Shown here: positions 1-64,000 of the stretch, piece by piece
How the letters are laid out: each line of letters begins with the position of its first letter
Numbering within the stretch: the stretch's first letter is position 1
Assembly: GCF_017313765.1 (NCBI RefSeq)
Contig: NZ_JAFLNC010000006.1
Span: forward strand, 1 to 64,000
Reading direction: 5' to 3'
Source of the DNA: Sneathiella sedimenti
Lineage (GTDB): Bacteria; Pseudomonadota; Alphaproteobacteria; Sneathiellales; Sneathiellaceae
Length of the DNA stretch: 64,000 nucleotides
Position numbers and translations under genes: made by a program
The notes under the pieces: model-generated
Seen by the model: only the letters and a program-made list of their open reading frames with translations
The model's database searches: none
What the model was told of the DNA's origin: nothing

Positions 1-443
1 TCAAGATACCCGTTGCAACAAAAAGTCGTCATTCAACAACCCCGCCGCCCAGGCATCCCTTCTCATAATATCCACAATGTCAAAAAACAAACCGCCCAAA
101 ATCAAAAATTCCGGACAAAAAAAACGCCGCCGAACTCACCCTGAACTTCATCAGGCGTATCCGACTGCGTCGTTGCCCATCTTATATAGATAACCGGACA
201 ACGGCGTCAACAGGTAATTTTACAAAAAAAGGAAGAAAAGATTATATCTTTAACGCGCCTTTAATACAACTCTTATCTAATACAGGAATATGGATTACCT
301 TGCCCGCTCTATAGCAATAATTGCGCAAGAGCGGAACTAGCAGAATATCCCTGTGCAAAGATTGCCTCGAGTATGGAGTTAGTAAGATTTATCTGTTAAG
401 GCATAAGCATAATAATAATTGTAACACACAAGGTAGTGCAATC
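1..443. other. Gene-free 5' stretch
   Basis: I see no convincing coding region here. The sequence is AT-rich towards the phospholipase gene. It contains one inverted repeat (CCGCTCT at 304-310, AGAGCGG at 328-334) whose loop ends in the palindrome TTGCGCAA at 321-328. This may be a leader hairpin or an operator for the downstream gene. An in-frame TTG at 321 extends the phospholipase frame, but the added residues do not resemble the family. Confidence 0.5.
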
Positions 444-1352
444 ATGTCACGGCCAAAAATTGGCTTGGCCCTGGGGAGCGGCGTCGCCCGCGGCTGGGCT
501 CATATCGGCGTTCTGAGGCGACTGGAAAATGAGGGTTTCAAACCCGACTATGTCTGCGGCACTTCTATTGGCGCCCTCATCGGCGGCATGTATCTGGCAG
601 GAAAACTCGATGAACTGGAAAGCTGGGCGAGATCCCTTGGAAAATCCGGCCTGTTTCGCCTTCTCGACATTCGGCTTACCGGTGGCGGGCTTATTTCAGG
701 CTCCAAGTTATTCACCCTGCTCGAAGACACATTAGGTGACACCAAGATAGAAGACCTGCCGGTACCTTTTGCGGCCGTCACAACTGAACTTGGTACCGGT
801 CACGAAATCTGGATTCGTGAGGGAAACCTGGCGCAAGCGATTACCGCGTCTTACGCCCTACCCGGATTATTCTCTCCCCAGAAAATCGACGACCGCTGGC
901 TTATCGACGGCGCCCTGACTAACCCTGTTCCGGTATCTGTATGCCGGGCCATGGGCGCCCGGCTGGTCATTGCCGTAAATCTGAACGCAGACGTCTTCGG
1001 AATGGCCAATATCGGTGAAAGCGAATCAGATTTTGTTCTGGATGACAATGGCAACAAGACGAGGCTGTTCCACGCCCGATCACCGCTCAACCTGATGAAA
1101 CACAGGTTTTTCGACAAATCCGGCACCGAGCCGAGCATCTTCGGCGTCATGATGTCGTCCCTGAATATTGTTCAGGATCGCCTCAGCCGGTCGCGCCTTG
1201 CCGGCGATCCCCCCGATATCACCATTGCACCCAGGCTGGCGCAACATGGATTGCTGGAATTCGACAAGGCGGCGGAAATGATTATCGAAGGAGAGGCAGC
1301 AACAGAACGCTCCCTCACCTTCTTGAAGCATGCCATGGATGTTCTTGCTTAA
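444..1352 (+). CDS. Patatin-like phospholipase (RssA/YchK type)
   Basis: Predicted cytoplasmic serine acyl hydrolase of the patatin family, about 302 residues, which would cleave acyl chains from phospholipids. Visible motifs are the glycine-rich oxyanion motif GSGVARG (residues 11-17), the nucleophile elbow GTSIG (Ser41) and the catalytic Asp in DGA (Asp155), which together form the family Ser-Asp dyad. I chose the ATG at 444 because the homologous region begins right after it (SRPKIGLALGSG); the frame is open upstream to a TTG at 321. It converges on the CBS-domain gene, with an 8-bp gap. The physiological substrate cannot be read from the sequence. Confidence 0.85.
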   Translation: MSRPKIGLALGSGVARGWAHIGVLRRLENEGFKPDYVCGTSIGALIGGMYLAGKLDELESWARSLGKSGLFRLLDIRLTGGGLISGSKLFTLLEDTLGDTKIEDLPVPFAAVTTELGTGHEIWIREGNLAQAITASYALPGLFSPQKIDDRWLIDGALTNPVPVSVCRAMGARLVIAVNLNADVFGMANIGESESDFVLDDNGNKTRLFHARSPLNLMKHRFFDKSGTEPSIFGVMMSSLNIVQDRLSRSRLAGDPPDITIAPRLAQHGLLEFDKAAEMIIEGEAATERSLTFLKHAMDVLA

Positions 1353-1360
1353 CGCCAAGA

Positions 1361-1792
1361 TCAGCCGGTCGCGATGTAGTCACGAAGGGCCGCGGCCTCC
1401 CGCTCAACCTCATCCATCCGGCTTTTCACGACGTCACCGATCGAGATAAAACCGGCAAGTTCCCCATCATTCAGCACGGGCAAATGGCGAATGCGCTTCT
1501 CTGTCATCAATGCCATGACATTATCGATCGTTTCGGACGGGCTGGTTGTCACAAGATCAGATGTCATCAGGTCCTTGGCCAGCAGTTTGAGGCAGCCTTC
1601 GCCGGATTCCGAAAGACCACGGACTATATCCCGCTCAGACAACACACCACATAACTTGCCGGCCCCGTCCACAACCAGAACGGCGCCAATGCGCTTTTCC
1701 CCAAGAACATTCGAAACCGTCGCTATGCTGTCCGTGGGAGAAGCCGTGATAACGTCGCTCCCTTTTACCTTCAGAATACCTGCCACATTCAT
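1361..1792 (-). CDS. Protein of two CBS domains
   Basis: A stand-alone CBS-pair protein of 143 residues. CBS repeat 1 covers about residues 8-62 (with the GAVLVVD and GVLSERDIV signatures) and repeat 2 about 72-130 (RHLPVLNDGELAGFISIGDVV). Such Bateman modules bind adenosine nucleotides and usually regulate a partner, but no partner domain is attached. The C-terminal tail is short and helical. It is followed by rsmI in the same direction with a 113-bp gap, so it is probably a separate unit. The direct regulatory target is unknown. Confidence 0.85.
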   Translation of the reverse strand: MNVAGILKVKGSDVITASPTDSIATVSNVLGEKRIGAVLVVDGAGKLCGVLSERDIVRGLSESGEGCLKLLAKDLMTSDLVTTSPSETIDNVMALMTEKRIRHLPVLNDGELAGFISIGDVVKSRMDEVEREAAALRDYIATG

Positions 1793-1905
1793 AGGGACCC
1801 TCCTTCTGGCACGCCGGACCGACCGCCGTCATAAATTTACTTTTGAAAAAACTAATTTATCAGAAGGGCCATGCAAACACAAATATTACCGTAAAAAAGA
1901 AGCAC

Positions 1906-2670
1906 TTACGGCATTGCGAAGGGGCCATCGTCGTCATCGTCCTCGCCCTCATCACGTGTCGGTGGCGCGATAACGATCGTGACCTCTCCCTTGATTTTCT
2001 TCTCAGAGAATTGCTCCACCAGATCAACCAGCTGACCGCGATGTATATTCTCGAACTTTTTGGTAAGCTCAATACACACCGCCGCCGGACGATTGCCCAA
2101 TATCTCATGGGCAATTTTTAATATTTTGCCCACACGAAAGGGAGATTCAAAAAATACGATTGAGGTTGGAGCCTCCGCAAAGGCCGCGAACAGCTTCCGC
2201 TGACGCCCCGGACGGCGGGGCAGGAACCCCAAAAAGGAAAACGCGGGCGTCGGCAGGCCTGAAACAGTCAAAGCGGTAATCACCGCACTCGGTCCGGGCA
2301 GTGCGACAACTTCATACCCGGCATCAACGACAGCGGCCGCGGCACGCTGTCCCGGATCGCTGATTCCCGGCGCCCCCGCATCAGAGGTGAGCCCAACAGA
2401 CTTGCCTTCCCGAAGTAGGGATAGAATGCGTCCTACAGCCCGATCCTCATTATGCGCATGACAAGCAAAGATGATGGGCGGACTGGCAAGAGAATGACGC
2501 TCGAATATTTTCCGTGTATGACGGGTATCTTCGCACGCCAGCGCGTCGACCGATTGCAATATCCGCATCGCGCGCAGTGATATGTCCTCTAAATTTCCGA
2601 TTGGCGTGGGAATGAGGTAAAGGGCTGGGCTAATCTCTTCGTTGTCTGTCATAACTGAAGGACTAACCAT
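1906..2670 (-). CDS. rsmI: 16S rRNA 2'-O-ribose C1402 methyltransferase RsmI (short form)
   Basis: Tetrapyrrole-methylase-fold enzyme that methylates the 2'-OH of C1402 in 16S rRNA using SAM. Diagnostic motifs are YLIPTPIGNLEDISLRA near the N-terminus, CEDTRHT, and LTSDAGAPGISDPG in the SAM pocket. The protein has 254 residues, against about 286 in E. coli. It ends soon after the last strand of the catalytic domain (EVTIVIAPP) in an acidic tail (EGEDDDDDGPFAMP), so the usual C-terminal helical domain is missing. I see no continuation of that domain in another frame downstream. A second in-frame ATG lies at 2652. The yraN gene that often follows is absent. Confidence 0.9.
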   Translation of the reverse strand: MVSPSVMTDNEEISPALYLIPTPIGNLEDISLRAMRILQSVDALACEDTRHTRKIFERHSLASPPIIFACHAHNEDRAVGRILSLLREGKSVGLTSDAGAPGISDPGQRAAAAVVDAGYEVVALPGPSAVITALTVSGLPTPAFSFLGFLPRRPGRQRKLFAAFAEAPTSIVFFESPFRVGKILKIAHEILGNRPAAVCIELTKKFENIHRGQLVDLVEQFSEKKIKGEVTIVIAPPTRDEGEDDDDDGPFAMP

Positions 2671-2710
2671 ATTCTGCTGATCGACGCAACGATCCGCTGC
2701 CTTGCCGACC

Positions 2711-3598
2711 CTAAATAACAGAAAATATCTGGTCGCGAAGCCATTTGCCCGCCTCTGTCTGATCGGTGGATATATGCCAGTAGAGCTGAAGTTCGAGGTT
2801 CGGCGCGGCGAAGGGTAACGGAAAAGTCCGACAATTATACATTCGCGTCAGCTGCAACGGCGCCGTTAGCGCTAGACTGCTCTGTTCGATCATGTGAAAT
2901 GCAGACTGGTAATGCTGAAGCCGCACGGCAATGCTTCGGGAAACACCGACTTTCCCAAGCTCTAAATCGACAAGGCCACCTCCACGGGGGCGCGACGATA
3001 CAAGAATATGGGTCAGGCTTAAATAGTCGTCGAGCGACAGTTCCGCCTTGCCTGCCAGCGGATGATTCTGACCAACGACGCATACCTGTTGATCGCTCAT
3101 CAACCTGCTGTGGATGAGCTGGCTATTTGCAAGCAGGGGAATATCAACCGCAAAATCGATTTCGCCAAGGGATAGCCGCCGCGGTATCGAGCGCCGGGGA
3201 ACTTGAAAAGCCTGAATCGTCATAAGAGGCGCAAGTTGGCGTAACCTTTCAACGAGCCTGGGCAACAGGATGGTTTCACCAATATCACCGATTGCAATGC
3301 GCATCACTTTTTCACTTGTCAGCGGATCAAAATCCTCTTCAGCGCTGATGCCGGTCAGCAGGAGACGGAGCGCCTGACGAACCGGGCCTATCATTCTTTG
3401 GGCCATCGGCGTCGGATTCATCCGCTTACCCGCATGGATAAAAAGCGGATCGTCCAGACGTTCGCGCAAGCGTGCCAAAGCGTTGCTGACAGCCGGTTGC
3501 GTTACATTCAGATGGCGCGCCGCAAGTGTCAGATTGCCATGCGTATAGATCGCCTCGAATGTCATAAAAAGATTAAGATCGATTTGGTTGAGATTCAT
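2711..3598 (-). CDS. LysR-family transcriptional regulator
   Basis: LysR-type regulator of 295 residues, close to the family norm. The N-terminal winged helix (about residues 6-65) has the typical pattern LNLFMTFEAIYTHGNLTLAARHLNVTQPAVSNALARLRE. A periplasmic-binding-like effector domain fills the rest. The N-terminus LNQIDLNLF resembles the NodD/NahR-like subgroup, whose members often sense aromatic compounds (family knowledge). It is divergent from the acyl-CoA dehydrogenase at 3714 with a 115-bp AT-rich intergenic region holding a palindrome at 3650-3660, so it may control that gene. Confidence 0.9.
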   Translation of the reverse strand: MNLNQIDLNLFMTFEAIYTHGNLTLAARHLNVTQPAVSNALARLRERLDDPLFIHAGKRMNPTPMAQRMIGPVRQALRLLLTGISAEEDFDPLTSEKVMRIAIGDIGETILLPRLVERLRQLAPLMTIQAFQVPRRSIPRRLSLGEIDFAVDIPLLANSQLIHSRLMSDQQVCVVGQNHPLAGKAELSLDDYLSLTHILVSSRPRGGGLVDLELGKVGVSRSIAVRLQHYQSAFHMIEQSSLALTAPLQLTRMYNCRTFPLPFAAPNLELQLYWHISTDQTEAGKWLRDQIFSVI

Positions 3599-3648
3599 TC
3601 CGTTACTATAATTATTGTGAATAGTTTTTTATCATATAAATAAATTTT

Positions 3649-3661
3649 AATGATTATCATA
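3649..3661. promoter_or_regulatory. AT-rich palindrome, Fur-like or LysR operator candidate
   Basis: The perfect palindrome ATGATTATCAT (3650-3660) lies between the divergent LysR and acyl-CoA dehydrogenase genes. It matches the core of the Fur consensus (AATGATAATCATT) closely, but by position it could equally be a LysR-type operator. It is seen in the sequence; the binding protein is inference. Confidence 0.35.
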
Positions 3662-3713
3662 GTGAGATTATCCTGCCTCGAGAAACAAATCGAGTTTACG
3701 AGGGTTCAGAAAA

Positions 3714-4925
3714 ATGAATTTTACATTTACCGCAAAAGTCGACGACCTGGCCAGGCGCGTTGATAGCTTCATGAATACCAATGTCTATCCGGCTGAGCGG
3801 GAGTATCACGACTATATTGAGAAATCCAAGACTCGCTGGGTTATTCCCCCCGTGATGGAGGACCTAAAAAAGAAGGCGAAAGCGGACGGCTTATGGAACC
3901 TCTTTCTAGCAGAATTCGAAGATTATGGTGCGGGACTGAGCAATCTTGAATATGCCCCGCTTGCTGAAATCATGGGTCGGTCGATGATCGGACCCGAAGT
4001 TTTCAATTGCAGTGCACCTGATACCGGCAACATGGAAGTCCTCGCCCGATACGGAACCCAGGCCCAGCGCGATGAATGGCTGGTCCCGCTCCTGAACGGT
4101 GAGATTCGTTCCTCCTTTGCCATGACGGAGCCCGCTGTAGCCTCCTCCGACGCAACAAATATTCAATGTATGATAGACAAACAAGGCAATGAATATGTCA
4201 TCAACGGGCGCAAATGGTGGACGTCCGGCGCCCCTGACCCACGCTGCAAAATCATGATCGTGATGGGCAAGACTGACGTAAATGCGCCGCGCCATCAGCA
4301 GCAATCCCAGATCCTTGTCCCCGTGGCGACCAAAGGGGTCACGATTGTTAGACCACTTAAAGTCTTCGGGTCGGACGATGCGCCCCATGGTCATGCCGAG
4401 GTTTTATTCGAGAATGTTCGCGTACCGGCGTCAAACCTGATCGGCAGCCAAGGTGAAGGCTTCGCCATCGCTCAAGGTCGTCTCGGACCCGGACGGATCC
4501 ATCACTGCATGCGGTTGATTGGCTGCGCCCAACGGGCACTGGAAATGATGTGCGCCCGGGCAGAAAGTCGGGTTGCCTTTGGGAAGAAGCTAAGCGAACA
4601 AGGTTCGGTGCGTGAGGATATTGCAAGATCCATCTGTGACATTGAACAGGCACGCTTGCTTACCCTGAAAGCCGCCGCGCGGATGGATGAAGTATCCTAT
4701 AAGGAAGCCCGCGACCTGATCGCCATGATTAAAGTTGTTGCCCCAACCATGGCACAAACGGTTATCGATCGGGCTATTCAGGTTCATGGCGCCATGGGAT
4801 TGAGCCAGGATACCTTCCTTGCCGAAGCCTTTGCCTATGCCCGCACCGTCAGGCTCGCCGATGGACCGGATCAGGTTCATATGTCCTCGCTCGGCAAGCA
4901 GATAGTAGGCCGCTATGCCGCGTGA
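3714..4925 (+). CDS. Acyl-CoA dehydrogenase family protein
   Basis: FAD-dependent acyl-CoA dehydrogenase of 403 residues that would introduce an alpha-beta double bond into an acyl-CoA. The N-terminal helical, middle beta-barrel and C-terminal helical domains are all present. Signatures are [17 protein letters not shown] (flavin/substrate region), GRKWWTSGA, and the C-terminal stretch [34 protein letters not shown], which looks more like the ACAD10/11 subgroup than classical short-chain enzymes. The start is preceded by CGAGGG. The stop overlaps the next gene (11 bp), so it is co-transcribed with the thioesterase. The substrate is unknown. Confidence 0.9.
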
Positions 4926-5361
4926 TGATCAGATACCTGCCGGAGTGTCGGAGGGCTACGCCAGGCCCTCCGTCTTTTTACCACTCTTGCCATTTGTCCA
5001 AACCTATAGGGTCAAGATACTGGAGGAGACTGCAGGACATATTGTGATTGAAGCCCCCTTTCAGGAAGCTCTCTCGACACCCCCTGATCTTTTTCCGGCA
5101 TCCTTCGTAGGAACGATTGGGGATATTGCCGCCGTAAGTGCCTGCAATTCCCTCCTGCCTGCGGGATGGGCGTGTGCCACTCTCGATTTTACAGTGAAAA
5201 TGACCGGGCAGGCGCGAGGCGAAAAGCTGATCGCGCGCGGTCGTGTTCTGCAGAACGGCCGCACCCTTTCCGTTGGAGCGGCGGACATCTATTGTGTTTC
5301 CCAGGGACAAGAACGGCTTTGTGGCTCAGTTCTCGCCTCAACACGGAATTTCAAGATTTAG
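4915..5361 (+). CDS. PaaI-type hotdog thioesterase
   Basis: Hotdog-fold protein of 148 residues, similar to PaaI/acyl-CoA thioesterases that hydrolyse CoA thioesters. The segment [19 protein letters not shown] corresponds to the family's catalytic helix region, with Asp in the position used by PaaI enzymes; [37 protein letters not shown] is the typical long strand pair. The ATG lies inside the end of the acyl-CoA dehydrogenase gene, indicating translational coupling. It converges on the MaoC gene with a 6-bp gap. It probably releases or proofreads the CoA ester handled by its neighbour (inference). Confidence 0.8.
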
Positions 5362-5367
5362 CCGACG

Positions 5368-5853
5368 TCAAGCTGCGGGGCGGCGGCGCACCAGGTAGCG
5401 CTGCTCCCCTTCCAGGACAAGCTCCCGCCGCTGGTTATGAATGGTGGAGCGCACCGTAACAACCCCGGTCGACTTCTGTTCCTTGAGGTCTGTGATAACC
5501 AGTTCCGGATAAACGGTATCGCCATAATATACAGGCCCAAGGAATTTTGATGACTGGTCAATAAAGGCGATAAGGGAGTCGCCGATCACATGCGGAAAAA
5601 CGCCTGCGCCGGATGCCGTCTGAATCAGCACCTGAAATCCGTGGGCAAGCAATTCCGGGTGCCCCTGCTTCTTGCAGTACTCAACATCATAATGGATCGG
5701 GTGATTGTCACCGGAGGCCGCCTGAAAGGAAGAGAAATTGGCATCACGCAACGTTCGCGACGGAATGTAAAACCGTTGGCCGACAGTCAAGTCTTCAAAA
5801 TAGCTTGTCTCGGCAAATTTATGATTATCTGGGTTAAATTGATCTTCTGACAT
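5368..5853 (-). CDS. MaoC-like (R)-specific enoyl-CoA hydratase family protein
   Basis: Single hotdog-domain MaoC dehydratase of 161 residues. The hydratase-2 motif is recognisable as AASGDNHPIHYD (Asp and His of the catalytic dyad), followed by AHGFQVLIQTASGAGVFP. Members hydrate 2-enoyl-CoA or similar thioesters. It faces the acyl-CoA dehydrogenase/thioesterase pair convergently, so the three genes may serve the same acyl-CoA route, although no shared promoter is visible. The region upstream is shared with the divergent bacterioferritin gene. Confidence 0.85.
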   Translation of the reverse strand: MSEDQFNPDNHKFAETSYFEDLTVGQRFYIPSRTLRDANFSSFQAASGDNHPIHYDVEYCKKQGHPELLAHGFQVLIQTASGAGVFPHVIGDSLIAFIDQSSKFLGPVYYGDTVYPELVITDLKEQKSTGVVTVRSTIHNQRRELVLEGEQRYLVRRRPAA

Positions 5854-5891
5854 TCCTCGCCTCGCTTGTTCATCAAGTCTTTTTAGTTATG

Positions 5892-5906
5892 GCATTTATA
5901 AAATGC
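5892..5906. promoter_or_regulatory. Inverted repeat between maoC-like gene and bfr
   Basis: GCATTT and AAATGC are separated by ATA, forming a perfect 6-bp inverted repeat midway in the divergent intergenic region. Its size and position fit a dimeric repressor site. It does not match Fur or the Irr ICE motif as I know them. Confidence 0.3.
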
Positions 5907-5958
5907 GGCCTGCGCGCTATAGTTAAGGAACATATCATTCAAGTGCAAGGAACTAATC

Positions 5959-6426
5959 ATGAAGGGCGACAGGTCCATTATCAAACATCTGAACATCATA
6001 CTGAAAAATGAACTGACGGCCATAAACCAGTATTTCCTTCATGCCCGCATGCTCGAAGATTGGGGCCTCAAGGAGCTAGGTGAGAAGGAATATGACGAAT
6101 CCATCGATGAGATGAAACATGCCGACAAACTCATCAAGCGGATACTATTCCTTGAAGGCCTCCCTAACCTGCAAGACCTTGGCAAATTGATGATAGGCGA
6201 AGACGTCAAGGAAATCATCGAATGCGATCTCAAGATGGAGAAGAGTGGCCATGTCGATCTAAAAGCAGCCATCAAGGATTGCGAAAGCAAGCAGGACTTT
6301 GTTTCCCGCGATTTGCTGGTCGATATTCTAGAATCGGAAGAAGAACATATTGATTGGCTGGAAACACAAATATCGCTGATCGAGAAGATGGGCATTCAGA
6401 ACTACATCCAGTCACAAACCTCCTGA
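5959..6426 (+). CDS. bfr: Bacterioferritin
   Basis: Heme-containing 24-mer ferritin that oxidises Fe(II) and stores it as a mineral core. The protein is 155 residues. All ferroxidase ligands are in the E. coli Bfr positions: Glu18, Glu51, His54, Glu94, Glu127 and His130. The heme ligand Met52 (IDEMKHAD) is present, so this is a heme-binding subunit. The N-terminus [12 protein letters not shown] and the ATG at 5959 follow an AGGAAC ribosome-binding site. The ferredoxin gene bfd follows 120 bp downstream on the same strand. Confidence 0.95.
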
Positions 6427-6508
6427 AAGCCCGGTTGTCTAACAGGTAACATTTCGCCTTAGCCCGGCAAAATGCCATTGACAACTATTCGCACAATGCC
6501 TATTTGTT

Positions 6509-6527
6509 AGGAATGATTTTCATTTTT
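6509..6527 (+). promoter_or_regulatory. Fur box upstream of bfd
   Basis: The core AATGATTTTCATT (6512-6524) differs from the Fur-box core AATGATAATCATT at two central positions. It sits about 20 bp upstream of the bfd start. Repression of bfd by Fur under iron excess, and release when stored iron must be mobilised, is established for other bacteria and fits here. Confidence 0.6.
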
Positions 6528-6546
6528 AATATTAATTGGGCGTGAA

Positions 6547-6738
6547 ATGTATATATGCCTTTGCAATGGATTGACGGACCGAGATATCAAAAGTGCCGTC
6601 GCGTCTGGCGCTCAGCGAATCGCAAATGTCTATGAATCTCTGGGGGCGGCCCCGCAGTGCGCGAAATGCACGACCAATATCCGGGATATCATTCGGGAAT
6701 CCGCGGGCAATAATGCGCCAGTTACCGTTCGTCGGTGA
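6547..6738 (+). CDS. bfd: Bacterioferritin-associated ferredoxin
   Basis: Small [2Fe-2S] protein of 63 residues that reduces the iron core of bacterioferritin through its heme, releasing Fe(II). Four cysteines are in the family arrangement: Cys4 and Cys6 (YICLCNGLT), and Cys38 and Cys41 (QCAKCTTNI). Its location just after bfr and behind a Fur-like box supports the assignment. The C-terminal tail (about 12 residues) is slightly longer and basic. The gene ends 84 bp before the convergent nitronate monooxygenase. Confidence 0.92.
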   Translation: MYICLCNGLTDRDIKSAVASGAQRIANVYESLGAAPQCAKCTTNIRDIIRESAGNNAPVTVRR

Positions 6739-6792
6739 TCTGGCGACTTAATCAAAACTCAATCATTTATCGGGAAATGAAGAAATTACCCC

Positions 6793-6807
6793 CACCCTTT
6801 TAGGGTG
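6793..6807. other. Hairpin between convergent bfd and nitronate monooxygenase
   Basis: CACCCT (6793-6798) and AGGGTG (6802-6807) form a 6-bp stem with a 3-nt loop. It lies between two converging genes, but neither strand has a following T-run, so it is not a canonical intrinsic terminator. Confidence 0.35.
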
Positions 6808-6822
6808 AGGGATAAATTCAGT

Positions 6823-7794
6823 CTAAAGGGCCTTATTATTAATTTCAGCCTTGGCCTGGGCATACTGTTCTTTTAAGCGATCAACATATTCTTTAACGCT
6901 CGGCACGTCGCTTACGCTGCCAATTCCCTGCCCGGAACCCCAAATGTCCTTCCAGGCTTTTGACTTACCGGTTCCGCCGCTGCCAAAGTTCATCCGGCTT
7001 TTATCGGCACCCGGTAAATTTTCCGGATCAAGTCCAGCTTTCACGACGCTTGGGCGCAAATAGTTCCCGTGTACGCCGGTAAAGGTGTTGGTATAGAGAA
7101 TATCCTCACCGGTACTCTCCACGATCATATTTTTGTATTCTTCGACCGCATTTGCTTCCCTGGTCGCGATAAAGGCGCTTCCCATATAGGCGAGGTCTGC
7201 TCCCATCGCCTGGGCTGCCAGAATCGATCGGCCATTAGCAATCGCGCCCGAAAGTGCAATCGGTCCATCGAAGAACTGCCGAACTTCGGAAACAAGAGCA
7301 AAGGGGCTCAACCGTCCGGCATGACCGCCTGCGCCGGCACAAACCAGAATCAATCCGTCGACTCCGGCTTCAAGTGCTTTCTCTGCATGGCGGATGGTAG
7401 TCACGTCGTGCAGGATAATACCGCCGTAAGAATGGATGGCTTCTACAATCTCATTCGGCGCACGAAGGCTTGTAATAATGACCGGGACTTTATGCTTGAT
7501 GCAAAGCTCAACATCCTGCTCCAGCCGGGAATTCGAGGCATGAACGATTTGATTGACTGCAAAGGGAGCAACTTTCTGCTCCGGATTAGCCGTTGCATAA
7601 TCAGAAAGTTCAGTCTTGATCTGGTGGAGCCATTCATCCAGCTGGGAGAGAGGCCGCGCATTAAGGGCAGGAAATGATCCAACGATACCCTGCTGGCACT
7701 GCGCAATAACCAACTCTGGCCCGGACACAATAAACATCGGTGATGCAATTACCGGAAGAGAAAGACGCCCTTCCAGAACGGTCGGCATAGACAT
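6823..7794 (-). CDS. Nitronate monooxygenase (2-nitropropane dioxygenase family)
   Basis: FMN-dependent TIM-barrel enzyme of 323 residues, predicted to oxidise alkyl nitronates such as propionate-3-nitronate. The family signature CAGAGGHAGR (about residues 152-161, with the conserved His158) and PIALSGAIANGRSILAAQAMGADLAYMGSAF (FMN phosphate loop) are clear. Some homologues act as enoyl reductase-like proteins, so the substrate is not certain. The ATG at 7794 is preceded by AGGAGAC. The leader carries three tandem hairpins (7831-7957), which is unusual for this family and may regulate its mRNA. Confidence 0.88.
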   Translation of the reverse strand: MSMPTVLEGRLSLPVIASPMFIVSGPELVIAQCQQGIVGSFPALNARPLSQLDEWLHQIKTELSDYATANPEQKVAPFAVNQIVHASNSRLEQDVELCIKHKVPVIITSLRAPNEIVEAIHSYGGIILHDVTTIRHAEKALEAGVDGLILVCAGAGGHAGRLSPFALVSEVRQFFDGPIALSGAIANGRSILAAQAMGADLAYMGSAFIATREANAVEEYKNMIVESTGEDILYTNTFTGVHGNYLRPSVVKAGLDPENLPGADKSRMNFGSGGTGKSKAWKDIWGSGQGIGSVSDVPSVKEYVDRLKEQYAQAKAEINNKAL

Positions 7795-7830
7795 TTATTG
7801 AATGTCTCCTGTTTATTTTTTGAAGGTTCA

Positions 7831-7957
7831 GCCAGGTCTGGATCTTGCGCCCAGTTACCTGGCTTTATAAAGTTCTACCAAGCCTGGATCTTGCGCCCAG
7901 TTACTTGGATTTAGATTTTTTAGCCAGGCCTGGATCTTGCGCCCAGTTACCCGGCTT
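7831..7957 (-). repeat. Three tandem 35-nt hairpin elements, 46-bp period, in the nitronate monooxygenase leader
   Basis: Copies lie at 7831-7865, 7877-7911 and 7923-7957, so the period is exactly 46 bp. Read on the minus strand, each copy forms an outer stem, a 2-nt AA bulge, an inner CTGG/CCAG stem and the invariant loop GCGCAAGAT. The outer stems are GCCAGGT/ACCTGGC, CCAAGT/GCTTGG and GCCGGGT/GCCTGGC: the sequence changes but pairing is kept, with G-U wobbles only in the minus-strand transcript. The elements end 37 bp upstream of the nitronate monooxygenase start. There is no U-run, so they are not simple terminators. I do not recognise a named family. Confidence 0.8.
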
Positions 7958-8395
7958 GGCCATTCTATTAGCAGGCTTTTTTTAAAATGACAAATTGTCA
8001 TTATTGACAAAATTTCATTTTTCCTCTTCGCACCTGCAGCATTATTGCGAATAATCTTTGAAAAACAAAATATTATTACTTTTGGCCCTGCGTAAAAAAA
8101 ATTTCTTCGAAACCAACGGTCGCGGTACTTCAGAGTCAAAACCGGGTCCTCGGGTCGCGATTCACCATTTTTGATTCTCTTTTCATCGACAAATTCCGTC
8201 TCTTCGAACCCAATTTTGTAGTCGGCTAATTTTTCCCACAAATCGGGAAATATTGCCGCCTCTGCCTATGATGAGAAGGTGCTGTTTCTCGCCGCCACCT
8301 TAAAAACCTATAGTTTTACTCCACTTTGCCGTTGATTTGATTCTGGCACAAAGGCTGCATATGGAAGAGCAAGTAAATCTTTATGGAGACTATTT
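7958..8395. other. AT-rich gene-poor stretch between the hairpin array and the PilZ gene
   Basis: No credible gene is visible. A 128-codon open frame on the minus strand (7855-8241) runs through the hairpin array, has no family features and is judged spurious. The stretch contains AT-rich tracts (for example around 7978-8050) that could hold the promoters of the minus-strand leader transcript and of the PilZ gene. The PilZ ribosome-binding site GGAG is at 8385-8388. Confidence 0.45.
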
Positions 8396-8746
8396 GTGCT
8401 GCAAGCTGAAATAAACACACAATCTGTTTCAAACAGATTCGAAAAACGGGGTGCCTTTCGGGTATCAAACCCTGTCCTTAGTGTCGAGATTGACGGAGTC
8501 CGGTTTTCCACGGAGAACTGGTCGCTGGATGGATTGCTGTTGAACGGCGTCGCGGAGCATATAGAGTTGGATAAACCAATCGAAGGAATTATCGGTCCGA
8601 TTGGCTCTCCGGAAATGTGCCGCTTTGGAGGACGTATTGTGCGCATCGATGAAGATGACATGACGACGGCAATTGAACTGGACGAGAAAAATGCCGACGT
8701 AGCGGCACTACTTCCTTTATGGGTTTTGAAATATGGCGCTCGTTAG
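8396..8746 (+). CDS. PilZ-domain protein (putative c-di-GMP receptor)
   Basis: Single-domain protein of 116 residues. It carries both c-di-GMP binding motifs of PilZ: RGAFR (RxxxR pattern) about 20 residues in, and NWSLDG (N/D-x-S-x-x-G) about 20 residues later. It ends in the usual strand pattern (RFGGRIVRIDEDDMTTAIELDE). The start is the GTG at 8396, with GGAG 7 nt upstream. Cyclic-di-GMP receptors commonly act on motility or surface polysaccharide, which would fit the flagellar genes of this window, but no partner gene adjoins it. Confidence 0.85.
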   Translation: MLQAEINTQSVSNRFEKRGAFRVSNPVLSVEIDGVRFSTENWSLDGLLLNGVAEHIELDKPIEGIIGPIGSPEMCRFGGRIVRIDEDDMTTAIELDEKNADVAALLPLWVLKYGAR

Positions 8747-8837
8747 ACCATTTCGGCGCTCCCGGGCTTGACAATCCGGAAGCGCGATCACTAAGGTCAT
8801 TTAAGTTGCCGGGTTAAGCTGGCATTCCTTGATTATC

Positions 8838-9022
8838 CTGATGGGAGAGACCGGTACACCGGCGCCGAAGGAGCAACCGCCCCGGAAACTCTCAGGCACA
8901 TGTACCGTCAGGAAAGAGGGCTCTGGAGAGTATGTCGCGGCACGGCCGAACGCATCACCGAAGAGGTAAGCCGGGATTATACCGGCATAATCTTTCAGGT
9001 ACCGGGACAGAGGGGGCATCTA
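8838..9022 (+). ncRNA. Tandem glycine riboswitch upstream of sdaA
   Basis: Two glycine aptamers in series. Aptamer 1 begins GATGGGAGAGACC and contains GGCGCCGAAGGAGCAACC and ACTCTCAGGCAC. Aptamer 2 follows GGGCTCTGGAGAG and contains ACCGAAGAGGTAAGCC, TCTTTCAGGTACC and GGGACAGAGGGGG. These are the conserved elements of the gcvT-type glycine riboswitch. A small hairpin (TGGTG/CACCA at 9033-9048) between the aptamers and the ribosome-binding site is a candidate expression platform. Glycine binding would be expected to turn on L-serine degradation. Confidence 0.92.
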
Positions 9023-9070
9023 TTGAACGCGTTGGTGGATTTTCACCAGAGTGAGAAGGGGTGCCTGCAA

Positions 9071-10543
9071 ATGACGAAAATCTCCAAATCCGGCCTCGGT
9101 AATGTAACGCCCGTCGTGCCGTCGAAACCAACCAGCCCGCCAAACCCAACGTCCCAGTTAAACGTTAATATCAGCGTTACCGATCTTTATACAATTGGCA
9201 TTGGCCCCTCCAGTTCTCATACTGTGGGCCCGATGCGGGCCGCAAAGCGGTTCGTTGATCGGCTGGAAGTAGAAAAATTACTCCCTAAAACTGATCGGCT
9301 TCTGGTCGAACTTTATGGTTCCCTGGCCCTGACTGGGCATGGCCATGCGACAGATATCGCTATTCTTCTGGGGCTGAGTGGCGAGCGCCCGTCCACCGTC
9401 GATCCGGAGAATGTCCATCCGCTGGTCGAAAAAATTCGGGCAAGCGGGAGGATTTTACTCAATGGTCAGAAGGAGATTCCGTTTTTCGAAGACCAGAGCC
9501 TTCTCTTCCTGAAAGACCAACTCCTTCCCGAACATTCAAACGGCATGCGGTTCTATGCCTATGACGCAGACGGCACGCAACTTTTCAGCCGTGACTATTT
9601 CTCTGTCGGTGGCGGCTACGTCGTCTCTCACAACGAAGGCGACAGGGCAGAGACAAAGGGGCATAACATAGTCCTTCCCTATCCCTTCACCTCCGCAGGA
9701 GAACTTCTCGAGATGGGAAAGAAAAGCGGGCTCAGCATCGCGGAAATGATGCTTGCTAATGAAGGAAGCTGGCGGAGCGAGGAAGAAACCTTCACCTTCC
9801 TCGACGATGTCAACGATGCCATGATCAGTTGCATCAAAAGGGGTTGCGAGGGCAAAGGTATCTTGCCGGGCGGTCTCAAGGTGAAACGACGGGCAAACGC
9901 GTTATACAGGGATTTGATGGAGAATCCTGAACGGGCTTCCCGCGATCCATTGACTGTACTGGACTGGGTTAACCTCTATGCCCTCGCGGTGAACGAGGAG
10001 AATGCGGCTGGCGGCCGGGTCGTAACGGCACCCACAAATGGCGCGGCTGGGGTGATCCCCGCCGTCCTGAAATATTACCAGCGCTTCTGCCCCGGCGTCA
10101 CAAAGGAAGGTACACGCAATTTCCTGCTCACCGCGGCCGCGATTGGTGCCATCTATAAGAAGCGCGCGTCAATCTCCGCCGCCGAGATGGGCTGCCAGGG
10201 CGAAGTAGGTGTCGCCTGCTCCATGGCCGCCGGCGCGCTAACGGCTGTTCTTGGCGGCACAAATGAGCAGGTGGAGAATGCCGCTGAAATCGGGATGGAG
10301 CATAATCTCGGCCTTACCTGTGATCCTATTGGCGGACTGGTGCAGATACCCTGTATCGAACGGAATACCATGGGCGCAATGAAGGCTATCAATGCCTGCC
10401 GCCTTGCGCTATCCGGTGACGGCACCCATGTTGTTTCCCTCGATGAGGTGATCGAAACCATGCGCCAGACCGGCGTTGATATGCTCAGTAAATATAAGGA
10501 AACCTCGCAAGGCGGCCTCGCGGTAAACGTCGTGGAGTGCTAA
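9071..10543 (+). CDS. sdaA: L-serine dehydratase (L-serine ammonia-lyase, iron-sulfur type)
   Basis: Oxygen-sensitive [4Fe-4S] enzyme converting L-serine to pyruvate and ammonia. The protein is 490 residues as a single chain with the beta domain ([23 protein letters not shown], residues about 36-58) followed by the alpha domain. Cluster cysteines are visible in [15 protein letters not shown] (near residue 374), LTCDPIGG (near 416) and IPCIERN (near 427). The ATG at 9071 is chosen because the upstream frame is the glycine riboswitch. Compared with E. coli SdaA there is an N-terminal Pro/Thr-rich extension of about 30 residues. Control by glycine suggests that it drains serine made from excess glycine. 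Confidence 0.95.
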
Positions 10544-10547
10544 ACGT

Positions 10548-11402
10548 TCACTCGTCGCGGGTCAGTATCTTCTGGATGTGAAGCGGCAGGGCAAACGCCG
10601 CGAGATGCACTTCCGGCGTATAGTAATCCGTTGCAATCCCGGCCTCGACATATCTTTCCGCGAGCCGGGAGAGGCTGACTTTTCGATGATCTGCATCATC
10701 CGTCGCCCAACCATAGGCCATCACACCGCCGACGTAGCTCGGGATTGCGGCAAGATAAAAGCTGACATCCTTAAATTGGCTTCCAAGCCGATCATAGCTC
10801 GTCCGAAGTTCGCCTTCCTGCACGAAAGGCACGCCATTTTGCGTGATGATGATCCCGCCCGGTGATAGGCAAGCCTTGCAGTCAGCATAAAATTCCTTGG
10901 TATACAGGACTTCGCCAGGACCGTGTGGATCGGTGCTATCAATAATGATGACATCCCATCGGTCAGACGTCTCACGCACAAATTTGCAGCCATCGGCAAT
11001 GATCAACTCGAGACGCGGGTCATCAAACGCGCCGCCGGACACCGAGGGCATAAATTTCTTGCTGAGTTCCACGACTGTGCGATCAATATCAACCATGGTC
11101 ACAGCGATATTGCTGTGTTTCATTAACTGTCGCGCTGCACCGCCGTCTCCACCGCCAATAATCAACGCCCGGCTCACTTTACCATGCGCCAGAACAGGAA
11201 CATGCACGAACATTTCGTGATAGATGAACTCGTCCTTTTCCGTCGTCTGGACGGCGCCATCAAGGGACATGACCCGACCAAACTGACTATTTTCAAAAAT
11301 CATCAGGTCCTGGAGGTCTGTTTTCTCCCGGTAGATCACCTTTTCGACATTAAGGGCCAGATTGACGCCTGAATGCAGCCCTTCATCAAACAGTTCCATC
11401 AA
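10548..11402 (-). CDS. speE: Spermidine synthase (polyamine aminopropyltransferase)
   Basis: Transfers the aminopropyl group of decarboxylated SAM to putrescine, making spermidine. The protein is 284 residues. Signatures are GGGDGGAARQLMKH (nucleotide-binding loop) and DSTDPHGPGEVLYTKEFY, containing the catalytic and substrate-binding Asp residues. The start overlaps the end of speD by 4 nt (ATGA type), so the two genes are translationally coupled. It converges with sdaA, leaving only 4 bp between stop codons. Confidence 0.95.
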   Translation of the reverse strand: MMELFDEGLHSGVNLALNVEKVIYREKTDLQDLMIFENSQFGRVMSLDGAVQTTEKDEFIYHEMFVHVPVLAHGKVSRALIIGGGDGGAARQLMKHSNIAVTMVDIDRTVVELSKKFMPSVSGGAFDDPRLELIIADGCKFVRETSDRWDVIIIDSTDPHGPGEVLYTKEFYADCKACLSPGGIIITQNGVPFVQEGELRTSYDRLGSQFKDVSFYLAAIPSYVGGVMAYGWATDDADHRKVSLSRLAERYVEAGIATDYYTPEVHLAAFALPLHIQKILTRDE

Positions 11403-11851
11403 CTGACAATTCCCCGCTTGATTTCATTAAGCTGAAGGGTTTCTGGGTTGAAAGCCTCCCGTAAGATCGGGATGGCCTTATACGGGTCCGTCTTGCCACA
11501 CATAAAGATGTCCAGCGCCATATAGCCGCGCTCCGGCCAGCTGTGAAAACTGATATGACTTTCTGCCAACACCGCGACACCGGAAAGACCATCCGGTTCA
11601 AACGCATGAATATGGAAATGCAGCAAGGTGGCGCCCGCCACGTCGATCGCATGACGCAGCGTTTCCTCGATCAGCACCGGATCGTTAAAACCGTCGCCAT
11701 TCCAAAGATCAATGATCAAATGGGTGCCCGCGAATGTCAGGCCATCCTTATGAACAAAATAATCGAGACGATCTTCTTCCACCGCTTCGGGCGCGATTGC
11801 CATATTCTCATTCTCGAGCATAATTCCCGCGAATGCCTCCTTCACTGCCAT
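11399..11851 (-). CDS. speD: S-adenosylmethionine decarboxylase proenzyme
   Basis: Pyruvoyl enzyme supplying decarboxylated SAM to SpeE. The protein has 150 residues and belongs to the short prokaryotic class. The self-cleavage site is Glu97-Ser98 in AESHISFHSWPERGY, where Ser98 becomes the pyruvoyl group. His103 and Cys118 (IFMCGK) lie at the spacing (+5, +20) known from the Thermotoga enzyme. The N-terminal part is about 35 residues longer than the minimal class. It forms an operon with speE. An 8-bp inverted repeat lies about 40 bp upstream of the start. Confidence 0.95.
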   Translation of the reverse strand: MAVKEAFAGIMLENENMAIAPEAVEEDRLDYFVHKDGLTFAGTHLIIDLWNGDGFNDPVLIEETLRHAIDVAGATLLHFHIHAFEPDGLSGVAVLAESHISFHSWPERGYMALDIFMCGKTDPYKAIPILREAFNPETLQLNEIKRGIVS

Positions 11852-11892
11852 ATCATAAGGTGCCGCGTTATCGCCGAGACCACTACTTAGTG

Positions 11893-11918
11893 CAAGTGAA
11901 AAGTGGCAACTTCACTTG
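11893..11918. promoter_or_regulatory. Inverted repeat in the speD leader/promoter
   Basis: CAAGTGAA (11893-11900) and TTCACTTG (11911-11918) form a perfect 8-bp inverted repeat with a 10-nt loop. It lies between speD (minus strand) and the GST gene (plus strand). It could be an mRNA hairpin in the speD leader or an operator. I do not recognise a known SAM or polyamine riboswitch in it. Confidence 0.35.
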
Positions 11919-11983
11919 TGTTTCGGACACCAGTCAACGCAAAATGAGGAGGATTGAACAAGAGAGATAAACAGGTCGTCAAA

Positions 11984-12631
11984 ATGCCCGAAACAAATGT
12001 CGAATTATTCGGCTATAAATTCAGCGTTTATACCCGGATCGTAAGGATCGTTCTGCAGGAAAAGGGAATCGCCTTTGATGCGCAGGAGATTAATCCATTC
12101 GCAGTGGATTTACTAGACAATTACCTCGACATTCACCCCTTCAAGCGGGTCCCTGCCATCCGCCATGGTGATTTCACACTGTATGAGACGAGCGCGATCA
12201 CGCAATATCTTGACGAGGCTTTTGATGGCCCTTCCTTGCAGCCCGGAACGGCAAGAGAGCGTGCCAGAATGCATCAGGTCATCGGGATAACAGACAGCTA
12301 CGGATACCAGCCTCTGGTCAGGAAGGTTTTCTCCCAGAAAGTTTTCGGACCGGCATTTGGCGACCCGACCAATGAGAATATCGTGGTCGAGGGATTAACA
12401 GAAAGCGACCGCATATTAAGTGCACTTGAAAAGCTCCTAAGCGAGGACGGATATATATCTGCCCCCACTTATTCACTGGCCGATGCACATGTCATTCCGA
12501 TGATCGACTATTTTCTGATGGCGCCGGAAGGCGCCGCCATGTTCAGCAGATACCCAAAACTTAGCCGCTGGTGGAACAGCGTAAAAGAAAGGCCGAGCAC
12601 TGTTTTTACCCGGCCAAGTTTACCATGTTAG
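11984..12631 (+). CDS. Glutathione S-transferase family protein
   Basis: Two-domain GST of 215 residues from the ATG at 11984. The N-terminal thioredoxin-like domain reads ELFGYKFSVYTRIVRIVLQEKGIAF, with the cis-Pro motif KRVPAIRHGDFTLYETSAITQYL; an all-helical C-terminal domain follows. A TTG at 11954 sits directly after GAGGAGGA, which is too close to be a good site, so the ATG is preferred. It converges on boxB. GSTs next to aerobic benzoyl-CoA genes are plausible for handling the reactive epoxide, but that role is inferred from location only. Confidence 0.85.
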   Translation: MPETNVELFGYKFSVYTRIVRIVLQEKGIAFDAQEINPFAVDLLDNYLDIHPFKRVPAIRHGDFTLYETSAITQYLDEAFDGPSLQPGTARERARMHQVIGITDSYGYQPLVRKVFSQKVFGPAFGDPTNENIVVEGLTESDRILSALEKLLSEDGYISAPTYSLADAHVIPMIDYFLMAPEGAAMFSRYPKLSRWWNSVKERPSTVFTRPSLPC

Positions 12632-12646
12632 GACCAACCAACTGGT

Positions 12647-14071
12647 CTATTTCAGATTCACATACTCATAGTCGACCGGCATATTGTTGATGCCGCGGTC
12701 CGGCGCGGCGATCCAGCCTGCCATCTTGCCAGGTTCAATAACCTGTTGCATCAGGCTATGAATAAAAGCACGGTCACTATCTGACGGCAGGAACTCGTCA
12801 CGGCGGCGTTCATATTCTTCCGCAGAAATAAAAGCGCCTTTGGGATCTGTAATGACATCCGCCCAAAGCCCGATCTGCCGACGGAACCGGCTTGAAGGTA
12901 ATTCGATCGTGAAGTCAAATCCTGCTTTCTTTATCAGGCGATTCCAACGGGTTACGCCAACCATGCAGTCCTTGATATAAGCGGTTCGGACTTGCTCGTT
13001 TATGGCACTACGTACCGTAATCTCACCCATACGAACGCTGCCCGCTTCATCTGGCATTTCAATCTCTAAGGATGTGTCCCGCTCCACATGATCTTCAAAC
13101 ACGCGCTCATCCGGACGCCCCTTGATGCCATTCGCAAAAGAGATTGCTGCATTGGAGGAGATTTCCGCGCCAAATAGATCCATGCAGGAAGAAAACCAGT
13201 AATTCACATAGCGCTGCAAGGTCGGGAGATCAATAACACCCGCTTTCCGCAAAATTACGGGATCATCAGACTTGAGCTCCACCATTTTTTCCAGCGTGCG
13301 CTTGAATATCCGAGTGATTCCGGTCTCCCCGACATACATGTGATGCGCCTCCTCTGTCAGCATGAACTGGCACGTGCGCGCAAGCGGATCAAAGGACGAT
13401 TCAGCAAGGCATTTGAGCTGATATTTTCCGTCCCGATCGGTGAAATAGGTAAACATGAAGAAGGAGAGCCATTCACTGATTGGCTCGTTGAACGTGCCAA
13501 GAATACGCGGATTATCCTCGCTTCCTGAATGACGCATCAATAGGTCTTCCGCCTCTTCGCGGCCATCCCGACCAAAATAGGCATGCAGCAGATATACCAT
13601 GGCCCAAAGATGCCTTCCCTCTTCCACATTGACCTGAAAAAGGTTACGCAAATCAAAAAGCGAGGGGCATGTCTGCCCAAGCAGGCGCTGCTGCTCAACC
13701 GACGCAGGCTCTGTATCACCCTGGGTCACGATCAACCGGCGAAGGATCGAGCGATACTCGCCCGGCACCTGCTGCCACACCGGCTTGCCAAATTCATCAC
13801 CAAATCCAATGGTGCGACCCTCTTGCTGATCTGCGAGAAAAATACCCCAACGGTAGTCCGGCATCTTTACCGCGCCGAATGTCGCCCAGCCCTTGGCGTC
13901 AACGGAGGTTGCCGTCCGAAGATAAACGTCGTTGGCTTGAAACCCTTCTGGACCCAGTTCCTGCCACCATTCAAGAAACCGGGGTTGCCAATGCTCCAGA
14001 GCCCGCTGCAAACGGCGATCATTACCAAGGTCGACGTTATTCGGGATACGCTCCTGATAATTGATCATCAT
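12647..14071 (-). CDS. boxB: Benzoyl-CoA 2,3-epoxidase, oxygenase subunit BoxB
   Basis: Di-iron monooxygenase that converts benzoyl-CoA plus O2 to 2,3-epoxybenzoyl-CoA. Numbered from MINYQERIPNNV, the ligands Glu120, Glu150, His153, Asp211, Glu240 and His243 fall at the positions I recall for Azoarcus BoxB (NVEEGRH and LTEEAHHMYVGE). The ATG at 14071 has AAGGAG 8 nt upstream; the next codon (14068) is also ATG and gives the 473-residue family length. It follows boxC with a 1-bp gap, so the two are one operon. The usual reductase partner BoxA is not encoded in this window. Confidence 0.95.
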   Translation of the reverse strand: MMINYQERIPNNVDLGNDRRLQRALEHWQPRFLEWWQELGPEGFQANDVYLRTATSVDAKGWATFGAVKMPDYRWGIFLADQQEGRTIGFGDEFGKPVWQQVPGEYRSILRRLIVTQGDTEPASVEQQRLLGQTCPSLFDLRNLFQVNVEEGRHLWAMVYLLHAYFGRDGREEAEDLLMRHSGSEDNPRILGTFNEPISEWLSFFMFTYFTDRDGKYQLKCLAESSFDPLARTCQFMLTEEAHHMYVGETGITRIFKRTLEKMVELKSDDPVILRKAGVIDLPTLQRYVNYWFSSCMDLFGAEISSNAAISFANGIKGRPDERVFEDHVERDTSLEIEMPDEAGSVRMGEITVRSAINEQVRTAYIKDCMVGVTRWNRLIKKAGFDFTIELPSSRFRRQIGLWADVITDPKGAFISAEEYERRRDEFLPSDSDRAFIHSLMQQVIEPGKMAGWIAAPDRGINNMPVDYEYVNLK

Positions 14072-14072
14072 G

Positions 14073-15716
14073 TTACACTCTCCTTTTGTCGAATTCTGCT
14101 TTGGTACCGCTACCAAACAATTTAAGGGCACCCTTCTCGCCAACGGCATTGGGCCGGTTAAATATCCAGTTTTGCCATGCTGATAGACGTCCGAATATAC
14201 GCGTCGCCTGGGTTTCCGCGCCGCCGAAGCGCAAATTTGCTTCCAGGCCCGTCAATGCATCCGGAGACAGGCTCGCGCGCTCCTCAATCAGGAGCCGGAT
14301 TTCCTCAGCCCAATCAATATCATCGGGAATAAAGGTGACGAGGCCCTTTTCCTCCGCATCTACCGCATCGATCTGCATACCGGTCTGCTGCTTCAGGAGA
14401 CTGAGAACACTCTCATCTTGATAAAAGCGACGAGCGAGTCGGGTTAGCCCGTTCACGGCTTCAAAGGCCCCGAAATTCATCTGGCTTAAGGCAATATGCG
14501 GCGGATTACCGTCTTCCTTCGCGATATCCAGCATGTAGATACGATCCGCAGCGAGAGCGACCTCGTAAAGAGTCCCAGCAAAACATGACCCCTCGTCCAC
14601 CAGTGCAAAAAGACTGCGGGAGGAAACATCAAGGCGGGCCAGTGTCCTACGGATCATTCCGATGACTTCCCGGACGAACCAGTCATCCTGATGCGCGAAA
14701 AGGACGGTATCTGCTTTCAATACAACATCGACGTCACCGCGTGTTTTCAGGAGAATTGTACCGACTTCCTCGTTATTTGTCCGCAGCATGAGAATGGCGT
14801 CGTCAAGCTCACGCGCCATGGCGAGAGGCCACCACCCAGCGCCAGCCGCGTGAATATCCGTGAGAGTCTCCGGGAGTTGTCCATCCGGAGACAAAATCGT
14901 AATCGTCGCAACCCCTGACGCTTCATCCAGCGCAGCATCAACATACCGATAATGATAACCATCCTTATCAATCCGCCGATCCAGTGGCGTCAATTCTATA
15001 CCCACTGCCTGCTCAGGTCGCAGACTGCCGACCGCGAGTTCTTCTGCACGCAATTTTACTTTTTTATCAAAACTGTTTCGCGGCACGACCTCATCCACGA
15101 GTCTCCACTCCTTTGCGCGGCGCCCGCGGACACCGTCCGGATTGGTACAAAAAACATCAGCGAGATCATGCCGCACTTTACGCTTGTCCGTGAGGCGCGT
15201 AAGCCCGCCTGTACCCGGCAACACCCCTAGAAGGGGCACCTCCGGCAGGCTTACGGCGCTGGACCGATCATCAATCAGGAATATTTCGTCACACGCCAGC
15301 GCCAACTCATATCCACCGCCGGCAGTTGTTCCGTTACAGGCAGCAAGAAATTTTATGCCGGAAAAACGGCTGGTATCCTCGATACTATTTCGGGTTTCAT
15401 TTGTGAATTTACAGAAATTCACCTTCCATCCATGCGAGGACGTACCCAGCATATATATGTTGGCGCCAGCGCAGAACATCTTGTCCAGCCCGCTGGTAAT
15501 GATAACGCTACGCACTGTCGGATGTTCGAAACGGATCCGCTGCAGCGCATCGTTTAGCTCAATATCCACACCGAGGTCATAGGAGTTGAGCTTTAACTGG
15601 TATCCAGGCACCAACCCACCATCTTCATCAACCACCAGCGTTAGGGTGGCTATGTCACCTGCCACGGAAAGCTGCCAATGGCGGTAATTGTCAGGATGTC
15701 TGTCAAACGTGATCAT
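14073..15716 (-). CDS. boxC: 2,3-epoxybenzoyl-CoA dihydrolase (benzoyl-CoA-dihydrodiol lyase) BoxC
   Basis: Ring-cleaving enzyme of the aerobic benzoyl-CoA pathway. It uses two water molecules to open 2,3-epoxybenzoyl-CoA to 3,4-dehydroadipyl-CoA semialdehyde and formate. The protein is 547 residues and has two crotonase-like regions. The first carries the oxyanion-hole segments LDKMFCAGANIYMLG and CNGTTAGGGYELALACDE. Formate is a product, which makes the formate dehydrogenase operon at 57-62 kb metabolically relevant. It is first in the boxC-boxB operon, directly downstream of the TGCA-repeat operator. Confidence 0.95.
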   Translation of the reverse strand: MITFDRHPDNYRHWQLSVAGDIATLTLVVDEDGGLVPGYQLKLNSYDLGVDIELNDALQRIRFEHPTVRSVIITSGLDKMFCAGANIYMLGTSSHGWKVNFCKFTNETRNSIEDTSRFSGIKFLAACNGTTAGGGYELALACDEIFLIDDRSSAVSLPEVPLLGVLPGTGGLTRLTDKRKVRHDLADVFCTNPDGVRGRRAKEWRLVDEVVPRNSFDKKVKLRAEELAVGSLRPEQAVGIELTPLDRRIDKDGYHYRYVDAALDEASGVATITILSPDGQLPETLTDIHAAGAGWWPLAMARELDDAILMLRTNNEEVGTILLKTRGDVDVVLKADTVLFAHQDDWFVREVIGMIRRTLARLDVSSRSLFALVDEGSCFAGTLYEVALAADRIYMLDIAKEDGNPPHIALSQMNFGAFEAVNGLTRLARRFYQDESVLSLLKQQTGMQIDAVDAEEKGLVTFIPDDIDWAEEIRLLIEERASLSPDALTGLEANLRFGGAETQATRIFGRLSAWQNWIFNRPNAVGEKGALKLFGSGTKAEFDKRRV

Positions 15717-15760
15717 AGGGTTTCCTACCGGGATAGATAAAGAAAACGCCTATAGATTAG

Positions 15761-15794
15761 ATGCACTTTAGTGCATGTCAAGCAATTTACTGCA
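15761..15794. promoter_or_regulatory. Putative BoxR operator: TGCA-N6-TGCA-N15-TGCA
   Basis: TGCA occurs at 15762-15765, 15772-15775 and 15791-15794, that is TGCA-N6-TGCA-N15-TGCA. The first two form a perfect palindrome, ATGCAC-TTTA-GTGCAT (15761-15776). BzdR/BoxR repressors are known to recognise TGCA repeats with such spacing in Azoarcus (recalled, not searched). The site lies in the boxC promoter and touches the end of boxR, so BoxR probably represses boxCB from here. Confidence 0.75.
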
Positions 15795-16695
15795 TGTCAC
15801 CGGACAGAAGGCCGGAGACTATCTGCCCCAAATCCTGGAGACTTTCCGGGACCTCCTTGCCAGAGGTGTCACAATTGGCATCCGCGCGTCGATAGAGGGG
15901 CACTCTTGCTGCCAGTATTTGCTTCAGGTCGGCCATCGCCTCCCGGCTGTTGGCCATAGGACGCATGTCACCTTGAGCAATAACCCTTGCCATATGCTCT
16001 TCCGGTTTCGCCTGCAGCCAGACAACGTGGGTTCTGCTTAATAGCAGCGAGAGAGTTTGTTCATCAACGACGATACTTCCTCCCGTGGCGATAACAACCT
16101 CATCCTGCTTGGTAACGATGTCCGTCAGGCAACGGCGTTCCCACCTGCGAAAGGAGGGTTGTCCTGCCAACGCAAAGATTTCATCCAAGCTCGCGCCGAA
16201 TTCCGTCTCAATAACCTTGTTTAACTCAATGAAACCAAACCCGAGCATTTCGGCGAGAAGCGGGCCAAGCGTTGATTTTCCAGCCCCGCGAAGACCAATC
16301 AATGATATCCGCCGACCTTTCGCCGCATCCTCTGACTTGACCAGATGCTGCTGGGCACCAGCAATCACAGCGGAAAGCTGATCCCGTGACAACCGCCTTC
16401 CAAGACTGTACAGTTCACGCATTTCGGCGCTGAACTCTTCACCAACGGAAACCAAATCTACCAGTGTCGTATCCATGGCCTCAGCAATCTGCCGAAGCAC
16501 AAGCATGGACGCATTCCCCTGCCCCGTCTCCAGCTTGGCGAGATAGCGCTCAGACACACCGGAATCGCGCGCAAGGATTTTGCGGGTCATTCCCCTCTGC
16601 GCTCGCAATGCACGAACATTGGCACCAAGCGCAGAAAGAAAGTCATCTGCCTTGTCATCTTCTCGTCGCTCGGTCTCAAAGGTCGTCTTGATCAT
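15787..16695 (-). CDS. boxR: BoxR/BzdR-type regulator: HTH fused to a shikimate-kinase-like domain
   Basis: Benzoyl-CoA-responsive repressor of the XRE class, 302 residues. The N-terminal helix-turn-helix (about residues 22-80, ANVRALRAQRGMTRKILARDSGVSERYLAKLE) is fused to a shikimate-kinase-like domain with an intact P-loop GLRGAGKST and the SK motif SFRRWERRCL. In known family members this domain binds benzoyl-CoA instead of acting as a kinase. The ATG at 16695 is preferred over the TTG at 16713 because AGGTGG lies 7 nt upstream. It sits immediately upstream of the boxCB operon. Confidence 0.93.
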   Translation of the reverse strand: MIKTTFETERREDDKADDFLSALGANVRALRAQRGMTRKILARDSGVSERYLAKLETGQGNASMLVLRQIAEAMDTTLVDLVSVGEEFSAEMRELYSLGRRLSRDQLSAVIAGAQQHLVKSEDAAKGRRISLIGLRGAGKSTLGPLLAEMLGFGFIELNKVIETEFGASLDEIFALAGQPSFRRWERRCLTDIVTKQDEVVIATGGSIVVDEQTLSLLLSRTHVVWLQAKPEEHMARVIAQGDMRPMANSREAMADLKQILAARVPLYRRADANCDTSGKEVPESLQDLGQIVSGLLSGDMQ

Positions 16696-16791
16696 GTCAC
16701 AACCACCTGCCAATTGAACATTATCCGCTGGACAAAATGCATTATATTTCCTATTCCATTTTTTAGTAGTATTTTTTGGAGAAAAGCAACA

Positions 16792-17253
16792 TTGGCCGAT
16801 CAGATAAAAATTCTTGTTAGCACCATGACCGGAACAGCCGAGCTTGTCGCCGAAGAAATAGCAGACGCATTGTCGGCCAAGGGAGAAGTTGCGGAAATCC
16901 TGTTAATGGATGACCTGGACGCCAATATTCTGAATAACGGTAGTGCCTATATTATCTGCACATCAACGTATGGACAGGGAGATATACCGGATAACGGGCA
17001 GGCCTTTATCGATCATCTCTCCCTCGCGTCTCCTGATCTTTCCGGTGTCAAATATGGCGTTTTCGCGCTTGGGGATCTGACCTACAACCAAACCTTCTGT
17101 AATGCAGGAAACCTATTCGACGAAGCCTTTAATAAGTATGGCGCGGTACGCATCGGGGAGATCTTGCGTCACGACGCCTCCTCCGGTGAATTGCCCGAAG
17201 ACCAGGCAGGAGAATGGGCCGAAGAATGGCTTGAGTTGCTGAAGGCAGCGTAG
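16792..17253 (+). CDS. Flavodoxin-domain protein (MioC-like)
   Basis: Short-chain flavodoxin of about 153 residues. The FMN phosphate loop is STMTGTAELVAEE, the isoalloxazine loops are TSTYGQGDIPDNGQAF and ALGDLTYNQTFCNAG, and the C-terminus PEDQAGEWAEEWLELL matches MioC-like proteins. The start is probably TTG at 16792 with TGGAGA 9 nt upstream; the open frame upstream adds no flavodoxin sequence. It is divergent from boxR and precedes the benzoate-CoA ligase, so it may deliver electrons to BoxB in place of, or together with, BoxA. That role is inference. Confidence 0.85.
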   Translation: MADQIKILVSTMTGTAELVAEEIADALSAKGEVAEILLMDDLDANILNNGSAYIICTSTYGQGDIPDNGQAFIDHLSLASPDLSGVKYGVFALGDLTYNQTFCNAGNLFDEAFNKYGAVRIGEILRHDASSGELPEDQAGEWAEEWLELLKAA

Positions 17254-17375
17254 TGCGAATTGACAGGAAAAGCTTGTCGTTACAACAGGGATGACAATAA
17301 AATCGAAGTAACGATAAACTACGGAACCGCATATAAACTATAATATGAAGCGCTATTCGTTCTGGGAGGGATACA

Positions 17376-18929
17376 ATGTCTGGCAATGCCGAGGTAGTGG
17401 AAGCTTTTAATGCGGCTGTAGATCTGATCGACCACAATTTAGCGGCCGGCCGCGGACAAAAAGTGGCCGTTATTGATAAGTCCGGCCCTCATAGCTATCA
17501 GGCGTTAAGCGATGACATCAATCGTTTTGCCAACGTGCTGCGCCAAATTGGTGTTCAGCGGGAACAACGTATCGTTCTTTGCCTGAACGATTCTATTGAT
17601 TTCCCGATTTGCTTTTTGGGAGCGATCAAGGCGGGCGTTATCCCCGTCCCGATCAATACCCGTTTCACCGAAAGCGACTATTCCTTCATCCTCGAAGACA
17701 GTCGTGCCGTTGCGCTTATTGTTTCCAGCGAGTTACTGGCGCCATTTGAAGGCCATCTCAAAAAGCATCCGGCGCTTAAATCCATAATTGTATCCGGCGA
17801 CAATGTGAATGGGCACCTCAGCCTTTCTGAACTTGTAAAGGAGGAATGCCCGGAATTTACGGCGGCAGACACCTGTCGCGACGACATGTGCTTTTGGCTT
17901 TACACCTCGGGTACGACCGGAATGCCAAAAGGAACTGTGCACCTGCATGGAAACCTGCGTGCTACTGCAGAGTTGTATGCGAAGAAAACCATAGGCATCC
18001 GGGAAAATGACATTATGTTCTCTGCGGCCAAGCTCTTTTTTGCCTACGGCCTGGGCAATGGCCTGACATTCCCGTTTTCAGTCGGCGCCACAGCCATTCT
18101 GCTGGAGGGCCCACCAACGCCGGAAGCTGTTTGCAATATCTTTAAAAAACAGGGACCCACTATTTTCTATGGTGTTCCAACCTTGTTTGCCATGCTACTG
18201 GCCAGCGGCCATTTGCCAGAGAAAAAGGAACATAATCTCAGGTTCTGTGCATCGGCTGGCGAAGCACTACCTGCTGATCTGCTCGCCCGGTGGCAAAAGC
18301 AGATGGGGATTGATATCCTGGATGGTATTGGCAGCACCGAAATGCTGCATATTTTCCTTTCCAACCGGCCGGGCGATGTCCGTCCGGGCTCAACAGGCAA
18401 ACCGGTCGAGGGCTACGATATTCGCCTGACGGGAGATGGTGGCCTGCCCGTTCCGCAGGGCGAGATGGGTGCGCTGGAAATTTCGGGCCCCTCAAGCGCC
18501 CTGATGTACTGGAACCGACGCGACAAAAGCCTTGAGACATTTCAGGGCCCCTGGACCCGGGCAGGCGATAAATACTATCAGGATGAAGAGGGGTATTTTA
18601 TCTATTGCGGGCGGACGGATGACATGCTCAAAGTAGGTGGAATTTATGTCTCTCCTTTCGAAGTTGAAGCCGCATTGATCGAACATGAAGCGGTCCTTGA
18701 GGTGGCGGTTGTAGGCAAGGCGGATTCAGATCAGTTGATTAAACCAAGAGCAGTCGTTGTTGCTAAGCAGACTGATTTTGATGCGGAAATTCTGGCAGAG
18801 GAGTTGAAGCTATTTGTCAAGGAACGGCTGGCGGCTTTCAAATATCCAAGGTGGATCGAATTTGTCGATGAACTCCCGAAAACTGCAACGGGCAAAATTC
18901 AACGATTCAAATTACGTGATCCATCCTAA
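17376..18929 (+). CDS. Benzoate-CoA ligase
   Basis: ANL-superfamily acid-CoA ligase of 517 residues, activating benzoate (or a hydroxybenzoate) to the CoA thioester with ATP. The adenylate motif YTSGTTGMPKGTVH is at about residues 176-189, followed by GVPTLFA, GSTEMLHIFLSNRPGDVRPGSTGKPVEGYDIRL, GRTDDMLKVGGIYVSPFEVE and the catalytic Lys in TATGKIQRFKL. This pattern matches the benzoate-CoA ligase subgroup (BclA/BadA). GGGAGG lies just upstream of the ATG. Its position beside boxR, boxC and boxB makes it the entry enzyme of the pathway. It lies 6 bp before an MFS gene. Confidence 0.92.
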   Translation: MSGNAEVVEAFNAAVDLIDHNLAAGRGQKVAVIDKSGPHSYQALSDDINRFANVLRQIGVQREQRIVLCLNDSIDFPICFLGAIKAGVIPVPINTRFTESDYSFILEDSRAVALIVSSELLAPFEGHLKKHPALKSIIVSGDNVNGHLSLSELVKEECPEFTAADTCRDDMCFWLYTSGTTGMPKGTVHLHGNLRATAELYAKKTIGIRENDIMFSAAKLFFAYGLGNGLTFPFSVGATAILLEGPPTPEAVCNIFKKQGPTIFYGVPTLFAMLLASGHLPEKKEHNLRFCASAGEALPADLLARWQKQMGIDILDGIGSTEMLHIFLSNRPGDVRPGSTGKPVEGYDIRLTGDGGLPVPQGEMGALEISGPSSALMYWNRRDKSLETFQGPWTRAGDKYYQDEEGYFIYCGRTDDMLKVGGIYVSPFEVEAALIEHEAVLEVAVVGKADSDQLIKPRAVVVAKQTDFDAEILAEELKLFVKERLAAFKYPRWIEFVDELPKTATGKIQRFKLRDPS

Positions 18930-18935
18930 CCCCCG

Positions 18936-20159
18936 ATGACTGACTGGGTCGCCGCGCAAAAATGGCGCTCAGTGCTGCTGCTCGCCATCTGTCAGGTTTT
19001 GGCACTCTCCCTCTGGTTTTCGGCAACGGCAGTGATCCCGGTTTTAAAGTCGGAGTATGGCTTGAGCGGCCTGCAAGCCTCCTTCTTTTCCAGCGCCGTT
19101 GCGATTGGTTTTGTTTGCGGTACCCTTATCAGTGCAATCCTCAGCCTGGCCGACCGTATTCCGCCCAAGACCTTCTTTGCCGCTGCGACCCTGACCGCCG
19201 CACTCGCAAATGCGGCGATCGTCCTTTTTGATCCAACCTCTCCCTTCGTAATTCTCCTGCGAACTCTCACCGGAATCTGCATGGCGGGTATCTACCCAAT
19301 CGGCATGAAAATGGTGTCGACTTGGGCCAAACGGGATACCGGTCTACTTGTAGGGCTGCTGGTCGGCGCGCTCACAATTGGCAGCGCCTCGCCCCATATA
19401 TTGAACCTTCTGGACACAAGCGGTGTTGACTGGCAGTTGACGTTGATTGCGAGCAGTCTTCTTGCCGTCGCCGCAAGTGGTTTAATCACCCTTGTTTCTC
19501 TTGGCAGCGATATTCCCAAAGCGCCCCCGTTTGACCCTGCGTCTGCCCTCTATGCCTGGAAATACAAACCTCTTCGATTGGCGAATTTCGGATATTTCGG
19601 TCATATGTGGGAACTTTACGCGATGTGGGCGTGGATCGGGCTTTTCTTGTTTGAGAGTTTCCAGATAAGTGAAATCCAAGATGGCCAGTTCTACGCCAAT
19701 CTTGGCACCTTCGCGACCATCGCAGTTGGTGGGCTTGGCAGCCTGATTGCCGGCATAGCGGCGGACCGGGTCGGCCGAACGACGGTTACAATCGCCGCGA
19801 TGACCTTAAGCGGGACGTGTGCCGTGATAGTGGGTTTCCTGTTTGGCGGATCGCCCACAATATTGGTTGTCGTCTGCCTGATATGGGGCATTTCCATCGT
19901 CGCCGACTCGGCACAATTCTCCACCTGTGTCATTGAACTCAGTCCAAAAAACATGATTGGTACAATGCTGACGATCCAGACATCCATAGGATTCTTGATC
20001 AGCCTGGCGACAATCCATCTGATCCCGCTATTTATTGATCTCATTGGCTGGCGATACGCATTTGCAACGCTTGCGATCGGACCATTTCTTGGTGTTCTCG
20101 CCATGGTCAAGCTTCGCCACCGACCAGAGTCTGCTACATTAGCGAACGGACACCGATAA
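18936..20159 (+). CDS. MFS transporter (possible aromatic acid uptake)
   Basis: Major facilitator protein of 407 residues with about 12 predicted hydrophobic segments. The loop between segments 2 and 3 (LADRIPPKT) and its counterpart in the second half (AADRVGRTTV) are typical of the family. It begins 6 bp after the benzoate-CoA ligase stop, so it is co-transcribed with it. Uptake of benzoate or a related acid is a reasonable inference from context; the sequence alone does not set the substrate. Confidence 0.85.
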   Translation: MTDWVAAQKWRSVLLLAICQVLALSLWFSATAVIPVLKSEYGLSGLQASFFSSAVAIGFVCGTLISAILSLADRIPPKTFFAAATLTAALANAAIVLFDPTSPFVILLRTLTGICMAGIYPIGMKMVSTWAKRDTGLLVGLLVGALTIGSASPHILNLLDTSGVDWQLTLIASSLLAVAASGLITLVSLGSDIPKAPPFDPASALYAWKYKPLRLANFGYFGHMWELYAMWAWIGLFLFESFQISEIQDGQFYANLGTFATIAVGGLGSLIAGIAADRVGRTTVTIAAMTLSGTCAVIVGFLFGGSPTILVVVCLIWGISIVADSAQFSTCVIELSPKNMIGTMLTIQTSIGFLISLATIHLIPLFIDLIGWRYAFATLAIGPFLGVLAMVKLRHRPESATLANGHR

Positions 20160-20247
20160 TGGTTCTGGTGCTCCCGGGGTTGAATTTGTTAAGATACTTA
20201 CCAAGTACCTTCGTATGAACAGGCGCGCCCGGATATAGGGGAGTATT

Positions 20248-20733
20248 ATGATAAAAGGACTTCACCATAACGCTTACCGTTGTAAAAATTCTGAAGAGAC
20301 GCGTCGTTTCTATGAGGATTTTCTCGGTTTGCCCTTAGCTGATGCGCTTTCAATAAGCGAATCCAAAACAGGCCGGAAAACAGACGTTCTCCATACATTT
20401 TACCGAATGGATGATGGCTCTTTCCTCGCCTTTTTTGAAGCCCCCCACCAGGACTTCGAGTTCAAGGATCAGCATGACTACGACCTCCATATCGCGCTTG
20501 AAGTGGATATGGACAGCCTTCACAAAATGTTTGCCAAGGGCAAGGAAATGGGCATCGAAACCCGCGGCATATCTGATCATCATTCCATCCATTCGATCTA
20601 CTTCCGGGATCCCAACGGCTATGTGATCGAGCTCACGGCCAAAATCCCGGAAAAAACGCCGGATCAAGAGACCGCCGCAGCTGAGGCGAAGAAGCTGTTG
20701 CATGAATGGAACGAAGCCCACGCCACCGCTTAA
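20248..20733 (+). CDS. VOC (glyoxalase/dioxygenase-fold) protein
   Basis: Metal-binding vicinal-oxygen-chelate protein of 161 residues. It starts with IKGLHHNAYRCKNSEETRRFYEDFLGLPL (metal His in the first beta-alpha-beta unit) and later has SIYFRDPNGYVIEL, with the metal Glu of the second unit. This size and pattern fit a glyoxalase or extradiol-type dioxygenase acting as a dimer; the reaction is unknown. A good ribosome-binding site (GGGGAG) precedes the ATG. It lies 88 bp after the benzoate MFS gene and may or may not belong to that group. Confidence 0.85.
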   Translation: MIKGLHHNAYRCKNSEETRRFYEDFLGLPLADALSISESKTGRKTDVLHTFYRMDDGSFLAFFEAPHQDFEFKDQHDYDLHIALEVDMDSLHKMFAKGKEMGIETRGISDHHSIHSIYFRDPNGYVIELTAKIPEKTPDQETAAAEAKKLLHEWNEAHATA

Positions 20734-20827
20734 ATTCTTATCCAGCAGGATCTTTTAAAGTTGTTTGCCAGGGCGATTTGAAAATAATCTGTCCGCCTTG
20801 AACAACTTGATCCGTGGGGGATTTTCG

Positions 20828-21355
20828 ATGCTGCGCAACAAAATTGGCTGGATAGTATTTTTTGGTTGGGTGTTTTTCATGATCCAGCCTCCGGCGTTGG
20901 CAGCAGAAGATCGATACATTGGCTATTATTACCCTACTCCAGAAGAGATAGAGATATATTGCGCCCGGGTTCCGCCTCTCGTTGATATGGATAAACGCCG
21001 GCGTGTTGGTTTTGTCATAGGAATCAAGGAAGGAATGTCCAACAAGGCCTATGATTCGGCTTATGCTGTGTTCGCCAAGGGCGGCGACTCCGAAAAATTG
21101 ATCATTGTCGCCAAGACAGAAGGTCATCTGGGGACTATTTACCGGGTACGTGCGCTGCTAGCCGACCTGACCAACAGCGCCAGAACGACACCGATATTCG
21201 AAGAAAGCGGCGTGCCTGAATACCTGACTTTTCTGGATTTGCTAACCTTGCTTGGTTTTGAGTCGGTTACCGTAAGCGATGGCGACACATTCACCCACCA
21301 GATTGAAATACGGCGACTCAGCGGAGCGGCCTGCCCAAACCGATCTATTGATTAG
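20828..21355 (+). CDS. Predicted secreted protein of unknown function
   Basis: The product (175 residues) starts with a basic N-terminus and a hydrophobic stretch ending ALAAED, a good Sec signal peptide with probable cleavage after ALA near residue 28. The ATG at 20828 is preceded by GTGGGGG. The mature part has no motif that I recognise; it has two cysteines far apart and mixed alpha/beta character. It overlaps by 4 bp the convergent secreted-protein gene that follows. A function cannot be given. Confidence 0.6.
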   Translation: MLRNKIGWIVFFGWVFFMIQPPALAAEDRYIGYYYPTPEEIEIYCARVPPLVDMDKRRRVGFVIGIKEGMSNKAYDSAYAVFAKGGDSEKLIIVAKTEGHLGTIYRVRALLADLTNSARTTPIFEESGVPEYLTFLDLLTLLGFESVTVSDGDTFTHQIEIRRLSGAACPNRSID

Positions 21356-21687
21356 TAGTGCAGGATTCCGGGGATACGACATTGTCCGCTTGTGTACATC
21401 ATGGTTACAGTGCAGCTGTCAGATAGCTGAACAGTCAGGTTCCCTTTGCATTTTTCAAAGCTGACCCATCCGTTCAGTTCTTCGGAGCCTTCAGAGGCAA
21501 CCGATCCTCGGCTGGATACGATGTAGGTAATCCTAGGGGCACCCAGTGCTTCTATGTCCAGTTTTTTTAGTTCACCTTCCACGACCCCGACGCATCCGGT
21601 TTCACGCCAACTTTCCGCCCTCAACTCAACTGGCATCAATGCAGCTAGCACCACCAAACTGACAACAAACACGTTTCCCATTTTCAT
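21352..21687 (-). CDS. Small predicted secreted protein with four cysteines
   Basis: Product of 111 residues with a clear signal peptide (MKMGNVFVVSLVVLAALMPVELRAES, probable cleavage after LRA). The mature domain has four Cys residues (GCVG, KCKG, SCTV, QCRI) that could form two disulfides in the periplasm. I do not recognise a family. It is convergent with and overlaps the previous secreted-protein gene by 4 bp. On its 5' side lies a divergent monooxygenase-domain gene. Confidence 0.55.
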   Translation of the reverse strand: MKMGNVFVVSLVVLAALMPVELRAESWRETGCVGVVEGELKKLDIEALGAPRITYIVSSRGSVASEGSEELNGWVSFEKCKGNLTVQLSDSCTVTMMYTSGQCRIPGILHY

Positions 21688-21804
21688 TTCTGCTCAACGC
21701 CTCCTAGAGAGTGTAAAATTTCTGTCCTGCGATTTATCATGGCATTTGCCTTAAGCAATGCGGTAGAATTCACTCGAACGCAACAACCATAAAAAGGAAA
21801 AAAC

Positions 21805-22119
21805 ATGCAACCAGTAAATGTTGTCGCCATCATCACAGCAAAACCAGGGAAAAGAGAGGAAGTCCTGACAGCCTTCAAGGCGAATGTTCCTGCCGTACAC
21901 GCGGAAAAAGGCTGTATTGAATATAACGCCGTCATCGACATGGATGGCGTTGGCGGATTCCAGGCGAAACTTGGGGAGAACAGCTTTGCCGTGATTGAAA
22001 AATGGGAGAGCATGGACGCATTAATGGCACATGCCGTCTCTGATCACATGAAAGCTTATGGCGCCAAAACCAAGGATTTGCTGGAAAGCCGGACTATCCA
22101 CATCCTGAAATCCGCTTAA
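21805..22119 (+). CDS. Antibiotic biosynthesis monooxygenase (ABM) domain protein
   Basis: Small dimeric alpha-beta barrel protein of 104 residues. The ABM pattern is NVVAIITAKPGKREEVLTAF at the N-terminus, CIEYNAVID in the middle and FAVIEKWESMDALMAHAVSDHM near the C-terminus. Homologues such as YgiN are cofactor-free quinol oxygenases or stress-related proteins, so the substrate is open. AAAAAGGAAAA precedes the ATG. It is a monocistronic unit, followed by a run of three hairpins in a convergent intergenic region. Confidence 0.85.
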   Translation: MQPVNVVAIITAKPGKREEVLTAFKANVPAVHAEKGCIEYNAVIDMDGVGGFQAKLGENSFAVIEKWESMDALMAHAVSDHMKAYGAKTKDLLESRTIHILKSA

Positions 22120-22142
22120 TCGAACTTCATCGAAACTATGAC

Positions 22143-22261
22143 AGCGCCCTCAGGCGCTAAAGCAGGAATGCGTTGATCTGCTCAACGCATTCCTCCCCGA
22201 AAACAGTAAAGTCCGATAATCCGTCGCTTACCGCGAGATGCTGACCGCGCACATAGCGCGG
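22143..22261. repeat. Cluster of three perfect hairpins in a convergent intergenic region
   Basis: Three hairpins occur in 119 bp: AGCGCC/GGCGCT (22143-22158), a 13-bp perfect stem AGGAATGCGTTGA/TCAACGCATTCCT (22164-22194), and CCGCGC/GCGCGG (22245-22261). None is followed by a T-run. They lie between the ABM gene and the convergent DUF35 gene. They may stabilise 3' ends or be palindromic repeats of the REP kind. Confidence 0.55.
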
Positions 22262-22307
22262 CGCACCTGATCATTTTTACTCATCCCACCAACGCCGTGA
22301 CCCAGTT

Positions 22308-22703
22308 TCAGGCGGGCTCGAACATTGGGACTGGCGGCCCCTCGCCTTCGGTTTCAACAAAGCATACCTTTACTTCCTGCCCGATTTCCAGCGAGTCAAA
22401 ATCACAGTTGACGATATTTGTCATCATCGAGATATCCGTCCCGGCAAGGGTCACATAGGCAATTGCATAAGGTATTGGCGCCGCGTGAAAGACACTAAAG
22501 GAATAAATATGAGCCCGACCATCACTTTCCTTGAAATAAGTGTCTTCACTTCCGCAATGCGGGCAAAGTGAGCGAGGATAATAATGCGGCGCCTCACATG
22601 TGCGGCAATATTTTACCAGCAGCTTGCCGTCACGAATGCCGTCCCAAAACGGGCGCGTTTCTTCTTCGATATGGGGGGCGGGTATTGTTCTATTTTCTGT
22701 CAT
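22308..22703 (-). CDS. DUF35 / Zn-ribbon OB-fold acyl-CoA-associated protein
   Basis: Product of 131 residues from the ATG at 22703. It has a rubredoxin-like zinc ribbon (CRTCEAPHYYPRSLCPHCG, two CxxC pairs) followed by an OB fold (IYSFSVFHAAPIPYAIAYVTLAG). Such proteins pair with thiolase-like proteins and are needed for their stability or substrate binding, as in the ChsH2-Ltp2 retro-aldolase and archaeal HMG-CoA synthase complexes (family knowledge). The start lies 2 bp after the stop of the thiolase-like gene, which supports a complex of the two. Confidence 0.88.
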   Translation of the reverse strand: MTENRTIPAPHIEEETRPFWDGIRDGKLLVKYCRTCEAPHYYPRSLCPHCGSEDTYFKESDGRAHIYSFSVFHAAPIPYAIAYVTLAGTDISMMTNIVNCDFDSLEIGQEVKVCFVETEGEGPPVPMFEPA

Positions 22704-22705
22704 TG

Positions 22706-23875
22706 TTATACCCTTTCCAGAATTAAGGTTCCTGCAGCATGTCTCGTTCCGAGCGAGCCGCCCGTACCATGAGCAACGGCTAGATCGCAATTCGCGACCT
22801 GAACGGCTGGATGCGCCTCTCCTCTGAGCTGACGCACGGCTTCAATTACTTTTGTCATACCACCTCGGTTACCCGGATGGTTATTGCAGAGTCCCCCACC
22901 ATCAGTATTGAAGGGTAGCTTTCCGACGCCGGAAATAAGATTACCGTCAGCGACAAACTTGCCCCCGTCCCCCTTCGCGCAAAACCCGAGATCCTCGAGC
23001 TGGATCAATACCGTAATGGTAAAGCTGTCATAGATGGAGGCATACTTAATGTCAGAAGGCTTTACGCCCGCCTCGGCAAATGCCGCTGGTCCCGAGAAAG
23101 CCCCGGCTGAATAGGTGAGGTCAACACGTCCACCCATCTGATGCTTGGGCGCTTCGCCCGCACCGATAATCCGCACTTTCGGCCGGTTAAGTTCAGCCGC
23201 CACTTCAGGCGCAACCACAACCAGCGCCCCGCCACCATCGCTGATGACGCAGCAATCAAGACGATGCAGCGGATCGGCAATCAACGGGGAATTCACGACG
23301 TCATCGACTGTTACCACCTTCTGCAACATGGCGTTCGGATTGTGCTGCGCATGATGAGACGCGGCGACCTTGATCCAGGCAAGCTGCTCACTCGTCGTTC
23401 CGAATTCATGCATATGGCGCCGGGCACACATCGCGTAGTTGTTGACGATCGTCGGCGCAAACGGCAACTCGAATGCGACATCGGGGGAATCGGTTCCGTA
23501 ATTGCGTGGCTTTGTGCCCGTCGCCTCACCGGAGGAGCGGGGCTTACCGGCAAGGGTAATAAGTGCGACTTTGCACTTGCCTTCCGAAATTGCCTGCGCC
23601 GCATGGGCAACGTGGATGACATAGGAGGATCCGCCGGTTTCCGTGGTATCGATATGGCGCAACTTCAGGCCCATATAATCGATCATGGAAAGCCCGCCCA
23701 GCCCGGGAGCATCACCGGCGCAGAAATAGCCATCGACATCGTCCTTCGTCAGGCCGGCATCTTCAAGCGCCCCTTTGGCGACCTCCGCATGGAGTTGTGC
23801 GAGTGATTTATCTACAGCCTTACGCGTCGGATGCTCATAAGCTCCAACGATATAGGCTTTCCCTTTTATGGTCAT
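22706..23875 (-). CDS. Thiolase-like protein (lipid-transfer/aldolase subgroup)
   Basis: Thiolase-superfamily protein of 389 residues. The fold is clear (EVAKGALEDAGLTKDDVDG; GGGLCNNHPGNRGG with the active-site His; VAHGTGGSLGTRHAAGTLIL). However, the position of the nucleophilic Cys reads ETGGSSYV (residues 80-86), and the second Cys of true thiolases is also missing. This is the pattern of the SCP2/Ltp-like group, some of which are retro-aldolases with DUF35 partners. The DUF35 gene follows directly. An ordinary beta-ketothiolase role is therefore unlikely. The substrate is unknown. Confidence 0.85.
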   Translation of the reverse strand: MTIKGKAYIVGAYEHPTRKAVDKSLAQLHAEVAKGALEDAGLTKDDVDGYFCAGDAPGLGGLSMIDYMGLKLRHIDTTETGGSSYVIHVAHAAQAISEGKCKVALITLAGKPRSSGEATGTKPRNYGTDSPDVAFELPFAPTIVNNYAMCARRHMHEFGTTSEQLAWIKVAASHHAQHNPNAMLQKVVTVDDVVNSPLIADPLHRLDCCVISDGGGALVVVAPEVAAELNRPKVRIIGAGEAPKHQMGGRVDLTYSAGAFSGPAAFAEAGVKPSDIKYASIYDSFTITVLIQLEDLGFCAKGDGGKFVADGNLISGVGKLPFNTDGGGLCNNHPGNRGGMTKVIEAVRQLRGEAHPAVQVANCDLAVAHGTGGSLGTRHAAGTLILERV

Positions 23876-24003
23876 GAGAAAGGTACCTTATTGTTATTAT
23901 TTTCCATGCCTTTACGGCATGTTTAGGGCGGCAACCGTAGCAAAGGCCCATCTGACATTCAATGATATTATTTGCCGGTTGGCGAACTGAAATCCCGGAG
24001 AAC

Positions 24004-24041
24004 AAAAAAGCCGGAGGAGACATCGTCTCAACTCCGGCTTT
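24004..24041 (-). terminator. Intrinsic terminator of tRNA-Met
   Basis: On the minus strand this reads AAGCCGGAG...CTCCGGCTT followed by TTTT, with an inner GAGAC/GTCTC stem. It lies 5 bp beyond the 3' end of the tRNA gene. Confidence 0.8.
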
Positions 24042-24045
24042 GTGT

Positions 24046-24122
24046 TGGTGGCTCCTCCCAGACTCGAACTGGGGACACATGGATTATGATTCCACCGCTC
24101 TAACCAACTGAGCTAAGGAGCC
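24046..24122 (-). tRNA. tRNA-Met (CAU), elongator type
   Basis: A 77-nt cloverleaf with the CCA end encoded (24046-24048). The acceptor stem is GGCTCCT/AGGAGCC, the D arm AGCTCAGTTGGTTAGAGC, the anticodon loop ATCATAA closed by TGGA/TCCA giving anticodon CAT, and the T arm CCCAGTTCGAGTCTGGG. The pattern GGAATCATAATCC resembles alphaproteobacterial elongator tRNA-Met. A lysidine-modified tRNA-Ile2 also has CAT, but its body usually differs; initiator tRNA is excluded by the paired first base pair. Confidence 0.9.
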
Positions 24123-24226
24123 ACAGAGCAGACGCCCAACCTTCGTCCGCAAGCGAACGGCAGGCGCTTTGAAGCCCGGTTTTTAGGGTTTTTACAATGT
24201 CCTGTCAAGCAAGGAAATAACAATAA

Positions 24227-25372
24227 TCAGACCAATTGGTGCCGAATGTCGGCGATTTTGACAGGCGCCTCTGTGCCGGCTATCCAACCACCGCCAAGAA
24301 GCCGGTCTCCATCATACATAACACAGGCCTGACCGGCAGAAACGCCCGCTTCCGGTTCCATAAGGTGAACTTCCGCCCAGCCATCTGGCGCACCGAACAC
24401 GGTCGCCGCCATCGGCTCCTGCGTGGAACGGACCTTGACCATTACTTCTGTTCCGTTCTGCCCCAGGGGAGCATCACCGATCCAGTTCATCTCACGCAAG
24501 GTGAGTTTGGAGACGAGAAGCGCCTCGGTCGGCCCAACGATAACCCGGTTCCGGTCGGGATCAATCCGCACAACATAGAGGGGATTACCTGTCGCAATGC
24601 CAAGCCCACGGCGCTGACCGATCGTGTAGTTGATGATACCCGTATGCTGACCGAGTATATGGCCCTCAAGATCGACAATATCCCCCGGCACCGCCGATTC
24701 GGGCCGCATCCGTTCAATAACCTTGGCGTAATTGCCATTCGGCACGAAGCATATATCCTGGCTTTCAGGCTTGGCCGCGACAGCCAGATTATATTTATCG
24801 GCAAGGGCGCGCGTTTGCTCCTTCGTCAGATCGCCAAGCGGAAAGCGAAGATAGTCGGCCTGCTCCTGCGTCGTAGCGAACAGGAAATAGCTCTGGTCCT
24901 TGATGGCGTTGCGTCCGCGAAATAGTTGTGCCTTGCCGTCTTTTTCATCGCGGCGCAGATAGTGACCGGTCGCGAGGGCAACTGCCCCGAGATCCTTGGC
25001 TGTTTCCAGAAGGTCCCGGAACTTTACGGTCTGGTTGCAGCGGACGCAGGGCACAGGGGTTTCCCCGCGCAGGTAGCTATCGGCAAATTCGTCCATAACG
25101 CTATCCTGAAACCGGCTTTCATAGTCCAGAACGTAATGGGGAATGCCAATCGCTTCCGCCACTCGCCGCGCATCATGGATATCCTGACCTGCACAGCAGG
25201 CACCCTTTTTCTGAACAGCCGCGCCATGATCATAGAGCTGTAGCGTAATTCCCACTACATCGTAGCCCTGATCTTTCAGAAGCGCAGCCGTGACCGAACT
25301 GTCGACGCCGCCAGACATGGCGACAACGATGCGGGTATCTTCCGGCGCTGTATCAAATCCAAGTGAATCCAT
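24227..25372 (-). CDS. mnmA: tRNA 2-thiouridine(34) synthase MnmA
   Basis: ATP-dependent sulfurtransferase that thiolates U34 of tRNA-Lys, -Glu and -Gln. The protein is about 381 residues. The PP-loop is SGGVDSS (residues 20-26), the first catalytic Cys is in [14 protein letters not shown], and the second is in [21 protein letters not shown] is also typical. The ATG at 25372 gives the normal N-terminus; a GTG at 25393 would add seven residues. No strong ribosome-binding site is visible. It follows the flagellar flgK-flgL genes with a 60-bp gap and precedes tRNA-Met. Confidence 0.95.
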
Positions 25373-25432
25373 GGCGGGGAATATAGAGTGCACTGTCTAA
25401 TATGCAAGTCAATCCCGCAGCAATACTGCCGT

Positions 25433-26392
25433 TTACAGGAAGTTCAGCAAACTCATGCGGTTGATTGCGCTCAATACGCTATAGGAAGTTTCAAGAGCGA
25501 GTTCCCTTTGAGTGAGGTTGGCAATAGCTTCGGCAGCGTCGACATCCTCAATATTGCTGACAAATACTTTTGTCTGGTCAACCTGAAGACCAAGGGTCTC
25601 CATCGTCTCGTCCAGGGTTTTCTGATTGAGGCCATTATCGCCCCGAAATCCTGCGATATTGTCGAGCATCGATTCAAGGCTTGCGATTTCAGTGATCAGA
25701 AAATCCTGATCCTCCTGAGAAAGAGGCGATCCAAAACTGTTCGAAGGGCCGACCGGCACCGGCGCTGTGCCAGGCACGACGCCATTCGCCCAGAGCGCCA
25801 ACCGCTGCAAAGACGTCATGATTTCAAGACCAATTTCATCGGCCACCATGCCAACCTCGAGGGTTCGGTTCTCATCTATACGAACAGTTGCCTTGAGATC
25901 GTTGTTCTGAAAGATGTCCGTTGGCGGTTCTGCCGCTGCTATCAAGTCATTAATTGAGGAAAGATTGATCGGCGGCATATCACTGTTGGATCCGCCGAAA
26001 AGATATCCTTCGGTATTCTTGCTGTTCAGAAAATTCAAGACCGTGTCAAACGCGCCTTCGATGGTGCTGTAAAGACCTTGAGGCGATGCCGTATTGACTG
26101 TCGACATCACGGCGGACAGAACATCTCCGCCCGCTCTTTCCACACCGGCCAGCGCCTGATCATATTGTGCAAGCCGGTTCATGATCTTGCCGTTGTTCGC
26201 TTCATATTGCTCAAGACGGGAGAGTAATGACTTTGCACCCGCAAGGTTCGTCACATCCATGTGAATATCTTTATAATATTCCGCCACATGACCCGTTGAT
26301 ACCTGCCGCTGCGCATCTGCGAGCTTATATTGGCTCCCCATCATTTCCTTGATAAGCGTCTGGCTTTGCTGAAATGTTGAAACGCGTGTCAT
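25433..26392 (-). CDS. flgL: Flagellar hook-associated protein 3 FlgL
   Basis: Junction protein between hook and filament, exported by the flagellar type III system; 319 residues. The N-terminal helix MTRVSTFQQSQTLIKEMM and the C-terminal flagellin-like helix LALETSYSVLSAINRMSLLNFL are characteristic, with a variable core (YLFGGSNSDMPPI). It follows flgK with a 10-bp gap and is the last gene of a three-gene operon on the minus strand. Confidence 0.92.
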   Translation of the reverse strand: MTRVSTFQQSQTLIKEMMGSQYKLADAQRQVSTGHVAEYYKDIHMDVTNLAGAKSLLSRLEQYEANNGKIMNRLAQYDQALAGVERAGGDVLSAVMSTVNTASPQGLYSTIEGAFDTVLNFLNSKNTEGYLFGGSNSDMPPINLSSINDLIAAAEPPTDIFQNNDLKATVRIDENRTLEVGMVADEIGLEIMTSLQRLALWANGVVPGTAPVPVGPSNSFGSPLSQEDQDFLITEIASLESMLDNIAGFRGDNGLNQKTLDETMETLGLQVDQTKVFVSNIEDVDAAEAIANLTQRELALETSYSVLSAINRMSLLNFL

Positions 26393-26402
26393 GGTTTTTC
26401 TC

Positions 26403-28499
26403 CTAGACGAGATTGATCAGGACGTCATACATTTCCCGCGCGGTCGTGATGATCCGCGCAGAAGCGTTATAAGCGTTCTGATATATGATTAGATTGGCGA
26501 GCTCTTCGTCCATGTTGACGCCTGAAACTGCCTGCATTCGATTTTGAAATTCACCACTCAATGCGGCTCGGTCAGTTTGCAGACTTTCAGCCCGGGCGGC
26601 ATCCAATCCGGATTTGGCCAGTATTTGGGCAGCATAATCACCAAGAGTTACAGAAGACCCGGTCAGTCCGCCCACGGTGCCAAATGAGAAGGACTGAGTC
26701 GCCAGATCCTGAAATGCAAGTGCACCGCGATTATCCGCCGTCGTCAGCGCAGGTGTCCCCGATGGGTCAATCTTGGCCGTTGCCAAGCGCAGAATATCCG
26801 TCGAAATTGACGGATCAACGGCAAACTCCAACCCCGTATCAGCCGGATATTCAAGACCGACACCGAACATCTCTGAAAAACTTGTGCCGGTAGCGCCCCG
26901 ATCTGAAGTATCTGACAGGACATTGATGCTGTAGTTCCCGTAACCTGTGGCAGAGGTGAAGTTCAAAGCACCGTTTGAATCCAACGATGCGGTCAAAAAT
27001 GACCCCATATTGCTGTTGATCTCGGTGACAACATCCGACATCGTGCCGCCAATCGCGCCAAAATCGAGAACCATCGAAATTGGCTCTTCACCATTCGGGC
27101 CGATCAGCTCCAGAGTAGTTGTACCGGTAAATCCATGAGCGTCTGCCGCTGCTAACCCGGTCTGATACGAAGTGTCGATTCTCGTCGTGATCAAATCATT
27201 CATGCCGAAAAAGTGGGAAAAGCCGCGCCCTCCCCGATCAGAGGGACTAGCTGCTTCCTGACCGATACCGACACCGGACGCGCCGCCCTGTGCAGACATC
27301 GTCAGAACACCACCACTCAGGCTCAGTGTTCCCGCCCCCAGCGCGCCGTTCACCTCTGCCATCACATCGGCCATTGTCGCGGTACCGGGGTTGTCAAAAT
27401 CAACCGTGTACGAGGCAACGATATTATTACTGGCGTTAAAGCTGTAAAAAGTGGCCTGACCCGTAAATCCATGCGCATCCGCTGCGAGAACGCCTGTCGC
27501 CCTGCCTGTCATAGTAGCTGGAGGGGGCACGGAGATATTCTCGTTATGGATGGCATTGAACTGCTCTGCCACACCGGCAGCAAGCGCCCCAATCTGCGCG
27601 GCAAGATTTGGCAATTCAGTATTGCGCATATCTATCCAGCCACGAAGAGACCCGCTTTGCAGTTCCGGATCCAGTGCGAGGCCCGTATCCGCAACTGTCT
27701 TGGTCGTCGGGTCATAGACATTGAGCGAAATCTGGTCGAAGATTGTCTCGCTGGTAACCGACGCCGCCGGCGAGTAAACAAGCTGGCGGGGCTCGAAATC
27801 CAGCAGCTGCTGCCCGGCATCCGTCACGACGGCAATTGCGCCATCGTTCATGGAATATGTCTTGATATCCATGACCTTTGAAATCTCGGTAAGAGCCTGG
27901 TCACGCAAGTCTTCCAGATCACCGATTGGCTGGTTGCTCTGGTAAGCCGACTTAATTTCGAGATTCAGTTCATAGATTCTCAGAATAGCGTCGTTTACGA
28001 CATTCACTTCTTCGGCAATATGCTTATCCGCTTCCTTGCGAAGGCTCTGGATTTTCGTGAGCAACCGATCTGTTTCGATACCAAAATTGGTAATTTCATT
28101 GAGGGCCGCCGTACGCGAGACCGACATGGTAGGGTCGATGGTCAGCGCTGCAAATGCGGAGTTCATGCTGTCGAGTTTACCCGTCAGCGAGTTATTCGCC
28201 GCCGGATCCCCGAGCAAAGACTGAAGTTGGCCATAGATTTCGGACATGGCCTTATATTGCTCCGATCCTGCCGTCGCCAGGCGCAACTCCTTTGCAATGA
28301 ATTCATCTGTAATGCGCCGAACTTCCGAGACCTCTACTCCGGTGCCAATTCCGTTAATTGACAGGGCGCTGTATTCAACAGTTTTGCGCGCATACCCTTC
28401 CGTCTGGACATTGGCAATATTCGTTGACGTCACATTGAGGGCAGTTTGGTGCGCCAGCATACCGCTTACGCCAGAGTTAAAAATTGCATTCAGGCTCAT
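26403..28499 (-). CDS. flgK: Flagellar hook-associated protein 1 FlgK (enlarged by a duplicated domain)
   Basis: Hook-filament junction protein of 698 residues, longer than the roughly 550 of enteric FlgK. The N-terminus SLNAIFNSGVSGMLAHQTALNVTSTNIANVQTEGYARK and the C-terminus NLIIYQNAYNASARIITTAREMYDVLINLV are the conserved D0/D1 helices. The extra length comes from two tandem copies of an approximately 98-residue segment (residues 336-433 and 448-546), each beginning ADAHGFTG and ending DRG..G.SF/FSH/EMFG. The start overlaps the preceding unknown gene by 4 nt (ATGA). Confidence 0.93.
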   Translation of the reverse strand: MSLNAIFNSGVSGMLAHQTALNVTSTNIANVQTEGYARKTVEYSALSINGIGTGVEVSEVRRITDEFIAKELRLATAGSEQYKAMSEIYGQLQSLLGDPAANNSLTGKLDSMNSAFAALTIDPTMSVSRTAALNEITNFGIETDRLLTKIQSLRKEADKHIAEEVNVVNDAILRIYELNLEIKSAYQSNQPIGDLEDLRDQALTEISKVMDIKTYSMNDGAIAVVTDAGQQLLDFEPRQLVYSPAASVTSETIFDQISLNVYDPTTKTVADTGLALDPELQSGSLRGWIDMRNTELPNLAAQIGALAAGVAEQFNAIHNENISVPPPATMTGRATGVLAADAHGFTGQATFYSFNASNNIVASYTVDFDNPGTATMADVMAEVNGALGAGTLSLSGGVLTMSAQGGASGVGIGQEAASPSDRGGRGFSHFFGMNDLITTRIDTSYQTGLAAADAHGFTGTTTLELIGPNGEEPISMVLDFGAIGGTMSDVVTEINSNMGSFLTASLDSNGALNFTSATGYGNYSINVLSDTSDRGATGTSFSEMFGVGLEYPADTGLEFAVDPSISTDILRLATAKIDPSGTPALTTADNRGALAFQDLATQSFSFGTVGGLTGSSVTLGDYAAQILAKSGLDAARAESLQTDRAALSGEFQNRMQAVSGVNMDEELANLIIYQNAYNASARIITTAREMYDVLINLV
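26862..27494 (-). repeat. Two tandem domain repeats inside flgK
   Basis: The coding repeats are at 27201-27494 (residues 336-433) and 26862-27158 (residues 448-546). Shared features in order are AADAHGFTG, a DF strand, T-M-DV--E-N, and a closing SDRG--G-SF--MFG. They probably form surface-exposed D2/D3-like modules of FlgK. Confidence 0.7.
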
Positions 28500-28873
28500 G
28501 ATACTTGCTCCAAAACGATTGGCGTAACGGTAAGCTCACCGGAAAATATGGCCGCTGACTGGCAAAACATACCGGGCGACATTTGCCTGCCGTCCTCAGT
28601 AAAACCCAGAGGAATATTAATAACCTTATGTTTTATATAGTTTTTTAACGTCATATCTAACTGCTCGCATAAATGCTTCAGGCACAAAGTCCGGCCCTCA
28701 CCATTAAAGAAAGCAAATTTGATGCCAATTAGTGAGGGAGCGTTCGCCAGAGGGCGTCTTTCAACAGAAAATGTACCCAGGTAGATCTTGAGAACCCTGC
28801 CAGATTTGGATTGTCGGGTTTGCAGGGTTATGTCCTCTGACCCCTTTATTTCCAACTCGGCAATTTTATCCAC
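28496..28873 (-). CDS. Unknown protein encoded upstream of flgK
   Basis: Product of 125 residues from a GTG at 28873; the ribosome-binding site is weak. It has no signal peptide or membrane segment and no coiled coil, so it does not look like the chaperone FlgN. Strands such as RVLKIYLGTFSV and LIGIKFAFFN suggest a small alpha/beta domain. The stop overlaps the flgK start (ATGA), which strongly suggests that it is translated and coupled to flgK. I do not recognise a family; a flagellar export or assembly role is only inferred from position. Confidence 0.6.
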   Translation of the reverse strand: MDKIAELEIKGSEDITLQTRQSKSGRVLKIYLGTFSVERRPLANAPSLIGIKFAFFNGEGRTLCLKHLCEQLDMTLKNYIKHKVINIPLGFTEDGRQMSPGMFCQSAAIFSGELTVTPIVLEQVS

Positions 28874-28977
28874 ATCACTAAATTAGACCGATCGAATCCG
28901 GAGTATTTTTCCTAATCCACCAGGGAAGATAAATCCCAACCCATTATTTTTATTGATATTTTTAATTCTCAAAAAAC

Positions 28978-28993
28978 TGGCCCGATGTTTGCT
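28978..28993 (+). promoter_or_regulatory. Sigma-54 promoter for fliK
   Basis: TGGCCCG-ATGT-TTGCT matches the sigma-54 -24/-12 consensus TGGCACG-N4-TTGCW, with the GG and GC elements correctly spaced. It lies 60 bp upstream of the fliK ATG. The sigma-54 activator FlbD is encoded at 37915, so control of fliK-flgD-flgE by FlbD is likely. Confidence 0.75.
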
Positions 28994-29052
28994 TCCTATT
29001 CCGGTGAGCTATTAAAGCGCGTGACGCATATACATTGAGTGAGAGTAGCATA

Positions 29053-30477
29053 ATGGATGTTGGGCAGATAATAACGGCGACGACCGATCCGACGAGACGG
29101 GATAGCGATCCGTATCGGAACGACGCCGAGGATTTCGCGTCCTACGTGAATGAGACGGCGCCAAAATATGAGTCTCCCGCCAAGGAGAAATCCGCGAGCA
29201 AGAACGCAACCACGGATGAACCCGTTAGCGCGCAGAATGCCGCGTTGCAGAAACCGACAGAGAACGACAGTACATTTGAGAATGAAGCAACAGCGACTGA
29301 AGATGCCATGCCCGCGTCTCAGGCCGCAAATACTTCGTCAGTAGCTGTACCATTACCATCCGTAGTACCGGCCTCTCCGGCCACGTCAACCGGGCTTGAG
29401 GGAGTTGCCAGGAAACCTTCCGTTGCTTCCGCGACAGCTCAAGCCTCCGTATCGACCCCGTTAGCGGATACCTCTCATCTTCCAATAAATGTAACGGCCA
29501 ATACGGGGAAGAAACTGGGATCTACTGCGGTTGACACTAACGTAAAGAATTCAGAGACGGCCACAGCGCCCGTAACTAAAGCAAATGAAAAGGCTGCTGT
29601 GGCAACTCCACAAGATGCAAAAACGGCGAATGCGTCTCCAGACGTGCTCACCAACTTGCGGGCTGAAGCCAATGCGAAGCTAAGTGAGAAAGACATTCTC
29701 TCGTCAAAAATCGCGGAGATGCTCCAGGATGGAAAAGGCAAAATCAGCCTGACCGCGACCAAGCAACAGCAGAGCTTCCAGACCGCATTGGCAAGCAGCA
29801 CCAACCTGGTCACGGCCACCATGACCAATAGTACAGCCACGCCAAATCCGACCCTTTTGTCTGCTTCCGGCGGTGACTTAAATGGTGCGGCGACCCAGAC
29901 GTCCTTACCCGCTTCAGGGGGCATTCAGGGTCTACCTGCAGAATCATTGAATCAGACTGTGCCAACAGCTCCTACAGGCAGTGTCCAGGGCGTTGACGCA
30001 ACAGCAACAAACGCGATGAGCCAGGCCTCCAACGCAGCCCGCGCGGCAGCTCATTTACCGGTCGCCGAACAGGTGTCCACACAAATTAGTGCCGCCATCA
30101 AGGAAGGTCATGACCGGATCAAGATTAGCCTGCACCCGTCAGAACTCGGGCGTGTCGAGGTGAAGCTGGATATTGGACATGATGGTCGCGTCCTGGCGGT
30201 TGTCTCCGTGGATAAGCAGGAAACCCTCGATCTCCTGCAACGGGACGCCCGCAGCCTGGAGCGTGCCCTGCAGGACGCCGGATTTGATACGGGGTCCAAC
30301 AGCCTTAACTTCAACCTCAGCCAGAATGGGCAGGATGGCGAAGGTGAGGACTTGAATTTCGCAAACGTAAATATGCCAATTGAAGAAACGGGGGAAGATA
30401 CGGGATTGTCAAATCTTCCTCTTCATTCAAAGGCCGGGACCCCGACAAGTGACGGTGGCCTCGATATCCAAGTCTAG
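29053..30477 (+). CDS. fliK: Flagellar hook-length control protein FliK
   Basis: Secreted molecular ruler that ends hook growth by switching export specificity. The protein is about 474 residues from the ATG at 29053 (GAGAG upstream; a TTG at 29035 is in frame). The first 330 residues are low-complexity, rich in Ala, Thr, Ser and Pro. The conserved C-terminal domain (about residues 335-430) reads EQVSTQISAAIKEGHDRIKISLHPSELGRVEVKLDI and LLQRDARSLERALQDAGFD. It is followed by flgD and flgE and preceded by a sigma-54 promoter. Confidence 0.9.
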   Translation: MDVGQIITATTDPTRRDSDPYRNDAEDFASYVNETAPKYESPAKEKSASKNATTDEPVSAQNAALQKPTENDSTFENEATATEDAMPASQAANTSSVAVPLPSVVPASPATSTGLEGVARKPSVASATAQASVSTPLADTSHLPINVTANTGKKLGSTAVDTNVKNSETATAPVTKANEKAAVATPQDAKTANASPDVLTNLRAEANAKLSEKDILSSKIAEMLQDGKGKISLTATKQQQSFQTALASSTNLVTATMTNSTATPNPTLLSASGGDLNGAATQTSLPASGGIQGLPAESLNQTVPTAPTGSVQGVDATATNAMSQASNAARAAAHLPVAEQVSTQISAAIKEGHDRIKISLHPSELGRVEVKLDIGHDGRVLAVVSVDKQETLDLLQRDARSLERALQDAGFDTGSNSLNFNLSQNGQDGEGEDLNFANVNMPIEETGEDTGLSNLPLHSKAGTPTSDGGLDIQV

Positions 30478-30521
30478 ATATTTGACTAAATGAATTGATT
30501 TAAAAAAGTGAGAATTGAATC

Positions 30522-31214
30522 ATGCCGGAAGTAACTTCCACCTCGCAAACCCAGAGCAGCGCCGCCGCTAAGGCGCAAACAAACCTGGCCAGCAATTTCG
30601 ACGATTTTCTGACATTGCTGACAACGCAATTGACTCACCAGGATCCGCTCAACCCGACGGATTCGACGGAATTCACCAATCAATTGGTGAACTTCAGCAA
30701 TGTCGAGCAGGCGATCGCCACCAACCAGAATCTGGAAGCCCTAGTGCAGCTGACGCAAATGTCGCAGCAAAATGCATTGTCTGCGAGCATGATCAATTAT
30801 CTCGGAAAATCTATCGGAACAAATCTCAATGTGTCCGAATTGAGTGACGGGGAAGCAAGCTGGAATATAGACCTGGGCAGCCGCGCCTCTTCCGTTAAGT
30901 ACGAGATTTATAATCAGGAAGGTAATATCGTTTATACCGAAACTGCCGATGGCGCTCCTTCCGGTAAACAGCAATTTACCTGGGATGGCACCAAGTCCAG
31001 CGGCTCGGAGGCAGAAGACGGCGCTTATTACCTGGTCGTTAAGGCCGAGACTGAGGGTGGCAGCGCTGTCAATGTCGGCTACAGCTTCAAAGGTGTTGCC
31101 ACAAGCATTGAAACGGTCAATGGCGAAGCCGTCTTGATGGTTGGCGATGTCCCGATTGGCCTTGGCTATATCACTTCCGTAACTGAACCTGCAACTACTG
31201 ATCCGTCCGCTTAA
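30522..31214 (+). CDS. flgD: Flagellar hook capping protein FlgD
   Basis: Scaffold protein at the tip of the growing hook, 230 residues. The N-terminal motif DDFLTLLTTQLTHQDPLNPTDSTEFTNQLVNFSNVEQAI is diagnostic; a FLG-D Ig-like and Tudor-like C-terminal part follows (residues about 100-220). It lies 44 bp after fliK and 61 bp before flgE. The three genes form one transcription unit. Confidence 0.93.
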   Translation: MPEVTSTSQTQSSAAAKAQTNLASNFDDFLTLLTTQLTHQDPLNPTDSTEFTNQLVNFSNVEQAIATNQNLEALVQLTQMSQQNALSASMINYLGKSIGTNLNVSELSDGEASWNIDLGSRASSVKYEIYNQEGNIVYTETADGAPSGKQQFTWDGTKSSGSEAEDGAYYLVVKAETEGGSAVNVGYSFKGVATSIETVNGEAVLMVGDVPIGLGYITSVTEPATTDPSA

Positions 31215-31275
31215 TCGCGGCTAACTAAGACGCCTTCGCCATTCTCTAGGTGGGCGGTAAAATAGGAGAGAGAAA

Positions 31276-32598
31276 ATGAGTTTAACAGCAGCAATGTTTT
31301 CCGGTGTTTCGGGATTGGCCGCGCAATCAACGGCGATGGCAACCATCTCGGACAATATTTCCAATACGAACACAATTGGTTACAAGAGTACCAACGCGAT
31401 CTTCTCGACCCTGGTGACCGAGAGTGCAACGGACACGACTTATTCTGCAGGGGGTGTCCTTGTTCATCCGCGGGCACAGATTGACCAGCAAGGCCTGATT
31501 ACGGCATCAGATTCGACGACGCATATGGCCATTGCGGGCGATGGCTTCTTTGTCGTCTCGACAGCCGCTGATCCAGCCGCAGCGGGAGGCAATTATGTCT
31601 ACACACGCGCTGGTACATTTGAGCCCGACGCGGCAGGTCTTCTTCGTAATGCCCAGGGATATTATCTACAAGGTTGGGAAATCGACCCGAATGGTAATAT
31701 TCCGGCTAACCAGTCTGACCTGGCGGCACTGACCCCGGTAAATATTACGGGCCTAACGGGTAACGCCGAAGCGACCTCGCTCATCAATCTCAAGGCCAAC
31801 CTTTCATCCGACCAGACGACCTATGGCGCAGGCTATGTCGCAGGAGACATGACGAGCGGTGCGGTCGACCCTCACTTTGTACGGTCTTTCCAGATCTATG
31901 ACAGCATGGGCTCCGCGCACAGTGTCTCGTTCAATTTTCTGAGAACGGGATCGGGTGCGACACCGAATGAATGGACTGTCGAAATCACGACAGACATTGA
32001 TGGTGATGGCACAGAAGATATGCTCTCCTCAGACATCGTCGCCTTCAATTCCGACGGTACGCTCGATATGGCCTCAACAACCCTCTCCAGTACAATCACA
32101 ATTCCCTGGACTGCGGCCATGGGTATCGATACGCCGCAAGATGTTACGCTTAACTTTGGCTCCGACGGTCTTTCAGATGGCTTTACTCAGTTCGCCTCAA
32201 ACTCAGAGCTGGTTTCGTCTGAGGTAAATGGTGCCTTGTTTGGCGCCTTCAACGCAGTGTTTATTAATGAAGAAGGAACTGTAATCGCCAAGTTCGATAA
32301 CGGTACGTCAAAGGAAATCTACAAGATACCGGTCGCAACTTTTGCAAACCCGAACGGATTACGGAACCGCGACGGCAATGCCTATGACGAAACACCTGAG
32401 TCAGGAGCCTTCACCCTGCGGGAAGCTACTCTAGGCGGAGCCGGCACAATTATTTCATCTGCGACTGAAGCGTCCACTGTCGATATCGCGGAAGAGTTCA
32501 CCCGTATGATTATTACCCAGCGTTCATATTCCGCAGCCGGTAAAATCATTACGACTGCGGACGAAATGCTTGAAGAGCTAATCCGCCTGAAGCGGTAG
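31276..32598 (+). CDS. flgE: Flagellar hook protein FlgE
   Basis: Major hook subunit, 440 residues. The N-terminal rod/hook helix contains MFSGVSGLAAQSTAMATISDNISNTNTIGYKSTNAIF (the flagellar basal body rod signature), and the C-terminus reads DIAEEFTRMIITQRSYSAAGKIITTADEMLEELIRLKR. The middle contains the TRAGTFEPDAAGLLRNAQGYYLQGW segment shared by hook and rod proteins. GGAGAGAG precedes the ATG. Confidence 0.95.
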   Translation: MSLTAAMFSGVSGLAAQSTAMATISDNISNTNTIGYKSTNAIFSTLVTESATDTTYSAGGVLVHPRAQIDQQGLITASDSTTHMAIAGDGFFVVSTAADPAAAGGNYVYTRAGTFEPDAAGLLRNAQGYYLQGWEIDPNGNIPANQSDLAALTPVNITGLTGNAEATSLINLKANLSSDQTTYGAGYVAGDMTSGAVDPHFVRSFQIYDSMGSAHSVSFNFLRTGSGATPNEWTVEITTDIDGDGTEDMLSSDIVAFNSDGTLDMASTTLSSTITIPWTAAMGIDTPQDVTLNFGSDGLSDGFTQFASNSELVSSEVNGALFGAFNAVFINEEGTVIAKFDNGTSKEIYKIPVATFANPNGLRNRDGNAYDETPESGAFTLREATLGGAGTIISSATEASTVDIAEEFTRMIITQRSYSAAGKIITTADEMLEELIRLKR

Positions 32599-32678
32599 TT
32601 TTTTTAAGGCCCTGGAATTGATATCTTCATGGCGCGAAACATGCTCTCCCGCCATGAAGATAAAATTAACCAACCTCA

Positions 32679-32693
32679 TTAGCTGTTTGTTAA
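32679..32693 (+). promoter_or_regulatory. CtrA-like box upstream of sciP
   Basis: TTAG-N7-TTAA (TTAG at 32679-32682, TTAA at 32690-32693) matches seven of eight positions of the CtrA full site TTAA-N7-TTAA. It lies about 58 bp upstream of the sciP start. SciP expression depends on CtrA in Caulobacter, so the site makes sense, though one-mismatch sites also occur by chance. Confidence 0.5.
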
Positions 32694-32750
32694 ATCGATG
32701 GGCCTATGATCTCATTTCAAGGCGAAATGTAAGAGTGAGGTAGAGTGCAG

Positions 32751-33050
32751 ATGCAGTCGCAAATGGACCGCAAAGTAAATCGGATTATTGGACTGGATGG
32801 TCAGCCCATGACGATTCATGACCTACCGCCGAAAGATACCAAGAGATGGGTCATTCGGCGGAAAGCTGAAGTGGTCGCCGCTGTCCGCGGCGGGCTGATC
32901 AGTCTGGATGACGCATGCCGGCGCTATACGCTTTCAGTCGAGGAATTCCTATCCTGGCAAAAAGCAATTGATAAGCACGGCCTGCCGGGTCTTCGCACGA
33001 CCCGGATCCAAGAGTACCGTCCTAGTGATGCAGGTTTCAAACATGACTAG
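32751..33050 (+). CDS. sciP: CtrA inhibitor SciP (DUF1153)
   Basis: Small helix-turn-helix protein of about 100 residues that binds DNA and CtrA and lowers transcription of CtrA-activated genes in Caulobacter. The family core PPKDTKRWVIRRKAEVVAAVRGGLISLDDACRRYTLSVEEFLSWQKAIDKHGLPGLRTTRIQ is nearly complete and very highly conserved. Alternative starts are GTG at 32745 and ATG at 32763; GAGGT at 32736-32740 supports 32751 or 32745. It sits between the hook operon and fliF, with its own terminator downstream. Confidence 0.9.
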   Translation: MQSQMDRKVNRIIGLDGQPMTIHDLPPKDTKRWVIRRKAEVVAAVRGGLISLDDACRRYTLSVEEFLSWQKAIDKHGLPGLRTTRIQEYRPSDAGFKHD

Positions 33051-33080
33051 TTAATTTAATTGTTATTCTCTTTTGAATGA

Positions 33081-33110
33081 AGCCCGGCAGATGATGTCGG
33101 GCTTTTATTT
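33081..33110 (+). terminator. Intrinsic terminator of sciP
   Basis: AGCCCGGC pairs with GTCGGGCT (8 bp including one wobble) around a 7-nt loop, followed by TTTTATTTT. It lies 30 bp after the sciP stop codon. Confidence 0.85.
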
Positions 33111-33216
33111 TGGCCGAAGCAACCCGTATCCGAAAACCGTAGTTTAAATGCAATCCAGTGCTTAAGAAAAACCACTAGGCAAAAATTTCCGTCTACCCGG
33201 CAATTTTTGCCTGCCG

Positions 33217-33231
33217 TTAACCACTTGTTTA
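33217..33231 (+). promoter_or_regulatory. CtrA-like box upstream of fliF
   Basis: TTAA-N7-TTTA (33217-33231) matches seven of eight positions of the CtrA site. It lies about 70 bp upstream of the fliF start, where class II flagellar operons are CtrA-activated in Caulobacter. Confidence 0.5.
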
Positions 33232-33300
33232 TCTCCTCATCGTATCTTTTGTGAAGTGGAACAAATTTTATACGCATTTTAATTGAGTGGGAGCATCAAC

Positions 33301-34971
33301 GTGAACGGATTAAGCCAGCTTCTGCAAAGTCTGGGAACAGTAAGGGTGATGATCCTTGGCGGCGTCGCCGTTGGATTGATTGCGTTGATCATGTTAATGG
33401 CAACACGGATCAGCAGCCCCGACTTTGCCTTGTTGTATGGCGGTTTGGAACCTTCTGACTCTGCGGCAATCGTTTCGAAGCTTGAAGCAGAGAACATTCC
33501 GTTTCAGATTGCCGGAAATGGCCGGGATGTCCTTATCCCTAACGATCAAGTGGCGTTGGTCCGACTGAAAATGGCTGAAGCCGGACTGCCGAATGGCGGC
33601 TCCGTGGGTTACGAAATTTTTGACAGCTCCGACACTTTCGGCACCACAAGCTTCGTTCAGAACGTCAACTATGTTCGTGCCCTTGAAGGTGAACTTGCAC
33701 GCACCATCCGCGCATTGAATAACGTATCCGCTGCACGTGTCCATCTCGTACTGCCAAAGCGGGAAGTGTTCAGCCGTGATAAGCGACAGGCCAGTGCTTC
33801 TATCGTCTTGAAACTTAACGGACGTGGAAGGCTGACAGACGATCAGATCGCGGCCATTCAGCATATGACGGCAACTGCGGTACCGGCGCTTTCTCCCTCT
33901 CATATTTCCATTGTTGATGAAAATGGCAACTTGCTGGCGAGGGGCGACGGGAAGGAATCCCCTGGTTCCGGTTACAGCTCACAAAGTGATTTTAAACGCA
34001 TCGCCTATGAAAGCCATCTGAAAGAACAGATTGAGCAGTTGCTGGAAAAATCGCTGGGTCCGGGTAATATCCGTGCCGAGGTTAGCGCTGTTATGGATTT
34101 TGACCAGCGTACCATCCACTCGGAAACCTATGATCCCGATAGCCAGGTCGTTCGTTCTTCTCAGCTTGTCGAGGAAAGCAACTCGTCGAATGAAGGTATC
34201 TCCAATGATCCTGCGGTATCGGTTGCCAATAACCTTCCGGAGGCCGGGGCAGATAATGGGGGAGGCACAAATTCAAAGAATGCTGCTTCCCGGACAGAAG
34301 AAACGGTCAATTACGAAATCTCCAAGACGATTACAACGGAAGTACGGGAGTCCGGACCGGTTCGGCGTCTTACGGTTGCCGTTCTTGTCAATGGTCGTTC
34401 AGAAGTTGCGGCAGACGGGACCCGCACCTATGAACCGTTGAGCGAAGAAGCTCTGACGCAGGTGAGCCGCCTCGTAAAATCCGCCATAGGCTACAACGAG
34501 GAACGTGGCGATGTCGTCGAAGTGGTCAACATGCCGTTCGCCCAGGTCATCGAAAAATTTGCGGAAGAAGAGGTTGTCACCGAGGACATTTTCATGGGCC
34601 TGACAAAAGCTGACCTTTTCAAAATGGGAGAAATGGGCGTTCTTGTTATTGTCGCCATCCTCGCGTTGCTGCTTGTTGTCCGCCCTCTTCTTAACCGCGC
34701 TCTTACGGCCACACCGGCCCTTGCCGGTCACGGTGGCGGGGCTGGCGCCCTGCCAGGGGGCGGCTCCGTGCCGGCCATTGCTGGCAATCAGGGGCAGGGC
34801 GGCGCCGGGCAACGGTCTGAAACTTTGAATGAAATCGACAGCATGATCGATTTGGACAGGGTTGACGGCCAGGTCAAAACCTCGGCTCTCAACAAGGTTA
34901 GTGAAATTGTAGACAAGCATCCAGACGAAGCAATCTCCATTCTTCGTAGCTGGCTCTATCACGACGCATAA
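33301..34971 (+). CDS. fliF: Flagellar MS-ring protein FliF
   Basis: Integral membrane ring protein that nucleates the basal body and export gate, about 556 residues. A transmembrane segment near residues 15-35 ([19 protein letters not shown]) is followed by ring-building domains ([66 protein letters not shown]). A second membrane helix lies at about 440-460, and a C-terminal FliG-binding tail ends [22 protein letters not shown] at 33301 with GGGAG 7 nt upstream is chosen over the TTG at 33283. It is the first gene of a long operon. Confidence 0.95.
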
Positions 34972-34985
34972 GGGAACGTCATTTT

Positions 34986-35999
34986 ATGGTTGCAAATGAT
35001 ACAAAATATCTGAATGGACCCGACAAGGCCGCCATCATGATGCTCGCCCTCGGAGACGAACATACAAAAGATTTGTGGACGCGGCTCGATGAAGAAGAAA
35101 TCAAGGATATTTCACAGGCAATGTCCAATCTCGGATCCATTTCTTCTGAGGTAATGGAGTCACTGTTCGTCGAGTTTGCCAGCAAGATTTCTTCTACAGG
35201 AAATATCGTCGGCAGCTATGAAGCGACAGAGCGGCTGCTTATGAAAGCTCTTTCGGGCGAAAAGGTCGAGGGCATCATGGAGGAAATTCGCGGCCCTGCC
35301 GGCCGCACCATGTGGGATAAGCTGGCCAATGTAAACGAGCAGGTTCTCGCCAACTATCTGAAAAATGAGTATCCGCAAACAGTGGCCGTGGTCATGAGCA
35401 AGATCAACGCCGGTCACGCGGCAAAAGTCCTGTCCACACTTCCGGAAGACTTTTCCCTCGAAGTTGTCAACCGGATGCTGCAAATGGAATCCGTACAGAA
35501 AGAGGTTCTCGATAAAATCGAGGATACATTGCGCAGTGAGTTCATGAGCAACCTCGCAAAAACCAATAAGCGGGACAGTCATGAGTTGATGGCGGAAATC
35601 TTCAACAATTTCGATCGTAATACCGAAGGCCGTTTTATTTCAGCTTTAGAAGAGCGCAACCGGGATTCAGCCGAAAAAATCAAGGCGCTGATGTTCACGT
35701 TTGAAGATCTGCTCAAGCTAGACCCGGCAGGCGTCCAAACACTGCTCCGAAATGTAGACAAGGAACGTCTTGGTATCTGCTTGAAGGGTGCATCGGAAAG
35801 CCTGCGCGATCTCTTCTTTACCAATATGTCTGAAAGGGCCGCGAAAATCCTCCGTGAGGATATGGAGGCAATGGGACCTGTTCGCCTTAAAGAAGTTGAT
35901 GAAGCACAGATGGAAATCGTCAACATCGCAAAGGATCTTGCGGATAGCGGTGAAATTATGCTGGCCGATAGCGGCGGCGATGACGAGTTGATCTATTAG
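34986..35999 (+). CDS. fliG: Flagellar motor switch protein FliG
   Basis: C-ring protein that couples stator force to rotor turning, 337 residues. The N-terminal FliF-binding domain starts [23 protein letters not shown]. The middle domain carries [26 protein letters not shown] (EHPQ-like motif). The C-terminal torque helix is [68 protein letters not shown], with charged residues as expected. It lies 14 bp after fliF. Confidence 0.95.
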
Positions 36000-36000
36000 G

Positions 36001-36699
36001 ATGCGATTAGACATGGCGGCAACCAACAAGTTTCTTTTCGACACTGATTTCGGCCCGGATCCGTCCTCACCGGAGGCGGCGCAGAACCATGTGCAGCGGG
36101 AAGTAGCCATTTATACGGAAAGCGAGGTTGCCGCGTTAAAAGCCGAAGCTTTTGAACAGGGTCGCCAAGAAGGTCAAAGCCAGTCTCAGCAGGGACTCGA
36201 AACGGCCGCTGCAGAGACAATGACCGCGATCAGCGCGCAACTGGAACATCTCATGTCCAGTCATGAGTCAAAAATGAATGTCTTGAAACAGGAGGCGGCG
36301 AGCCTCGCACTTACAATAGCGTCAAAATTTGCCCCTGCGCTGATCGAGCGCGCACCGGAAGCAGAGGTAAAGAAGCTGATAGAGGATTGCCTGGTCGATC
36401 TACAGGATGAGCCGCGAATAGTAATTCGAGCAAATGAAGAGGTTTGCGAAAGCATTTCCCAAAAGATTGACGAAATCACCAGCCGCTCAGCTTTTCAGGG
36501 AAACCTTATCCTTCTTCCCGACGAAACCAGGCACGCCGGCGATTGCCGGGTGGAATGGGCAGACGGCGGAACGGAACGCCGCCTTGAAGATATTGAGGCG
36601 CGTCTCGAAAAAGTAATCAATCGCTTTATTCGCTCTTCGGGCGAGACAGAGCAGGAAATGCAAAATGTTACGGATCAGCCGACCGCTGAGCAATTTTAA
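36001..36699 (+). CDS. fliH: Flagellar assembly protein FliH
   Basis: Regulator and stator-like partner of the export ATPase FliI, 232 residues. It has a long Gln/Glu-rich helical region (AFEQGRQEGQSQSQQGLETAAAETMTA, about residues 50-90) followed by a C-terminal domain (LALTIASKFAPALIERAPEAEVKKLIEDCLVDLQDEPRIVIRANEE) as in FliH/YscL. The start is one base after the fliG stop; an internal ATG at 36013 is an alternative. Its ATPase partner fliI lies 11 kb away on the other strand. Confidence 0.88.
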   Translation: MRLDMAATNKFLFDTDFGPDPSSPEAAQNHVQREVAIYTESEVAALKAEAFEQGRQEGQSQSQQGLETAAAETMTAISAQLEHLMSSHESKMNVLKQEAASLALTIASKFAPALIERAPEAEVKKLIEDCLVDLQDEPRIVIRANEEVCESISQKIDEITSRSAFQGNLILLPDETRHAGDCRVEWADGGTERRLEDIEARLEKVINRFIRSSGETEQEMQNVTDQPTAEQF

Positions 36700-36710
36700 G
36701 GAGTGAGAAC

Positions 36711-37100
36711 GTGGCAGAAGATGAAGAACTCAACCTTGAGGACCTGAACAAGTCGTCTGCGGCTGACGGGGACGTCGCTGTCAGGGAGGAAATCTCCGGC
36801 GGAACGGCTCTCGACAATGTCAACGAGGATGAAGATACCGAAATTGCCCGCACGGCAGCAGACCTGGAAACCGTCTTCGATATTCCGGTACATGTTACTG
36901 CCGTCCTTGGTAAATCCCGCATGCGGGTTAGCCAGCTCCTCAAACTGGGCCGTGGGGCCGTGATTGAACTGGATCGGAAAGTCGGTGAGGCGATTGATAT
37001 TTATGTCAATAATCGCCTGGTCGCACGTGGCGAAGTCGTTGTTGTCGAAGACCGTCTTGGCGTAACGATGACGGAAATCATTAAAGCCGATCGCCGCTAA
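36711..37100 (+). CDS. fliN: Flagellar motor switch protein FliN
   Basis: C-ring SpoA-domain protein, 129 residues. The first 50 residues are acidic and variable. The conserved domain is DIPVHVTAVLGKSRMRVSQLLKLGRGAVIELDRKVGEAIDIYVNNRLVARGEVVVVEDRLGVTMTEII. It follows fliH with an 11-bp gap and GGAGTGAG upstream. FliM, its partner, is not encoded in the window. Confidence 0.95.
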   Translation: MAEDEELNLEDLNKSSAADGDVAVREEISGGTALDNVNEDEDTEIARTAADLETVFDIPVHVTAVLGKSRMRVSQLLKLGRGAVIELDRKVGEAIDIYVNNRLVARGEVVVVEDRLGVTMTEIIKADRR

Positions 37101-37105
37101 AAACA

Positions 37106-37894
37106 ATGGGTAGCGTAGTGAACAAAATTGATATAGCAACGGTTCTGGGATTGTTTGGCAGCTTCGCGCTCGTCACAGGCGCTGTCCTGCTCGGCGGGTC
37201 GATTGCCTCTTTCTACAATCTGCCTTCCGTCTTGCTGGTGCTTGGAGGAACCTTTCTGGTCACAACGATCAGCTTCTCCCTGACGGATATTATCCGTGCG
37301 CAAAGGTTAATCCTGAACGCCCTGTTCACGCGCAACGTAACGCCTGATCTTGCTGCCTATTCCATGCTTGACCTTGCAGATAAATGCCGTGGCAAGGGTG
37401 TCCTTCACCTGCAAAACTATATGCAGTCGCTCGAGCAAGACAGCTTTCAGCGCAAATCCCTGCAACTTGTGGTCGATGGTCTTCCTGTAGAAGAGGTCAA
37501 TCGCATATTGCAAAATGATCTCAACGGCATGATTGCAAGGCACAATGCCTGCTCCAGCGTCTTGCGGAAAGCAGGGGAAGTCGCCCCGGCCATGGGCCTG
37601 ATCGGCACGCTTGTCGGGTTAGTGCAAATGCTGGGCAACCTGAATGATCCGTCAAGCATCGGTCCGGCGATGGCCGTCGCCCTGCTCACCACCTTCTATG
37701 GCGCTATTCTCGCCAACATGTTCTTTAACCCGCTGGCGTCCAAACTGGAGCGCAATTCGGCCGAAGAAGTCTTGTTGAACCGGGTATTCATGCTCGGCGC
37801 CACATCTATCGGACGGCAGGAAAATCCCCGCCGCCTTGAAATGTTATTAAACACCCTGCTGCCGCCCGCAAATCGCGTGCAGTACTACAGTTAA
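37106..37894 (+). CDS. MotA/PomA-type flagellar stator subunit
   Basis: Membrane protein of 262 residues with four predicted transmembrane segments, two near the N-terminus (about 10-30 and 36-56) and two near residues 155-205 (GEVAPAMGLIGTLVGLVQML; GPAMAVALLTTFYGAILANMFFNPLASKLE). This last block is the MotA/TolQ/ExbB signature with the pore-lining residues. The cytoplasmic loop is rich in charged residues, as in MotA/PomA. No motB follows, so its peptidoglycan-binding partner must be encoded elsewhere. It lies between fliN and flbD in the same operon. Confidence 0.88.
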   Translation: MGSVVNKIDIATVLGLFGSFALVTGAVLLGGSIASFYNLPSVLLVLGGTFLVTTISFSLTDIIRAQRLILNALFTRNVTPDLAAYSMLDLADKCRGKGVLHLQNYMQSLEQDSFQRKSLQLVVDGLPVEEVNRILQNDLNGMIARHNACSSVLRKAGEVAPAMGLIGTLVGLVQMLGNLNDPSSIGPAMAVALLTTFYGAILANMFFNPLASKLERNSAEEVLLNRVFMLGATSIGRQENPRRLEMLLNTLLPPANRVQYYS

Positions 37895-37914
37895 GTTACT
37901 AGGAGAGTAAGTCG

Positions 37915-39285
37915 ATGAGGTTGCTTATAATTGGTTCCCTGAACGGTCAGATTGGCGCTGCCAGCCAGATCGCCATGTCGCGCGGCGCCAAGGTCAGTCA
38001 GGTGGATGATATCGAGATGGCAATGGCATCGCTGCGGGCGGGCAAGGGTGCCGACATGGCAATGATCGATGTCAACCTGCCGATTAAGGCGCTTGTCACC
38101 ATGCTCTCCAGCGAACGGATCAATCTTCCCGTTATCGCCTGTGGGGTAAACACCGACGCAGCCGCGGCAGCGAACGCCATCCGTGCAGGCGCCAAGGAAT
38201 TTTTGCCTCTGCCCCCGGATCCGGAACTGATCGCTGCGGTTCTTGAGGCTGTCTCCCAGGAGAACAACAAGCTCGTTTTCGCTGACCCTGCCATGAAAGA
38301 CGTTGTTTCCCTGGCGGAACAGATCGCACCCTCATCTGCGTCTGTCCTGATCAATGGCGAAACGGGAACAGGCAAGGAAGTCATGGCGAGCTATCTGCAT
38401 TCGCACAGCCTCCGCTCAGATAAACCCTTTGTCTGCGTGAACTGCGCAGCTATTCCCGAAAACCTGCTGGAATCCGAACTCTTCGGTCATGAAAAAGGCG
38501 CCTTCACCGGCGCAATCGCCCGTCGTATTGGCAAATTCGAAGAAGCGAGCGGCGGGACACTGCTGCTGGATGAAATCAGTGAGATGGATATCCAGCTGCA
38601 GGCAAAATTACTGCGCGCCATCCAGGAAAAAATGATCGACCGTGTCGGAGGCACCAAGCCGGTGCCGGTAGACATCCGCATCATTGCAACGTCGAACCGT
38701 GATCTTGCCGAGGCTGTTGCCGACAAGACATTCCGGGAGGATTTGCTGTTCCGGTTGAACGTTGTCACCCTTAAAATCCCCCCTCTTCGCCAGCGTCCCG
38801 TTGATATCGAGGTTCTCTCCAAGCATTTTGCGAAGAAATATTCGGAATCAAACGGGGTGAGCGAGCGGAAAATCGATGATAGCGCCATGGTAAAGCTCAA
38901 GGCAAATCCCTGGAAAGGGAATGTTCGCGAGCTTGAAAACACGATCCACCGCGCTGTCCTTCTCTGTCAGGGCGACGTGATTACCGGAGACGCCATTCTG
39001 ATGCCGGACGGTAGCGCCACACCAGCGGATCAAGGCGCGTCTGCGTCAAGCGACGCTTTGAATGGCGGCGCGATGGCGAGTTCGCTTGTTGGACGGAAAG
39101 TAGCCGATGTCGAAAAAGACCTGATCCTGAACACGCTTGATCATTGCTTTGGTAACCGTACCCATGCCGCCAACATTCTGGGGATCTCCATCCGGACATT
39201 GCGGAACAAGCTCAAGCTCTACTCCGATGATGGCGTGGAAATCCCCGCCGCTGCCGGGGACAACCGGTATCAGGCACGTGCCTAA
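37915..39285 (+). CDS. flbD: Sigma-54-dependent flagellar regulator FlbD-like
   Basis: Enhancer-binding activator of sigma-54 promoters, 456 residues. The N-terminal receiver-like domain (1-120) is degenerate: the acidic pair is replaced by IIGSLNG and the conserved Lys by Leu (KEFLPLP), as expected if it is not controlled by phosphorylation. The AAA+ domain has Walker A GETGTGKE, the GAFTGA loop (EKGAFTGAIA) and Walker B GGTLLLDEISEM. The C-terminal Fis-type HTH is NRTHAANILGISIRTLRNKL. Its position inside the flagellar operon supports FlbD rather than a metabolic regulator. Confidence 0.9.
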   Translation: MRLLIIGSLNGQIGAASQIAMSRGAKVSQVDDIEMAMASLRAGKGADMAMIDVNLPIKALVTMLSSERINLPVIACGVNTDAAAAANAIRAGAKEFLPLPPDPELIAAVLEAVSQENNKLVFADPAMKDVVSLAEQIAPSSASVLINGETGTGKEVMASYLHSHSLRSDKPFVCVNCAAIPENLLESELFGHEKGAFTGAIARRIGKFEEASGGTLLLDEISEMDIQLQAKLLRAIQEKMIDRVGGTKPVPVDIRIIATSNRDLAEAVADKTFREDLLFRLNVVTLKIPPLRQRPVDIEVLSKHFAKKYSESNGVSERKIDDSAMVKLKANPWKGNVRELENTIHRAVLLCQGDVITGDAILMPDGSATPADQGASASSDALNGGAMASSLVGRKVADVEKDLILNTLDHCFGNRTHAANILGISIRTLRNKLKLYSDDGVEIPAAAGDNRYQARA

Positions 39286-39326
39286 GCTTCTCATAAATAT
39301 TTCCAGTTCTGGAGCGTAAACAGTAC

Positions 39327-41441
39327 ATGAGTGACCCACAATCAACGGCAACGGCGCCACAAGGAAGCAATGATCTTCTGCAGCGGATAACGCAGATTGT
39401 TGGACGCAGCGATATCGGCCTCGCCCTTGGTGTTGTCTGCATCCTGATCATTCTCATTCTGCCAATGCCGAGTTGGCTACTGGACTTCAGCCTCGCGATA
39501 TCGATCACCTTCTCCGTCGTGATCCTGATGACCTGCCTGTTTATCTCCAAGCCGCTGGATTTCAGTTCTTTCCCGACAGTTCTCCTAATTGCGACGATGT
39601 TGCGGCTCGCCCTTAACCTTGCCTCTACCCGCCTGATCCTGTCTGAAGGACATACAGGCCCTGAAGCCGCGGGACATGTGATCGAGGCCTTTGGCAGCTT
39701 TGTCATGGGCGGCAATTTCGTCATTGGTATTATTGTCTTCTCCATTCTGGTACTGGTGAATTTTATCGTCATTACCAAGGGTTCCGGCCGTATTGCCGAA
39801 GTCGCGGCCCGGTTCTCTCTTGACGCTATGCCCGGCAAGCAGATGGCAATCGACGCCGATCTCTCTGCAGGCATGATTAACGAGGAAACGGCTCGCACTC
39901 GCCGTAAGGAACTCGAGGATGAAAGCGGGTTTTTCGGTGCCATGGATGGTGCCTCGAAATTTGTCCGCGGAGACGCCATAGCCGGACTTCTGATCACTTT
40001 TATTAACATCATCGGCGGCATCATCATTGGCGTCGCCCAGGAAGGCATGTCCTTCGCAGCGGCTGCTGATAGCTATACTCTCCTTACCGTAGGTGACGGC
40101 CTGGTCAGCCAGGTACCGGCTCTTATCGTATCCGTTGCAGCCGGCCTTCTGGTTTCGCGTGGCGGTGTCATCGGCACAACGGATAAAGCCCTGATGGCGC
40201 AATTGGGCGGTTATCCCCGCGCGCTTGGGGTGAGCTCCTTCCTTCTGGTTGGTCTCTCGCTTCTTCCTGGCGTACCGATGATACCCTTTCTGATTTTGGC
40301 AGGCGGCATTGGTTATTCCGCGTTTGTTCTGAACCGCCGACAGGAAGTGAAAGCCAGCGAGGAAGAGCAGCTTCTACTTGAGAATAAAAAGGCCGCTGTT
40401 CCCGTAGAAGAGCCGATCTCCACCGCGCTTGCGATTGATGATCTTCGCCTTGAGCTCGGCTACGGTCTGCTGTCCCTGATCAATGACAATGAAGGCTATC
40501 GCCTTACTGATCAAATCAAGGCCCTGCGTCGCCAGATCGCCAGTGAAATGGGCTTTGTGATGCCGAGCGTACGCATCCTTGATAACATGCAGCTTCCTGC
40601 TAATAATTACCTTGTCAGGGTAAAAGAGGTTGAGGCGGGCGCTGGCGATGTCCGGCCCAACAACCTCCTGATCATGGATCCGCAAGGCCAGCAAATCGAC
40701 CTCCCCGGCGAAGAAACTGTAGAACCGACGTTCGGACTGCCCGCCGTTTGGGTAGATGCAGGCCAGCGCGAGGAAGCTTCTTTCCGGGGGTATACGATTG
40801 TCGATCCGGCAACTGTCATCACGACACACCTGACTGAAATCCTGAAAGACCATATGCCGGATCTGTTATCCTACGCGGAGACACAAAAACTTCTCGATGA
40901 TCTGCCAAGTGTCAATCAGAAGCTCATCGCCGATCTAATTCCGACACATATCTCGGTAAGCGGTGTACAACGTATTCTGCAAAATCTTCTTTCTGAGCGG
41001 GTCTCCATCCGCGATTTGCCGACCATTCTGGAAGGAATTTCAGAAGCAACAGGATATTCGCAGAATATCAATATCATTACGGAGCATGTTCGCGCACGCC
41101 TCGCCCGGCAGATCTCTGCCGTGAACACGGCAGAGGATGGCTATATTCCGCTCATCACGCTCACCCCGCAATGGGAGCAGAATTTCGCCAACGCAATTAT
41201 CGGGCAGGGTGACGACCGGCAACTTTCCATGGCACCGAGCCAGTTGCAGGAGTTTATCGCGCGGGTAAGAGAAGTATTCGAAACGCTGGCGAGTCAGGGC
41301 CATAATCCGGTAATGCTGACCAGCCCTGCAATCCGTCCCTATGTGCGGTCCATCGTCGAACGTTTCCGTCCGTCAACCGTGATCATGTCACAAAATGAAA
41401 TCCACCCCAAGGCCAGACTGAAAACACTGGCGCAGGTTTGA
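39327..41441 (+). CDS. flhA: Flagellar export gate protein FlhA
   Basis: Integral membrane component of the flagellar type III export gate, 704 residues. About eight membrane segments occupy the first 320 residues, with the FHIPEP signature ATMLRLALNLASTRLILSEGH and the cytoplasmic loop GSGRIAEVAARFSLDAMPGKQMAIDADL. The C-terminal cytoplasmic domain (about 360-690) binds export chaperones and ends RPSTVIMSQNEIHPKARLKTLAQV. It is followed by flhF after 11 bp. Confidence 0.96.
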   Translation: MSDPQSTATAPQGSNDLLQRITQIVGRSDIGLALGVVCILIILILPMPSWLLDFSLAISITFSVVILMTCLFISKPLDFSSFPTVLLIATMLRLALNLASTRLILSEGHTGPEAAGHVIEAFGSFVMGGNFVIGIIVFSILVLVNFIVITKGSGRIAEVAARFSLDAMPGKQMAIDADLSAGMINEETARTRRKELEDESGFFGAMDGASKFVRGDAIAGLLITFINIIGGIIIGVAQEGMSFAAAADSYTLLTVGDGLVSQVPALIVSVAAGLLVSRGGVIGTTDKALMAQLGGYPRALGVSSFLLVGLSLLPGVPMIPFLILAGGIGYSAFVLNRRQEVKASEEEQLLLENKKAAVPVEEPISTALAIDDLRLELGYGLLSLINDNEGYRLTDQIKALRRQIASEMGFVMPSVRILDNMQLPANNYLVRVKEVEAGAGDVRPNNLLIMDPQGQQIDLPGEETVEPTFGLPAVWVDAGQREEASFRGYTIVDPATVITTHLTEILKDHMPDLLSYAETQKLLDDLPSVNQKLIADLIPTHISVSGVQRILQNLLSERVSIRDLPTILEGISEATGYSQNINIITEHVRARLARQISAVNTAEDGYIPLITLTPQWEQNFANAIIGQGDDRQLSMAPSQLQEFIARVREVFETLASQGHNPVMLTSPAIRPYVRSIVERFRPSTVIMSQNEIHPKARLKTLAQV

Positions 41442-41452
41442 GGCAGCAATAA

Positions 41453-42562
41453 ATGCGGATCAAAACCTATACAGCCCCGACCATGGAGAAGGCCATCAAT
41501 ATGTTGCGCCTTGAAATGGGGCCGGAGGCAATCATCCTGTCCAGCCAGAATATGGAGTCCGGAGTTGTCCAGCTAACGGCCGCCGTCGAACAAACAGAAG
41601 TCTCGACACCATCAAATGGCAGCACATGGGCAGCTGACTGGGATAGTGACTGGAAAGCGGAAGCGGCCGAACCATCGCGCCCAAAAGTGAATGTCAATTC
41701 CCAACGGTCCGCCCCGCCCAAACCTTCTGACTCGTCCTCGAAAAAACCCAAAGAGTTGCGGATTACTCCCAAGATGGAAGCCCTCGTCCAATCGATGGCG
41801 TATCACGGTATCCCTACAATTCTCGCGGAGAAGCTATGCCGGTCGGCGCTTTCCATAAAATCGGAAGATACCGAACTGGCCCTCGCCGCTGCCCTGGACA
41901 GCCATTTCAAATATTCAACGCGCATCATGGGCCGCAAAGTACCCATGATGCTTGTCGGTCCGCCCGGAGTCGGCAAGACCATGACACTCGCGAAATTCGC
42001 CGCAGCGGGAAAGATGGAAGGGCATCGGGTCCGGGTTATCACCACCGATACCAGTCGTGCCGGAGCCTTTGAACAGCTTAAAGCTTATACGGATATACTT
42101 GAGTTTGATCTCGATGTCGCCGAAACGCCCGAGCAACTTTCGTCTCTTGTAAATAGAATAAAGGAGACGGAAAATGCGGACATTCTCATCGATACCGCGG
42201 GGGTCAATGTTTATGACGAGGATGAGGTTACCAAACTCACCCGCCATATCATCGCCTCAAAGGCAGAGCCCGTTGCGGTTCTCGCGGCCGGCACCGATAC
42301 CGCCGAAATGAGCGACACAGCAGAGGGGTTTGCCACGCTAGGCGCACGACGGATGATCGTGACGCGCCTCGATACTACGCGCCGTTATGGCGGAATTTTC
42401 ACCGCGGCGCATACCGCCAAGCTCAGCTTCTCCTACGCCAGCGTATCTTCCTCAGTTGCCACCGGCTTACACACGATCAATCCGGTCAACCTCGCCCGTC
42501 TCCTGCTGAGAGATCCGACACAATCCGAAGTCGACAAAGAATTTGACAAGGTAAAGCCATGA
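41453..42562 (+). CDS. flhF: Flagellar placement GTPase FlhF
   Basis: SRP-type GTPase that sets position and number of flagella, 369 residues. The N-terminus MRIKTYTAPTMEKAINMLRLEMGPEAIILSSQN is diagnostic. A short basic/proline-rich linker is followed by the NG domain: G1 GPPGVGKTMTLAKFAA, G2/G3 TTDTSRAGAFEQLKAYTDIL and DILIDTAGVN, and G4 VTRLDTTRRYGG. It overlaps flhG by 4 nt. Confidence 0.95.
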   Translation: MRIKTYTAPTMEKAINMLRLEMGPEAIILSSQNMESGVVQLTAAVEQTEVSTPSNGSTWAADWDSDWKAEAAEPSRPKVNVNSQRSAPPKPSDSSSKKPKELRITPKMEALVQSMAYHGIPTILAEKLCRSALSIKSEDTELALAAALDSHFKYSTRIMGRKVPMMLVGPPGVGKTMTLAKFAAAGKMEGHRVRVITTDTSRAGAFEQLKAYTDILEFDLDVAETPEQLSSLVNRIKETENADILIDTAGVNVYDEDEVTKLTRHIIASKAEPVAVLAAGTDTAEMSDTAEGFATLGARRMIVTRLDTTRRYGGIFTAAHTAKLSFSYASVSSSVATGLHTINPVNLARLLLRDPTQSEVDKEFDKVKP

Positions 42563-43368
42563 TCCAGACTGAAAGCCCACTTCGCAACCGCCCCTCACTC
42601 CACCCTGCGACTCCGTCCGCAGGTAGAAACCTTATTACTATAGCGTCCGGTAAGGGCGGCGTTGGTAAAACTGTTCTCGCCGTAAGTCTTGCTCAATCCC
42701 TTGCCAGAGCAGGGAAAAAGGTTCTGCTTTTTGACGGCGATGTCGGGCTTGCCAACGTCGACATCCAGCTCGGGATCATGCCCGAGAAGGACCTGGCGAC
42801 TGTCATCACAGGTGAAATGTCTCTAACCGATGTGATTTTCGAATGCGCGGCGGGCGGGTTCGATCTCATCGCTGGACGGTCAGGGTCGGGGTCTCTTGGC
42901 AGTATGTCTATGGTCCAGCTTAAAAAGATCCGTGAAGACCTCGCGACACTCGGCAACCAGTATGATTTCATCATTATGGATCTTGGCGCCGGCATCGATG
43001 ATACGGTCAAGACACTCTCCAACGGGCTGGGGGCGAAACTGGTGGTAACCACCGGCGATCCAACATCCCTCACTGACGCCTATGCCTACATCAAGGTGAC
43101 CTCACAGCTTATGCCAGGCGCGGATCTGCGGGTCCTTATTAATATGGCTAAATCTGAAGCCGAAGGACAAAAGGTTTATGAGAAGCTGCTGAGCGCCTGC
43201 CGGAACTTTCTAAAATTTGAACCGCCGCTCGCCGGAATCATCGAACTGGATGAAAAGGTCTCTAGCGCTATCCGGGCCCAGACCGGGCTCATGACACGAT
43301 ATCCGACCAGTCGCGCGGCCGGAAATATCGATAATCTTGCGCGTAGTATCATCAAGGGAGCTGCATAG
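42559..43368 (+). CDS. flhG: Flagellar number regulator FlhG (FleN), MinD-like ATPase
   Basis: P-loop ATPase of 269 residues that antagonises FlhF and, in some bacteria, the flagellar master regulator. The deviant Walker A motif is ASGKGGVGKTVLAVSLAQSLA (residues about 27-47), followed by DGDVGLANVDIQLGI and DFIIMDLGAGID. It is translationally coupled to flhF by a 4-nt overlap. MinD proper is distinguished by a C-terminal amphipathic helix, which is weak here (NIDNLARSIIKGAA). Confidence 0.9.
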   Translation: MIQTESPLRNRPSLHPATPSAGRNLITIASGKGGVGKTVLAVSLAQSLARAGKKVLLFDGDVGLANVDIQLGIMPEKDLATVITGEMSLTDVIFECAAGGFDLIAGRSGSGSLGSMSMVQLKKIREDLATLGNQYDFIIMDLGAGIDDTVKTLSNGLGAKLVVTTGDPTSLTDAYAYIKVTSQLMPGADLRVLINMAKSEAEGQKVYEKLLSACRNFLKFEPPLAGIIELDEKVSSAIRAQTGLMTRYPTSRAAGNIDNLARSIIKGAA

Positions 43369-43385
43369 TAATGCGGTAACAATGA

Positions 43386-45176
43386 ATGAGTGGCATTCGC
43401 TCACCAGCAGGCGTGCCGTCCGGATTGGCGGGAAGCGCTACCTCCCGTTCCTCCGGTCAAGGACCAGTGGAACCGGCGACACCTGTTGCCCCCACTGGAG
43501 AGCAGCATGGCTTGCCCGCACAGTCGCCACGGGGCAAATCATCTGCAGCAATGAGCGAGAATACGCCGATTAATGCCGTTGTGATGGCAAAATCCTCGAA
43601 TGAGAATATTGTCCTACATACGGCATACGGCAATTTCCGGATTACTTCGCCGACGCCGCTGTCCATTGGCTGCCATATCGTGTTTGAAGTAACCGAACAG
43701 GCGGAAGTTATTCTGGCGCGGCTGCTCGCGATGAATGGCGAGAAATTTTCTCCTCCAATTGACGTCAAATTATTACCCACTGTCGAGAGAACGATATCCA
43801 CTGCGGAGGGTTATCTGAAGGCAGGTCAACTGCATCCCCTGGAACTTAAGACGGATATGCTGAATCTTGCTGCCTCGCTATCCCGGGGTGCCAAGACACT
43901 TGCTGCGCCACTCACCCCTTCTTCTCAACTTCCGTCCTTGTTAGCGGACCCGCTTGGCACCAAGTCAACCCCGGCCCCCGCAGGAAACATTGCCGGCATT
44001 CAAAGTGATCGGGTTACCGCGACCACCCAAATGGGGTTATCCGCATATCAGAAATATCACAATCCGTCGTTGGCGGCTGCGCAGGGCGCGGAGGGTCCGA
44101 TATCGCCCATGCGATCCGGTCCCGCCAAGACACTGGCAGCCATCCGGCAACATATCGTCGAGGCTGACATCCTGCGACTGGCGTCCCCATCAACTGTTGA
44201 AACATCCAAGGGGCCCCTCTCAATCACGGAGGGAAGCAAGATTGCGCTGGTCATCCGGTCGCAGCAAATGGCCGGCTCACTCTCTTCCCAGACCGGCCTG
44301 TATCAGGGAACGGTAATTGCCCTCACCAACACTTCCGCGGCAAATGGCAGCAGCCGTGTCACTCTGCAAACGCCGCTCGGGACACTCTCCTTTACGACGA
44401 CAACACCTCCCGCGACAGGAACAACTGTGCAGTTTTCCATTGCGGACCGGATCGACGTATTTCCTCTTCCGAATGCAGAAATTCAGCAATCGGGTAGTCG
44501 ATTACCGGCAATTGGCGCCATGGTGGACTGGCAAAACCTCCGTGAGGCCCTCAATCTCGTTGCGCGGCAGGATCCAATTATCGCACAGACAATAATCAAT
44601 CAGATTTTGCCCCAGGCAAATGCGCAACTTTCAAATAGTCTGTTGTTCTTTATGGCGGCGCTAAATTTGGGTTCCATCGAAAAGTGGCTAGGACAGGATT
44701 TTACGCAGGCCTTGAAGGCGGCGGGAAGGACGCCTCTTCTTGGAGCTCTCGAAGATGATTTCGCAATCTTTTCCCGGCTGCAATCAGAAACAGGGGGACA
44801 GGACTGGAAAGCCCTCAACTTTCCTTTCTTCGACGGGCATAATTTGCGGCAGATTCGCATGTTCCATCGGCAAAGAAAGAACCCGGAAGATGCAGATCTG
44901 GAAAAAGACACAACCCGCTTCATTATCGAGCTTAATTTGACGAAATCAGGTAAACTCCAACTCGACGGCCTTTTCAAGTCCAAGCTGTTCGATCTCGCCG
45001 TCCGCAGTCATCAGGCCATTCCGGAAGAAATGCGCCTCCACATAGGCAAGCTTTTCAATGAACATATGGAAATCTCCGGCCTGAAAGGTCAGTTGATTTT
45101 CAAGACAGTTCCCTCATTTCCCATTGATCCGCTGGCGGAATGGGAACGTGGTCGCGATGACGGAGCCAGCGCCTAA
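43386..45176 (+). CDS. Large FliK-like flagellar-locus protein
   Basis: Protein of 596 residues at the end of the fliF-flhG operon. It has a disordered, Pro/Ser-rich N-terminus (1-60) and two copies of a 39-residue beta module, about residues 74-112 and 323-361, sharing V-L-T--G------PT/PP---G--V-F-V/I. The C-terminal domain (about 510-575: IELNLTKSGKLQLDGLFKSKLFDLAVRS...GLKGQLIFK) has the strand-helix pattern of the FliK C-terminal domain. A role in hook-length or export control is inferred; it is not the fliK orthologue, which is at 29053. It overlaps the convergent MmcQ gene by 4 bp. Confidence 0.75.
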   Translation: MSGIRSPAGVPSGLAGSATSRSSGQGPVEPATPVAPTGEQHGLPAQSPRGKSSAAMSENTPINAVVMAKSSNENIVLHTAYGNFRITSPTPLSIGCHIVFEVTEQAEVILARLLAMNGEKFSPPIDVKLLPTVERTISTAEGYLKAGQLHPLELKTDMLNLAASLSRGAKTLAAPLTPSSQLPSLLADPLGTKSTPAPAGNIAGIQSDRVTATTQMGLSAYQKYHNPSLAAAQGAEGPISPMRSGPAKTLAAIRQHIVEADILRLASPSTVETSKGPLSITEGSKIALVIRSQQMAGSLSSQTGLYQGTVIALTNTSAANGSSRVTLQTPLGTLSFTTTTPPATGTTVQFSIADRIDVFPLPNAEIQQSGSRLPAIGAMVDWQNLREALNLVARQDPIIAQTIINQILPQANAQLSNSLLFFMAALNLGSIEKWLGQDFTQALKAAGRTPLLGALEDDFAIFSRLQSETGGQDWKALNFPFFDGHNLRQIRMFHRQRKNPEDADLEKDTTRFIIELNLTKSGKLQLDGLFKSKLFDLAVRSHQAIPEEMRLHIGKLFNEHMEISGLKGQLIFKTVPSFPIDPLAEWERGRDDGASA

Positions 45177-45526
45177 ATGCCAAGCTCTGCGCGCATCGCC
45201 CGGGTCAGCTTTGCCTTTACTATCGTATAGGCTTCCTGAATATACGCCTCTATATCCTGATCCTGCATTGCGTCTTTGCTAATCAATTGTACCCATCGTG
45301 CCCGCGCCAGGTAAGGCGCAGGAATTATACCTTCTTGTTCAGTCAGGATCGCAAAAGCAAGATCACTGCACTTAAAGCTTATTTTTTGCGTCTCATCCGG
45401 TCCCCAGTTGGAACAGATGGCAAATATCTTGCCTCCGACTTTCCAGACAGACGCATTTCCCCACTGTTTGACATTGGTGGCGGCAGGCAGTGTAACGCAA
45501 AAGCTGTCAAAATCATCTCTTGTCAT
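45173..45526 (-). CDS. MmcQ/YjbR family protein
   Basis: Protein of 117 residues with the MmcQ/YjbR (CyaY-like fold) pattern: FDSFCVTLPAATNVKQWGNASVWKVGGKIFAICSNW, then KCSDLAFAILTEQEGIIPAPYLARARWVQL, and a C-terminal helix. Members bind DNA in some reports, but the function is not settled. The ATG at 45526 with AAGGAA upstream is preferred over a longer frame from 45559. It converges with the FliK-like gene and is divergent from trhO. Confidence 0.85.
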   Translation of the reverse strand: MTRDDFDSFCVTLPAATNVKQWGNASVWKVGGKIFAICSNWGPDETQKISFKCSDLAFAILTEQEGIIPAPYLARARWVQLISKDAMQDQDIEAYIQEAYTIVKAKLTRAMRAELGI

Positions 45527-45657
45527 AATTCCTTTTCCTATTGCGATACGTCGGTACACAGACAGTTTGCGAAGTTCATTCCTAACATTCAGCCTTGATA
45601 GATTGCGACCGCTACGCCATATTCCCGGTCAAATCCAAACGATTAGGAATACAATAG

Positions 45658-46563
45658 ATGTTCGTTGTTGCAGCGCTTTATAAATTTGTAGCCCTGCCCG
45701 ACTATGAGCAGTTGCAAAGCCGATTGCTTACCCTTTGTCAGGAAAACAATATTCAGGGTACGCTCCTGCTCGCCGAAGAAGGGATCAATGGCACGGTTGC
45801 CGGCACCCGTGCGGCAATTGATGCGTTGGTTGCATTCCTCAAAACCGATACAAGGTTTGATGATCTGCAGTACAAGGAATCCTACAACGAAAAACAACCC
45901 TTCTACCGGATGAAGGTCCGCCTTAAAAAGGAGATTGTCACCCTTGGTGCGCCGGGCCTTAACCCCCGAGAAACAGTTGGCACCTATATCAAGCCGCAGG
46001 ATTGGGATAGCCTGATAAGCGATCCGGATACCTTGCTTATCGACACGCGCAATGACTACGAAGTTGAGGTTGGAACCTTCAAGGGGGCCGTAAATCCGGA
46101 AACCAAGACTTTCCGGGAATTTAAAAAATTTGTTGAGGAAAAGCTCGACCCGGTTCGCGACAAGAAAGTGGCGATGTTCTGCACGGGGGGTATTCGTTGT
46201 GAAAAGTCGACATCCTATCTCCTCTCCAAGGGATTTGAGAATGTGTACCATCTTGAAGGCGGTATTCTGAAATATCTTGAGGAAATCCCGAAAGAGGAAA
46301 GCAGCTGGGAAGGTGAATGTTTCGTTTTCGATCAGCGGGTTACGGTCAACCACGATCTTGAAAAAGGGTCTTATGATCAATGTTATGCCTGCCGATATCC
46401 GATTACAGACACGGATAAGGACTCCCCGCTTTATATTGAGGGAATTTCCTGCCCGCGCTGTCACGACAGCCTGAGCGAGGAGCAGAAAATGCGTTTTGCG
46501 GATCGGCAAAAACAGATCAATCTCGCCAAAGCACGGAACGAATCCCATATTGGCGGCAAGTAG
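45658..46563 (+). CDS. trhO: tRNA uridine(34) hydroxylase TrhO (rhodanese-related, YceA)
   Basis: Oxygen-dependent hydroxylase that forms 5-hydroxyuridine at U34 of tRNA. The protein is 301 residues, with an N-terminal acylphosphatase-like domain (about 1-95: [15 protein letters not shown]) and a rhodanese domain (about 120-215) bearing the active-site loop [13 protein letters not shown]-terminal segment has a CxxC...CxxC zinc-like pair (QCYACRYP and SCPRCHD). Family length and order match E. coli TrhO. AGGAATAC precedes the ATG. Confidence 0.93.
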
Positions 46564-46574
46564 CAGCTTGCGCA

Positions 46575-47420
46575 TTACTCTTCCAGATTTACCGATTTGA
46601 TCAGCTTTTCTATCGAGGCAAAAGACGTTGCGCCCTTGAAGGATGCGAAGGAGCCAGTTTCAAGAATTTCCTTTGCCGAGTTTATCATTGCGCCATAGGC
46701 AACCCGGGCGAAAGCGGAACCGACACTGATGCGCCTCACTCCTGCGCGCTCTAGTTCAGCAATTGTGACACCCGGCAATCCGATACCGGCTACCACGTTA
46801 ACGGGCTTTGAAACCTCCTTGCAGACTGTCTTAATGGTCTCCAGGTCTGGAAGTGCAGGCGCATAAAGAACGTCTGCCCCAACTGCCTCATACCCTTGAA
46901 GGCGTGCCAGTGTATCATCCAGATATGGTCGGCCAAAAAGATAGTTTTCAGCCCTGGCCGTCAACATAAAAGGCCGCTCCAAACGTCTGACGGTTTCTGC
47001 AGCTGCAGCTATCCGTTCAATCGCATGACCCCGCTCATAAATAGGGTTATCCGGATCACCGGTAGTATCCTCGATCGTGCAGCCGGCAAGACCAATGTCA
47101 GCCGCCAACCGGATCGTTTCTGCCACCGCTTCCGGAGTGTGACCAAATCCATTTTCAAGATCCGCGCTCACCGGCAAGGTCGTCGCCGAGATAATTTCAG
47201 CCGCATGCCCGAGCGCTTCCGACCGGCTGATATCGCCGATTGAAGTGCCCCGTCCGGTAGAAAATGCAAATCCGGCACTTGTCGTTGCCAAAGCTTCAAA
47301 GCCAAGTGCCGTCAACATTTTTGCCGATCCCACATCCCAGGGGTTGGGGAGGACAAATGCTTTTTGTCTCAGATGTAACGCCTTGAAAACTTCCGCCCTT
47401 TCATGAATATCAATCGACAT
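46575..47420 (-). CDS. Isocitrate lyase/PEP mutase superfamily protein
   Basis: TIM-barrel enzyme of 281 residues. Visible features are the N-terminal LPNPWDVGSAKMLTALGFEALATTSAGFAFS (DxGSA loop), PVSADLENGFGHTPEAV (metal-binding Asp) and GCTIEDTTGDPDNPIYERGHAIERI (KKCGH-like loop replaced by GDPDNP). Such proteins include oxaloacetate decarboxylase-like and phosphonopyruvate hydrolase-like enzymes; the catalytic Cys of isocitrate lyase is absent. It converges with trhO, and its true substrate is unknown. Confidence 0.82.
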   Translation of the reverse strand: MSIDIHERAEVFKALHLRQKAFVLPNPWDVGSAKMLTALGFEALATTSAGFAFSTGRGTSIGDISRSEALGHAAEIISATTLPVSADLENGFGHTPEAVAETIRLAADIGLAGCTIEDTTGDPDNPIYERGHAIERIAAAAETVRRLERPFMLTARAENYLFGRPYLDDTLARLQGYEAVGADVLYAPALPDLETIKTVCKEVSKPVNVVAGIGLPGVTIAELERAGVRRISVGSAFARVAYGAMINSAKEILETGSFASFKGATSFASIEKLIKSVNLEE

Positions 47421-47521
47421 GCACCCTCCCGGCCATATTGTTCATGATTTGTTCACTATCGAATATATATGAAAAGCTCGCAAGGAAAAATACAAATTTG
47501 GGGTTGGAAAAGACTTCGAAA

Positions 47522-47944
47522 TTACCGCATTCGATCTTTGCGCCGATGCAGCTCGATGGCGAGCTCATCAAGACCCATCTGTTCTATTCTGTCCCGCTCA
47601 TATTTTTCCTTAACTTTGCGGGCATCCAACGCGACCTGATATTTCTTGAGGTCCTGATAGCAGACAGTCACTTCAACATTCAGCTCGGCAATCTTGGCAT
47701 CAACATCTTCAATGCTCGCCTGAATATTTTCCCGTTGTCTTTTTGCCGCGGCGGCATAGTTCGCGAAAGAAAAACCAACCTCGAAGTTATTCCCGGCGAC
47801 GTCTTGCTCCCGCTGCTGCTCATCCTCAAGGGCTCGTAATTGTTTGAAGAAACCTGCTCGCAGGTTTTCGAAGTCAGCGAGTTCCCGTCGCTTCTCGTCA
47901 AGTTTCCACTTATGGACCCTTATGAGACTGTCTAAGCCCTTCAT
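47522..47944 (-). CDS. fliJ: Flagellar export chaperone FliJ
   Basis: Coiled-coil protein of 140 residues that links the FliI ATPase ring to FlhA. The sequence is almost wholly helical with heptads (LDSLIRVHKWKLDEKRRELADFENLRAGFFKQLRALEDEQQREQ; KYERDRIEQMGLDELAIELHRRKDRM). The first helix resembles FliJ proteins. It follows fliI with a 34-bp gap on the same strand, the usual arrangement. Confidence 0.85.
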   Translation of the reverse strand: MKGLDSLIRVHKWKLDEKRRELADFENLRAGFFKQLRALEDEQQREQDVAGNNFEVGFSFANYAAAAKRQRENIQASIEDVDAKIAELNVEVTVCYQDLKKYQVALDARKVKEKYERDRIEQMGLDELAIELHRRKDRMR

Positions 47945-47978
47945 CTGGAATTCAACCTCAATGCATCAGCCTCCCAAA

Positions 47979-49310
47979 CTATGCCGTTTCAAGATCTGGC
48001 TGCTGCGCCAGGATTTCTGACAGCGCCGCAAAGCATTCCGACAAACTTGCGCGGTCCTTTTTTCCCTGACTCATAAATTCTTCCAGCATGGGAAAGAAGT
48101 GAATAGCCTCGTCAACCAAGGGATCCGCCCCTTGGCGATAGGCTCCCAAACGGATCATTTCGGCCATATCGTCATAGGTAGACAGATATTGCTTCGCTTT
48201 CGAAATGAGAGTGTTTTCATTATCGCTGTTGCATCCAGGCATTGTCCGCGACACAGATTTAAGTACGTTGATCGCTGGATACCGTCCCCGTTCGGCGATC
48301 TGTCGCTCCATGACTATATGTCCATCCAGAATCCCACGGACGGCATCGGCGATGGGTTCATTATGATCATCGCCCTCAACAAGAACGGTGAAAAGTCCCG
48401 TAATGCTTCCCTTGCCGGAACCGGGGCCGGCACGCTCAAGTAATTTTGGCAGTTCACTAAAGACAGTTGGCGTGTAACCTTTACTCGTCGGAGGTTCTCC
48501 GCCCGAAAGACCGATATCCCGTTGTGCCATGGCAAATCTGGTGACGCTGTCCATCAGGCAAAGCACATCGCGGTCCTCATCACGGAAATACTCCGCCAAC
48601 GAAAGCGTCAGGTAAGCGGCCTGGCGCCGCATAAGTGCTGATTCATCTGATGTCGCGACAACAACGATGCTTCTCTTCAGGCCTTCCTCACCGAGGTCGT
48701 CCTTGATAAATTCCTGTACTTCCCGACCACGCTCGCCAATCAGGCCAATGACGTTAATGTCAGCCGCCGTGTTTCGGGCAAGCATCGAGAAAAGCACGGA
48801 CTTACCGACGCCCGAACCTGCAAAGATACCCATTCTCTGTCCGCGACAGCATGTAACGAAGGAGTTGAGAGCACGGACCCCAAGATCAATTTTCTCGCCA
48901 ACCCGTTGACGGGTATGTGCTGGTGGCGGGGCATTCCGAAAGGGAACAGCCCTGTTGCCTGACTTTAGCGGTGGTCCGCCATCAATTGGCTCCCCCATGG
49001 CATTGACCACCCGCCCGAGCCAACTTTCGTTAGGAAAGACGACTGGATCACGCTCAGCAATTTCCGCCTTGCAGCCAATGCCAATGCCTTCAAGAACACC
49101 GAACGGCATAAGCAACGCGCGATCGTCCCGAAACCCGACGACCTCGCATTTCACTTTTCCGCCATCGCGGGCACGCAGATTAACTCGGCTACCAATACTC
49201 AGTTGTCTCTGAATACCGCCGATCTCGACCAACAGACCCATTATTGCAACTACACGCCCGTAATATTGTGAAGTTGGTACACGATCGATTTCCGAAATTA
49301 TACTTTGCAC
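47979..49310 (-). CDS. fliI: Flagellum-specific ATPase FliI
   Basis: Hexameric type III export ATPase, 443 residues, homologous to the F1 beta subunit. The Walker A is [20 protein letters not shown]; Walker B is [19 protein letters not shown]; the T3SS ATPase signature [27 protein letters not shown] is present. The N-terminal beta domain reads [15 protein letters not shown]. It is divergent from ctrA across a 189-bp region containing CtrA boxes, so it is probably CtrA-activated. Confidence 0.96.
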
Positions 49311-49381
49311 GAAAGACGCCCCGCTAAACTTGTTTGTATGTTCCTGGCTTTGTCTAATTAATCCATTCTGCCAGATACATT

Positions 49382-49396
49382 TTAATGTTTAGTAAA
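49382..49396 (-). promoter_or_regulatory. Degenerate CtrA box, fliI side
   Basis: TTAA-N7-TAAA (49382-49396) matches seven of eight positions of the CtrA site. It lies 72 bp upstream of the fliI start, in the ctrA-fliI divergent region. Confidence 0.45.
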
Positions 49397-49443
49397 TGCC
49401 GTCATACGAAGTTAACAAAGATAGTTAATTTTTATCTTTTGTT

Positions 49444-49458
49444 TTAACTAATTGTTAA
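49444..49458 (+). promoter_or_regulatory. Perfect CtrA box upstream of ctrA
   Basis: TTAA-CTAATTG-TTAA is a full match to the CtrA consensus TTAA-N7-TTAA. It is 42 bp upstream of the ctrA start and surrounded by further TTAA half-sites (49412 onward and 49470 area). CtrA autoregulation is established in Caulobacter, so the same control is likely here. Confidence 0.75.
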
Positions 49459-49499
49459 GTTAAGTTGTTAATAATAGTTGGGTACAGGAGGTACAGTAT

Positions 49500-50201
49500 A
49501 TGCGGGTACTATTGATAGAAGATGATAGCTCAATGGCTCGTGGCATCGAATTGATGCTGAGCGCAGAGGGCCTGAATGTTTACACGACCGACCTCGGTGA
49601 AGAGGGCGTAGATCTTGGTAAACTTTACGACTATGACATTATTATACTGGATTTGGGCCTGCCTGATATGTCCGGTTACGACGTCTTGAAGAAGCTTCGT
49701 ACGGCCAAGGTATCGACGCCCATTCTGATATTGTCCGGCATGTCCGAACCTGATGACAAGGTTAAGGGATTGGGCTTCGGCGCGGACGATTATCTTACCA
49801 AGCCTTTTAACAAAGATGAACTTGTTGCACGAATTCACGCAATTGTTCGCCGATCAAAAGGCCATGCCCAATCTACAATCCAGACTGGTAAGCTTACAGT
49901 AAATCTCGATTCCAAATCTGTTGAAGTCAGCGGTCAGCGTCTGCATTTGACAGGCAAGGAATATGGTATGCTCGAGCTTCTCAGCTTGCGAAAAGGCACG
50001 ACATTGACGAAAGAAATGTTCCTCAACCATCTTTATGGGGGCATGGACGAGCCGGAACTCAAAATCATCGATGTTTTCGTTTGCAAATTGCGCAAGAAGC
50101 TTGCCGCGGCGACTGCCGGCGACAACTATATTGAAACGGTTTGGGGCAGAGGATATGTCCTTCGCGACCCCGAAGAGAACCTTCAGGCGCGAGCCAGCTA
50201 G
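49500..50201 (+). CDS. ctrA: Cell-cycle response regulator CtrA
   Basis: OmpR-type response regulator that controls motility and, in many alphaproteobacteria, cell-cycle genes. The protein is 233 residues. The receiver [63 protein letters not shown] has phosphoacceptor Asp51. The DNA-binding domain includes [52 protein letters not shown] and is nearly invariant among CtrA proteins. AGGAGG precedes the ATG. ChpT and SciP, its phosphodonor and modulator, are encoded 6 kb and 17 kb away. Confidence 0.97.
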
Positions 50202-50228
50202 CATTCGATCAGATAACGAGGCGTCATT

Positions 50229-50269
50229 AAAAACCCCGCAGTAATTTGTTATTGCGGGGTTTTTTATTT
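50229..50269 (+). terminator. Intrinsic terminator of ctrA
   Basis: AAAACCCCGCA pairs with TGCGGGGTTTT (230-240 with 253-263 of the 50-kb block), followed by TTTTTATTT. The strong stem lies 28 bp after the ctrA stop codon; its A-rich 5' arm means it could also act on the convergent cheR transcript. Confidence 0.9.
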
Positions 50270-50312
50270 GGAAATATCAACTGACACTTTCAATCACAGC
50301 CTGATTTTCTGG

Positions 50313-51149
50313 TCAACCGGTTGCGGCCATCAATCCACCATTCACCGAAGTATAGACTCCCCGCTGACCGTCCACCGGTTTAAAGCTGTCGCAAATACCA
50401 AGTACCGTTTCCGCTCCCCCCAGGAAGAGCGCGCCATCTTCAGCTAGGATATTATGGACCTGGGTTAGTACCTGGCTTTTTGTTGGCTGGTCAAAATAGA
50501 TCAATACGTTCCGGCAGAAGATAACGTCGAATTGACCCAGGTTTCCGAGATCTTCAAGCAGGTTCTTCGGTTGGAATTTCACCATTGCCCGGATAGAACT
50601 ATCGATCTGCCACATCTCTCCGACCTGCTGGAAATGCTTCATTAGCAATTGGATGGGAAGACCACGTTGCACCTCAAATTGTGAATAGAGCCCAGCTTTG
50701 GCCTTTTCCAAGACTTCATGAGAAATATCTGTTGCCATGATTTCCACACGCCAACCTGCCATTTTGGCGGCTTGCTCCTTCAGCAGCATGGCAAGAGAAT
50801 AGGGTTCCTGACCTGTTGAGCACGCTGCAGTCCATATCCGCAAGGATTTTTTCGCCGCGCGCGCCGACAACAGCTGCGGCAGCACGACATCACGGAAAGT
50901 ATCAAAGGGCTTGGTATCGCGGAAAAAGAAGGTCTCGTTAGTTGTCATCGCCTCGGTTATTTCTTCCAGAAGGCGTTCGTCATTATAGCGGCGAACTTCG
51001 TCCGCCAGAGCTGCCAGGTTTTCCAGCCCGCGTCGCCGTGCGAGAGGAACCAACCGACTTTCAAGCAAATATATCTTCTCTTCAGTCAGCACCAGCCCGG
51101 AACGTGACTTGACGATGTCGCAGAAGAGTTGGAAGTCCTTACTGTTCAT
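50313..51149 (-). CDS. cheR: Chemotaxis protein methyltransferase CheR
   Basis: SAM-dependent enzyme that methylates glutamates of chemoreceptors, 278 residues. The N-terminal helical domain (about 1-75) is followed by the Rossmann domain: EITEAMTTNETFFFRDTKPFDTF, IWTAACSTGQEPYSLAMLL (SAM loop), and FDVIFCRNVLIYFD. The start overlaps cheB by 4 nt; it is the last gene of the che operon. Confidence 0.95.
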   Translation of the reverse strand: MNSKDFQLFCDIVKSRSGLVLTEEKIYLLESRLVPLARRRGLENLAALADEVRRYNDERLLEEITEAMTTNETFFFRDTKPFDTFRDVVLPQLLSARAAKKSLRIWTAACSTGQEPYSLAMLLKEQAAKMAGWRVEIMATDISHEVLEKAKAGLYSQFEVQRGLPIQLLMKHFQQVGEMWQIDSSIRAMVKFQPKNLLEDLGNLGQFDVIFCRNVLIYFDQPTKSQVLTQVHNILAEDGALFLGGAETVLGICDSFKPVDGQRGVYTSVNGGLMAATG

Positions 51150-52318
51150 ACGGGTCTCCCATTGATGATCTTTTCAATCGCGTCCGGGATTTTGTGCAAC
51201 GGTAAAACCCGATTGCATAAGCCGGCAGTGGCGACCGCCCCCGGCATTCCCCACACGACACTTGTTTCCTCGTCCTGAACAATCACCGACGCTCCTGATT
51301 CCGCGAGCATTTTGCAACCGTCCAGTCCATCGTGCCCCATACCGGTCAATATTATCGCAAGCACATTGGCACCATAGACCGTCGCCAAACTTCTAAGCAT
51401 CGGGTCTACGGAAGGACGACAATAGTTTTCGGGTGGCTCCTGGTTTAGCTTGATGACCACATCTGAATCTTTCCTGGCAACCGTCAAGTGCCAGTCACCC
51501 GGTGCCACGTATACCCGGTTTTTCAGTACCTTTTCACCGTCTGTTGCTTCCCTGCAGTCCTTCTCATAGATCTTGCCCAAATGCTCGGCGAGAATGGCCG
51601 TGAAAGTGCCGGGCATATGCTGGGTGATTAAAATTGGAAGGCTGGTTCTGCCTTTTAGCGCTTCAAAGGTCCTAAAGAGAGCTTGCGGACCGCCCGTGGA
51701 AGATCCGATCGCAATTACTTCAGGCACCGAGGGTGTCTTGTCGAAGGCCCGCAAATTGATGGCCGGCTTCTTGAATTTTGGCGATACGATTTTTTGCTCA
51801 GAAACTATTGGCTTAAGGGTCGGCGAAGACATCACTTTCCCCGCCTTGCAAGAACGTGCTCGGCGGGTTGCGCCAAGCGCCCGTATCTTTTCCAGCAACC
51901 CTCTATGGAATTCTTCTTTCTCGTTAGCAACACGAGTCGATTCCGGCTTCGCGATATAGTCTGCTGCCCCCATGGACAACGCCTTTAAGCTGACATCTGC
52001 ATTTCGCCTTGTCAGCGTCGATGCCATTATAACCTGCACAGCTTGATCCAACTGGATAAGTTTTGGCAATGCCGTCAGACCGTCCATTTCCGGCATCTCA
52101 ATATCCAAAATAACCAGTTCGGGGCGCGAACGTTCAAATTCCCGGAGCGCCGTCACACCGTTGTTGGCAATGGCGACAACCTGAATATCCGCCTCCGCCT
52201 CAAGCCACCTGGTCAGAAATCCGCGTATAACCGCGGAGTCATCAACGATCATGACCCGATAGGGTTCCTTGACCATCTTGTCAGGCAGACTTGTTATCGC
52301 TGTTTCGGCTTGCACCAC
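51146..52318 (-). CDS. cheB: Chemotaxis protein-glutamate methylesterase CheB
   Basis: Response-regulator methylesterase of 390 residues that removes receptor methyl groups. The receiver (about 18-135) has VMIVDDSAVIR and the phosphoacceptor Asp in ELVILDIEMPEMDGL. A linker of about 60 residues leads to the esterase domain: AIGSSTGGPQALFRTF (catalytic Ser), LITQHMPGTFTAILAEHL (His) and ILTGMGHDGLDGCKML (Asp). It begins one base after cheY ends and overlaps cheR. Confidence 0.95.
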   Translation of the reverse strand: MVQAETAITSLPDKMVKEPYRVMIVDDSAVIRGFLTRWLEAEADIQVVAIANNGVTALREFERSRPELVILDIEMPEMDGLTALPKLIQLDQAVQVIMASTLTRRNADVSLKALSMGAADYIAKPESTRVANEKEEFHRGLLEKIRALGATRRARSCKAGKVMSSPTLKPIVSEQKIVSPKFKKPAINLRAFDKTPSVPEVIAIGSSTGGPQALFRTFEALKGRTSLPILITQHMPGTFTAILAEHLGKIYEKDCREATDGEKVLKNRVYVAPGDWHLTVARKDSDVVIKLNQEPPENYCRPSVDPMLRSLATVYGANVLAIILTGMGHDGLDGCKMLAESGASVIVQDEETSVVWGMPGAVATAGLCNRVLPLHKIPDAIEKIINGRPV

Positions 52319-52684
52319 CTAGAGAACTCCCACCTGTGAGAATTTCGCTTCTATAATCGCCCTGTCGAACGGCTTCATGATATATTCGTTTGCCCCTGCG
52401 GATATGGCCTCACGGATATGCGCCATATCATTTTCCGTCGTGCAAAAGATCACGACAGGCTGCTCGCCATTTTCCGCGTTCCGCAGCGTCCGTAGAAAAT
52501 CTATTCCATTCATCACCGGCATGTTCCAGTCGAGCAAAATGACATCCGGCATTTTCTCAAGACAAGCAGTCAGCGCGCGCTTACCGTCTTCTGCTTCAAG
52601 GATACCAAAGCTCAAATCTTCCAGAATGCGCCTCGCGACCATGCGGACAACTTTGGAATCATCAACAATCAAACAAGATGGCAT
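52319..52684 (-). CDS. cheY: Chemotaxis response regulator CheY
   Basis: Single receiver domain, 121 residues, expected to bind the motor switch when phosphorylated by CheA. Phosphorylation residues are CLIVDDSKVVR (Asp pair), VILLDWNMPVMNG (phosphoacceptor Asp52) and YIMKPFD (Lys). It lies 19 bp after cheW and directly abuts cheB. Confidence 0.95.
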   Translation of the reverse strand: MPSCLIVDDSKVVRMVARRILEDLSFGILEAEDGKRALTACLEKMPDVILLDWNMPVMNGIDFLRTLRNAENGEQPVVIFCTTENDMAHIREAISAGANEYIMKPFDRAIIEAKFSQVGVL

Positions 52685-52703
52685 CGAAATTCTCCGTTCT
52701 TTT

Positions 52704-53159
52704 TCAAGCTGCGATGGTCGAATTGTCTGCGAAATTCAGAAGCTGCTCAATTTGCATGACAACAAGCAACTTGTTTTCCAGCCGGTAAACACCGCCTGAT
52801 ACTTCTTTCCAGCAAGAATTCAATGTGACAGGAGTTGGCAGCAACTCATTTAAATCAAGGCTGAGCACTTCACCTACGTCGTCAATCATCAGGCTATAAG
52901 GTTCACCCTGATGTTCAACGACAATACTCATGCCGTTTTCTTTATCCTTCCGTTGCGGCAACCCAAGTCGCTCGCGCACGTCAATAGCAGTCACGATGCG
53001 GCCACGAAGATTAAGGACACCCGCTACTTCTGCCGGGGCAAGAGGAATTTTAGTAAGTCTCAGACCTCGAAGAACGTCATGTACCTCCAGAACTGGAATA
53101 CCAAAAAGCTGGTCCGCGATCAGAACTGTTACATAATCTTGAATATTACGGGTGGTCAT
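52704..53159 (-). CDS. cheW: Chemotaxis coupling protein CheW
   Basis: Adapter linking receptors to CheA, 151 residues. Typical segments are YVTVLIADQLFGIPVLEVHDVLRGLRLTKIPLAPAEVAGVLNLRGRIVTAIDVRERLGL and YSLMIDDVGEVLSLD. It overlaps the end of cheA by 4 nt, so the two are translationally coupled. Confidence 0.95.
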   Translation of the reverse strand: MTTRNIQDYVTVLIADQLFGIPVLEVHDVLRGLRLTKIPLAPAEVAGVLNLRGRIVTAIDVRERLGLPQRKDKENGMSIVVEHQGEPYSLMIDDVGEVLSLDLNELLPTPVTLNSCWKEVSGGVYRLENKLLVVMQIEQLLNFADNSTIAA

Positions 53160-55894
53160 CTTGCACTCCCACTTTCCCTGAGAGTCTGCGAAAGCGCGGA
53201 CATCAATGAGTCTCTATCGAATTTTGCGACATAATCTGAAAAACCTACGGCACGGCCGCGATCGAAATCACCTGGCGTCGTGTGGGAAGATAATGCGACA
53301 ATTGGCGTACCATTCCACCTGTCGTCACCTTTTACTTCCTCGGCAAACCTGAAACCGTCCATTTCCGGCATCTCGATATCACTGATAATGATGTCGAATG
53401 TCTCGCCTGACTCTCGCTTCTTTAATGCATCAATGCCGTTTTCCGCAGTTGAGACGTCATATCCCGCCGTCTTAAGGAGCGGTACGAGCATATTGCGGAA
53501 AAAAGGACTGTCATCGACAAGCAAAACCTTCTGCTTCTCGTTGCTATGGCCAAAAGGTCGTGTCTGGGAGTCACCAACCCAGCTTCCAAAACATTTATTC
53601 AGGCAATAGCCCACATCAACTATGTCGGTTGCCTTACCCCGGATAACAGCGCTGCCGACATAACCGTCACGTTCCGAGATCATTTCAACGTCGAGATGAT
53701 CTTCGACAATATCGACAATTTCATCGACGACCAGCCCCATCGAACGATCCTGATCACTGAAGACAAGGACAGCTTGCCTGCCCTCTTCTTTAATCTCGAT
53801 ATTGTCGTCTATTGTCGTCAGCGGCATAAGCTGACCGCGATACTGGACAACCCGCTTGCCGTTGGCTACTTCAATGGTGCCAACATCAATCTCTTCAAGG
53901 CGCGCAACCAGAGATAGAGGTACGGCCTTCGGGTCTTTGCCACCTGCCCGGAAGACAAGCAACGCAACCTTCTCATCCTGCACCTGCGCTTGGCTTGTTT
54001 CCTCGTTTACCGAACTTTCCGATGTGACAACCGCATCACCAGACATGGCGGCAATTCCATTTGGATCGAGGATCATGATAACGCTGCCATCCCCCAGGAT
54101 TGTATTTCCGGAGAAAATGGAAAGATTTTTCAAGATTGGCGCAATCGGTTTGACGACAATTTCTTCGGTATCGAAAACCCGATCAACAACAATGCCGAAC
54201 AAAAAGCTGGCAACCTGAATAACAATGATAAATTCTTCTGACCCTTTTACGTCGCTTCGGTCCGCCACTTCATCCGCTGCCGTTTCTAGGCGCATGATTT
54301 CGCTGAGATGAACAAGGGGTAATAGATGGTCACGCAGGCGTAGGACCGGCGATGCATTGATCATTTCAATTGTATGATCACTACTGCCATTGGTCGACGC
54401 CCGCACGAGCTCAACGACACTTGTCTGCGGGATGGCAAATCTCTCGCCGCAACATTCAACGATCAACGCAGACACGATCGCAAGAGTGAGCGGTATCTTT
54501 ATTGTAAAGGTAGACCCCTCACCTTCTTCTGACGTCAGGGCAATCGTCCCGCCAATCTTCTCGATATTTGAGCGAACGACATCCATGCCGACACCTCTGC
54601 CGGATACATTGGTTATCTTTTCTGCAGTCGAAAATCCGGCACGCATGATGAAATTGTGGATTTGCTGTTTGCTCATCCCATTCAACTCAGCTTCAGTCGC
54701 CAAGCCGCTATCAATAACTTTCTTTTTGATTTTCTCGCTGTTCAGCCCGCGTCCATCATCCGTAATCTTGATGATAATGTGACCGCCTTCATGATAGGCT
54801 TCAAGAATGATCTTGCCTGTCTCAGGTTTTCCGACTGCGAGACGATCCTCGGTTACTTCAAGTCCATGATCCGCCGAATTTCTCACCATATGGGTGAGCG
54901 GATCCTTGATCAGTTCAAGCACCTGGCGGTCGAGTTCCGTCTCGGCACCGTGCATAACAAGATCGATTTTCTTACCCAGGTCATGGCTGAGATCTCGAAC
55001 GATCCGCGGCAACTTCGACCAGGCGTTTCCTATTGGCTGCATCCGCGTCTTCATCAGCCCTTCCTGCAACTCTGTCGTTACATGGCTGAGCCGTTGCAGA
55101 GGAACGGTAAATTCATTGTCATCCATCCCGCGAACCATCTGCAAAAGCTGGTTTCGGGTCAAAACAAGTTCACTGACCATCGTCATGAGGTTTTCGAGCA
55201 TCTGCACATTCACGCGAATGCTCTGATTGGCGATGCTGGATTCTTTTGACGTTTTCTCTACTGCGTTATTTTTCTCTTCGGGCGGGCTTTTTTCTTGCGT
55301 CACAGCAGGTGGCGCAACCATATCGTCGGGCCCTTCCGCAGCCTGAAAAGCTGCCTCCAACTCTTCCAGAGAAACCTCTCCAGGGCGCAAGTCAGCTTCC
55401 TTGAAGTCGTCGTCCGGACCTTCCGCGGCCTGAAAGGCCGCTTCAAGTTCCGCCTCGGAAACCATTCCGGCGGGAATCTCGTCCTGTTCGGGTGCCAGCG
55501 CCGCTTCCGTGGCAATCTCGCCAAATGCGACATCATTCAAGCGGGAAATCAAATCAGCATCATTCCCCGCGGGCTCTTCTTCCGTCTCCTCGATCGTGGC
55601 CAAGATATCCTTGATCGCATCCATCGCCTCTAGGATGAGGGTTACAACATCGGTTGTAACGGTCAGTTCCTTGTCGCGAATTTTTCCGAGAACATTTTCA
55701 CCAGCGTGCGCCACTGCCTCCAGCCTTGGCAACCCAAGAAAACCGCAAGTCCCTTTGATTGTATGAACAAGCCGAAAAATACTGTCGATATGACTTTCGT
55801 CACTCGGATCCTGTTCCAAAACTACAAGGGAAGCATCAACGATACCTATGTTCTCGTTGGTTTCCGTAAGAAATTCGCTTAAGAGGTCATCCAT
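53156..55894 (-). CDS. cheA: Chemotaxis histidine kinase CheA, hybrid with C-terminal receiver
   Basis: Sensor kinase of 912 residues from the ATG at 55894 (MDDLLSEFLTETNEN; an ATG at 55915 adds seven basic residues). Order: HPt domain with phosphohistidine His44 (IFRLVHTIKGTCGFLG); an acidic linker with a duplicated LEAAFQAAEGPDD segment (about 143-191); dimerisation and ATPase domains (MVRNSADHGLE, DDGRGLN, GRGVGMDVV); two CheW-like segments; and a receiver at about 790-905 (DIIISDIEMPEMDG). No clear CheY-binding P2 domain is visible. The C-terminal receiver is common in alphaproteobacterial CheA and may act as a phosphate sink. Confidence 0.95.
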   Translation of the reverse strand: MDDLLSEFLTETNENIGIVDASLVVLEQDPSDESHIDSIFRLVHTIKGTCGFLGLPRLEAVAHAGENVLGKIRDKELTVTTDVVTLILEAMDAIKDILATIEETEEEPAGNDADLISRLNDVAFGEIATEAALAPEQDEIPAGMVSEAELEAAFQAAEGPDDDFKEADLRPGEVSLEELEAAFQAAEGPDDMVAPPAVTQEKSPPEEKNNAVEKTSKESSIANQSIRVNVQMLENLMTMVSELVLTRNQLLQMVRGMDDNEFTVPLQRLSHVTTELQEGLMKTRMQPIGNAWSKLPRIVRDLSHDLGKKIDLVMHGAETELDRQVLELIKDPLTHMVRNSADHGLEVTEDRLAVGKPETGKIILEAYHEGGHIIIKITDDGRGLNSEKIKKKVIDSGLATEAELNGMSKQQIHNFIMRAGFSTAEKITNVSGRGVGMDVVRSNIEKIGGTIALTSEEGEGSTFTIKIPLTLAIVSALIVECCGERFAIPQTSVVELVRASTNGSSDHTIEMINASPVLRLRDHLLPLVHLSEIMRLETAADEVADRSDVKGSEEFIIVIQVASFLFGIVVDRVFDTEEIVVKPIAPILKNLSIFSGNTILGDGSVIMILDPNGIAAMSGDAVVTSESSVNEETSQAQVQDEKVALLVFRAGGKDPKAVPLSLVARLEEIDVGTIEVANGKRVVQYRGQLMPLTTIDDNIEIKEEGRQAVLVFSDQDRSMGLVVDEIVDIVEDHLDVEMISERDGYVGSAVIRGKATDIVDVGYCLNKCFGSWVGDSQTRPFGHSNEKQKVLLVDDSPFFRNMLVPLLKTAGYDVSTAENGIDALKKRESGETFDIIISDIEMPEMDGFRFAEEVKGDDRWNGTPIVALSSHTTPGDFDRGRAVGFSDYVAKFDRDSLMSALSQTLRESGSAR

Positions 55895-55977
55895 ACGCCT
55901 GCGCACTTTCCGCATCTTTACTTACTTTTCAGGAAACTAGCCCCTGAAATATTCAGATACAGAATGCAGGACAGAGG

Positions 55978-55992
55978 TTAACAAGCGGTTAC
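55978..55992 (-). promoter_or_regulatory. CtrA-like box upstream of cheA
   Basis: TTAA-N7-TTAC (55978-55992) matches seven of eight positions of the CtrA site and lies about 84 bp upstream of the cheA start. CtrA control of chemotaxis genes is known in several alphaproteobacteria. Confidence 0.45.
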
Positions 55993-56111
55993 ATATTGGC
56001 CCGAAAACCTCCCTTTTTTAGCACAAAATATCGGCTCTGGAATTCGGGTGGAACGCGACGTGAATTAATTCAATCCAGCTCAAAGTGGGGCAGAAATCCG
56101 GCAATACCCGG

Positions 56112-56750
56112 TCATGATGAGCGGACGGCAAGCGTTACCAGACCATCCTCCACTTCCAGAATATCAAGGAGCGCTCTATTGTTTTCACAAAGAGCCATTA
56201 AATACTGCGCTCCCACATTTTGCGCCGTAAGTTCATTTTCATTGTATCCGTTCTGCAGAATATGCGTCATGTCTTCACGCAGGACGGCACGCGGTCCCTC
56301 CGCCCGAAAGGTAAAGGACCAGTCTGCCCCGGTTACACTTCCAGTAACATTTACTTCCCCGCCGCGAGGCAAGGTACCTGTCGCAATAACCAGCAGATTA
56401 CAGAGGATTTTTATCACATCTTTTGGCAACAGTTCCGCACCGCCTTCACTGTCCGGCCAATCCAGCTTGACCTTTCCGTAAGACAGGAGGTCCCGGGACA
56501 GAGTGCGGGCGTCCCGTACAGAAACATCTTGGCCCAGGCCACCGGCAAGACCAAATGCAAGCCGATAGAATTGAAGCCGCGCGGAGGCTTCTCCTGCACT
56601 TTCGCTCACAAGTTTAAGCGCTTCGGTACGCATGTCTTCATTGCCGTCATCACTGACAAGCTCTATTCCATTGCATACAGCGCCAATGGGTCCGATGACA
56701 TCGTGACAAAGTTTGGAGCTCATTAATGAGGCGAGTTTTAAATCAATCAT
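56112..56750 (-). CDS. chpT: Histidine phosphotransferase ChpT
   Basis: Phosphotransferase relaying phosphate from CckA to CtrA and CpdR, 212 residues. The N-terminal helical hairpin carries the phosphohistidine motif SKLCHDVIGPIGAVCNGIELV (His16), and the C-terminal degenerate Bergerat-like domain (PKDVIKILCNLLVIATGTLPRGGEVNV ... VGAQYLMAL) is typical. It lies 218 bp upstream of cheA on the same strand. Having ChpT near ctrA is uncommon in my experience of these genomes. Confidence 0.9.
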   Translation of the reverse strand: MIDLKLASLMSSKLCHDVIGPIGAVCNGIELVSDDGNEDMRTEALKLVSESAGEASARLQFYRLAFGLAGGLGQDVSVRDARTLSRDLLSYGKVKLDWPDSEGGAELLPKDVIKILCNLLVIATGTLPRGGEVNVTGSVTGADWSFTFRAEGPRAVLREDMTHILQNGYNENELTAQNVGAQYLMALCENNRALLDILEVEDGLVTLAVRSS

Positions 56751-56870
56751 AACTACTCCAAAATTCGTCCGTTGCGGAACGCTATAAAATCGAACAACCT
56801 TTGTCGTCTGCGCGACAATTTGCTAGGGTGAATATGCAACAATCTTATCCACCATGTTAAGAGAAAAATC

Positions 56871-57068
56871 ATGCTAGCACAGTTTTCGCCCGGCCAATAT
56901 GTTCGACATCCGCAAGAACCAAGCTGGGGAATAGGGCAAGTACAGTCTTCCGTTGCAGATCGCGTGACGGTTAATTTTGAGCATGCCGGCAAGCAGTTGA
57001 TTATTGTTGGACAGGTTGAACTCGTTGTACTCAGCGAGGAAGAAGCGCATAAAGAGCAAAAGCGCTGA
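56871..57068 (+). CDS. DUF3553 protein
   Basis: Product of 65 residues with a small SH3/Tudor-like beta pattern, FSPGQYVRHPQEPSWGIGQVQSSVADRVTVNFEHAGKQLIIVGQVELVVL. It matches the short DUF3553 family, seen widely in alphaproteobacteria; UvrD-like helicases have a similar C-terminal module. No function is established. It lies 22 bp before the formate dehydrogenase beta-subunit start and may be co-transcribed with it. Confidence 0.8.
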   Translation: MLAQFSPGQYVRHPQEPSWGIGQVQSSVADRVTVNFEHAGKQLIIVGQVELVVLSEEEAHKEQKR

Positions 57069-57090
57069 AATAAGATGGGAGGGTTATGAG

Positions 57091-58800
57091 TTGTCAGCTG
57101 GGAAAACACTATTTGCGGTTCCAAAAGCTCCGGGCAAAGGGGGCCGCAAAGCCCGCTATCAAAGGAAAGGGCGACAGGTCGATCCTTCTGCCGCCCGTGA
57201 GATTAACGCCCTCCTCGGTGATCGCTCTCGTCAGTCCGATCTGCTTCTCGAGCATCTGCACCTGATTCAGGATACATATGGTTACCTATCCGCAGACCAC
57301 CTTGCCGCATTGGCAGAGGAAATGCGTCTGGCATTGGCCGAAGTCTATGAGGTCGCAACTTTCTATCACAATTTTACGGTAGTTAAGGAGGGCGAAGCAA
57401 AACCCGCAGCGCTTACTATCAAGGTCTGTGACAGCCTCACTTGCGAGATGGCCGGCGCAATGACGTTGAAAAGGAAACTCGCTGAAAAATACGGCGGCAA
57501 TATTCACATCACTCATGGCGCCTGCATGGGACGTTGTGAGGTTGCGCCTGTTGTTCGCATCAAGGACCGCTATGTCGGAAATGCTACAACTGATAAAGTC
57601 GACAAACTCATAGATGCGGAAAAGAGGAATGATCCACTTGTGGTTCCGTCCATTATCTCGTTCACTGATTATGAAAAATCTGGCGGATTCACAACACTTT
57701 CCAAATTGCGGGAAGGACGCCTCAAGACCGCAGATGTTATCGAAATTTTGGGTGACAGCGGACATCGCGGCCTTGGCGGCGCGGGCTTTCCCCATGCGTT
57801 GAAGCTTAACTCTGTATTATCCGTTCCAGGACCGCGCTATATGGCCGTCAATGCCGACGAAAGCGAACCAGGCACCTTCAAGGATCGATATTTCCTGAAT
57901 ATGAATCCTTATCAATTTCTGGAGGGAATGCTCATTGGAGCAGAAATTGTTGACGCGAGGAGTATCTATATCTTCCTTCGGGATGAGTATCCGGAATCGG
58001 CTCAAATTCTCTCTGAATGTATCGACAGACTTCACAATGAAAAACTAACCGGTGAGCGGGAAATCATACTTCGTCGGGGTGCCGGCGCCTATATATGCGG
58101 GGAGGAGAGCGCGATGCTGGAAAGTATCGAGGGTAAGCGCGCCCTGCCCCGCCATAAGCCCCCCTTCCCCGCTCATGTCGGACTGTTCGGACGCCCTACA
58201 TTAATTAATAATGTTGAGACACTTTACTGGCTCCCTGACATTATCAGAAAGGGACCGGACTGGTTTAAGGAAGGCGGCCGTCACGGCAGCAAGGGTTTTC
58301 GCAGTTTTTCCCTGTCCGGCCATGTAAACAAACCCGGCGTGTATATCACTCCTGCCGGGATTACGGCCAAAGAACTGATTGATGAATTTGGCGGTGGGAT
58401 GCAAGACGGACATGTATTCCGGGCCTACCTTCCCGGTGGGGCATCAGGCGGTCTCCTCCCCGCATCCATGGCAGATATCCCGCTCGATTTCGGCACGCTT
58501 GAAAAACACGGCTGCTTTATCGGCTCGGCCGCGGTCATTGTTATTTCGGACAAGGATGATCTCAAAATGGTCGCGCGTAACCTGATGCGGTTCTTCGAGG
58601 ATGAAAGCTGCGGTCAATGCACTCCCTGTCGTGCCGGCACGGAGAAGGCACTCAAGCTGATGGAGGCAGAGCAGTGGGACGGTGATCTCCTGACCGAACT
58701 GAGCGCGGTTATGCGGGATGCCTCGATTTGTGGCCTTGGCCAGGCAGCACCCAATGGCCTGATGTCGATCCTCAAGCATTTCCCGGAGGCGGTGAAATGA
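57091..58800 (+). CDS. NAD-dependent formate dehydrogenase, fused NuoE-NuoF-like beta subunit
   Basis: Diaphorase subunit of a soluble formate dehydrogenase, 569 residues from the TTG at 57091 (GGGAGGG upstream). The N-terminal NuoE-like part (about 30-160) has four [2Fe-2S] cysteines in CDSLTCEMAG and CMGRCEVAPVV. The NuoF-like part binds FMN/NAD (HRGLGGAGFPHALK, GAGAYICGEESAMLESIEG) and a [4Fe-4S] cluster (ESCGQCTPCR and later ASICGLGQAAP). The fused E-F form resembles the beta subunit of Methylobacterium FDH1. It overlaps the alpha gene by 4 nt. Confidence 0.93.
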   Translation: MSAGKTLFAVPKAPGKGGRKARYQRKGRQVDPSAAREINALLGDRSRQSDLLLEHLHLIQDTYGYLSADHLAALAEEMRLALAEVYEVATFYHNFTVVKEGEAKPAALTIKVCDSLTCEMAGAMTLKRKLAEKYGGNIHITHGACMGRCEVAPVVRIKDRYVGNATTDKVDKLIDAEKRNDPLVVPSIISFTDYEKSGGFTTLSKLREGRLKTADVIEILGDSGHRGLGGAGFPHALKLNSVLSVPGPRYMAVNADESEPGTFKDRYFLNMNPYQFLEGMLIGAEIVDARSIYIFLRDEYPESAQILSECIDRLHNEKLTGEREIILRRGAGAYICGEESAMLESIEGKRALPRHKPPFPAHVGLFGRPTLINNVETLYWLPDIIRKGPDWFKEGGRHGSKGFRSFSLSGHVNKPGVYITPAGITAKELIDEFGGGMQDGHVFRAYLPGGASGGLLPASMADIPLDFGTLEKHGCFIGSAAVIVISDKDDLKMVARNLMRFFEDESCGQCTPCRAGTEKALKLMEAEQWDGDLLTELSAVMRDASICGLGQAAPNGLMSILKHFPEAVK

Positions 58801-61535
58801 GCAAGACAATTACATTTGAATTGGATGGAGTAGAAGTAACCGCGGAGGCCGGGCAATCCATTTGGGACGTCGCAAAGCGCGAAGGCACTCTGATCCCGCA
58901 TCTTTGCCACGCAGATCGCATCGGATTCGAGGCAAACGGCAACTGTCGGGCATGCATGGTGGAGGTCGAAGGCGAACGGGTCCTCGCCGCGAGTTGCATT
59001 CGCAAACCGACTGACGGGATGAAAGTCCGCACCGCCACGGTGCGCGCAGAAAAATCCCGCAAAATGGTCATGGAATTGCTGATTGCCGATCAGCCGGATC
59101 GCGAGACGGCCTATGACGCAAACAGCCATTTCTGGCAAATGGCGGACCGGCAACTTATTGCGACCAGCCGATTTGCGCCGCGGGAGATGCCATCGGAGGA
59201 TATGTCCCACCCGGCAATGGCCGTCAACCTGGATGCCTGCATAAACTGCAACCTCTGCGTTCGAGCCTGCCGTGACGTCCAGGTAAATGATGTTATCGGC
59301 ATGGCAGGGCGCGGGGTACATTCCAAAATTGTCTTTGATTTTGACGACCCCATGGGAGACAGCACCTGCGTCGGCTGCGGCGAATGCGTCCAGGCATGCC
59401 CGACTGGGGCTCTTTTGGAGAAATCCGTTCTTCATGATGATCATATCGATCGCGAAGTGAACAGCGTTTGTCCCTTCTGCGGTGTTGGCTGTCAGCTTAC
59501 GTTCAAGGTGCGGGATGACAAGATCCTCTATGCCGACGGTCGTAACGGCCCTGCCAATGAGGAACGCTTATGTATCAAGGGACGATTTGGTTTCGACTAT
59601 ATTCATAACCCAGAACGGCTCACCGTCCCGTTAATCCGGAAAGAAGGTGTCGAAAAAGGGGACGTCGCGACACTGGATCCCGCAAATCCCTATACTCACT
59701 TCCGCGAGGCAAGCTGGGAAGAGGCGCTGGAGTTTGCCGCGAATGGCCTTCGCAAGGTCCGCGACGAGAAAGGCGGAGGGGCGCTGGCCGGTTTCGGTTC
59801 GGCGAAAGGCTCCAACGAGGAGGCCTATCTTTTTCAGAAACTTGTCCGCATCGGTTTTGGCACCAACAATGTTGATCATTGTACGCGCCTTTGTCATGCA
59901 TCGTCCGTCGCGGCACTTTTGGAAACCGTAGGATCAGGCGCGGTGTCGGCCCCGTTTAACGAGGCGGAGAATGCGGACGTTATCATGGTTATCGGCTCCA
60001 ACCCGACAATCAATCATCCCGTTGCTGCCACTTTCTTCAAGAATGCCGTGAAAAAAGGCGCCAAGTTGATCGTCATCGACCCGCGAGGCCAGTCCCTTTC
60101 CCGCCACGCCAGCTACATGTTGCAGGAAAAGCCGGGTACTGATGTAGCTCTCCTGAACTCGATGATGCATGTCATCGTGAAGGAAGGGCTGACGGACACG
60201 GATTATATCCGGAACCACACGGAAAATTACGAGGAATTGAAAGCCCATCTGGACGACTTCAGTCCCGAAGCCATGGAAAAAGTGACCGGCATTTCACCAG
60301 ACCTGATCCGGGAGGTCGCGCGGGAGTTCGCGACAGCTAAAGCTGCAATTATATTCTGGGGAATGGGCATTAGTCAGCATGTCCATGGCACAGACAATTC
60401 CCGCTGCCTGATCAGCCTTGCACTGATGACAGGCCAAGTCGGTCGACCGGGAACAGGACTACATCCTTTGCGTGGGCAGAACAATGTGCAAGGCGCCTCT
60501 GATGTAGCGCTCATTCCGATGTTCCTGCCCGATTATCAATCCGTCGAAGACCCCGTCATTCGTGAAAAATTCGAAAATTTCTGGGGCGCAAAGCTTGATC
60601 CCAAAAAAGGGCTTACCGTCGTTGAAATAACGGAGGCCATTCATCGCGGCGAAATTAACGCGATGTATATAATGGGGGAAAATCCGGCAATGTCTGACCC
60701 GAATGTCAGCCACGCACGCCAGGCCCTTACCATGCTGGATCATCTGGTCGTACAGGACCTGTTCGTGACGGAGACGGCGGCCTATGCTGACGTGATCCTC
60801 CCCGCCTCGGCTTGGCCGGAAAAGGATGGCACCGTCACCAATACGAACCGTCAGGTTCAGATGGGCCGGGCGGCGGTTCCCCTTCCCGGTGATGCTCGTC
60901 AGGATCTGTGGATCATTCAGGAAATCGCAAAACGGCTGGGGTTGGACTGGAACTATAGCCATCCGAAGGAAGTGTTCGCGGAGATGACACAGGCGATGGA
61001 TAGTATCAAGGGTATGAGTTGGGAGCGGCTGGAGAAGGAGGATTCTGTCATCTATCCATGCGAAAGCCCGGCAGACCCGGGCCAACCCCTCATATTCACG
61101 GAGAATTTTCCAACGGCCAATGGGCTTGGCAAGTTCGTACCGGCAAGTCTTATCTCCCCGGATGAAATTCCTGATAGTGACTATCCTGTTGTCCTGACAA
61201 CCGGGCGATTGCTGGAACATTGGCATACCGGCTCCATGACCAGACGCGCAAGCGTGCTTGATGAGATCGAGCCTGAACCCATTGTCCATATGCCGCCTGC
61301 AATGATGGAGCAACTGAAGGCGCGGGCCGGGGACCTCGTCACGGTCCGGTCCCGCCGCGGGGAGATTGATATTCGGGTTCGCGCGGATGGCGCCGTTCAG
61401 AATGGCATGATCTTTATCCCTTTCTGTTATGCGGAAGCAGCAGTCAATTTACTCACAAATGATGCGCTTGACCCCTTTGGCAAAATCGCGGAAGTTAAAT
61501 TCTGCGCCGTTAATGTCGAAAGGAAATCCGCCTGA
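58797..61535 (+). CDS. NAD-dependent formate dehydrogenase, Mo/W catalytic alpha subunit
   Basis: Bis-MGD oxidoreductase of 912 residues oxidising formate to CO2. An N-terminal [2Fe-2S] ferredoxin (Cys37, Cys50, Cys53, Cys67) precedes a region (LLIADQPDRETAYDANSHFW) that lacks the His-Cys3 cluster motif. Two [4Fe-4S] clusters follow (DACINCNLCVRACRDVQ, STCVGCGECVQACPTG), then CPFCGVGC and the catalytic Cys in DHCTRLCHASS. The C-terminal domain binds pterin (VVLTTGRLLEHWHTGSMTRR). Formate is released by BoxC, so the enzyme may recycle it as NADH. Confidence 0.94.
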   Translation: MSKTITFELDGVEVTAEAGQSIWDVAKREGTLIPHLCHADRIGFEANGNCRACMVEVEGERVLAASCIRKPTDGMKVRTATVRAEKSRKMVMELLIADQPDRETAYDANSHFWQMADRQLIATSRFAPREMPSEDMSHPAMAVNLDACINCNLCVRACRDVQVNDVIGMAGRGVHSKIVFDFDDPMGDSTCVGCGECVQACPTGALLEKSVLHDDHIDREVNSVCPFCGVGCQLTFKVRDDKILYADGRNGPANEERLCIKGRFGFDYIHNPERLTVPLIRKEGVEKGDVATLDPANPYTHFREASWEEALEFAANGLRKVRDEKGGGALAGFGSAKGSNEEAYLFQKLVRIGFGTNNVDHCTRLCHASSVAALLETVGSGAVSAPFNEAENADVIMVIGSNPTINHPVAATFFKNAVKKGAKLIVIDPRGQSLSRHASYMLQEKPGTDVALLNSMMHVIVKEGLTDTDYIRNHTENYEELKAHLDDFSPEAMEKVTGISPDLIREVAREFATAKAAIIFWGMGISQHVHGTDNSRCLISLALMTGQVGRPGTGLHPLRGQNNVQGASDVALIPMFLPDYQSVEDPVIREKFENFWGAKLDPKKGLTVVEITEAIHRGEINAMYIMGENPAMSDPNVSHARQALTMLDHLVVQDLFVTETAAYADVILPASAWPEKDGTVTNTNRQVQMGRAAVPLPGDARQDLWIIQEIAKRLGLDWNYSHPKEVFAEMTQAMDSIKGMSWERLEKEDSVIYPCESPADPGQPLIFTENFPTANGLGKFVPASLISPDEIPDSDYPVVLTTGRLLEHWHTGSMTRRASVLDEIEPEPIVHMPPAMMEQLKARAGDLVTVRSRRGEIDIRVRADGAVQNGMIFIPFCYAEAAVNLLTNDALDPFGKIAEVKFCAVNVERKSA

Positions 61536-62249
61536 ATGTCCACCGATCTGGAGAGAAAAACAACTGTTGGAATTATCCAGACAGGCCGTCTGGGCGGCTC
61601 TCTCGGGGTCAAATATGGTGAGTATCCAGACATGTTTAAGGCATTGTTCGCGGATGAGCCATTCGACTATGTAACCTATGCCGCCGTCGATATGCAGCTT
61701 CCCAAACACCCGCTGGAATGCGATGCCTGGATTATCACCGGATCGAAACACGGCGTTTATGAAGATTTCGACTGGATCAAGCCATTGGAGGTTTTTGTGC
61801 GCAAGCTGGTCGCCAGCGGTCAGCCAACCATCGGCATCTGTTTTGGGCACCAGCTTATGGCTCAGGCCATGGGGGGAATAGTGGAAAAATTCTCGGGTGG
61901 ATGGAGTATTGGCCGCACGGTCTATACTGATCTTCTCAATAACAGAAAAGCGCGCCTCCTATCCTTTCATCAGGACCAAGTCACGCGCCAACCCGAAAGT
62001 GCAGAGGTTATTATGACTTCTGATTTTTGCCCTTATGCTGGCCTCAAATATTCTTCCAATTGCTTGTCCTTACAGCCACATCCGGAGCATACACTGCCCT
62101 TCGTCGTCGATTTGATCAATCAACGGCGCGGTATCCAGCTGGATGCTGAACTGGCGGATGACGGCCTCGCCTCTTTGGCCGAGTCAAATGATCAGCAACA
62201 ATATGGTCAATGGATGGCGGAAATCCTGAAAGGGGAACGACGGATTTAA
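61536..62249 (+). CDS. Class I glutamine amidotransferase in the formate dehydrogenase operon
   Basis: Stand-alone GATase1 domain, 237 residues, with the nucleophile Cys102 (GICFGHQLMAQAMGG) and the His-Glu pair in SLQPHPEHTL. The ATG follows the formate dehydrogenase alpha stop with no gap, so it is co-transcribed and likely coupled. A GMP-synthase-like or gamma-glutamyl-hydrolase role is possible; no synthetase partner is nearby. Its link to formate oxidation is unknown. A maturation or cofactor role is only a guess. Confidence 0.85.
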   Translation: MSTDLERKTTVGIIQTGRLGGSLGVKYGEYPDMFKALFADEPFDYVTYAAVDMQLPKHPLECDAWIITGSKHGVYEDFDWIKPLEVFVRKLVASGQPTIGICFGHQLMAQAMGGIVEKFSGGWSIGRTVYTDLLNNRKARLLSFHQDQVTRQPESAEVIMTSDFCPYAGLKYSSNCLSLQPHPEHTLPFVVDLINQRRGIQLDAELADDGLASLAESNDQQQYGQWMAEILKGERRI

Positions 62250-62266
62250 AAGCGCCGCCCGGCCCT

Positions 62267-63007
62267 TTAATCCTTCTTAAAACCGGACAGCCGTTCCTCT
62301 TTCCCGGCAGCCCTGCCCGGGCTGTTTTCCCGTTCGAACATGAGGCCATCTTTCAGGCCATAATCCTGCCCCTTGTTTACCAGCATTTTATCAGCACGGA
62401 GCGTGTGCCAGGAGTTCTCGACTATGGCGCGCGCCATCGTTAGTGTTGCCTCCGAGAGATCGGAATCGGGTACACATTTATTGACCAACCCGATTTCAAA
62501 GGCTTCTGCGCCACTCACGACCCGCCCGGTAAACATCATTTCTTTTGCGTTCATCGCGCCGATGCGTCGCGGCAGGCGTTGGCTCATCCCCCAAAGCGGC
62601 GTAAGGGCCCATTTGCCATGGGTATCCGCAAATTTGGCATTTTCACTACAGACCATCAGGTCACAGGCGAGCGCGAGTTCCAGTGCCCCCGTATAGCAAT
62701 GCCCCTGAACTTCAGCGATGACCGGCTGTGGCAGCCCTTCGATCATCTCTACCGTCTCTGCCTGGAAGAAAGGGTGCGGGGCTTTTTCTCCTGCCTGCAT
62801 TGCTTTCAGGTCATTCCCCGCCGAAAACGATCGCCCTTCGCCGCGCAGGATAACGCAACCGACTTTCTCCGTTTCCCCATAGATCTCCGTTACATGATCA
62901 TGTAGCTCCACAAACAAGGAGGGACTAAGAGCGTTCAAAGCCTCTGGCCGGTTGAGGCTGAGGATGGCAATGCCATCGATGTCTTTTCGTATAACCAGTT
63001 CCGGCAT
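62267..63007 (-). CDS. Enoyl-CoA hydratase/isomerase family protein
   Basis: Crotonase-fold protein, 246 residues. Oxyanion-hole motifs are SFSAGNDLKAMQAG and AEVQGHCYTGALELALACDL, and the family strand IAILSLNRPEALNALSPSLFVEL starts the protein. The second conserved catalytic Glu position is in the KWALTPLWGMSQRLPRRIG segment, where it is not obvious, so the reaction may differ from classical hydration. It converges with the glutamine amidotransferase and abuts the EamA-family gene. Confidence 0.88.
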   Translation of the reverse strand: MPELVIRKDIDGIAILSLNRPEALNALSPSLFVELHDHVTEIYGETEKVGCVILRGEGRSFSAGNDLKAMQAGEKAPHPFFQAETVEMIEGLPQPVIAEVQGHCYTGALELALACDLMVCSENAKFADTHGKWALTPLWGMSQRLPRRIGAMNAKEMMFTGRVVSGAEAFEIGLVNKCVPDSDLSEATLTMARAIVENSWHTLRADKMLVNKGQDYGLKDGLMFERENSPGRAAGKEERLSGFKKD

Positions 63008-63931
63008 TTATGCAGTCCTTTTCGAAGAATCGTTGTGGTCATCCCTGTGACCTTTTCCATACACATACCGTTCCCGGTAAAAGGTATATACGCCACTTCC
63101 TACGATAATCAGACTGCCCATAATTGTCCAACTATCCGGAATGTCGCCAAAGACGACATATCCAAGAATGATCGCCCAGATCAGGATCGTATAGCGGAAT
63201 GGCGATGAAAAACTGATATCACCAACGCGCATTGCCATGACGCTGAAAAGATAGCCGAAGATGATGAAGGAGGCCGCGACGGCAAGCATCACGACTTCGC
63301 TGAAAGCAACCGGTCGCCATTCCTCCGTAAGGGACATACCTGCTCCAACGGTCATAACGGAAACAGATGTCAGGAGAGACACGAACAAGGACGGAAACCC
63401 CACAGACAACCGCCGTGTAGAAATATCTCGCAAAACTATAAACAACACAGCGATGACCGCGAACATTGAGTATTCGTTAAACCCGTCAGACCCGGGCCTG
63501 ACTATCATCAGAACACCAAAAAACCCTGCAAAAATGGCGAGATACCGGCGCCAGCCTACCGTTTCGGATAAGAAAATGGCTCCGGCAAGCGTCACTGCGA
63601 GCGGGAGCGCCTGCAAAATTGCTGACGCATTTGCAATTGGCATATGAAATAGTGCCGTCAGATAAAAGACCGTGCCGCCGACTTCCCCCACAAGGCGAAG
63701 CGTAATAGTTAGCCGGTCTCCTTTTGGGATTCTGTAAATCAAGACCCCTTTAAAAAGGCAAAGCCCGCCGATTAGCAGGGTGGTGAAGATGCCACGTAAA
63801 AACATCGCCTGATAGAGATTTAGCTGATCAGACAACAGCTTCATTACCGTGTCGTTGGCAACATAGGCAGCCATCGTTATGGACATGAAAGCCGCGCCGC
63901 GCATATTGTCAGAGAGAAGAATTGTCATCAA
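63008..63931 (-). CDS. EamA/DMT-family transporter
   Basis: Membrane protein of 307 residues with ten predicted hydrophobic segments in two EamA repeats (about 12-145 and 155-290). Features such as ANASAILQALPLAVTLAGAIFLSETVGWRRYLAIFAGFFGVLMIVRPG and ISFSSPFRYTILIWAIILGYVVFGDIPDSWTIMGSLIIVGSGVYTFYRE are typical of S-adenosylmethionine or RhaT-like DMT permeases. A short start region with two Met codons makes the first residue uncertain. The stop abuts the enoyl-CoA hydratase gene, so the pair is an operon. The substrate is unknown. Confidence 0.88.
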   Translation of the reverse strand: MMTILLSDNMRGAAFMSITMAAYVANDTVMKLLSDQLNLYQAMFLRGIFTTLLIGGLCLFKGVLIYRIPKGDRLTITLRLVGEVGGTVFYLTALFHMPIANASAILQALPLAVTLAGAIFLSETVGWRRYLAIFAGFFGVLMIVRPGSDGFNEYSMFAVIAVLFIVLRDISTRRLSVGFPSLFVSLLTSVSVMTVGAGMSLTEEWRPVAFSEVVMLAVAASFIIFGYLFSVMAMRVGDISFSSPFRYTILIWAIILGYVVFGDIPDSWTIMGSLIIVGSGVYTFYRERYVYGKGHRDDHNDSSKRTA

Positions 63932-64000
63932 TAATTACTCAACTAAATGGTTACAAACCGCAAGCAGTAATTACGAACCAGGGCAAAATTTAAGGCGTCT

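Follow-up and report, generated by a model that had tools for sequence, protein, structure and literature searches.

Three tandem hairpins precede a nitronate monooxygenase (NMO) gene of Sneathiella sedimenti in its leader. They probably open a dual-role transcript, an mRNA with functional RNA at its 5' and 3' ends that persisted in sister species as a stand-alone small RNA once its coding part was lost. Sequence comparison across the genus supports the structure of the hairpin, its position, the joint conservation of both transcript ends and their independence from the reading frame. It also suggests a function for the RNA itself, with promoter, hairpin, tail and stop signal outliving the gene. 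To our knowledge, few cases show the stepwise origin of a new bacterial small RNA gene. Here one locus of one genus presents an mRNA state, an RNA-only state and an apparent intermediate, which makes the route from mRNA to small RNA testable at the bench. Coordinates refer to the window, the whole 64,000-nucleotide stretch that was analysed (Table 1).

Table 1 Features of the NMO locus and the evidence for each.
Feature	Position	Strand	Basis
Operator-like block TTGTCAATAATGACAATTTGTCAT, overlapping dyads, spanning the -35	7987..8010	-	cross-genome match
-35 hexamer TTGTCA	7988..7993	-	identical in 23/23 loci
-10 hexamer TAATAG after TGC, 17-bp spacer	7965..7970	-	geometry in 23/23 loci
Hairpin unit 1	7920..7957	-	repeat comparison, folding, covariation; predicted transcription start near 7958
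Hairpin unit 2	7874..7911	-	repeat comparison, folding, covariation
Hairpin unit 3	7828..7865	-	repeat comparison, folding, covariation
Shine-Dalgarno-like AGGAG	7806..7810	-	read from sequence
NMO CDS, 323 aa	6823..7794	-	Pfam NMO PF03060, E 5.5e-26
3' module: final codons of NMO, retained as RNA too	6829..6863	-	retained in NMO-less loci; low synonymous variation
Intrinsic-terminator-like stem and tail	6789..6811	-	terminator scan; similar stems end RNAs in folds

The hairpin array and its structure

The array occupies 7828-7957 on the minus strand, in the NMO leader. Its start-to-start spacings of 46 and 46 confirm the 46-bp period described in an earlier, sequence-only reading of this DNA, and the 20-nt core occurs three times in the window (up to three mismatches) against 0.00 expected from 100 shuffles. 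Only one additional core site within three mismatches exists in the whole 3.58-Mb genome. Units 2 and 3 are 81% and 85% identical to unit 1 across 48 nt. The units had been given as 35 nt long; the boundaries in Table 1 take in the whole outer stem. Folded singly as minus-strand RNA, each unit forms the common shape proposed in that reading, an outer stem, an AA bulge and a CUGG/CCAG inner stem (z -2.4, -2.4 and -4.4). As DNA, unit 1, the unit assessed in this way, is ordinary in stability on both strands (z -0.8 and -0.7). In the most stable predicted fold of the 231-nt leader, adjacent units pair with each other, so that the case for separate hairpins rests on the species comparison.

This comparison covers 37 hairpin copies (33 distinct) from 23 Sneathiella genomes, in which 91.4% of cells pair, and 10 of 13 stem pairs and 22 cells are changed on both sides, values reached in none of 500 shuffles. 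In the NMO clade (27 copies, 23 distinct), the paired fraction is 94.9% and both sides are changed in 6 of 12 pairs, and no measure is reached by more than one of 500 shuffles. These shuffles ignore relatedness; slid-structure controls, which account for it, score lower. G-U pairs make up 101 of the 392 paired cells in the 37 copies; 49 of the 101 fall in two stem pairs in which G-U is the most frequent combination. On the opposite strand, the G-U pairs would be mismatched. The proposal of a selected minus-strand RNA structure is thus supported. The loop GCGCAAGAT, previously called invariant, is so within this genome, but across the genus just its C...AAGA is fixed, together with the second A of the bulge; by reading, all 37 aligned loops conform to C-N(2-5)-AAGA. 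A GNRA-tetraloop interpretation was dropped, since loops CAACAAGA and CAAAAAGA exist.

Single folds vary among species. Both stems form in nine of the ten hairpins from loci without NMO, the outer stem is interrupted in G012, and G003, G008, G020 and G022 have middle units that are weak or adopt another fold. Three of the ten RNAs without NMO were folded whole, giving z -3.2, -4.2 and -3.2. A GGCC/GGCC pairing of the 3' module appears in many, not all, folds. A possible pairing between a hairpin arm and the 3' module, inspected by eye, proved not to be conserved and was abandoned.

Distribution of the hairpin

The genus set comprises 24 Sneathiella genomes, 13 with an NMO orthologue, ten without and one (G006) unclassified. 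Relatives of the window NMO in the 12 other Sneathiella genomes are 85-94% identical to it. All 13 NMO genomes contain the hairpin, in one to four copies and 27 in total: four in G018, three each in G000, G003, G008, G020 and G022, two in G001, and one each in G002, G010, G013, G014, G016 and G021. Units are spaced 46-51 nt apart in these genomes, and the core of the gene-nearest hairpin starts 60-63 nt before the ATG among the 12 NMO genomes listed. The tandem state is not required, because one hairpin is present in 16 of 23 genomes and two to four in seven. In several multi-copy leaders (L033, L034, L035, L038 and L044), CCGGG (in G018, CCGAG) marks the first hairpin and CCAGG the last. The multi-copy state may therefore be old, with copies lost later.

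Exact cores were found in eight of 95 genomes, all of the window's genus, and five genomes outside it have 3-mismatch matches only. A scan of the collection returned 11 stretches, seven from Sneathiella, three from (Alpha)proteobacteria bins and one from Streptomyces, the last taken as chance. At E up to 10, the covariance model matched 45 sites spread over 30 genomes, of which 18 belong to the genus; the matches with E <0.05 and those at the syntenic place were followed up. One match outside the genus (G261, E 0.0044 in the class sample) was judged chance, the 351 bases there being devoid of the promoter block. The spread to other gene families that the sequence-only reading expected was not borne out, as strict filters left no credible model match in the 380 non-Sneathiella genomes of the class sample. 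In the outgroup G024, no hairpin was found at E up to 1, either at its NMO locus or at its distant match to the neighbouring gene, which is possibly not an orthologue. Within the genus, the hairpins lie at one place per genome, directly after the promoter, which disposes of a dispersed repeat of the REP/BIME kind, a counter-explanation named from the start. In the window itself, a weak hairpin-model match at 50440-50478 on the minus strand (17.5 bits) is taken as chance.

Promoter and operator-like block

The operator-like block is present at this locus in 23 of the 24 Sneathiella genomes (up to three mismatches), with one weaker match elsewhere in G010, and in none of the 380 other genomes of the class sample within two mismatches. 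All 23 loci have TTGTCA, a spacer of exactly 17 bp that ends in TG plus one base, and then TANNNN, while the remaining spacer letters vary. A consensus promoter scan of 6700-8300 does not list this promoter because it demands T at the last -10 position. In folds, the stem starts about 5-8 nt past the -10 (G012 excepted), which places the predicted transcription start at the foot of the stem, give or take a few nucleotides. The terminator scan of the region found three candidates against 2.2 expected in shuffles, which by itself is weak evidence.

A further dyad, TTCGCA-N13-TGCGAA, lies at 8027-8051, upstream of the -35 by 33 nt. All 13 NMO loci have its TGCGAA half, none of the ten loci without NMO does, and the dyad is possibly a second regulator site.

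Loci without the NMO gene

The covariance model also matched four genomes that have no NMO orthologue (E 5e-9, 2.5e-8, 0.012 and 0.044), and these four hairpins adjoin the same 116-aa gene as in the window. We take this gene by eye to be PilZ-like; Pfam gave no match for it. A search with it found its place in 22 of the 24 genus genomes. In G013, which lacks the gene, the NMO locus is near a contig end, whereas G006 (66% complete) yielded neither the gene nor the promoter block and was left unclassified. Six further hairpins without NMO (G005, G009, G011, G015, G019 and G023) were located through the neighbouring gene and the promoter, and two of them had just weak prior model matches (E 8.1 and 0.98).

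In these ten sister species the NMO frame is absent, and the promoter, one hairpin, the 3' module and a terminator-like GC stem with a T-rich tail remain. The module, of about 35 nt, resembles the C-terminal codons of NMO and is much altered in G015 and G023. With a middle of 121-330 nt, the RNA gene measures about 240-450 nt and holds no family-wide reading frame. Its own promoter and terminator and the lack of a conserved ORF give it, at the level of sequence, the makeup that Hfq-dependent small RNA genes have. The next downstream gene is convergent in nine of the ten loci (Bfd-like in three, acyl-CoA dehydrogenase in six), which means that the RNA does not serve as a leader at those loci; the exception, G017, has a 302-aa ORF downstream on the same strand. 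The first description of the array as an NMO leader element was correct in that the hairpins stand between promoter and ATG in 13 of 13 NMO genomes, but too narrow, as the element also stands without NMO in ten sister species, where control of NMO cannot be its only role. At three of the NMO-less loci (L084, L085 and L086) a presumably Sel1-like gene lies between the PilZ-like gene and the RNA; none is found among the window ORFs. The names bfd, acyl-CoA dehydrogenase, Sel1 and PNPase are likewise our assignments by eye.

Conservation of the two ends

The ten loci without NMO were aligned by the promoter block and divided into segments bounded by hand, with one letter shuffle per pair as the null. 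Mean pairwise identity (shuffled value in brackets) is 0.63 (0.61) upstream, 0.94 (0.60) in the operator, 0.59 (0.50) in the spacer, 0.66 (0.57) in the hairpin, 0.50 (0.48) in the middle, 0.75 (0.56) in the module and 0.70 (0.55) in the terminator. The hairpin letters are thus little above the shuffled value. Across the 13 NMO genes, the synonymous codon difference of 0.51 for the whole gene drops to 0.10 over the final 12 codons, and of 25 blocks, codons 313-323 are lowest (0.115), followed by codons 300-312 (0.249).

Loss or gain of NMO

Protein trees separate the genomes with and without NMO. The split has supports of 95 and 99 in the tree of a 704-aa window protein, which was built without G013 and G017 and in which the unclassified G006 falls among the genomes without NMO. 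Supports are 100 and 95 in the tree of a 919-aa window protein (18 genus members), where G017 is a member of the clade without NMO. G017 retains NMO codons of about 3-17 in place, scoring 39 where shuffles reach at most 35 (0 of 200; 0 of 60 against whole genes); no 5' NMO trace stands out at the other nine loci (lowest 12 of 200, G023). The 3' module reads in frame like the NMO C-terminus, and its Y-x-x-A-K-A is common to other NMOs at that place. Upstream of the module, matches to NMO number 9 of 12 in G005 (null 1/197) and 8 of 12 in G017 (null 4/371); six of the eight loci tested, a set without G015 and G023, do not stand out. The start trace of G017 and the frame of the module favour loss of NMO, which is considerably more likely than gain.

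Gain of the window type in one clade also fits, since a different NMO type is present, among the matches listed, in nine NMO-less species and in the outgroup G024. A midpoint-rooted tree places the window type together with G033 and G042, which represent two distant genera. In the nine of ten NMO-less species, the other type is 60-64% identical to the window's NMO and lies elsewhere in the genome, and the second-best NMO matches in NMO-clade genomes reach at most 54% (both among the matches listed). Perhaps the two types were reciprocally lost between the clades.

Proposed origin and alternative explanations

In the model that we favour, the conserved promoter would start the RNA at, or a few nucleotides from, the structured hairpin, and the transcript would end with the conserved A-rich module of about 35 nt and the terminator; both steps are supported by the comparison. 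In one Sneathiella clade the NMO coding sequence lies between these ends and the RNA would accordingly be an mRNA, while in the sister clade the coding sequence appears to have been lost and the ends to persist as an RNA gene. On balance, then, the transcript seems to have been an mRNA with functional RNA in its 5' hairpin and coding 3' end before it lost its frame and became a small RNA, with both states and the apparent intermediate G017 in one genus. The 5'-terminal hairpin may shield the RNA from decay at that end, and its AA bulge and C...AAGA loop could be presented to an RNA-binding protein; each tandem copy would add another such site. Binding of Hfq and pairing with targets might fall to the terminator tail and to the 3' module, which contains a AAUAAUAA stretch. 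The RNA would then be a small regulator, and in the NMO clade it would combine this function with that of an mRNA.

A more conventional explanation is that the hairpins are a cis-acting leader of NMO only, binding a protein or ligand, and that the loci without NMO are decaying remnants whose ends survive by chance. Their placement between promoter and start codon in every NMO genome and the near-constant distance of the last core from the ATG in the 12 genomes listed agree with this. Nevertheless we consider it improbable, because the middle of the NMO-less loci has fallen to shuffled similarity whereas operator, module and terminator stay well above it, in the trees the loss falls at the base of a clade that has support, and a leader element leaves unexplained why synonymous change is low where the NMO frame ends. 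More doubtful still is the reverse history, an older small RNA into which NMO was inserted in one clade, turning the hairpin into a leader and the 3' module into C-terminal codons. The other NMO type shared by G024 and nine NMO-less species (among the matches listed) and the midpoint-rooted grouping of the window type with distant genera would suit it. Against it, the NMO start trace is in place in G017, the module encodes the Y-x-x-A-K-A that other NMOs have near the C-terminus, and NMO matches extend upstream of the module in G005 and G017, the other six of eight loci being unremarkable.

The repeats might instead be a DNA element without an RNA role, either regulator sites or slip-prone repeats, in keeping with the strongly conserved operator-like block just upstream and the labile copy number. 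This is very unlikely, given that stem changes preserve RNA pairing with G-U pairs on one strand, that the hairpins lie downstream of the predicted transcription start, and that the DNA of unit 1, the unit assessed, is of ordinary stability. Scarcely more credible, and if anything less so, is a small protein encoded by the NMO-less RNA: SD-like stretches precede ATG or GTG in some loci, but among 44 small ORFs in the ten RNAs cross-species similarity is confined to three genome pairs (G004-G017, G011-G019 and G015-G023). The loss of the frame from a dual-function mRNA stays our preferred reading.

Relation to known RNA elements

Dual-function transcripts and small RNAs derived from 3' UTRs, such as SgrS, RNAIII and CpxQ, resemble the present case in that a single transcript has coding and RNA roles and a 3' end with a terminator. 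Here, however, both ends are conserved, and a sister clade without the coding part keeps them. Mini-ykkC (guanidine-II) riboswitches likewise consist of tandem small hairpins in leaders, with ACGR loops; that loop is not conserved here (ACGR in 2 of 37 copies, G004 and G012), the family is absent from the Rfam matches of the leader, and one hairpin suffices. Sponge RNAs of the CsrB/RsmY type share a variable hairpin number and a conserved loop, but the present element has no conserved GGA and mostly one hairpin. Some 5'-terminal stem-loops, that of ompA among them, stabilise mRNA, and a hairpin is predicted at the 5' end here too, although with bulge and loop letters conserved beyond the needs of stability. 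In type III antitoxin RNAs, tandem RNA repeats precede a toxin gene, whereas the downstream gene here is NMO.

PMC3369931 defines the ANTAR leader by two hairpins with six-base loops, A at position 1 and G at 4, and a terminator overlapping the second hairpin. Small leader hairpins, short linkers and conserved loop letters are shared with that definition. The letters themselves differ, all 37 loops being C-N(2-5)-AAGA, the hairpin is usually single, and the scan of 6700-8300 lists no terminator in the leader, so this class was rejected. PMC5577775 deals with mammalian long non-coding RNAs that are fossils of coding genes, and so likewise with non-coding RNA from a former coding gene; the present case is bacterial, and its promoter, hairpin and coding-end module appear to be under selection both with the coding part and without it. 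For the RNA that it describes, PMC8687705 considers either emergence de novo or descent from a degenerate toxin-antitoxin system.

Searches of the open-licence literature on NMO riboswitches, Sneathiella small RNAs, small-RNA origins and tandem leader hairpins found nothing that explains the element. No Rfam 15 family reached its gathering threshold at the ten NMO-less loci, and a relaxed search with the leader and two of these loci gave at best 26.5 bits against a cut-off of 44. In the window, the only Rfam 15 matches above gathering are a glycine riboswitch and tRNA, elsewhere than the array. The riboswitch, at 8832-9012 on the plus strand, consists of two tandem aptamers (69.9 and 40.0 bits) before an L-serine dehydratase gene and is of a known kind.
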